Of a stretch of DNA of 35,437 nt, positions 1 to 35,437 are shown piece by piece. Positions within the stretch are counted from its first letter, which is position 1, and each line of letters starts with the position of its first letter. The notes below the pieces were generated by a model. It worked only from the letters and a program-made list of their open reading frames with translations, did not search any database and was not told the origin of the DNA. A program made the position numbers and the translations under genes. The stretch comes from Candidatus Wildermuthbacteria bacterium. Lineage in GTDB: Bacteria > Patescibacteriota > Minisyncoccia > Minisyncoccales > UBA10102. The stretch is taken from positions 1-35,437 of the forward strand of contig JACQMR010000013.1 of the NCBI GenBank assembly GCA_016203455.1, given 5' to 3'.

Positions 1-3000
1 GGATCCCGCTATGCGGAGTCCAAAGGATGCCGCGATAGAGGTAATGTTCCCGGAGCTGTCCTCGGCTCTCTTCACATAGGTCGTGTCGGCTTTGACAGTC
101 AAGGTTGTCGTTGTGCCGGCAGTAACCGTCTGTTCTGCCAAAGGCACAAGGGAGGAAGCATTGAATACCACGGTGTCACTGCCGCGCGTGATATTGATCA
201 CGCGGGCCGCCTCGCCATTTGCCACCGAGGAGGGATTGCTGGAGATGCCGGGGATTGCTGTTTGGGTTACCGTGATGGAATTAGGCCCCACCACAGCAAC
301 CGTCGCTGTTCCGTTGTCTCCGGTATCAGTGGCGGAGATAATGTATAGACGGTCGCCTACCTGGTATCTGCTTCCGTCCGCAACATCGTAGACAATGCCG
401 TTTTCCACGGCACCATCTACATCACTCACAGCATACTTGATAATCAGATCGCCGTCTGTGGCGGTTCCTCCAAACACATCGGCGGCAAGCACCATGGCGG
501 TTGAGCCGGTAACCGTGCTCACCGTGGTGATGCCGGAGTTTGCCTCCGCGTCAACATCAATGTAGAGCACAGCGTCCGCCGGAGCGAATCCGAGCGTGCT
601 GTCCACGGAGAAGCCGTCCGTGGGATCGGTGTCGTTCGCGGATACAGCGGTTCTCGCGCTGGCGTTCAGTCCGGAAACTTCAGCCAACAAAGTGCTTCCG
701 CTGTACAGCTTGAAGTCCTTTACATTCCACGCGGAGTTGGACCCCAGCTTCTCCAGAGAAATTCCGTTGAAGGTAAGGTCTCTGTAGCCGGATGCTTTAA
801 TGGCAATGGTCGCTACCGTCTGATCAACGCTTGGAGTTGAAGCTCCTCCTGTTGCGGTAACCGTAATCACCGGCTCCACTTCCTCGTATCTCATGGAGTT
901 ACCCGCAAGACCGTTGGAGTTGGTGAACTTGGTGATAAAGTCGCCTGCGGCAAGGGTAACATCGTCAATGGTGTTAGCTCCCACGGCGCTTGCGCCAGAC
1001 GCGACAGCCGTCTTTACCACATAGAAACCGTCGTTCGTAACAGCGTCTATGTCGTGAACGAAGATGAGATCACCCACAGCCAAGGCCATGGCCATGGCAT
1101 CAATTGTTCCATCGGCATCGCTGGCCGCTTTGGTCAACTTGGTAACAATATCGCCTGTGGACCAAGAGGTTGCGGTCGCTCCTCCGTTCAACGCAAGGTC
1201 TCCGGTTGCAAGGTTCACGGCATCTTCATCCGTGGTTACCATGTAAAATCCGGGGGCCGTGTTGGTTCCGGCGTCAGCGGTGGCTGTGAAATACAGCACA
1301 TCTCCAACATCTCCGGAGTACGCGTCCGTAGCCGCGATGTAAGCAGTTCCGGTAAGGGACTCTTGCACTGTCAATCCCGATCCGGCACCGATAACATCGG
1401 CTGTGCTAAACCCAAGCACTCCAAGATCCGCGGCGGCCAAAGTTCCAACAGGAGTCGTATCCACAACCGCGGTAATAACTCTGGACCCGTACGCCGGGAC
1501 CATGATTTCAGATCCGGAAGCAAAGGTAAATGTCGCTGTTCCCGCGGTCAAAGAAGTGGACGGGTCTGAAGAAAGTCCGGTGCCCAGCAACTTCACATTG
1601 GCAACATTGCCGGCGCCGTTTACCGTTCTCAAAACCAGCTTTTGCACTTTCATGTCTTCAACCGTGCTTGCCAGCTTTACTCTTCCCATTTCAACTCCGG
1701 TCAAGCCGGGGGTTAAGAATGAGGAAGAAGCCGCGCTGGAAGAATCAATGGAAACCGCAATGGTTCCTCCTTCAACCGCGGTAATAACTCTGCCGGTAAC
1801 TGCGGCGGAAGGACCGGTAACGGTTGTTCCGGAAATAGCTCCCACTCCGGAAATATCATCCGCGTCAACATTGGTGGTAATGGTGTCGTCCGTGCCTCCG
1901 TTAGAAGCGGCGGTTGACATATTCACATATACATCCACCTGAACCGTGTCGGACGCCGCGATATTCAACTGGCCAGACACCGTAAAGGTGTTAGAGGCGG
2001 TTGGAGTCGCGATTGTGCTCCCGATTTGAGTTCCGTCCACTTTCTTTAACTTCATGTTAGAGAGGGCTCCCACAGCCGCGGCTCCGGCGAAAGTTGCGTC
2101 AATGTTCAAAGAAGACACATTCACGCCTTCAGAAGAGCTGGTCTGCAAGAGATAAGAACCAATGAGAACATTGGAACCTCCCTCAATAACAGTCGCGTTA
2201 CCCAAGGCGGCGTTGTTTGTTACCGTCAAGGTAGAAGCTGAAGCGCTCAATGTATTTCCGGCAACCAATGCTCCATCAGAAGCTGTGGCGTAGGTGTTGG
2301 AAACAACTCTCTTGTAGTAGATGTCTCCCAAAGCTCCAATGGCTGTCTCGCCGGTGTCAATTCCGGCGGCGGCATCAACCACAAGTTTTACCTTCAAAGT
2401 GGTGCCTGCTGGAATTGTGTAGTAAGAAGCCAAAGTTACAATGTCAGAACCATCTCCGTCCGCGTCAAACAATTCGTCGGTACCAGCATCAATGCTGTGC
2501 AATGTCTGGCCCGCGTCGGTTGTTAAACGAACTGTTCCAACAAAGTCGCCGTCATCAGAAGTCCCGTTAATTTCGTACGCGGCTCTCTGAATCTGGATAT
2601 CCTCGCCCTGCGCCGCCAAATCCCATGTGGCAAGCGTTATCGCGCTCTGTCCCTTTCCAAAAGTTCCGGAAGGAGAGGTAGATGACTTGCTAATGGTCAA
2701 AGTTCCCGAAGATACGGAAAGCGTGTTGACATTTGCTCCGTCTCCAACCGGGAAGCTTGTATCAGTGGTGGGTCCCGCGGTAGGCAAAATACCCAATCCC
2801 GTGGAAGCGCCAATCACCTGAACATCGTAGTCGTTTTGAACCACGAGCTGTCCTGTTCTTGAGGTTCCTCCGTTAACATCAACCCGCACGGTAAGATCTC
2901 TCACGAGACCCTTCCCGATTTCATAAGGGTTGGCAAGAGCAAAATCCACCATCTTGTCAGATGCCTTGGCAACCGTTGCCAAAATGTTTCCGTTCGGATC

Positions 3001-4325
3001 CAAAAGCTCAAAGTTAATAAGGTCGGCATCGGCGGCTGTTCCGTTTTGGAACAGGTTAATGCGGGAAACCTTAATCGCTTCGTTGGCGCCCGCTGTCAAA
3101 CGGAATTTTGTCAATACATAGTCCGTCTGGTTTACATCAACATTCACATCGGCTCCAGAAGATACGGTAACACGGTCAACAGTCAAAGTGCCCAGCGTGC
3201 TGGTCGTAGCGGTCATGGTGTTAAGATTCCCCATAACCGGCAAACCTGCCGGAGTTCCGGACATTTCGGTCACTTTAAACCCGATGGTTCCCGAAGAACC
3301 GGTGGAATCAATATGCGTCTGCACGCGAATTACCGCGGAGCCGCCTGCCGGCACCACAATCGGATTATCGGTAAACGGAATGGTAACTTTGCCGTCTGCC
3401 AAAGTCAGCACATTCCCGTGCCGCTTTCCTGTCTCGTCAACAACCAATACTCCGTCTACTTGAGTATCCACGGAAAGTCCGTATCTCTCAACGGTCACGG
3501 ATGAAACGGTGGCTCCCGTATTTCCTCCGCTCACCTGCACCGCTACAACCGTGTTGTACGCGGAAGAAGCTCCCAATGTCCCGGATGCCGGGTTAGAAGA
3601 AGCCGCCATTACGCTGTACGCGCCGGTTGTTGGGGCTGGAGTGGTGGTGCTGTCGCACTTTGCTCCGGTTGTCGTGCTGTATCCCGCGGTTGTCGTGCAA
3701 CCTGCAGGCAAGCCGGATACCGGGGCTGGCGGGGTAACAGTAACGGTGTCGCACTTAACTCCGGTTGTCGGGCTGTATCCCGCGGTTGTCGTGCAACCTG
3801 CAGGCAAGCCGGATACCGGGGCAGGAGTTATGGGAGCCGCGCCCGTGAGCATCATGTTCAATTTTGCTCTCGTAGACGCTCCAACAAACCCTGTGCCTGC
3901 TGTTAAATTAGCCGGCGCAAGCACCTCGCTTGCGTATTTATCCTGAAACTTGATAACCGCGGCTCTGGTTGCGGGTCCAAAATACATGGACTCGTTTCCG
4001 GGAGAGCCGGCTCCGGTTGCCGCCACTTGCGTGTCGGCTGACTGGTTCAACAAGGCCTGCAAACACTTTACCGCGACTCCGGAAGATCCAACGGTCAAGT
4101 TCGCGGAGAATGTAACTCCGGAACATGCCGCGGGAGCGCTCGTGGAAGGAGCGGCGGGAGTGGCGCTTGGCAATTGCGTTTGTAACGCCGCCAATGTTGC
4201 CATAAGAGTATCAATCTGCGCCTGAATCTCGGCCGCCGTTAAGGCAGAAGCCGGAACTGGCGCGACTGCTCCTCCGAGCAATGTGACGACGGTCACAACC
4301 GCAAACAATTTCTTAATAGTACTCA
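1..4325 (-). CDS. Large secreted surface protein, partial (runs off the window at position 1); signal peptide, coiled coil, peptidoglycan-binding-like domain, long Thr/Ser/Ala/Asp-rich beta repeat region
   Basis: Manual minus-strand translation from ATG at 4325..4323: MSTIKKLFAVVTVVTLLGGAVAPVPASALTAAEIQAQIDTLMATLAALQ..., then CSGVTFSANLTVGSSGVAVKCLQALLN...TGFVGASTRAKLN, open to window start. Absent from the ORF track because no stop lies in the window. Confidence 0.88.
3652..3831 (-). repeat. Tandem repeat, 96-bp period, about 1.9 copies, encoding an APVSGLPAGCTTTAGYS(P/T)TTG(V/A)KCD linker
   Basis: gtcgcactt...ccggttgtcg(t/g)gctgtatcccgcggttgtcgtgcaacctgcaggcaagccggataccgggg occurs from 3652 and again from 3748. 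Confidence 0.85.
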
Positions 4326-4430
4326 TTTTGATTTTTTGTATGTTAATCGTTTTATCGCCTGAAACTGATTCTCGACCTTTAAAGAATGTCAATCCCACGG
4401 TTGGTGGGCGCCCATCTTCAAAATAATGAT

Positions 4431-4769
4431 CTACGCTTCTTTTCTTTTCATGAATATCATGGACTCAAGCGCTTCAATCTTTGCTTTCAACTGTTCAAAC
4501 TCATTTCTATATACAATCCCATCTAACTTTACTTCAATGCCGCCCAATCTATTGTCCATGCCGTTTAATCTGGTCTCAACTTTTCCTAACCTGTTCTCCA
4601 CCAGATCAATTCTCGTATCTACCTGATCAAATCGCTAATCCACTCCCACAAACCCTATGGCAACAAATCTTGCGAAACTTTCTATTGATTTATCAATAGA
4701 TTTGTTAAAACCTTTTGTAAGATTTTTCTCCAACTGATTCAAATCCTGCTTTGTAATTTCGTTGGCCAT
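4431..4769 (-). pseudogene. Small coiled-coil protein ORF interrupted by an in-frame amber codon
   Basis: Manual translation from 4769: MANEITKQDLNQLEKNLTKGFNKSIDKSIESFARFVAIGFVGVD*RFDQVDTRIDLVENRLGKVETRLNGMDNRLGGIEVKLDGIVYRNEFEQLKAKIEALESMIFMKRKEA*. TAG at 4637..4635 is in frame. Confidence 0.6.
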
Positions 4770-4778
4770 TGATGTTGG

Positions 4779-5561
4779 TTAGTTGGTAATCTCCCAAATC
4801 TTTTCCAATGCCGCGTCAAACTTCTTTGCTTCATACGCCGCGATCGCCTCTTTCAGCAATTCTTTCTGAACCGCGTCCAGCGTTCTTTCCGCCAGATCAT
4901 TCAGCTCTCCTTCAACAAGCGTCTGCGTGGCGGTTTCAATAGCCAACCGTTCGTTTTTGCCTATCTGAACACCCAAAACATGTTCCAGTTCCATTTGGGC
5001 ATTTTGTAATTCTATAATCTCCCTGCTTGCCTGTAAAGCTCTGGCCGGATTGTTTTCCACAAGCTCTTGGAATCCCCTGGAAACAACCGCCACGCTTTTT
5101 GCGAATTCCGCTTTGGCGCTGGCAACATTTTTTGCTTTATTGCCGTCAACCGCCTTCTTTAAATCCTCCAAACGCAACTGCGCGACCTGCATACCCTCAA
5201 TGCTATTGCTGTCGCTGTCGCTGGCTCCAATGCTTATAGCCGCTCTTTCAATGGCAACCTTGACCGGAAACAAGGCATCTCCGGGCAAAGAATTGCGTGA
5301 AACCTTATACGCGGTGCTGGAAGCAACAACCAAAACCAAAGAAGCCAGAACAAAAGCAGGCCGTTCAAGATACCTCAAAAGCAACATGGCGTGTCCTACC
5401 TTCTCCCCAAAGAATCCGCGTCCTACCCCTCTATCCTTAACCGAGCTAAGTTCAAACTTAGTTAAACTAAGGATTTGATTGCGAGTATAAAGCGTCCAGT
5501 TTTCCCGGGGCGTAACGCTCTTTAAGAGCGAGAGTTTTGAGATGAGGTTTTTGTCCTCCAT
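4779..5561 (-). CDS. DUF5667-like membrane protein, putative partner of the adjacent ECF sigma factor
   Basis: 260 aa; TM segment followed by SLPGDALFPVKVAIERA, typical of DUF5667; sits directly downstream of the sigma factor gene. Confidence 0.7.
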   Translation of the reverse strand: MEDKNLISKLSLLKSVTPRENWTLYTRNQILSLTKFELSSVKDRGVGRGFFGEKVGHAMLLLRYLERPAFVLASLVLVVASSTAYKVSRNSLPGDALFPVKVAIERAAISIGASDSDSNSIEGMQVAQLRLEDLKKAVDGNKAKNVASAKAEFAKSVAVVSRGFQELVENNPARALQASREIIELQNAQMELEHVLGVQIGKNERLAIETATQTLVEGELNDLAERTLDAVQKELLKEAIAAYEAKKFDAALEKIWEITN

Positions 5562-5645
5562 GCAAGTTATGTCGTAAATTATCCCAATCCGTTACACCTG
5601 CTTACCCTTAACTCCCCCCCCCAGTTATTTGTTATTAGTTATTAG

Positions 5646-6158
5646 TTATTTGTTAGTGGTAAGCTTCTCCCGTAACGCCTGCAAAGCGCGGTGTATGCCC
5701 ACCCGCACCGCTTCTTCGCTTCTGCCCGTAATCTCGGATATCTCCGCGTTAGAAAATTCGTCTATATACCTTAAAATAATAAGATCTTGATAATCCCCGT
5801 TCAGCAAAGCAAGGGCCTCTTGCAGTTTTGCCATTTCAAGCCCAATTTCTGCCGACTGCAAAGGAGAATCCTTATCATCCGCGAACTGGAATTCTGCCGC
5901 CTCCAGGGGCACGGTTTTGGGGTTTTTCGCGCGGTAGTGATCGGCAATGACATTTCGGGCAACCTGGTACAAAAACGCCTGGGGATTTTGCGCCCTGAAT
6001 CCCGGTTTTTTCATGGTCTTAAAAGCGCGCAAAAACGCCTCGGAAACAAGGTCTTCCGCGGTTTCTCTATTGCTCACCTTCAAAAAAATGTACCGGTATA
6101 TTTTGGCGACAAACTTATCGTATAGATCGCCAAAGAATTGAATAATGTCTTCAGACAT
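5646..6158 (-). CDS. ECF-type RNA polymerase sigma factor
   Basis: 170 aa; ETAEDLVSEAFLRAF (region 2) and LALLNGDYQDLIILRYIDEFSNAEISEITGRSEEAVRVGIHRALQALREKL (region 4). Confidence 0.9.
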   Translation of the reverse strand: MSEDIIQFFGDLYDKFVAKIYRYIFLKVSNRETAEDLVSEAFLRAFKTMKKPGFRAQNPQAFLYQVARNVIADHYRAKNPKTVPLEAAEFQFADDKDSPLQSAEIGLEMAKLQEALALLNGDYQDLIILRYIDEFSNAEISEITGRSEEAVRVGIHRALQALREKLTTNK

Positions 6159-6290
6159 AAAAAGCGAAGAACTAGGACATACTAGGACAAAACTGTGGAA
6201 AAATCAATGTCCTATGTAGGACAAACAAAGTCCTACCTTTTTCCCCAAGTTATCCCCAGCCCTGAACCGATCTCCGATCTGCTTCAGGGC

Positions 6291-6362
6291 ACAGGGTACC
6301 AGAGTTGCCTCTGGCAACACGGTACCCTGTATACCCTGTAGTCCAAAACCGTATCCCAAAGC
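6291..6362. repeat. Composite intergenic repeat, copy A, with nested hairpin CAGGGTACC-aga-GTTGCC-tct-GGCAAC-ac-GGTACCCTG
   Basis: Closely matches copy B at 7318..7379 apart from a 9-bp ataccctgt insertion; nested inverted repeat read directly. Confidence 0.8.
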
Positions 6363-6425
6363 ATACTTCGTTTTACTTTTGGGATTCTGGTTTGGAGACA
6401 CAGCTTAGGCAGGATAAAGATACAC

Positions 6426-7229
6426 TCATGCCGCTTTATAGAAAACCGCGTTCCACTCCCCTCCTCTTGAAACAAAATTCCTCTGCAAGAGATCATCCAT
6501 ATCGCGGCGCAGTGTTCGCTTGGTCACCTCGGGGAAGAGTTTTTGCAATTCCCATACCTGCATTTTTTCTCTGCCCCGCATAAATTCCAAAATTCTCTGC
6601 TGGCGCGGGGAAAGCGTACCCACCGGAGGAAGCGGAACATTGGCAACGGATTGAGAAAATTTCTGCTGCTCTGTTACTGCATGCGGACTATCTCCTTGGG
6701 AAATCAAAGCGGGCGTCTCCGCTTTCATAAAGACAGGGGCAATGCGTTGGACATTTTGCACGCGTCTTTGTTCTGCAACCGGAACAACTTCATGCGCCGC
6801 AACTCCGCGGAGCGAAGGCGAGGGCGAGGGCGAGGACTGCGCACCCGAACGGGCACGGTTCACAGATCCCACAGGCAATCCCGCCGCATTCGTTCCTCCA
6901 AGAACCCCATGCGATTCTCGCAAAAACTGCTCTGTCTTTGCGTACTCTTTCTCTAGTATAGAGAAGTTTTGGGGATCCAGCCAATTCATTCTTTGAGCGT
7001 ACGAAAGATACGCGCGCAGTCCTCCAATCTCTCGCAAAGCTCCGGGAAATATGCTCTGTTTTTTGTCTGACTCAACAAAATCCGGTTCCGTAAGTAATGT
7101 AAAATCAAAAAGCGCGCGGTTCGCGCCGTTCTTTAACTCTTGCGCGATTGCCCGGTCAGGCAAGGCGTCCGCCACTCTGTGCAAAGCGAATGTCAAACGA
7201 ATAAAAGAATCCCGCGTCATAAATTTCAT
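6426..7229 (-). CDS. Protein with C-terminal DeoR-like helix-turn-helix domain
   Basis: 267 aa; C-terminus LSPRQQRILEFMRGREKMQVWELQKLFPEVTKRTLRRDMDDLLQRNFVSRGG. Confidence 0.7.
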   Translation of the reverse strand: MKFMTRDSFIRLTFALHRVADALPDRAIAQELKNGANRALFDFTLLTEPDFVESDKKQSIFPGALREIGGLRAYLSYAQRMNWLDPQNFSILEKEYAKTEQFLRESHGVLGGTNAAGLPVGSVNRARSGAQSSPSPSPSLRGVAAHEVVPVAEQRRVQNVQRIAPVFMKAETPALISQGDSPHAVTEQQKFSQSVANVPLPPVGTLSPRQQRILEFMRGREKMQVWELQKLFPEVTKRTLRRDMDDLLQRNFVSRGGEWNAVFYKAA

Positions 7230-7317
7230 GGTTAGCGTATCAAGAAACCCCTATTTGGTCAAAGCAACCAATCTCGCCATAAACTTAGCCATAAACTTAG
7301 TCTGCCTTAGTTATCCA

Positions 7318-7379
7318 CAGGATACCAGAGTTGCCTTTGACAACACGGTACCCTGTAGTCCCAACCGTATCCCAAAGCG
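7318..7379. repeat. Composite intergenic repeat, copy B
   Basis: acaggataccagagttgcctttgacaacacggtaccctgtagtcccaaccgtatcccaaagc; near-identical to 6291..6362. Confidence 0.8.
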
Positions 7380-7388
7380 AGCCGTAAA

Positions 7389-7428
7389 CTTAGTCTGCCT
7401 TAGTTATCCACAACTTAGGCAGACTAAG
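7389..7428. repeat. Hairpin with DnaA-box-like loop (element E1)
   Basis: CTTAGTCTGCCTTAG-TTATCCACAA-CTTAGGCAGACTAAG: 15-bp stem with one mismatch, 10-nt loop. Confidence 0.85.
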
Positions 7429-7452
7429 GATTAAAAACATAGTTATCCACAG

Positions 7453-7481
7453 TTGACATCATATACGCTTAACCTTATACA
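7453..7481 (+). promoter_or_regulatory. Sigma70-type promoter for the small ORF at 7524
   Basis: TTGACA (7453-7458), 17-nt spacer, TATACA (7476-7481). Confidence 0.65.
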
Positions 7482-7523
7482 TATAAGCAAGTTCCAAAAT
7501 CCAGTTCTTTTTGGAGGAACTGC

Positions 7524-7763
7524 ATGGAGATCAGAGGGGTTAGCATTCAAGTCGGGTCTAGAGTCAAGATCAAAAGCCTTTATCATCCGTACCTATGGTT
7601 CTACGGCAAATTCGGAACCGTAGTGAGCTTAAGCAAAGACCAAGTATCTATACGACCCGACGAAGCCCCCGACGAAACTCTTCTACTATTCCAGCACGAA
7701 ATTTCTCCACGCCAGCCCGAGAAAACGCCCGCAATTCCCCCATCAACCCCGGCAATGGCCTAG
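7524..7763 (+). CDS. Small hypothetical protein with a KOW/SH3-like feel
   Basis: 79 aa, MEIRGVSIQVGSRVKIKSLYHPYLWFYGKFGTVVSLSKDQVSIRPDE...; SD-like ggagga upstream, consensus promoter and downstream terminator on the same strand. Confidence 0.65.
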   Translation: MEIRGVSIQVGSRVKIKSLYHPYLWFYGKFGTVVSLSKDQVSIRPDEAPDETLLLFQHEISPRQPEKTPAIPPSTPAMA

Positions 7764-7782
7764 CCGCCAACCAAACCAAAAC

Positions 7783-7855
7783 CTCGGCGTTCTCGCTTTT
7801 CACCTGGCCTGCCTGGCCAAAGAAAAGCAGAACTCCGAGGTCTTTTCTTTTTTGC
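7783..7855 (+). terminator. Intrinsic terminator with long stem
   Basis: ACCTCGGcGTTCTcGCTTTTC ... GAAAAGCAGAACtCCGAGGT followed by cttttctttttt. Confidence 0.8.
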
Positions 7856-7952
7856 CCCTTACCTCCCGCATAGTAAACAAACTATGCGTACGCATCATTT
7901 GTTCACCTTTGATCGCTCCCCAACTTGGTTCCAAGTCAATCCTTAACCCTCA

Positions 7953-7998
7953 ATCCTTAACCCCGTTAAGTTATCCACACCTTAACGGGGTTAAGGAT
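7953..7998. repeat. Hairpin with DnaA-box-like loop (element E2)
   Basis: ATCCTTAACCCCGTTAAG-TTATCCACAC-CTTAACGGGGTTAAGGAT: 18-bp perfect stem, 10-nt loop. Confidence 0.92.
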
Positions 7999-8013
7999 GA
8001 ACTAAAGAGGTCC

Positions 8014-8063
8014 TTAAACTTGGTCGGGCCAAGTTATTCACACCTTGGCCCGACCAAGTTTAA
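8014..8063. repeat. Hairpin with DnaA-box-like loop (element E3)
   Basis: TTAAACTTGGTCGGGCCAAG-TTATTCACAC-CTTGGCCCGACCAAGTTTAA: 20-bp perfect stem, 10-nt loop. Confidence 0.92.
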
Positions 8064-8081
8064 AGGGCGGTTAAGGATAAA

Positions 8082-11075
8082 CTAAAAGGAACAAATCTTG
8101 GAACCGGAGAAGAAAGTGGAGGCGTTGCCGGATAAAAATAGATCTGTCAAAACCGGACACGCGCCAAGCGCTATGCGAAACGCGTACGGATTATCTACTA
8201 AAGAAACAAAAGATCCGGTTATAGCCCCGTTATACGAACGGATTGCCGCAGACCCGCTATTTTGAATGGTAACATTCTTCAAATCCACGCTTCCTTTGTC
8301 CGCGAATAACGCTCCGCCGCCAAGCTCGCTTCCTCCTCTGCGCAAAACCGCGTGCTCCAACACGGAACCGGAGCTGGTGGAAGTAAACCACATTCGCTTC
8401 CACCAGCCGTTTTCCGCGTACGGCCCAAACTCCACCGGGCGTTCCTGCGTTCCTTGCGCCAAAAGTTTGCCGTCAATGGTTAACTGCGGCCCGCTCTGCG
8501 GCGAAGTGATAAACTTTATGTCCACGCCCTCTTTAAGAGTGAGCGTCGCGCCCGCGTGTATGGTAAACGAGTTCAAAAGATACGGTATGGCGTCTGCTTC
8601 CAGCGTCATATCTCCCGCGATTCCGCCTTCCACATAAATACCGTTATACGCATTGTCTTGGGCAGTATTGCCGGAAAGCGACGCATTGCCGCCGTTAAGT
8701 TTTACGGGATATGTGTTGTTCAAAAATATATTGTTTTGAATAACCGGGCTCGGCAAAGATCCCCCAACGGAAATACCCGTATAACTACCAGAAATAGTGG
8801 AATTTTTAATTACGGGGCTCCCGCCTTTTACATATATGGCAGAAGAACCGTTATTCCAGGTTGCCCCGGATATGGAAACAGCATCCACCACCGAGTTTGA
8901 ATTGCTAAGATACAGCTTTTGATGCTCGTTTCCCTTTTCTATAATCACGCGAGAAAAATTCACGGAGGACTGATCAGCAAATATCGCGTAATGAAACGGC
9001 GCGTTGCAATACCCCGAAATAATGCTTGAAGCGTCTTTCACGCGAACAAAAGACAGTTCAGAATCAACGCTTGAAGGAGCAAACTTAAGCCCGCACCATC
9101 CCACATGATCGCCTTTCGTAAACACAATCTCATTGTCCCGATCTCCAATCGCCCGGAGAGTCCCTTGCACATCCAAAGCATTATTCATGCGCACGGTAAC
9201 TCCCGGCTCCACCGTCAGCGTTTTCCCTTGCGGAACAGTACCCGCCGACCCCGGAATATAATATGGCTGGCCAAGTTTTGTGAGCGTCATGGCGTCAAAC
9301 TCATTCCACCTCAAAGAGTCAACCCGCGTATCGCGCGACGCAACGCTGTTTTGCGCCCTTGGCGTTCCGTTAATCGTTTTACCACTCGCGTCTTTCCCGT
9401 TGTATTTCAAAAGATTATTACTCGCCCAATTTGCGGGGTCTGACCCCGCTTTTGCCGAACTTATCCGTTCCATTGTTTGTTTCGCGGAATTACTGCCCGC
9501 GAACCAGTTCACAGTTGAATCTACAATATCAACAAGAACGCCATCTGCATTATACAGCCGCAATTCTTCCCCATCGTTTCCCAAAGCTCCGGTATAGATA
9601 TGGTCAGTCGCGATTGTGAAAACCGCGGTATCGTCTGTTCGTTCCAAAAAGAAATAGCCGCCAGCGAGAATGCTTTTCCCCTGCGGGAAAATAATGTCCG
9701 GCGTACCGTTGCCCGCAACCAAACGCCAGCCGGAAATATCCACCGCTTCGGTTCCTGGGTTATGCAACTCCAGCCATTCATCGCTGGCGGAAGCACCGGT
9801 ACCCATCCACGCGATCTCGTTTATCACAACGGATTTTAACAGTTTCACGCTTGTTTGAACTTCGGCAACCCCGCTCTGATTCCCCGCGCCATCCTCGGCC
9901 CCGGCAAAAAATGAATACGCCTCCTCGTCCCGGCCCCATAACGAAATATACCTGGATTCTTCCGAAAAATTTAAAACGCCTTCTTCTCCGGAAATCCATT
10001 CTTCCCACGCGCCCGGCTCCTTCTCGTAATAAAGCGCGCCGGTGTTCTCGCCAGCAACATACGACACAAAAACCGCGGAAACGCCGCTTACCGGAGCATC
10101 GTCCGCTTCTTTATCTTCCGCAACCCACGACAAAACAAAGAAAACGCTGTTTTGCGTTTCCAAAAGTTCCCCAAAAACTACGGTCGGGGAGCTGGTATCT
10201 TGCGGAACCTCCGCGATTTCCACTATCTCCGTGGCATTATCCTCATTTTCTTCTTCAATGTCCTCGTCATTCTCCAAATCTTCCGCAAGAATGTCGTCTT
10301 CTTCGTCATTCACATCCTCGGCAGTCGGCCCTTCTTCAACAATTTCTGCCTCGTCTTCTATTATAATTTCATCAACAATTTCTTCGTCATCTTCAGTATC
10401 GTCTGGTGCCACGGAACTTACGATATCCTCTTGAGGAACTTCGTTGTTATCCTCAATCAAAACCGCTTGTTCCGCGCTATTTTCCGCCCCCGGAGTCCCG
10501 ACTCCATTCTCTCCATCTCCATAATAGGTATGCCACAATAAATCCTGCCCCCGCTCTAACGAATCTTTTGTTTCGTTATTTCCTCCGGGCCAATCCGGTT
10601 CCGCTATAACTTCATCTATCAGCTCGCATGCGTTGTTAAAAAGCCGCAACGATTCTTCCGTATTATTAAGGCCGCCCGTATAAATCTTGCTGGCTGAAAT
10701 ATCAGCAACGGAAGAATCGTCGGTGCGTTCCAGCAGATAAAACCCGTTTGCAAGAATACTGTCTGACTGTTCAAAAACAACCGCGATCTGCTCATCTTTA
10801 TCCAGCAACTGCCAACCAGATAAAACAACCGGTTCGTTGGTAAGATTTTTTAGTTCTATCCATTCATCGTTCGCCGATACCAAGGTACCCATCCACGCGA
10901 CTTCGTTAATAATAACCGGCGAGCGCGCGGGACCAGCAAGATTGTTTTGAGAACAAATTTGAACTTCCGTTTCTACCTCCAATACAGGGTCAACTGCGGG
11001 GGGGGGGGGGGGGCGAATGCGGTAATAACGCGGACGGACCGCCACCTCCAGAAATACCGGCGAGCGCGCCCACAT
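8082..11075 (-). CDS. LTD repeats, acidic linker and right-handed beta-helix region; probably the 3' part of one gene with 10990..12837
   Basis: Two LTD motifs (VIINEVAWMGTLVSANDEWIELKN; VVINEIAWMGTGASASDEWLELHN) and beta-helix repeats (SPVIKNSTISGSYTGISVGG...). The listed N-terminus MWARSPVFLEVAVRPRYYRIRPPPPP is out-of-frame overlap with the upstream ORF. Confidence 0.8.
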   Translation of the reverse strand: MWARSPVFLEVAVRPRYYRIRPPPPPAVDPVLEVETEVQICSQNNLAGPARSPVIINEVAWMGTLVSANDEWIELKNLTNEPVVLSGWQLLDKDEQIAVVFEQSDSILANGFYLLERTDDSSVADISASKIYTGGLNNTEESLRLFNNACELIDEVIAEPDWPGGNNETKDSLERGQDLLWHTYYGDGENGVGTPGAENSAEQAVLIEDNNEVPQEDIVSSVAPDDTEDDEEIVDEIIIEDEAEIVEEGPTAEDVNDEEDDILAEDLENDEDIEEENEDNATEIVEIAEVPQDTSSPTVVFGELLETQNSVFFVLSWVAEDKEADDAPVSGVSAVFVSYVAGENTGALYYEKEPGAWEEWISGEEGVLNFSEESRYISLWGRDEEAYSFFAGAEDGAGNQSGVAEVQTSVKLLKSVVINEIAWMGTGASASDEWLELHNPGTEAVDISGWRLVAGNGTPDIIFPQGKSILAGGYFFLERTDDTAVFTIATDHIYTGALGNDGEELRLYNADGVLVDIVDSTVNWFAGSNSAKQTMERISSAKAGSDPANWASNNLLKYNGKDASGKTINGTPRAQNSVASRDTRVDSLRWNEFDAMTLTKLGQPYYIPGSAGTVPQGKTLTVEPGVTVRMNNALDVQGTLRAIGDRDNEIVFTKGDHVGWCGLKFAPSSVDSELSFVRVKDASSIISGYCNAPFHYAIFADQSSVNFSRVIIEKGNEHQKLYLSNSNSVVDAVSISGATWNNGSSAIYVKGGSPVIKNSTISGSYTGISVGGSLPSPVIQNNIFLNNTYPVKLNGGNASLSGNTAQDNAYNGIYVEGGIAGDMTLEADAIPYLLNSFTIHAGATLTLKEGVDIKFITSPQSGPQLTIDGKLLAQGTQERPVEFGPYAENGWWKRMWFTSTSSGSVLEHAVLRRGGSELGGGALFADKGSVDLKNVTIQNSGSAAIRSYNGAITGSFVSLVDNPYAFRIALGACPVLTDLFLSGNASTFFSGSKICSF

Positions 11076-12837
11076 CTACCGCGGGATTGTAATCCACAAG
11101 CATATCCCTGCCGTTTGTTTGGCGAGGCGATCCAAAACTTTGCCCGTCATAGGTATACCACCCCAAACTCCTGCCGTCCCGCTCCATGGATTTTTTGATC
11201 ACGCTGTCTCCGGCGGGCCAATCGGTCATGGCAAAAACCTTATCTCTCAAAACGCAATCCGCATCAAAAAGATACATCGCTTCGTCTGTGTTGCTCAAAG
11301 CGCCGGTATAAATATAATCCGCAAAAACATTTGGAACAGAATCATCGTCTGTTCTTTCCAAAAGAAAAAATCCTTTTGGCAAAATACCATGCGCGCCTTC
11401 AAAGACAATGCTAATCTGCCCGTCTTTATCTAAAATCTGCCACCCTTTGAGATTAACATGGTCTCCCGCCGTATTTCGCAATTCCATCCATTCGTCATTC
11501 GCGGATACCGGAGTTCCCATCCACGAAATCTCGTTAAAGATTACGCTCCCAATAAAAGGGTTAGCGGCAGGGTCAATCTTGCAAAATCCGGATTCTTTCA
11601 CCGCCTCTTTGGGTGTTTCTTCTATTTTTATTTCTTTTGGCTCGAGTGGCACGACCTTATTTTCCTGCGTTATCGGAATTACCTCAATTGGAACAACCTG
11701 AACTTGAGGCAAAGCAACAACGGGCAAAGGCGCGATAACCACCTTACCCTGATTAATCTGCGATAAGTTAGATTTTACAACAGAACCTGACTCTTCTTGC
11801 GCAACTTCTGCAATTTTAGCTTCATCCTCAACGGGGTTAAGGATTTTATCTTCTGCCGTATCTAAAACCTTTTCTGAAATGCCCGCCCCAATACCCGGAA
11901 TAAACTGAACCAAAACGGAAGAAAGATTCTCCACCGCGTTCTTCACAAACTCCACCCCCTTTGCCAACCTGTCAAATGTCTCAAAACCAAGCCCCCCGAT
12001 TGATTCTAAAACCTCTTGTATCGTTGTAAGTTTATTCAAAAAATTGATCTTCTGCTCCTCTAAAGGATAAATAAGTTTGGGAGAAAGCTCCAAGACGGGG
12101 ACTTTGGCCGGGAAACCCACAGAAATATATAGATCTTTAGATAGAAAACTCCATACTGAACCATCCTTCACAACTCTTCCTTCCACTCGCAATACAAAAG
12201 GATCTATTGTTTTTTTGCCCTTGGCAAGCCAATCTCCTTTCTCCCATGGTAATTTTCCAGTAGAGGACTCAAGCGGGGGACTAATAGAATCTGCCGAATA
12301 AAACTCAAGAGTAAGATTTGTCCCCCTTACAACATTTGCGTTATATAAAACCAAATACTGAAATCTTGCAGTCGATTCTTCGCCAAAATGCGAAGTATAT
12401 TTTGTAGAAAACTCTCCGGTTGCAGAGTAAATCTTATTAGCTACGAGCCAATCCGTACCAGCTTTAACCGCCTCATCGACCGCATATTGCTCTATTTTTC
12501 CTATTATCTCTCCAAGAGTTATCGTAGCAATCTCTTGGAATGATTTTGCACCTGCCAAAACGAATTTTACTGTTTCGGTAGATATGAAACCAGGAAGAAA
12601 TTGAACATAACTTTTTATAATTTCATTACGAATCATGAAAATAGCGAGCTGCTGTTCCGGCAAAAATTCAACAAATTGTAAAGTTCCTATCTTTGTTAAC
12701 TCTCCAGAGAGTACCGACAAAAGTTGCATAGTTTCAAGCCGAGACAATACAAACTCTCTCTCAGCTTTAGCAGGATCTGGAAAGACTAATATTCCAAGAA
12801 AAATTAATAGTGTGCCTAAAAACTTAAATCTAGACAT
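10990..12837 (-). CDS. Exported LTD protein, 5' part; ends just after the poly-C tract
   Basis: Signal-peptide-like MSRFKFLGTLLIFLGILVFPDPAKA; LTD motif VIFNEISWMGTPVSANDEWMELRN; ends ...GGGGPSALLPHSPPPPPRS*. Confidence 0.8.
   Translation of the reverse strand: MSRFKFLGTLLIFLGILVFPDPAKAEREFVLSRLETMQLLSVLSGELTKIGTLQFVEFLPEQQLAIFMIRNEIIKSYVQFLPGFISTETVKFVLAGAKSFQEIATITLGEIIGKIEQYAVDEAVKAGTDWLVANKIYSATGEFSTKYTSHFGEESTARFQYLVLYNANVVRGTNLTLEFYSADSISPPLESSTGKLPWEKGDWLAKGKKTIDPFVLRVEGRVVKDGSVWSFLSKDLYISVGFPAKVPVLELSPKLIYPLEEQKINFLNKLTTIQEVLESIGGLGFETFDRLAKGVEFVKNAVENLSSVLVQFIPGIGAGISEKVLDTAEDKILNPVEDEAKIAEVAQEESGSVVKSNLSQINQGKVVIAPLPVVALPQVQVVPIEVIPITQENKVVPLEPKEIKIEETPKEAVKESGFCKIDPAANPFIGSVIFNEISWMGTPVSANDEWMELRNTAGDHVNLKGWQILDKDGQISIVFEGAHGILPKGFFLLERTDDDSVPNVFADYIYTGALSNTDEAMYLFDADCVLRDKVFAMTDWPAGDSVIKKSMERDGRSLGWYTYDGQSFGSPRQTNGRDMLVDYNPAVDVGALAGISGGGGPSALLPHSPPPPPRS
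10998..11013. repeat. Homopolymer G16 on + strand (C16 in the coding strand)
   Basis: Read directly: ctgc-GGGGGGGGGGGGGGGG-cgaatg at the junction of the two LTD ORFs. Confidence 0.9.
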
Positions 12838-12839
12838 CC

Positions 12840-13487
12840 TTAACGAAAAAAGAATGTAGAGAGAATATCATCCAAGCTGTCTGTGCATTTCTTAGACTCC
12901 GAGTATCTATTCATAAGACCCACCATCAAGACTCCACTCTCTTCAAAAAGAAGTTCTAGCGAAATCTGATCAAGATAAACCCCAACAAGAGAGTTCTGCG
13001 AAACATCTTTAAATCCTCTGTGATTACCCAGAACAACAGGCATCCTTGAGGAATCGATATCTCTTTGCTGATCAAAATTGGCTAAATCCACCCCAATCAA
13101 CTCCGCTCGACTTTTATCCCATAACATCTCGACACTCAATGTACACCCATTCTCAACAAAGATTCCGCTACGAATAGACGCACCAGGACTCGTGGCAACA
13201 AAAGCATAGTCCTCGCCCAAACCTCTGCCCTCCTCCACCTTCCACCCCTCCGGAACCGCAAAGGAAAACCCCGCTTTTGAATTGGAAACGAGCATTCCCT
13301 GCGGAGTTTCTTCTATCTTGTAATCGCCGGCTTGGCTCCAAACGGTGGGCATTACAACATATTCTTCTTTATTTTCCGGCATATCCGCGGCTTGGCGTCT
13401 TTTGTATTCCTGAATTGTCGCAAAAACAAAAACGCCTATCACAACAACCATGATGCCAACTCCAGCTCCTATAAAGAATTTCTTCAT
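12840..13487 (-). CDS. Membrane-anchored hypothetical protein
   Basis: MKKFFIGAGVGIMVVVIGVFVFATI N-terminal TM; the listed ORF starts at 13508 but MKKFF at 13487 is the more plausible start. Confidence 0.65.
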   Translation of the reverse strand: MKKFFIGAGVGIMVVVIGVFVFATIQEYKRRQAADMPENKEEYVVMPTVWSQAGDYKIEETPQGMLVSNSKAGFSFAVPEGWKVEEGRGLGEDYAFVATSPGASIRSGIFVENGCTLSVEMLWDKSRAELIGVDLANFDQQRDIDSSRMPVVLGNHRGFKDVSQNSLVGVYLDQISLELLFEESGVLMVGLMNRYSESKKCTDSLDDILSTFFFR

Positions 13488-13504
13488 GTTTCTTTGTCCT
13501 GAAC

Positions 13505-13554
13505 TCATCCTTAACCCCGTTAAGGTGTGGATAACTTAACGGGGTTAAGGATGA
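13505..13554. repeat. Hairpin with DnaA-box-like loop (element E4; E2 in opposite orientation)
   Basis: TCATCCTTAACCCCGTTAAG-GTGTGGATAA-CTTAACGGGGTTAAGGATGA: 20-bp perfect stem, 10-nt loop. Confidence 0.92.
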
Positions 13555-13604
13555 CAATACTTTTATCCTACAAGCAACCCAATATGGCACGCAATACCCA
13601 ACTC

Positions 13605-13629
13605 TGTGGATAACTTAGTTTAACTAAGT
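13605..13629. repeat. Half-element: DnaA-box-like TGTGGATAA plus palindromic arm ACTTAGTTTAACTAAGT
   Basis: Read directly; related arm CTTAGTTAAACTAAG at 5457-5471. Confidence 0.7.
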
Positions 13630-13665
13630 TAGCCACGGCATAGGAGGGACTGTCACTACTATGCT

Positions 13666-16371
13666 TTACTTGGAGGATTTTGCCGCGGGATGCTTTTCAA
13701 TGGAGACGGGGCGAGAGTATGATTCCAAAACCACGATTTCTCCGTTTTGAGCATCTACTCTCACCCGTTCTTTGGCGGCTAACTTGCCTGCCACAATCCG
13801 TAAAGACAGCGGGTCTAGCACCTGGCGCTGAATAACCCTGCGCAAAGGCCTGGCTCCAAGATTTGGATCAAAGCCCTTTTCAGCCAGCAGTTCTTTCGCC
13901 TTTTCCGTAATTTCAAGAGTAATGCCGCGCGCCAAAAGCCGAGACGCAACCTTGGAAAGCTCCAGCTCCACGATTCTTTTGATTTCCTCTTTGGCAAGAT
14001 AGTTAAAGATGACAATCTCGTCTATCCTGTTTAAAAATTCGGGCCGAAACGCCTCGCGCAAAGCAGACATCACTTTGTCCCGCACCATTTCTTTTTTCTC
14101 GTCCGCGTTGCTTCCCAAAAATCCCAACGGAGACATCTCGGCTATAAATTGAGAGCCCACATTAGAAGTCATGATAATGATGGCGTTTTTAAAAGACGCG
14201 ACCCTTCCTTTGGCGTCGGTGAGGCGGCCGTCTTCCAAGATCTGCAACAGAACATTAAATACTTCCGGATGCGCCTTTTCAATTTCGTCAAACAAAATAA
14301 CACAATAGGGCTTTCTGCGGACTTTCTCGGTTAATTGTCCGCCTTCTTCATACCCAACATACCCGGGAGGAGAACCAATCATGCGGGAAGTCGTATGCCT
14401 GTCCATGTACTCTGACATATCCAGGCGAATGAGCGCGCTTTCGTCATTGAACAAAAACTCCGCCAGGGCCTTCGCGGTTTCGGTTTTGCCCACTCCGGTG
14501 GGCCCCAAAAACATGAAAGATCCCAACGGCCTGTTCTCTTCTGATAAACCGGCCCTGTTTCTGCGAATGGCGTTAGATATGGCGCGGAGCCCTTCTTCCT
14601 GCCCCACAACGCGCTTTCTCAACACATCTTCCATTTTCTCCAGTTTCTTTGCCTCTTCTTCCAGCAAGCGCATAACCGGAATGCCGGTCCAGCGGGAAAC
14701 CACCCGTGCCACATCTTCTTCCAGCACCTCTTCTTTCAGCAAGGGGTTTGACTTCTGGAATCTTGCCAGTTTTTTCTCATGAGACCGCAAATCCTTGAGC
14801 ATATCGGGAATGGCGCCGTATTTTAACTCGGCAACTTTTTGGAGATTCCCGGCGGCCTGCTCTTTTTCAACCTGGAACTTTAGTTCTTCCAGTTTCTTTC
14901 TTAACTCTTTTATCTGGTCAATAACTTCTTTTTCCGATCTCCATTTTGATTCAACATCTTTTGCTTTTTCTTCCAGATCGGCAAGCTCCCGCGCAATGGC
15001 TTTAATCTTTTTTTCCTCGCCTTTGTCGTTTTTTAAGGCCTCGCGTTCAATCGCCAGCTTTTGAATCCGGCGCTTTAACACATCCAAATCCGCGGGCTCC
15101 GATTCCATATCCAAATGCAAAGCGCTCATGGCTTCATCCATTAAATCCACCGCCTTATCGGGCAAAAACCTGTCTGAAATATATCTGGCCGAAAGATTGG
15201 CGGCGGCAACCAGGGCGGAATCTTTTATTTTCACGCCATGATGCAATTCGTATTTTTCTTTAATGCCCCGCAAAATGGAAACCGTGTCTTCAATGCTGGG
15301 TTCCGCAACCAAAATTGGCTGAAACCTTCTTTCCAAAGCGGGATCTTTTTCAATGTATTTCTGATACTCCCGCAGTGTGGTTGCCCCAATGGCCCTCAAT
15401 TCGCCTCTCGCGAGAGCTGGCTTTAACAAATTGGAAGCATCTATGGCGCCCTCGGCGGCTCCGGCTCCAACAAGCGTGTGCAGTTCGTCTATGAACAAAA
15501 GGTATTTGCCAGCCGACCTCTCTAATTCTTTCAGCAAGGCCTTGATGCGGTCTTCAAACTCCCCGCGAAATTTCGTGCCCGCCACCAAAGCGCCCAAATC
15601 CAAGGCAATGACTTCCTTGTCTTTCAGGGATTCCGGCACATTCCCCATGACGATTTTTTGGGCAAGCCCCTCAACCACGGCGGTTTTCCCCACGCCTGCT
15701 TCCCCTATCAGCACGGGATTGTTTTTGGTTCTGCGAGAAATCACCTGCATCAACCTGCGGATTTCATGCTCTCTGCCTATAACCGGATCCAGTTTCCCCT
15801 GCCTTGCCAGGCGGGTAAGATTTCTCGCGTATTTTTCCAGCACCTGATATTTTGACTCCGGAGACGGATCCGTAATCCGCACGCCCCCGCGAATCTGCGC
15901 CAATACTTTAAGCGCGGTCTCGTAATCCAAACGGCCAAACTCCATGGCGCCCACGCCCCCGGCGGCCTGGCTCAAAAAGCTCGTGCGCATGAGCACATCC
16001 TTTGCCTTGGAATCAGAATCCAGCAGTGCCAAGAACAAATGCTCAACGGAAACATACTCGTCTCCCATCTTTGAGGACTCCTGACGCGCCCTCTCCAAAA
16101 CTTTTGCCAGGTCTTGGGTGAGATAAAACTGGCCCAAGGGGTTGGCGGCGCCAACCACGGGCAATCGTTCCAAAGCGGCTTCCGCTTTTCTTTTTAAGCC
16201 ATCAACATCGGCTCCTATTTTCTGAAGCAACACCAATACCACGCTCTCCTCCTGGGAAAGCAAGGTGAACAAAAGATGCAAAGCGTCAACCTGCTGTTGA
16301 CCCCGCTCTTGAGCCAAATTTTGCGCCTGAAACAACGCCTCTTGCGCTTTATGCGTAAAATTTCCGTTCAT
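13666..16371 (-). CDS. clpB: ClpB-like AAA+ disaggregase
   Basis: 901 aa; Clp N domain, Walker A GEAGVGKT and GPTGVGKTE, long middle coiled coil, [14 protein letters not shown]. Confidence 0.93.
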
Positions 16372-16377
16372 AGCTAA

Positions 16378-16406
16378 AATATATCACAAAAACCCAGTTT
16401 TGACAA
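16378..16406 (-). promoter_or_regulatory. Putative clpB promoter
   Basis: Minus strand TTGTCA (16406-16401), 17-nt spacer, TATATT (16383-16378); -10 ends 6 nt before the ATG. Confidence 0.55.
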
Positions 16407-16432
16407 CAAGCTAATAAGCGAGGAGTTAAGAA

Positions 16433-16464
16433 TTAGCTTGTAGGATCTACAAACTACAAGCTAA
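16433..16464. repeat. Hairpin, 11-bp stem, 10-nt loop
   Basis: TTAGCTTGTAG-GATCTACAAA-CTACAAGCTAA. Confidence 0.75.
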
Positions 16465-16472
16465 CTTCCTCA

Positions 16473-17828
16473 TCACTCCGTTCGTTCCCCTAGGGTAACC
16501 GCAACCGTGAATTCCTTGCCCGCCCGAAGAATTTTAAGTGACACCTCCCTGCCCGGATCATATTTTTGTATAATCTTTGAAAGCGAGTTATCCTGCGTGA
16601 TTTTCTCGCCGTTAAACTCCAAAATGATATCCCCGGTCTTAAGTCCCGCGTTATCCGCTCCAGATCCCGGACTAATCGCGTTATCGCCCTCCTCCTTTGC
16701 CGACAACAAAGCGCCGTAAGACACGGGAAGGTCTTTATCCTCCGCAATCTTCTCTGAAATCAAGACATACTGAACGCCCAAAAACGGATACACAATCTTC
16801 CCTATGCGGGAGACCTGTTCAATATCTCGCATAACCCGGTTAACCGGAATGGCAAACCCGATGCTTTGCGCTCCCTGCGCCGTTGCCGTGTTCATGCCAA
16901 TCACCTCCCCGGCAAGATTCAGCAAAGGCCCGCCGGAATTTCCCGGGTTTATGGCGGCATCAGTTTGAATAATATCCTCCAGCGTTTCAAGAAAATTATT
17001 ATCCCCCGCGGCGGTAACCGTTCTTCCCAGGCCGGAAATAACCCCCACAGAAACAGTATTGCGAAACTCGCCCAGCGCGTTTCCTATGGCAACAACCGTC
17101 TGGCCGATCTGCAAAGAATCGGAGTTTCCTATGCTCACGAACGGAAAATCCCCTAGACCCGCGCTTTCTTTGCCGCCCGCCGAATTATTTCGTTCCACTT
17201 GTAAAACAGCGATGTCTTGCACCGGGTCTTTTGAAAGCACCTTAGCCGGATACGAATCTCCTTCCACCGTAAACACCGTGTATTCCGCCTTGTCATCCAG
17301 GACCACATGCTTGTTGGTTATCAGCATGCCTTCGGCAGACACGAAAAACCCGGTCCCCCCGCCGATCTCTTTTTTCTCGGTTCCCTTCTGCCTGTACTGG
17401 GGAATCTGAAAGAGATTCCCTCCAAACAACCCTCCAAATGGATCAGTGAAATACTGCTCCATAATCGGCACATCTTTTGAAATCACAATGCTCACCACCG
17501 CGGGAGAACTCGCTTTAACGACATCAATAATCTTTTGTTCTTGCGTTGTCTGTGGAGCGTACTCCTCTGCAGATCCTTCTTTCTGTTGGTCTGCATACAG
17601 CCCCGCCTTTTCAACTAATTTTGAAATCTTGTGGTAGGCAATGAGTCCGCCGGCTCCGCCCGCCAAAAGACCGCCCGCCAAAAAAACGCACGCCGCGATC
17701 GCGACTTGCTTGGTAAGAAACGGCGCGAAAAAACTCGCCGCCGATTTTTTTAGCGTCTCGCCGGCGCCGCTTTCCATTATTGGCGTTTCCTCCGTATTGC
17801 CCTCTTTGTCTGGCGGAATATCGTACAT
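16473..17828 (-). CDS. htrA: HtrA/DegP-like trypsin-type serine protease with PDZ domain
   Basis: 451 aa; N-terminal TM, TNKHVV, DIAVLQVE, NPGNSGGPLLN, C-terminal PDZ. Confidence 0.92.
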   Translation of the reverse strand: MYDIPPDKEGNTEETPIMESGAGETLKKSAASFFAPFLTKQVAIAACVFLAGGLLAGGAGGLIAYHKISKLVEKAGLYADQQKEGSAEEYAPQTTQEQKIIDVVKASSPAVVSIVISKDVPIMEQYFTDPFGGLFGGNLFQIPQYRQKGTEKKEIGGGTGFFVSAEGMLITNKHVVLDDKAEYTVFTVEGDSYPAKVLSKDPVQDIAVLQVERNNSAGGKESAGLGDFPFVSIGNSDSLQIGQTVVAIGNALGEFRNTVSVGVISGLGRTVTAAGDNNFLETLEDIIQTDAAINPGNSGGPLLNLAGEVIGMNTATAQGAQSIGFAIPVNRVMRDIEQVSRIGKIVYPFLGVQYVLISEKIAEDKDLPVSYGALLSAKEEGDNAISPGSGADNAGLKTGDIILEFNGEKITQDNSLSKIIQKYDPGREVSLKILRAGKEFTVAVTLGERTE

Positions 17829-17863
17829 TGTCTATTCTCTTTCTGTCTTTTTATTACCTTTCC

Positions 17864-17893
17864 ATTATATTCCGCCCCTTTTCAGCCGGTCAA
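17864..17893 (-). promoter_or_regulatory. Putative htrA promoter inside the 3' end of the cysteine desulfurase gene
   Basis: Minus strand TTGACC (17893-17888), 18-nt spacer, TATAAT (17869-17864). Confidence 0.55.
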
Positions 17894-19112
17894 GAGATGA
17901 TACCAAAGCTTTCACGCATCTTGCCGTTTCTGCCGCGGTTGTCGTTCTGCCCAATGAAATCCGCACGGAAGACAACGCTTCCTCTCTGCTGTACCCCATG
18001 GCAAGCAATACATGAGATGCCTCCTGCGAGCTTTCCGAACACGCCGATCCCGTAGAAACGCATACGCCCTTTTGATCCATGAGAAACACGACATCTTTAC
18101 CCTGAACTCCGGGAAGCCGAAGATGAATGTTGTTGGGAAGCCGATTTTTTACAGATCCGGTAATACGCGCCTCCGGAATTCTCGCCAGCGCGCTTTTGAC
18201 GCATCTGTCCCGCAATTGTCGCAAAGAAATGGAGCGCAGGCGTATCCTGGGATCTAAAAGCAAAGCGCACGCTTCCCCCATGCCCACGATGCCGGGTACA
18301 TTCTCCGTGCCCGACCTTCTGCCTTCTTCTTGTCCCCCGCCCAACAATAACGGAGAAAACTCAACGCCCTTTTTTGCATACAACGCTCCCGCTCCTTTAG
18401 GCCCGTATATCTTATGAGAACTCAAAGTAAGCAAATCAACTCCGAGTTTTTCCACAGAACAATCCAGGTAGTTCGCGGCCTGGGTGGCATCGGTGTGAAA
18501 AATAGTTTTTAGTTTGTAGTTTTTAGTTTTTAGAAAATCTCGAAGAACGCGGGAGATTTCGGCTATGGGCTGAACCGTGCCTATCTCGCTGTTGGCATAT
18601 TGAATGGAAACCAGCGCGGTATTGGGTGTAAGCGCGTCCGCGACATCGGAGGGCCGCACAAGACCTTCCGCGTCCGGCAATACATATGTGGCTTCAACTG
18701 CTCCGCGCTTTTCTAAATCCCGAATAGGCGCGAGCACCGATTCATGCTCAATGGCGGAAGTTATAATATGGGGCTTTTCACTAGTTTTTAATTGGTTTAC
18801 CCCGAGCAGTATAGAGGGGTAGTTTTTAGTTTTTAGATACGACTCCAAAACTGACTGAAGAATACCGTGAATGGCGAGGTTGTTTGCTTCTGTCGCTCCG
18901 CTGGTAAACACAACCTCGCCTGCGGAGCACGAAAGAAACGCGGCGACTTTTTCTCTCGCTTTTTCAATGCCAACCTTGGCCTGCTGTCCCAGCGCGTGAG
19001 AAGAAGACGGATTGCCGTAGGAATTCTTTAAAAACGGCATCATGGCTTTAAGCGCCCGCGGATCGGCGGGCGTAGCCGCGGCATAGTCCATGTACACGGG
19101 GCGTTTGCTCAT
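17865..19112 (-). CDS. Cysteine desulfurase, NifS/IscS family
   Basis: 415 aa; YMDYAAATPADP, SGATEANNLAI, SSHKIYGPKGAGALY, GVCVSTGSACS. Confidence 0.92.
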   Translation of the reverse strand: MSKRPVYMDYAAATPADPRALKAMMPFLKNSYGNPSSSHALGQQAKVGIEKAREKVAAFLSCSAGEVVFTSGATEANNLAIHGILQSVLESYLKTKNYPSILLGVNQLKTSEKPHIITSAIEHESVLAPIRDLEKRGAVEATYVLPDAEGLVRPSDVADALTPNTALVSIQYANSEIGTVQPIAEISRVLRDFLKTKNYKLKTIFHTDATQAANYLDCSVEKLGVDLLTLSSHKIYGPKGAGALYAKKGVEFSPLLLGGGQEEGRRSGTENVPGIVGMGEACALLLDPRIRLRSISLRQLRDRCVKSALARIPEARITGSVKNRLPNNIHLRLPGVQGKDVVFLMDQKGVCVSTGSACSESSQEASHVLLAMGYSREEALSSVRISLGRTTTAAETARCVKALVSSLDRLKRGGI

Positions 19113-19819
19113 GCGCTTTCTTTCTTTTCTTTCTTATGCCCAAACCGGTACTTAAAAATATCCGACTTAATAGGCCCGATAAATGTCATGTACAACTCGG
19201 CCAAAAAATACTGGATCATGATTTTTCCCATGTCTGCTTCTGCTCTGCGGGGGGAGGCGTAAAACCACACATTTGTTAAAAATCCGAACTTCCCCTGCCT
19301 GGCGCACGCCCGCACATATTCAAAATCCTCGCCGAGCTTTAGCGTTTCGTCAAATCCCGACACCTTTTCATGCACCCATCTCCGAGCAACAATGCAGTTG
19401 GTCGCGTGGGGATAAAATTTCTCGGTGCTTTTAAAATACAGCGTATATAACTTTTCAAAAACGCGGTACAGGGGCTTTTTGCTCGGTATTCTCATGGAAC
19501 ACCCAGCGATATCAAGACGCTTTTGCTCAAACTGGGAAATGAACTTTTTTAAGAAACCCGGGGATAAAAAAGCATCCGCGTCAAGAAAAATGAAAATGTC
19601 TCCCCGCGCCGCCTTCGCTCCCTCGTTTCTCCCTTTTCCCGGCATTCCTCCTTTTACCACCTTGCAGTCAAACTCTTTTGCTATTTCTACGGTTCTGTCT
19701 TTTGAGCCGGCGTCCGCCACTATAATCTCCAAATCTTTCACCCCCTGATTCCTCACGGATCTCAAGGCCCTGGGAAGATACCCTTCCTCGTCCAAAGTTG
19801 GGATGATAACGCTTATCAT
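19109..19819 (-). CDS. Glycosyltransferase family 2
   Basis: MISVIIPTLDEEGYLPRALRSV...IIVADAGSKDRTVEIAKEF...FLDADAFL. Start at 19819 gives a 4-bp overlap with the upstream gene; the track ORF begins at 19918. Confidence 0.9.
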   Translation of the reverse strand: MISVIIPTLDEEGYLPRALRSVRNQGVKDLEIIVADAGSKDRTVEIAKEFDCKVVKGGMPGKGRNEGAKAARGDIFIFLDADAFLSPGFLKKFISQFEQKRLDIAGCSMRIPSKKPLYRVFEKLYTLYFKSTEKFYPHATNCIVARRWVHEKVSGFDETLKLGEDFEYVRACARQGKFGFLTNVWFYASPRRAEADMGKIMIQYFLAELYMTFIGPIKSDIFKYRFGHKKEKKESA

Positions 19820-20472
19820 GATTTTTCCAGCACAAACAGCACATGCCGCGTAAACGCGTGTTTCGTTACGCGCTTTTCCAAGATCCGCAAAGAAAGGTCC
19901 GCGAAGATTTTTTCCCATTCTTCCACCTTTTTATAGTTATAGGGCATATTCATCTTATGGGGATCGGAAATAAAAAATACGGCGTTAGAAATAAAGTCGT
20001 TAAAACATGTAAATGCCCGTCCAAGCGAAGACGCGTAGGTATCTTCGTAAATGACTACGCGCTTGTCTGCCGCGCGGACGGCTTCTTGCAAGACCCGCAA
20101 AGGATCTTCGCAATGATGCAACACGAACAAGAGCAAAGAGACATCAAACGATCCGTCCGGAAACGGGAGGTTCCTGCCGTCATACACCGTGAGAGAGAGA
20201 TTGGTTTTATTGAGATCCGCCACATCCACCAGCGTTACCTTCGCGCCTTTTTCTTTCGCGAGACCTTCTCCCACCCAACCCCCGCCAGCTCCAATATCTA
20301 ACACCCGTTCGCCAGGAGAAATAAAAGGGCCGATTAAGCGAATCATGAGAGGCGCCCACCATAACCGCCCCGCCCTGGCCATAATAAAATCTAAAAAAGG
20401 AATGGTCATGAACTGTGTTTTCAATTTCTCAATTTTTAATTTCTCATCAATTCCTAATGTTCTAATGGTCAA
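19816..20472 (-). CDS. Class I SAM-dependent methyltransferase
   Basis: VLDIGAGGGWVGEGLAKEKGAKVTLVDV and LLLFVLHHCEDPLRVLQEAVR. Start may instead be the Met at 20409. Confidence 0.85.
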   Translation of the reverse strand: MTIRTLGIDEKLKIEKLKTQFMTIPFLDFIMARAGRLWWAPLMIRLIGPFISPGERVLDIGAGGGWVGEGLAKEKGAKVTLVDVADLNKTNLSLTVYDGRNLPFPDGSFDVSLLLFVLHHCEDPLRVLQEAVRAADKRVVIYEDTYASSLGRAFTCFNDFISNAVFFISDPHKMNMPYNYKKVEEWEKIFADLSLRILEKRVTKHAFTRHVLFVLEKS

Positions 20473-20513
20473 ACAAGGCGCGAAGCTACATGGCTGAATG
20501 GTTATATGGTTAA

Positions 20514-20602
20514 GAATGGCGCTACCGGCTCAAAACAATCTTCTCGCTCTATCCCACATGGCTGAATCGCCCCGGGTTGTTTTGAGCCAGTACCACCGTT
20601 CG
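20514..20602. repeat. 89-bp repeat, copy 1, with terminal inverted repeats
   Basis: GAATGGCGCTACCGGCTCAAAACAA...TTGTTTTGAGCCAGTACCACCGTTCG; 87/89 identical by eye to 20686..20774. Confidence 0.9.
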
Positions 20603-20650
20603 TCGCTCTCGCTCCTTAACAACCTTCGGTTTTTAATATTTTTCCACCAC

Positions 20651-20672
20651 GGGAGGATACCCAATCCTCCCG
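20651..20672. repeat. Short hairpin between the two 89-bp repeats
   Basis: CGGGAGGAT-accca-ATCCTCCCG. Confidence 0.65.
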
Positions 20673-20685
20673 ACCCCTCCTGTGC

Positions 20686-20774
20686 GAATGGCGCTACAGG
20701 CTCAAAACAATCTTCTCGCTCTATCCCACATGGCTGAATCGCCCCGGGTTGTTTTGAGCCAGTACCACCATTCG
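20686..20774. repeat. 89-bp repeat, copy 2, overlapping the 3' end of the glycosidase gene
   Basis: GAATGGCGCTACAGGCTCAAAACAA...TTGTTTTGAGCCAGTACCACCATTCG. Confidence 0.9.
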
Positions 20775-21691
20775 GATCCCCAGAGATAAAATTCGGAAAG
20801 TCCGGTGCGTCCGGCAAAATCAATGACTTCCTGAAATTTCTCCGGGTTCATGGTAATGCTCTGCTCCTCCGCGGACGCCATGCTCACAAACACGGGAGTC
20901 CAGGGCTCCGCCTGCAATTCTCCCACGAAAACCTCCTTGCCAAAAAACAAACGGATCAGTTCGGCTTTCCGGTAATAAAACACCGGAGGAAACGGATACT
21001 CCACATACCTTTTCAAAAAATCAAACCACGCTCTTTTGTACATGGTAACCGCCACTTTGTCTCCAATTTTGGCCGCCCGTATCCACAAGGAAAGCTCTCC
21101 GCTGTCTGAAGTAAACACGGGGCGGGAAACATCTATAGATTGTACCAGCGCAATCTCTTTTTGCAAGAACCGCGCGTCCGTCTTGGGACATTCCCCAAAA
21201 GGAAAAAGCGGCTCGTTTTCAACCTGCCATCCCGCGACAGATTCATTATCCGCGACATGGACGACAACCGCGGAAAGCATGCGCAATATCGCTTCCTGCC
21301 TGCCCTTTTCCGAGAGTTCTTTCGCCCATAACGGAATGTGGCATTCCGGCCACCTTGGGGTTTTCATGCCTACGGCGAGTATCACTTTTGCCCCGCGCGC
21401 CCTTGCCATGTCCATCTGCCAGTCAAGATCGTGAAAATCAAAAACGCCCGGCTCTTTTTCCAGCATATCCCAGGACAAAGCCAGTTTCACGCGCCTTGCC
21501 CCCAAATCCTCCAGCAAAGCGCTGTACGCCTCTTTCCAGTCAAGACCGAGATGTTCCGCATGTTTTTGCGAAAAATTCACGCCCCATGAAATTTCGGGCG
21601 GCGCCGGAGCGCTCCCTAAAAACAGGTACGCGAACGACGCTCCGCCTAAGGCGAAACATGCGCCCAATATGACAAGAACGGCGCGCTTCAT
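20702..21691 (-). CDS. Exported/membrane-anchored glycoside hydrolase-like TIM barrel (clan GH-A-like)
   Basis: N-terminal TM; SWDMLEKEPGVFDFHDLDWQMDMARARGAKVILAVGMKTPRWPE, VAGWQVENEP (acid/base-like Glu), VGELQAEPW (nucleophile-like Glu). Confidence 0.75.
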   Translation of the reverse strand: MKRAVLVILGACFALGGASFAYLFLGSAPAPPEISWGVNFSQKHAEHLGLDWKEAYSALLEDLGARRVKLALSWDMLEKEPGVFDFHDLDWQMDMARARGAKVILAVGMKTPRWPECHIPLWAKELSEKGRQEAILRMLSAVVVHVADNESVAGWQVENEPLFPFGECPKTDARFLQKEIALVQSIDVSRPVFTSDSGELSLWIRAAKIGDKVAVTMYKRAWFDFLKRYVEYPFPPVFYYRKAELIRLFFGKEVFVGELQAEPWTPVFVSMASAEEQSITMNPEKFQEVIDFAGRTGLSEFYLWGSEWWYWLKTTRGDSAMWDRARRLF

Positions 21692-22977
21692 AACGCTCGG
21701 AGCAACCGTTCAATATTTCTTGTCCCCTGTTTTTCCATTTCTATGAACCCCTGCATGGCGCATTCGGCAAACACGCCCGCATCCAAAAAATCCTTAAACC
21801 ACTCCGCCGCGTATCGTATGTCAAGCTGGGCAACAGCTGACCCCGTGGCAAGCAACCATTCCTGATTTCTCACTTCTTGAGATCCAATGGGAGGCGTCAA
21901 AAGCAGGGGAATGCCCAAACCCGCGTAAAACGAAAGTTCCGAAGGTTTGGTCCACAGAATATCCGATTTCTCTACGGCAAGATCAAACGACTTGAAATAC
22001 TCCTGTTCCCGCTCTTCATAAAGCACCTCAACCTGAAATCTCTCGTACTTCATATCTTCCGCTTTTTTGCGCAAACGATCCGCCGCCCTCGCATGAGTGC
22101 CGGCAGAAACGCGCAGAACAATCTGCCCGGAACGCAACAGCGGTTCAAGATATTCCAAAAGTCCCGACGCAATATCTTCTTGAGCTCCGGCCCCTCCTAT
22201 GGCAAAAATCACCGCGGGCGGCTCTTTTTTCCCGGGGATTTCCGGGACCCTGCCAAGATACCTGCGCGCGACATCCGAATATCTGGCGAGATATTTTCTT
22301 GAAGGATCCAAGCGAACCAAACGCCTCCGCAAATCTTCCTTTAACGCAAGCAGACCGTCTTGCCCGGAAAAACTCTCCGGCAAAGGGAAGCCCGTAAGCG
22401 AGATATTGCGTTCCGGCACGCCGTATTGAGCCAGACGACCCGCGGCTCGTTCCGTTGTCGCGGCGTACCGTATTCTTGTTTTCTTCGGGACAAGAGGCGC
22501 CCACGCCCTTGTGGCATCCGCGTCCGTAACCACGGCCACAAGCTCTCCCGGATAATTGAAATACTCGGCCATAAACAGCGGGATAGGGTATGTGGCAATC
22601 ACGGGAAGGGGTTTTTCGGCGAGCTTTTTTACAAAATGCCTGCCCCAGTTCTTCTTTTCCATCAAAGCCCACACGGCTCTCACATGGAACCCCGCCGTTT
22701 CCACCTCCTGCTCTTTGGGGTAAAAATCCCGTATGGCCATGGTTCTGTCCATAAAAGAAAACACGACATCCCCGAGTAAGGGAACTTTTTTAAACCTGGA
22801 AATAAATTCGTACACCCTTCGCGTCTCTCTCCACAAAAGCCGGTCTGCCGCGGGCATGCCCTGATAATCGTCCGCGTTCATCACTCTATGAAACCTCGCG
22901 AGATGGCGCAGATGAAACGCCGCGCGCTCGTGCCCGTATCCCATGCTTACCGCGACCACCCATGCTTTTTCTGCCAT
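21688..22977 (-). CDS. Glycosyltransferase-like protein (MGDG synthase/MurG-like GT-B fold)
   Basis: 429 aa; VVAVSMGYGHERAAFHL start; VIFAIGGAGAQEDIASGLLEYL; KPSELSFYAGLGIPLLLTPPIGSQEVRNQEWL. Confidence 0.65.
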   Translation of the reverse strand: MAEKAWVVAVSMGYGHERAAFHLRHLARFHRVMNADDYQGMPAADRLLWRETRRVYEFISRFKKVPLLGDVVFSFMDRTMAIRDFYPKEQEVETAGFHVRAVWALMEKKNWGRHFVKKLAEKPLPVIATYPIPLFMAEYFNYPGELVAVVTDADATRAWAPLVPKKTRIRYAATTERAAGRLAQYGVPERNISLTGFPLPESFSGQDGLLALKEDLRRRLVRLDPSRKYLARYSDVARRYLGRVPEIPGKKEPPAVIFAIGGAGAQEDIASGLLEYLEPLLRSGQIVLRVSAGTHARAADRLRKKAEDMKYERFQVEVLYEEREQEYFKSFDLAVEKSDILWTKPSELSFYAGLGIPLLLTPPIGSQEVRNQEWLLATGSAVAQLDIRYAAEWFKDFLDAGVFAECAMQGFIEMEKQGTRNIERLLRAL

Positions 22978-23107
22978 ATACGCTAAAATTTTTAATTCCT
23001 AATTTTCAATTTCCAATCTTTTCCGTTCTTTCCAGAGGCGGACGCGCCTTTGGCGCGCGTTTTTGGTTATTCGCCATTTGTTATCGGTTATTGTTTGATC
23101 ATATCAT

Positions 23108-24562
23108 TCAAACCGCCTTATGCGGAAACTGTTCGCGCTCGTTTCGGCGCCAGCACGCTATACCGGCGGCAATGCTCAACGGAACAACCAACAAAACAAG
23201 CGCCTGCGGGACTGCGACAGACGCAAACGGAACGCGGGCGAATACTCCAATCGCCCACAGCATAAAAGACAGCAAAGCGTACGCGGGCAAAGCCAAAAAT
23301 CCCGACAAAAACGAAACCGCCGTGCCTGCCGCGATCAGCGCGGACCCGAACACGAAAAGCACGGGCAACAAGGGAACAATCAGCAAATTTGGCAAAACGG
23401 AAATAACGGAAAACGAACCGAATGAAAGCGCCAACACGGGAAAGGTGAACACCTGCGAAGCAAGCGTCATGCCCAATATCTCGCGTATGCCGTTATTCCT
23501 AAAAACTTTTTCAAACACTCGTTTCAAAAAAGGCAAAAACACGGCAATCCCGAGAACGGCCAAAAATGAAAGCTGAAATCCGGCGTCATACCGGGCAAGA
23601 AAGGGCTTGAACAACAGCATTGCCGCGGCGGAAACGGCAAGCATGCGCAGGGAATCATTCCTCCTGCCCGTCATTCCCCCCGCAAAGAATGCCCCTCCCA
23701 TAATGGCGGATCTCACCGCGGATGCCTGGAATCCCGTAAGCAAAATATACAAAAAAACGAATAGAATGGTTCCCGCGTACGCGTGCCGCCTTCCCAATCC
23801 CATGGCTAAAAACAAAAATCCTATCATGGACGCGAACAACGCCACATGCATGCCCGAAATAGCTATGATATGGCGCGTTCCCGTCGCGTTCAAATCCGTT
23901 TTCATATCCTCGGGCAAAAATCTGTCTCCCAAAAACATGGCGCTCGCCACAAAGGACTCGGGCGCCGGAATGCTTTTCTCTATTGTTGAACGAAACGCCC
24001 GGCGCAGTTCTTCAAAAAAAGAACGGCCCGGCTCCGCGACTTCAATCTCCGGGCGAAACATGGTCCACAAAACCCCGTCTTTAAAAAGGAACATGCGATA
24101 GTCAAAATCATCAAAAGACGGGGGGATTTCCAGCTCGCCTTTCACGAAAACCCGGTCTCCCCGGCGAAGATTGGAAAACATATCCGTAAATACCAGAACC
24201 TTCCCCGGAATTTTTCCGGCAGGACCTGTCGGATCCACGACTACCCTGTCGTATCCGTTTTCCGCGTATGCCTCCCGAAGAACCGCCGCCTCAAATTCAA
24301 CGCGCGCCTCTTGTTGCATGCCGACTGGAATCCCTTCTCGCTCTTGATGCGCCCGCAAAAATCCGAGGGATGCCATCAAAAGCAATATAGCTGGAGCAAC
24401 CGCCTTTTTTCTTCTCCAAAACACGCCAAAAAAAGCTATGCTCAACGCAATGATGCCGAACGAAACAAACAAAGGAATAACAACAAAAACAGCGAGAATG
24501 ACTCCCGCCGCGAAAGAGACGCTCCCCCAAAACACAAACCAAGCCCAAGAAAACGGCATCAC
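23108..24562 (-). CDS. comEC: ComEC/Rec2-like competence membrane protein
   Basis: 484 aa; GTRHIIAISGMHVAL, ASAVRSAIMGGAFFAG, multiple TM segments. Confidence 0.88.
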   Translation of the reverse strand: MMPFSWAWFVFWGSVSFAAGVILAVFVVIPLFVSFGIIALSIAFFGVFWRRKKAVAPAILLLMASLGFLRAHQEREGIPVGMQQEARVEFEAAVLREAYAENGYDRVVVDPTGPAGKIPGKVLVFTDMFSNLRRGDRVFVKGELEIPPSFDDFDYRMFLFKDGVLWTMFRPEIEVAEPGRSFFEELRRAFRSTIEKSIPAPESFVASAMFLGDRFLPEDMKTDLNATGTRHIIAISGMHVALFASMIGFLFLAMGLGRRHAYAGTILFVFLYILLTGFQASAVRSAIMGGAFFAGGMTGRRNDSLRMLAVSAAAMLLFKPFLARYDAGFQLSFLAVLGIAVFLPFLKRVFEKVFRNNGIREILGMTLASQVFTFPVLALSFGSFSVISVLPNLLIVPLLPVLFVFGSALIAAGTAVSFLSGFLALPAYALLSFMLWAIGVFARVPFASVAVPQALVLLVVPLSIAAGIACWRRNEREQFPHKAV

Positions 24563-25500
24563 GCGAAAACTCCCTTTCTAAAGCCGGTGGCTATAACCGT
24601 AATCTTTACTTCGCCCTGTTTCAATTCTTTGTCGTACACCGCTCCAAAAATAATGGTTGAGCTGGGAGCAAGCTCCCCTTTGATCTTGCGCGCCGCCTCA
24701 TTCACCTCGCTTAAACTCAAATCATCCCCGCCGGCAATGTTAAACAAAACTCCCGTAGCGCCTTTAATTGACATGTTCAACAATGGCGAATGCAGAGCGG
24801 CTTCCAACGCCTGCTCAATTCGCTTATCCCCCTTTGCTTTGCCAACTCCAAACACTGCCTGGCCCGCGTTGGCCATGATGCTCCGCACATCCGCAAAATC
24901 CACATTGATAATGCCCGGCACCGCGATAAGATCTGAAATCCCCTGCACCGCCTGGCGCAATATCTCGTCTGCCTGCCAAAACGCGGATAATACCGTGGTC
25001 TCCTGGTTTGCCATGCCCAAGATCTGATCGTTCCCGATAACCAAAAGAGTATCCACCTTGCCCTGGAGTTCCTGGAGGGCGCGCTCGGCCAAACGGGATC
25101 TCCACAAACCCTCAAACGCGAACGGCTTTGTAACCACGGCAACCGTAAGCGCTTTTTTTGACTTGGCGATTTCAGCCAGCGTGGATATGGCTCCTCCGCC
25201 CGTGCCGCCTCCCAGACCCGCGGCCAAAAACACCATATCCGATCCTTCAAGAACCGCGGACAATTCTTCCCTGCTTTCTTGCGCCGCTTTCTTGCCTACC
25301 TCCGGATTCATGCCCGCTCCCAATCCCCTGGTGCTTTCTTTTCCTATGCGTATCTTTTTATGGGCGCGCACTTTTTTTAAATCCTGCGCGTCGGTATTCA
25401 CGGCAATGAGTTCCACCCCGCGGATGCCCGCCTGCACCATGCGATCAATCGCGTTGTTTCCGGCCCCGCCTATGCCAATAACCTTGATATTCGTTTTCAT
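24559..25500 (-). CDS. ftsZ: Cell division protein FtsZ
   Basis: IKVIGIGGAGNNAIDRM, STRGLGAGMNPEVGKKAA, FLAAGLGGGTGGGA, ISDLIAVPGIINVDFADVRSIM. Confidence 0.95.
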   Translation of the reverse strand: MKTNIKVIGIGGAGNNAIDRMVQAGIRGVELIAVNTDAQDLKKVRAHKKIRIGKESTRGLGAGMNPEVGKKAAQESREELSAVLEGSDMVFLAAGLGGGTGGGAISTLAEIAKSKKALTVAVVTKPFAFEGLWRSRLAERALQELQGKVDTLLVIGNDQILGMANQETTVLSAFWQADEILRQAVQGISDLIAVPGIINVDFADVRSIMANAGQAVFGVGKAKGDKRIEQALEAALHSPLLNMSIKGATGVLFNIAGGDDLSLSEVNEAARKIKGELAPSSTIIFGAVYDKELKQGEVKITVIATGFRKGVFA

Positions 25501-26705
25501 GGAAGAAATGACTGTAGCATTTTTCTGAAAGAAGATAAAATCTTGCCAAAAGGGGACGAGCCGGACCGCGCGCCCTCAAAATCCTCCCCCCCGACCAGCA
25601 GTCCCAGCGCGGGCAAAAACGAAGGATCGGTTTCCAGGGCCAAAAGGCCCTGGGGAACGCCTACGCGCACGGGGAGCTTTAATTCTTTTTTTGCGTATTC
25701 CGCAATCTTTGAGAGCTTTGCCCCGCCTCCGCACAAAACCACTCCTCCCGGAAGCTGACTCCGCAAACCCGCTTTTTTTAACTCTTTGACAAACAGCTGG
25801 AAAATCTCTTTCGCTCGAGCTTCAATGATATCAGAAACCAGCTTTGGCGAAAACACAAACTCTTCGCCGTTTAAAAGAGTAATCTTCTCCATTTTTCTGC
25901 TCTTGGGAGCAACGCATGTTCCAAACTCAATCTTTATTCTCTCTGCGGTTTCGTGATCGGTCTTTAACCCGATGCCAATATCAAAAGTTATATTCTCCCC
26001 TCCCACGGGAAGCACCGCGAGATGGACAAGATCGCCTTCTTCAAACACCGAAATGCCCGTGGTTCCCGCCCCCAGATCCAAAACCGCGACCCCCATTTCT
26101 TTTTGCTGGTCGTCCAGCACGGAAGCCGCGCACGCCAAAGGAGCGGGAACAATATCGGCAATTTCCAAGCCCGCGTCCATAACCGCCTGCGTAAGATTTC
26201 TCATGTCCGGAGAAAACACGCACACGGCCAATACATCGGCTTCCAGGCGCACCGCTCTCAAACCGATTGGCTCTTTTATGCCCTTGTCTCCGTCAACGCT
26301 GAACTGCCGGGGAAACACATTAAGCACCTCCTGATTTTGCGACAAAGAAAACGCCTGGGCCGCCTGGAGAACCCTGTCCACATCTTCTTGCGAAATATGG
26401 CTGTCCGCCCGCGAAACCGCGATAAGTCCGTGAGAAGGCAAAGCGCACACCCTGCTTCCGCCCAAGGTCAAAAAAACTTCAGAGATTCGTTCTCCGGAAA
26501 TCTGCTCCATCTTTCTGGCGAGCGAAGCAATCTTCTTTGAGGTTTCTTCCGGCTTTACCACCACTCCTTTTCTCATTCCGGCAGACGCTTCTTGGGCTAC
26601 CCCCATAAGTTCCAAAACGCCGGTTTCTTGAGAAACTTTGGCAACCGCCATCTTGATCGCTCTGGTCCCAATGTCTAAACCCGCAACAATCTGGTGTTTT
26701 TTCAT
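25497..26705 (-). CDS. ftsA: Cell division protein FtsA
   Basis: MKKHQIVAGLDIGTRAIKMAVAKV; VAVLDLGAGTTGISVFEEGDLVH; GGVVLCGGGAKL. Track ORF starts at 26819; 26705 is the family-consistent start. Confidence 0.92.
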   Translation of the reverse strand: MKKHQIVAGLDIGTRAIKMAVAKVSQETGVLELMGVAQEASAGMRKGVVVKPEETSKKIASLARKMEQISGERISEVFLTLGGSRVCALPSHGLIAVSRADSHISQEDVDRVLQAAQAFSLSQNQEVLNVFPRQFSVDGDKGIKEPIGLRAVRLEADVLAVCVFSPDMRNLTQAVMDAGLEIADIVPAPLACAASVLDDQQKEMGVAVLDLGAGTTGISVFEEGDLVHLAVLPVGGENITFDIGIGLKTDHETAERIKIEFGTCVAPKSRKMEKITLLNGEEFVFSPKLVSDIIEARAKEIFQLFVKELKKAGLRSQLPGGVVLCGGGAKLSKIAEYAKKELKLPVRVGVPQGLLALETDPSFLPALGLLVGGEDFEGARSGSSPFGKILSSFRKMLQSFLP

Positions 26706-27124
26706 GAAAAAATCAAAGAAAGATAGTGCTGTTCTTCGGCCGACATTACATTGTGATCTTGGTTGGTTGCGTGATCCCTCCCCAGCAGATGCAACAATCC
26801 GTGCAGAAACATCCAACACAGCGCGTATTCATTTGTTATACCATACTCTCTCGCGTCTTTCCTAATAACAGCGGGGCATAGCGCGATCTCGCCCAGCAAA
26901 AACCCCTCGCCCGCGAAAGAAAGCACATTGGGAACATATTCTCTGCCCCTGTATTGCCTGTTAATTCTTTGCATCTCTTTGGGCCCCAGCAAAACAACGG
27001 AAACATCCTTATCCTCTTTTTTCTCTTTCAACAAAACAGCTTCCGCCAGGCGGGTCATTTTTTTCTTGGGAACCTTCACGGAAGTTTTGCTGGCAATCTC
27101 AAGCATTTGGCAATCCGTTATCAT
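26702..27124 (-). CDS. ybeY: Endoribonuclease YbeY (rRNA maturation factor)
   Basis: PNVLSFAGEGFLLGEIALCP and MFLHGLLHLLGRDH metal-binding motif. Confidence 0.9.
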   Translation of the reverse strand: MITDCQMLEIASKTSVKVPKKKMTRLAEAVLLKEKKEDKDVSVVLLGPKEMQRINRQYRGREYVPNVLSFAGEGFLLGEIALCPAVIRKDAREYGITNEYALCWMFLHGLLHLLGRDHATNQDHNVMSAEEQHYLSLIFS

Positions 27125-27230
27125 ACCCTCTTTTCCATTTTTGTCCCAATTATTTTCCCGATTCTCCGCAAAACCAAACTACCCCACAGATTAAACACGG
27201 GTTAACAGCATGCTCATCTCGCGCACGGGC

Positions 27231-27259
27231 TTGACAGACGACAAATGAGATGGTATACA
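27231..27259 (+). promoter_or_regulatory. Consensus promoter for the orphan + strand gene
   Basis: TTGACA (27231-27236), 17-nt spacer, TATACA (27254-27259). Confidence 0.7.
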
Positions 27260-27307
27260 CCAACCACGCTCACAGCCCAAAAAGGGCGGGGCGAAGAGGA
27301 GGGAACT

Positions 27308-28051
27308 TTGAAAAAACTGATAACGCACCGTTCCTTGTCTATCATCGGCATCGTGGGCATCCTGCTGGCCCTCTGGGCCGGCGGAAACGCCCTGGCCGGA
27401 TACTGGACCAATAGCCAAACCGGGACCATTGAGTCCCGGGAGTCCATCTCCCACCTGCTCGACGACCCGGAAAGGGAGGCGGTCCCGGGCAAGACCGTCG
27501 CCTTCTTTGACCGGGTCCGCAACGCGGACCCCAGCGTAGTCTATGGCATGGACTACGATGTATTCTTGGACTTCACATACTCATGGGAAGACGGCGGGTT
27601 TGGAGGACTCGGGAGCATAAGTATGACCGAAGAAACCCCGGTCATGCCAACCGAGGTTACTTCCAGGTTCCGCATCGCTGACCAAGGAATCACCGAAGAC
27701 GGAGATGTCATCTTGACAACGCCGATCGTCAAAGACGATTCGGCCGCAATCGCCGGTGGTCCGTGTTGCTTTGTACCCCCAGCAAAAGTTCGGGTCTTTG
27801 TGGACCCGGACGGGGACGGTCCCCAAGGGAGCAAAATTTACTCGTGGGGTCGCACAACCAACATCACGGATAGCCACACCGTAATCGTTGAGGTCAGGTC
27901 CGGCGCGGACAGCCCGCCAGGCCGGTGGCTCGTGTCTATCTACCCGGTTCGCGGAGAACCGGCGCTAGAAACGCCGGTCCTAGCGACACCGTCCCCCATC
28001 GCTACAATAATAATCCCGTGCCCGTCCTTTACTATCTGCGCCACAGAGTAG
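27308..28051 (+). CDS. Secreted/membrane-anchored hypothetical protein
   Basis: Track ORF starts at 27245, inside the promoter. A TTG start at 27308 is preceded by aggaggg and gives (M)KKLITHRSLSIIGIVGILLALWAGGNALAGYWTNSQTG..., signal-peptide-like. Confidence 0.75.
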   Translation: MKKLITHRSLSIIGIVGILLALWAGGNALAGYWTNSQTGTIESRESISHLLDDPEREAVPGKTVAFFDRVRNADPSVVYGMDYDVFLDFTYSWEDGGFGGLGSISMTEETPVMPTEVTSRFRIADQGITEDGDVILTTPIVKDDSAAIAGGPCCFVPPAKVRVFVDPDGDGPQGSKIYSWGRTTNITDSHTVIVEVRSGADSPPGRWLVSIYPVRGEPALETPVLATPSPIATIIIPCPSFTICATE

Positions 28052-28066
28052 AGACGGACACCAAAG

Positions 28067-28111
28067 CCCCGCGGAACAATCTCGCCAAGAGATTGCTTCC
28101 GCGGGGTTTTT
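28067..28111 (+). terminator. Intrinsic terminator
   Basis: CCCCGCGGAACAATCTC-gccaa-GAGATTGCTTCCGCGGGG-TTTTT. Confidence 0.88.
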
Positions 28112-28140
28112 ACATTTTATACGCATTGGAATACCCTTAA
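28103..28140 (+). repeat. 38-bp direct repeat, copy 1
   Basis: GGGGTTTTTACATTTTATACGCATTGGAATACCCTTAA; identical at 29019..29056. Confidence 0.93.
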
Positions 28141-28184
28141 TACGCATCAGCGCGCATCCAATCCGCACAAGGCATGCTTAAATC

Positions 28185-28484
28185 CTACTCAATGAACTCA
28201 ATCTTAAGCTTGCGACGAAAAACTGAAGCGATTTTTTCAAGAGTACGCGTGCTAAAATTCTGCTGACCCGCTTCCATTCTTGCAACATCGCTTTGACTGG
28301 TTTTTAATCTCCTCGCCAACTCAACTTGAGATAACTTTTCTTTTTTTCGCAACTGCAAAATTTGGTATGAAATTTCTAATTGCTTGCCATATTCATCATA
28401 CTGCTTCTTAAATCGAATGCTCCTTAAGCTTTGAGCAAGGTATTCTTGAAAATCCTTTGCTGTATTGGTTTTTGCCCTATTCAT
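28185..28484 (-). CDS. HigA-like XRE antitoxin
   Basis: LRKKEKLSQVELARRLKTSQSDVARMEAGQQNFSTRTLEKIASVF HTH; overlaps the upstream toxin ORF by 8 bp. Confidence 0.88.
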   Translation of the reverse strand: MNRAKTNTAKDFQEYLAQSLRSIRFKKQYDEYGKQLEISYQILQLRKKEKLSQVELARRLKTSQSDVARMEAGQQNFSTRTLEKIASVFRRKLKIEFIE

Positions 28485-28857
28485 ACATTTTTATATTTTG
28501 TAAAATATCTTGATAATATGCTTGCGCTTTTTTGATTTCAGACATCGGAGTTTTTGATGTCTTTTTTAGAAATGCATGCAATAAAATAATAGTTTTCTTC
28601 ACAAAGGTAAAATAGAATATCCTATGTTTACTCCGACCGAAATCTATTCGTAACTCTCTTATCTTTTCTTTGATATGCCTTGAATACGGCTCGTCTAAAT
28701 ATCCCTCATGAACTCGCAAAAATTCAATATACTTTACCACTTTTGCTTTCTCCTTTTCCGTTAATTCTTCAATGTATTCAAAAACAGGACTTCGGAAAGT
28801 TTTGCTGTCTGTATGGAACTTTACTCTGTACTCTTCTCTGATTTTATTATATATCAT
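28477..28857 (-). CDS. HigB/RelE-superfamily (phage Gp49-like) toxin
   Basis: YRVKFHTDSKTFRSPVFEYIEEL...IRELRIDFGRSKHRIFYFTFVKKTIILLHAFLKKTSKTPMSEIKKA. Confidence 0.88.
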   Translation of the reverse strand: MIYNKIREEYRVKFHTDSKTFRSPVFEYIEELTEKEKAKVVKYIEFLRVHEGYLDEPYSRHIKEKIRELRIDFGRSKHRIFYFTFVKKTIILLHAFLKKTSKTPMSEIKKAQAYYQDILQNIKMYE

Positions 28858-28867
28858 ATATGATATA
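28850..28867. promoter_or_regulatory. 18-bp perfect palindrome, probable TA operator
   Basis: TATATCATATATGATATA spans the toxin ATG; TTGACA at 28888-28883 (minus) with 17-nt spacer to TATCAT. Confidence 0.7.
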
Positions 28868-28988
28868 CCTATTAAAGATACCTGTCAAGGAATAGTCCGC
28901 GAATGATGCTGGATACACTCTAACAAAAAACCGCCCTCAATAAAATCGTCTCCTGACTATCTGCCTCGCGGGCAAAGCAGAAGCCAAC

Positions 28989-29027
28989 GCCCCAACGAAA
29001 ACGCGCAAGCGTTTCCTGGGGGTTTTT
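28989..29027 (+). terminator. Terminator-like hairpin with no obvious + strand gene upstream
   Basis: GCCCCAACGAAAACGC-gcaa-GCGTTTCCTGGGGG-TTTTT. Confidence 0.65.
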
Positions 29028-29056
29028 ACATTTTATACGCATTGGAATACCCTTAA
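29019..29056 (+). repeat. 38-bp direct repeat, copy 2
   Basis: Identical to 28103..28140; ends 5 bp before the capA-like ATG. Confidence 0.93.
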
Positions 29057-29061
29057 CATAT

Positions 29062-30138
29062 ATGGAAAAGTTCAGACCATATCTTCTTGGGACACTTCTT
29101 TACGCTTCCATTCTGGCCGGCTCCGCTTTTTTCTGGCACAACAAATTTTGGCCCGTTCAAACTTGGCCCGACCAAGTTGCGGTGACAAGCGAGGAACAGT
29201 ATATAACCTTGCTGTTTGCCGGAGACATTATGCTTGATCGCGGAGTGGAGTGGCAGATGACACAACATAAAGACCCTCGGTCCGCCGAAGCTTACAGCGA
29301 AGGCGACCCTCGGTCCGCCGTAGCCCCTGGCGAAGGTGACTGGCTCTGGCCGTTTAGAAATATCGCAAAAGACATACAAAAAGCGGACATCGCGTTTGCA
29401 AACCTGGAAAGCCAGATTTCAGATCAGGGAGAAAATGTGGGGAGTATCTATTCATTTCGCGCGGATCCCAAAACCCTGAACGGTCTTGTTTTTGCAGGTT
29501 TTGACATACTTTCTGCCGCCAATAACCACAGCTTGGACTATGGCATGCCCGCCTTGAGAGACAGCATTTCCCGCTTGCGAACGGCCGGCATTATTCCCGT
29601 TGGAGCCGGAGAAAATGCAACAGAAGCATACGCGCCGGCTGTCATTGAGACAAAAGGCGCGCGCGTTGCCTTTCTCGCGTACACCAGCCAAGGGTCTCCC
29701 GCGTGGAAAGCGGGCGCCCAAAACCCGGGAATAGCGTGGGCGGACGCTTCCAATCTTTCTGAAATAGCAGAACGCATACGAGCAATAAAAGAAACCGCCG
29801 ATATTGTTGCGGTGTCCATACACGCGGGCACGGAATATCAAAAAGAACCGGACTCTTTTCAAAAAATGTTCTCTGAAGCCGCGGCAGACGCGGGCGCGGA
29901 CATCATCGTCAACCACCACTCTCATGTCGCGCAATCCGTGGAGCGGTACAAAAAATCCTGGATTGCATACGGCCTTGGCAATTTCGTGTTTGATCAGGGG
30001 TTCTCCAAAGAAACCATGGAGGGCACGCTTCTCAAAGTTCTCATAGACAAAAAAACAAAAAGCGTAACCCGCGTTACGCCTCTTGTCGTTATCATATCTC
30101 CCGAATTTCAACCGGCCATTTCCACGGAATCAATGTAG
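29062..30138 (+). CDS. CapA-like (PGA_cap) metallophosphatase-fold protein
   Basis: LLFAGDIMLDRGVEWQM, ADIAFANLESQIS, FDILSAANNHSLDYG, ADIIVNHHSHVAQSVERYKKSWIAYGLGNFVFDQ. Confidence 0.9.
   Translation: MEKFRPYLLGTLLYASILAGSAFFWHNKFWPVQTWPDQVAVTSEEQYITLLFAGDIMLDRGVEWQMTQHKDPRSAEAYSEGDPRSAVAPGEGDWLWPFRNIAKDIQKADIAFANLESQISDQGENVGSIYSFRADPKTLNGLVFAGFDILSAANNHSLDYGMPALRDSISRLRTAGIIPVGAGENATEAYAPAVIETKGARVAFLAYTSQGSPAWKAGAQNPGIAWADASNLSEIAERIRAIKETADIVAVSIHAGTEYQKEPDSFQKMFSEAAADAGADIIVNHHSHVAQSVERYKKSWIAYGLGNFVFDQGFSKETMEGTLLKVLIDKKTKSVTRVTPLVVIISPEFQPAISTESM
29272..29337 (+). repeat. 33-bp tandem repeat, 2 copies, in frame within the CapA-like gene
   Basis: gaccctcggtccgccgaagcttacagcgaaggc / gaccctcggtccgccgtagcccctggcgaaggt, encoding DPRSAEAYSEG / DPRSAVAPGEG. 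Confidence 0.88.
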
Positions 30139-30581
30139 TACAGATCCAGAATTTTCAATACCCGCAACACCTGCGTTTGCGGGGGAAGACCCTCCTGCTC
30201 ATACAGTTCAATCTGCGCCCTGAACTCTCCCTGCCCCGCAAGATCCAAACTCAAGACCTTGTAACTGGAAAGTTCCGTCCCCAAAGAAAACGCGCCCTGT
30301 TCTTGCTGAAATACCGCGTTCTCCGTGAGAAATCTTGTCGCGAGAGCCGCGTTATCTTGAATCCACGCGTCAAGAAAAGAGGTAACCGCCTTTCTCGCCG
30401 ACTCTTTCTCTAAATGCCGCGCTTGCTCTTTTAACTCCTGTTCAATTTTAGGCAGGCGTTTTTCTTCCAGACGATAATACTGCCACGCCAATACCACCTG
30501 GCCGATAACCACGGCAATGATTGCCAAAGCAACGCCCCTAAAAGCGTCTTTGCTAAAAAATTTTTGTGGCGTTTGCTCCAT
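30108..30581 (-). CDS. Membrane-anchored hypothetical protein; convergent 31-bp overlap with the CapA-like gene
   Basis: 157 aa; N-terminal TM (GVALAIIAVVIGQVVLAW), coiled coil, small C-terminal domain. Confidence 0.7.
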   Translation of the reverse strand: MEQTPQKFFSKDAFRGVALAIIAVVIGQVVLAWQYYRLEEKRLPKIEQELKEQARHLEKESARKAVTSFLDAWIQDNAALATRFLTENAVFQQEQGAFSLGTELSSYKVLSLDLAGQGEFRAQIELYEQEGLPPQTQVLRVLKILDLYYIDSVEMAG

Positions 30582-30584
30582 ACC

Positions 30585-32420
30585 TTACTGATTAGGAGAA
30601 GCGCCTGCGGAAGGAGCCGACAAGCTAAATGCCGCGTCGCTCTCGTCATATATTCCGGTAGCTACATCGGTTACCCGTATCTTAACACTGCCAGGCACAT
30701 ACGGAGCATTAAAGTCAACATCCCATCTGTAATATCCGCCGGAAGAATCCATGCCCTGGCCCGCGGAAGGCAGCTCCGCGCCCGCGGCTCCGGCAAGAGC
30801 CCAGCACGCGGGCGCGTTGGAACCGGGGGAAGAAGTATCTCCGCATACGGAAATTTTAACCTTTTCAATGCCTAAAGAACTCCAGGAAATCGTGTACGGG
30901 CTGGAATTCACGCTTTCCCCTCCATTGGGAGAAAGCACGCTAATAGAGGCGGGAACTTCAGAGACAGGACGAACAAGTTTTATATTTATAACTCTTGTTT
31001 GACCCCACTGCCCGCCTACCAAGGCCTGCGCGCGAACCTCCACATCTCCTTCTTTAAAACGACCGTAGAAAGGATTATTCGTCCATACGGCAAACTCTCC
31101 ATTGGGGCTTAATTGCCCTCCATCGCGCTGGTTGTCATAAATCATTTCGCTGTTCTGAAAAAACCGAAACAAATATCCGGTTGCCCCGGCAACCTGTTTT
31201 ACTTTAAACATGTATCCGTGGGGATACCCGTAATTCAGAACTTGCCCATCCGCGGGATACGCCATTTCCGGAGCAGGGGCCTGCGATCCAACTCCTTGAG
31301 AAACGGGATTGATCCTAAACACTCCGCTCTTTCCCTCCAAGATCCCGGAAGCGGTGCGGGCCGTAATAACAATCTGAAATTCTCCGGGTTTTTCCACAAG
31401 AGACCCTATGGAAACCTCCTGCTCCCCGTCGTTGGGCGTGTCATATGCCAGATGATACCTTGCCGTTCCATAGACCTCGTCAAGCGAAATAAGCGAAATA
31501 TCCTGAATATCCGTTCCCTCCCAGCGCACAACCTGCCTTGAATTCACCGTCCACGCATCTCCCGCCTTTGGTGAAAGAATGCCCAAAGAAGAAATCGGCA
31601 TAGTCGTTATGGGCTCTTGGACATTCTGCGGAGAAACAATACTAAAATAGGCATCGCTGGAATCAATCAGCGCGTAGGATGGATAAGGTTCTCTAATCAC
31701 AACCCTGTAATCATTCCGCGGAGCAATGGTCGCTGGTATTGTCCATGAATATCTTTGAAGGCCGGCGCCAACATTTGTGAGAACGGGTCCGTCTGCGGCA
31801 GGAAGCATAAGTTGAATCTGCACAATCTTATCCGCAGGTCCCGAAAACTTCCAGGTAATATCGTAGGTCTTTCCAACAACCCATTGTTCCGCGCCTCCCG
31901 GCTGTTGACTTCCGTTTGGAGAAATCACCGCGAGAGAAGGAGGATCAAGAATTATTGAATCTGGCGCGGGAAGGGGCGTTGTATTCGCACCGCAACCATA
32001 GAGCGCGTTAAGCTTTGCTCTTGTGCTTTTTCCCACAAACCCGGTCCCGTGCGTTAAGCCGTTTGGAGTTAAAATTTCACTCTTGTATTTCTCTTGAAAA
32101 CCAACCACGGCAGAAGCGATCTGTTCGGTAAACTCATACGCGCCTCCCATTGCCTCAAGGTTTGGAAATCCGTTCTTGATAAGCGCGGTTCGCAAGGCCT
32201 TCGCGCCTTCTCCGCTGTCTCCAATTTTTAAATTCGCGGTAAAATTATAACACCATGCCGTGCTCACGCCCTGCAGTTCTCCAAGCTGTGCCTGGAGTTG
32301 CTGAATCTGCGCCAAAAGCCCCTGAATTTGAGCTTGAATCTCTTGAGCCGTTACCGCGTGCGCGGGAGCGCCAACAAACAGAAAAGAAAGAACCGCGAAC
32401 GAAAAGAGTATTTTTTTCAT
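30585..32420 (-). CDS. Secreted surface protein with PG-binding-like N-terminus
   Basis: MKKILFSFAVLSFLFVGAPAHA signal; CYNFTANLKIGDSGEGAKALRTALIKNGF...HGTGFVGKSTRAKLNALYGCG; Ig-like repeats ISVLSPNGGESVNSSPYTISWSS. Confidence 0.85.
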   Translation of the reverse strand: MKKILFSFAVLSFLFVGAPAHAVTAQEIQAQIQGLLAQIQQLQAQLGELQGVSTAWCYNFTANLKIGDSGEGAKALRTALIKNGFPNLEAMGGAYEFTEQIASAVVGFQEKYKSEILTPNGLTHGTGFVGKSTRAKLNALYGCGANTTPLPAPDSIILDPPSLAVISPNGSQQPGGAEQWVVGKTYDITWKFSGPADKIVQIQLMLPAADGPVLTNVGAGLQRYSWTIPATIAPRNDYRVVIREPYPSYALIDSSDAYFSIVSPQNVQEPITTMPISSLGILSPKAGDAWTVNSRQVVRWEGTDIQDISLISLDEVYGTARYHLAYDTPNDGEQEVSIGSLVEKPGEFQIVITARTASGILEGKSGVFRINPVSQGVGSQAPAPEMAYPADGQVLNYGYPHGYMFKVKQVAGATGYLFRFFQNSEMIYDNQRDGGQLSPNGEFAVWTNNPFYGRFKEGDVEVRAQALVGGQWGQTRVINIKLVRPVSEVPASISVLSPNGGESVNSSPYTISWSSLGIEKVKISVCGDTSSPGSNAPACWALAGAAGAELPSAGQGMDSSGGYYRWDVDFNAPYVPGSVKIRVTDVATGIYDESDAAFSLSAPSAGASPNQ

Positions 32421-32424
32421 GCGA

Positions 32425-32880
32425 TTAACGATCGGGCAAAAGCCCCTTAACTATTGTATTTACCAAAGCTCCGTCTGCCTTTCCCCTGGTTTGGGGAGCC
32501 AGCAAGGCCATAACCTTTCCAATATCCTGGGGCGTCTTCGCGCCCGATTTTGCAATTGCCTCTTTTGCCAGCTCCATAACTTCCTGCTCCGACAACTGGG
32601 CGGGGAGATAGGTCAAAAGAACCGCAAGCTCTTGTTTTTCTTTCTCCGCCAATTCGGGCCTTCCGCCCTTTTCAAACACTTCGGCTGATTCTCTGCGTTT
32701 TTTCGCCTCGGTTGCGATAACCGCCTGTATGACCTCCGAAGACACGCCCGCGCCGCTCGCGCCTTCTTTTTCTTTTACCAAAAGCGCGGCGAGCGCCATG
32801 CGCAAAACTCCCACGCGCACCGAATCGCCCGCTTTCATGGCGGCTTTCAAATCCTCCTTTAACGCTTCTTTTGAAATCAT
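32425..32880 (-). CDS. GatB/YqeY domain protein
   Basis: LKEDLKAAMKAGDSVRVGVLRMALAAL...SGAKTPQDIGKVMALLAPQTRGKADGALVNTIVKGLL. Confidence 0.9.
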   Translation of the reverse strand: MISKEALKEDLKAAMKAGDSVRVGVLRMALAALLVKEKEGASGAGVSSEVIQAVIATEAKKRRESAEVFEKGGRPELAEKEKQELAVLLTYLPAQLSEQEVMELAKEAIAKSGAKTPQDIGKVMALLAPQTRGKADGALVNTIVKGLLPDR

Positions 32881-32881
32881 G

Positions 32882-33127
32882 CTAGATTCTGCCTAATTTT
32901 TTCAAACGATCCTGCTCTTTCTGTTTGATAAGCTTTTTTAACACAAGAGCGCGGCGCACCTGGTCTGACTTTACGCGCTTTTTAAACTGCGTTTTCTTTA
33001 CCGCAATCAAAATGCCGCTGTCTTTCAAGCGCTTGGTAAACCTGCGAATCAGGGACTGATTTGTCTCCCGTTCCTGCTTTTTTATCTCAAATTTTGGAGT
33101 AGTAGTTCTCATATATATCGTCTTCAT
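32882..33127 (-). CDS. rpsU: 30S ribosomal protein bS21-like
   Basis: ETNQSLIRRFTKRLKDSGILIAVKKTQFKKRVKSDQVRRALVLKKL. Start codon could be the second Met. Confidence 0.75.
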   Translation of the reverse strand: MKTIYMRTTTPKFEIKKQERETNQSLIRRFTKRLKDSGILIAVKKTQFKKRVKSDQVRRALVLKKLIKQKEQDRLKKLGRI

Positions 33128-33447
33128 TCTATCGTGCCAATCAGATGCAAGTGCATGTGATCCACCACCTGCCCCCCTTCTCTGTTGACATTCATGGCTA
33201 TCTTGTATCCTGGCAAACGCTTCCCAGACGCGACCTTTTGAGCTGTTAGCAACAAATCTCCCAATAACCCCCTGTCCGCCTCTGTGGCGTGACTAAGAGA
33301 AACAATATGCTTTTTTGGCACGCAAAGCAAGTGCAGTGGAGCTACGGGTTTAATATCTTTAAACACCGCGAACTTCTCATCTTCATATTCCATGTCAGCC
33401 GGAAGCTCCTTGGCTATAATCTTGCAAAACACGCAATCTTCATGCAT
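33124..33447 (-). CDS. HIT family hydrolase (HinT-like)
   Basis: CVFCKIIAKELPADMEYED...HLLCVPKKHI...VNREGGQVVDHMHLHLIG. Confidence 0.93.
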   Translation of the reverse strand: MHEDCVFCKIIAKELPADMEYEDEKFAVFKDIKPVAPLHLLCVPKKHIVSLSHATEADRGLLGDLLLTAQKVASGKRLPGYKIAMNVNREGGQVVDHMHLHLIGTIE

Positions 33448-33494
33448 ATATGCGCAACCTCCGAGTTTAAGTTTTAATGCAACAACGCTCTATG

Positions 33495-34808
33495 TTATTT
33501 ACTGTTTTTGAGCCGCTGTTTCAGTTCATCGGCAACCTTTTCCATTCGCACGGTTTCTTGCTCGCCCGTATCCATCTTCCGCAGAACAATGGTGCCGTCC
33601 AAAATCTCTCTCTGCCCCAAAATCAGGGTGTACTCAACGCCAAGCTTGTCTGCTTTGGCAAGCTGGGTGCGCAAAGAATCCCGCCCCAAGGACTCCCCAA
33701 TGTTAATCTTTGCTTTTCGCAATTCCTCCAAGAGCTTTAAGGTTTTTTTCTTTGGCAAATCTCCCAACTGCGCAAGAAACACCCGGGGACCGGGAATCTG
33801 CGCGGGAGGCAATCCCCTTTCTTTCATTAAAGCGACAATGCGCTCCACTCCGGCGGCGGCCCCGCTCGCGGGAACATCTTTTCCGCCAAGAATTTTTACA
33901 AGATTATCGTATCTTCCCCCTCCAACCAGCGCGCTTCTCTGCAATACGGTTTCTCCTCCTTCTTCGGGCTGAATTTGCTTATCCGTAAATATTTCAAACA
34001 CGGTTTTGGTGTAATAATCCAGGCCGCGCACCAAATAAGGGTCCAAATGATACGGAAGATCGGCCTCGTCTAAAAATTCCAGCAGGGACTTAAAATGCGC
34101 CTTGCATCCTTCGCACAGGTGATCAATAATCTGCGGGGCCTGGAGTTTTACCCGCTGGCACTTCTCGTCTTTGCAGTCCAGCGTTCTTAAGGGGTTTTCT
34201 TTCATCCTGCGCTTGCAGTTCTGGCATAACGCGTTCTGGCGCGGGCGCAGATAATTCGCAAGCACCTTTTTGTAATACGGCCTGCATTGAACATCCCCGA
34301 TGGAGTTCACCTCCACGATCAAATGGCCGAATTTAAGCTCTTTCAAGACGGTATAAAAAATCTGGATAATCTGGGCGTCAATCGCAGGACTCTGCTCTCC
34401 AAACACCTCAAAATCAATCTGATGAAACTGCCGAAACCTTCCCGCCTGCGGATTCTCGTATCTAAAAAGAGGGCCGTAGGTATAGAGCTTGACCGGCTGG
34501 GGCCAAGACAGCATGCCGTGCTGGTTGTACGCGCGCACAATGCCCGGAGTAAATTCGGGCCGAAGAGCAAGGGTGTCTCCCCCCTTGGTTTTTATGCTAA
34601 ACATTTCTTTCTCCACGATGTCCGTGCCAAGACCGGTACCCCGCTCATACAGTTCAATGTTTTCCACCACGGGAACCGTGATCTTTTCAAACCCGTAAAA
34701 CTGGGCGATTTCGTCTGTTGCCTGAAAAATCCGCTGAAAATACGGCTGATCTTCTGGCAATATGTCGTGCATGCCCGCAGGCGTTTGAAATTTTGATTGC
34801 TTTGACAT
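33495..34808 (-). CDS. hisS: Histidyl-tRNA synthetase
   Basis: MSKQSKFQTPAGMHDILPEDQPYF; LRPEFTPGIVRAY; LVRGLDYYTKTVFEIF; GGGRYDNLVKILGG. Track ORF extends to 35042; 34808 is the family-consistent start. Confidence 0.94.
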   Translation of the reverse strand: MSKQSKFQTPAGMHDILPEDQPYFQRIFQATDEIAQFYGFEKITVPVVENIELYERGTGLGTDIVEKEMFSIKTKGGDTLALRPEFTPGIVRAYNQHGMLSWPQPVKLYTYGPLFRYENPQAGRFRQFHQIDFEVFGEQSPAIDAQIIQIFYTVLKELKFGHLIVEVNSIGDVQCRPYYKKVLANYLRPRQNALCQNCKRRMKENPLRTLDCKDEKCQRVKLQAPQIIDHLCEGCKAHFKSLLEFLDEADLPYHLDPYLVRGLDYYTKTVFEIFTDKQIQPEEGGETVLQRSALVGGGRYDNLVKILGGKDVPASGAAAGVERIVALMKERGLPPAQIPGPRVFLAQLGDLPKKKTLKLLEELRKAKINIGESLGRDSLRTQLAKADKLGVEYTLILGQREILDGTIVLRKMDTGEQETVRMEKVADELKQRLKNSK

Positions 34809-34812
34809 TTTT

Positions 34813-35367
34813 TTAATGCTGTTCCACGAATTGTTCCATTGGCACAAATGACTTGAGAGAAAACACCCTCCACAATGCCTTCCCGATAATGTCTTTTCTC
34901 GGAAGAACCCCCCATCGCCTGGAATCGGAAGAGAACGGCCTGTTATCCCCCATGACAAAGTATTCGCCGTCATCAAGAGAAGCACGCACATCTCCCGGAG
35001 TTTCCAGGGTTTCAGGCAAATACGCTGTCTCGTCCAGAACAAGAGGCGCTATATCCGTTCTATATATGGTAACCTTTCCGCCTTTGACCTCCACTGTCTC
35101 CCCGGGCAACCCGATAATCCGCTTAATAAACCGCTGGGAAGTATCCAGGGGATACTTCAAGACAATAACATCTCCTCTTTCCGGCGCTGAAAAACGGTAT
35201 GAAATTTCGTCCACGATAAGATAATCCCCGCTATGGTAGTTGGTTTCCATGGAATCCCCCTTAACCAAAAAGGGCTGGAACACAAAAGCCCGCAAAGGAA
35301 GCACGATAACCAAAGCTATGAGCACCACTTTCGCAACCTCAAACCCGAATGACACAATGCTTTTCAT
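34813..35367 (-). CDS. lepB: Signal peptidase I
   Basis: FVFQPFLVKGDSMETNYHSGDYLIVDE; RGDVIVLKYP...FIKRIIGLPGETVEVKGG; YFVMGDNRPFSSDSRRWG. Confidence 0.94.
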   Translation of the reverse strand: MKSIVSFGFEVAKVVLIALVIVLPLRAFVFQPFLVKGDSMETNYHSGDYLIVDEISYRFSAPERGDVIVLKYPLDTSQRFIKRIIGLPGETVEVKGGKVTIYRTDIAPLVLDETAYLPETLETPGDVRASLDDGEYFVMGDNRPFSSDSRRWGVLPRKDIIGKALWRVFSLKSFVPMEQFVEQH

Positions 35368-35437
35368 GCTTTCTCTATCATACAGCGTTAAACACCCGCT
35401 TGCAAGACCCGTAAAAATCCAAATCCCAAGCACCAAA

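Follow-up and report, generated by a model that had tools for sequence, protein, structure and literature searches.

Two adjacent open frames in a Candidatus Wildermuthbacteria genome (the host genome below; the window is the whole stretch of 35 437 nucleotides that was analysed) appear from sequence comparison to be the two parts of one gene for a large secreted protein, interrupted at a run of 16 cytosines. The explanation that we favour, at somewhat better than even chances, is that the run is a real slippage-prone tract that was assembled at an OFF length, and that production of the protein would be stochastically switched ON and OFF. Phase variation of this kind is unproven but is the most likely explanation: the tract lies far outside the run-length distribution of the genome, the gene is intact in relatives, and its downstream half is undecayed. 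Against it stand the origin of the sequence in a single assembly, an incomplete draft, the lack of a second tract of this type in the host genome, the lack of conservation of the tract, and the position of some other long G/C runs in our survey at contig ends, where assembly artefacts are plausible.

The interrupted gene and its neighbours

Seven relatives (G022, G017, G001, G003, G008, G015 and G048) carry single ORFs of 1477–1595 aa. Both halves of the interrupted gene match one ORF in G022 (1477 aa), G017 (1521), G001 (1550), G003 (1524), G008 (1523) and G048 (1574), and in G015 (1595 aa) the match spans residues 410–1584. The lamin tail domains (LTDs) of G022 and G003 are three in number and ordered as in the host gene, with linkers that contain no long run. 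Because single long ORFs are found in many relatives and the gene order is conserved, the reading of the two frames as one gene rather than two, of about 1584 aa as the initial annotation had proposed, is strongly supported by these comparisons. Homologues consistently present as separate genes were looked for and not seen among the relatives, whose continuous ORFs rule out a conserved pair of genes. Two genomes are exceptions to the single-ORF pattern, with breaks at places other than the C16 tract: in G013 (L061:12674-12756) the orthologous LTD gene changes frame in a proline linker of CCN repeats before the last LTD, and in G010 (L062:12640-12760) the last LTD seems to have suffered a deletion that breaks the gene. 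Both breaks may be assembly faults.

By Pfam search each ORF contains an LTD match, the downstream one in two stretches and together with a beta-helix (Table 1); the matches to PF00932 (LTD) score 35.5 and 96.4 bits against a curated cut-off of 34.3. The close relationship claimed earlier for the first two LTDs holds, since they are about 50 % identical (row G000:C8:11104-11607), and alignment with relatives puts the break, as had been described, within the short and variable linker that joins them. A signal peptide (MSRFKFLGTLLIFLGILVFPDPAKA) can be read by eye on the upstream ORF only, in agreement with the annotation. The downstream frame has more than 960 open codons past the tract and retains conserved residues up to the last cysteine, and thus shows no sign of decay. 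The fold model of the upstream ORF is poor (pLDDT 53), and that of the downstream ORF gives general resemblances to Ig/FnIII, LTD and beta-helix folds, of which the beta-helix is modelled confidently. The signal peptide and the adhesin-like domains, as read from sequence and model, would be compatible with an environment-facing product, and a role in surface adhesion or recognition, as predicted from such architectures, is probable.

Table 1. Positions in the window of the interrupted LTD gene, its domains and its conserved neighbours
Feature	Position	Strand	Remarks
Upstream ORF, 615 aa	10990..12837	-	Signal peptide, N-terminal family domain, LTD1, stop just past tract; proposed OFF-state product
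Downstream open frame, 997 aa	8082..11075	-	8082-10997 (3′ of tract) is the C-terminal half of, probably, the same gene
C16 homopolymer	10998..11013	-	Pro5 codons in LTD1-LTD2 linker; proposed slippage site
LTD1	11242..11550	-	Upstream ORF residues 430-532; Pfam
LTD2	10605..10916	-	Downstream frame approx. residues 54-157; Pfam, sequence comparison, model
Acidic linker	10221..10472	-	Approx. residues 202-285, from translation; low model confidence
Ig/FnIII-like domain	9846..10187	-	Approx. residues 297-410; fold resemblance only
LTD3	9519..9833	-	Residues 415-519; Pfam; lamin-B1 tail domain among Foldseek matches
Right-handed beta-helix; C terminus conserved, two Cys invariant	8106..9293	-	Residues 595-990; Pfam, alignment, model
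Conserved neighbour, 222 aa	12840..13508	-	No Pfam match; directly upstream of LTD gene in most relatives
Conserved neighbour, 267 aa	6426..7229	-	Weak DeoR-type HTH match, just under Pfam cut-off
Conserved neighbour, ECF-type sigma factor, 170 aa	5646..6158	-	Gene-order comparison
Conserved neighbour, 260 aa	4779..5561	-	No Pfam match
Conserved neighbour, large protein, at least 1466 aa	1..4398	-	No Pfam match

The neighbourhood of the LTD gene, which is kept across the order with varying completeness, runs ClpC-like ATPase, 220-aa protein, LTD gene, HTH protein, ECF sigma factor, 260-aa protein and very large protein. We note that the LTD gene and its 222-aa neighbour are bracketed by hairpins at window positions 7950–8065 and about 13534, and that there are 13 such hairpin sites in the genome. 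The stems of these hairpins differ from one another, are perfect and are 11–22 bp long, and they share a loop, TTAT[CT]CACA(C), that resembles the DnaA-box consensus; a stem of at least 8 bp accompanies the loop motif in 13 of 41 instances (control motifs, 0 of 18). A stretch inside the LTD ORF (11829–11848) resembles one hairpin arm (CCTTAACCCCGTT), much as it would if the coding sequence had taken up a repeat.

The C16 tract and its expected stability

The tract consists of exactly 16 G residues on the forward strand, corresponding to C16 on the coding strand, and it splits the ORFs in the manner first described, the upstream frame ending in HSPPPPPRS and a stop codon with the downstream frame open. 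Simulated tract lengths of 13, 14, 15, 16, 17, 18 and 19 give products of 614, 620, 1584, 615, 621, 1585 and 616 aa respectively, so that within this range only lengths 15 and 18 give readthrough; recomputing the frames thus reproduces both the joined protein claimed for C15 or C18 and the truncated one claimed for C16, with its signal peptide as read by eye. By this computation (lengths 13–19) the repeat number decides whether the frame yields the complete or the truncated product: every third length is ON, and either wrong frame runs into a stop within about 10 codons.

The rarity of such a tract in this genome is evident from the host assembly (519 161 bases, all stretches), in which G/C runs of length 7, 8 and 9 number 27, 4 and 1, falling about 4.5-fold per added base, followed by the single run of 16. 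The longest A/T run is 9, and the C16 tract is the sole homopolymer longer than 9 in the 519 kb; about 6 × 10−5 G/C runs of 16 or more are expected by a Markov estimate, which places the tract beyond chance. Proline runs elsewhere in the genome use mixed codons, and only the run encoded by the tract is all CCC. The tract is known from one assembled sequence, in a draft that is 83 % complete.

No G/C run longer than 10 was found in 99 other loci with LTD relatives. The suggestion that the poly-C tract be sought in related genomes has thus yielded no orthologue that carries one, and the absence of a long run from the linkers of relatives indicates a lineage-specific expansion rather than a conserved element; with poly-C in 0 of 99 loci, conservation of the tract at that linker is ruled out. 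A scan of genome contigs gave 79 LTD loci but no conspecific genome, and the searches found no other genome of the host species or genus. The flank of the tract, searched against viral contigs in case the locus occurred there a second time, gave no match.

Neither MutS (MutS_V, PF00488) nor MutL (DNA_mis_repair, PF01119) was detected in any of 24 genomes (the host and 23 relatives), while each was found in 11 of 14 control genomes. Nineteen of the 24 are at least 90 % complete, and these more complete relatives of the host (83 %) also lack both. A 16-base tract should be very unstable when MutS and MutL are not detectable. Deep sequencing in Neisseria meningitidis found most homopolymers of 8 bases or more to be variable, and the strong candidates for phase variation there were chiefly G/C tracts (PMC5084427). 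Taken with the failure to find MutS and MutL, this variability leads us to expect, by extrapolation from other organisms, that the C16 tract should vary, and the length of the tract and the absence of both proteins make slippage at this site likely.

The mechanism that we propose is as follows. One gene would encode a secreted protein of about 1584 aa with three LTDs, an Ig-like domain and a beta-helix, and in the host lineage the proline-rich linker between LTD1 and LTD2 would have turned into a 16-base mono-C tract. Without MutS and MutL, replication slippage would frequently add or remove one or two bases of the tract. At C15 or C18 (ON) the whole protein would be made; at other lengths (OFF) translation would stop just past the linker, leaving a fragment of 614–621 aa without LTD2, LTD3 and the beta-helix, and OFF cells would lose everything beyond LTD1. 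The deposited consensus is probably one OFF length among several in the population. Variation in tract length, reversible switching and action of the protein at the surface are all inferred.

Long G/C tracts in other genomes

The best parallel, and to judge from the sequences an independent one, is a secreted-protein gene in G520 (L192:5985-7075, minus strand) in which a run of 19 G (G19), within a glycine-rich linker, divides the coding sequence between two frames; in relatives such as G597 (L211) the matching region is one continuous frame with mixed glycine codons. Surveys found G/C runs of at least 12 in 11 of 247 genomes of the order and runs of at least 13 in 16 of 384 genomes of the class, and several of these lie at contig ends and are doubtful. 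Of 18 tracts in contig interiors, 8 lie within, or a short way upstream of, a gene whose start resembles a signal peptide, against a background of 21 % (p = 0.024, or p = 0.053 after one tract beside an N-gap is dropped). Since this test was post hoc, its rule for signal peptides was crude and its background came from one genome, the apparent excess of long G/C tracts around secreted-protein genes is only suggestive.

Runs of 13–15 G occur at L178, L175, L191, L187, L190, L184 and L189 (in G336, G350 and G289), most of them just upstream of secreted-protein genes. At L178 the run is flanked by TTGACT and TATCAT, in the manner of a promoter spacer, and G289 has several near-identical copies, some at contig ends, with a common arrangement of TTATCCACACC, poly-G and TATACT. 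At L085, L086, L168, L180 and L077 long G/C runs adjoin genes that resemble reverse transcriptases, lying at the 3′ end of the gene, shortly before it or about 70 bp after it, and at L085 and L086 a secreted-protein gene follows the run. It is possible, though we regard it as doubtful, that in Patescibacteria without mismatch repair long poly-G/C tracts in linkers (the C16 gene and G520) and upstream of secreted-protein genes (for example in G336, G350 and G289) constitute a general ON/OFF system for surface proteins.

Alternative explanations and known systems

A 16-base G/C run is difficult to count, and the homopolymer could have been miscounted, being either a constant 15 or in part a sequencing or assembly artefact, with the gene intact. 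The absence of decay in the downstream half and the location of some long G/C runs of related drafts at contig ends would fit such an error, but we consider it unlikely: the run is in mid-contig between the halves of one gene, in a linker of ordinary length, the conserved neighbouring genes are unbroken and have the sizes expected of them, so that the assembly has no obvious indel problem, and even a true C15 would be expected to slip without MutS and MutL. Somewhat less likely still, in our view, is a recent fixed frameshift in which the tract drifted to 16 and left a young pseudogene in the host lineage. Such an event would agree with the tract being private to the host genome and with the broken genes of G013 and G010, but the downstream frame has no second lesion, the gene and its neighbourhood are conserved across the order, and a C16 change would readily revert.

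Long homopolymers also promote transcriptional slippage, an effect established in bacteria and endosymbionts for runs of A/T. RNA polymerase slippage on C16 (or ribosomal frameshifting) could yield some full-length protein and make DNA switching unnecessary, and it would account for the intact downstream frame; we give it only a slim chance as the usual substrates are A/T runs, and it is compatible with DNA slippage too. That there are two genes, the downstream one translated alone as a non-secreted protein, is largely refuted and hardly credible, for although the downstream frame has in-frame start codons, with the ATG at 11075 opening inside the upstream ORF, a beta-helix/LTD protein would then lack a signal peptide, and seven relatives have one ORF.

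If slippage-driven phase variation is the correct explanation, a classic contingency mechanism would be added to those of the Patescibacteria, in the form of a poly-C tract that switches a conserved surface protein with three LTDs in a genome where MutS and MutL were not detected. Split LTD genes in comparable draft genomes may be single genes. The Patescibacteria are thought to be largely small episymbionts, and to our knowledge little has been learned of their surface variation. Campylobacter and Helicobacter have many poly-G/C contingency genes and lack standard mismatch repair; the host genome resembles them in its G/C tract and in the lack of standard mismatch repair, but has one tract where they have many. 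Other LTD proteins of the Paceibacteria (e.g. Wildermuthbacteria, L088) belong to the same family and often have the same neighbourhood, although theirs is one uninterrupted ORF with linkers free of long homopolymers.

Homopolymeric switching is an already known mechanism, and the Patescibacteria are a group for which no earlier report of it was found in the open-access literature searched, which leaves out most subscription journals; the only relevant paper describes a hypervariable surface protein of a Gracilibacterium with PTD repeats, in which 9-mer repeats and synonymous variation occur without frameshift (PMC6851277). The C16 gene likewise belongs to a CPR bacterium and has a predicted extracellular product with a repeat-based, putatively variable stretch, but its repeat is a homopolymer with a frameshift and not a set of 9-mers. 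From the phase-variable genes of N. meningitidis it differs in being a single tract rather than one of many, in lying in a proline linker in the middle of the protein, and in belonging to an uncultured Patescibacterium for which one assembled length is known; it shares with them a coding mono-G/C tract in a gene for a surface protein, here a putative one; some lengths of the tract read through while others truncate, and the tract is long enough for instability (PMC5084427).
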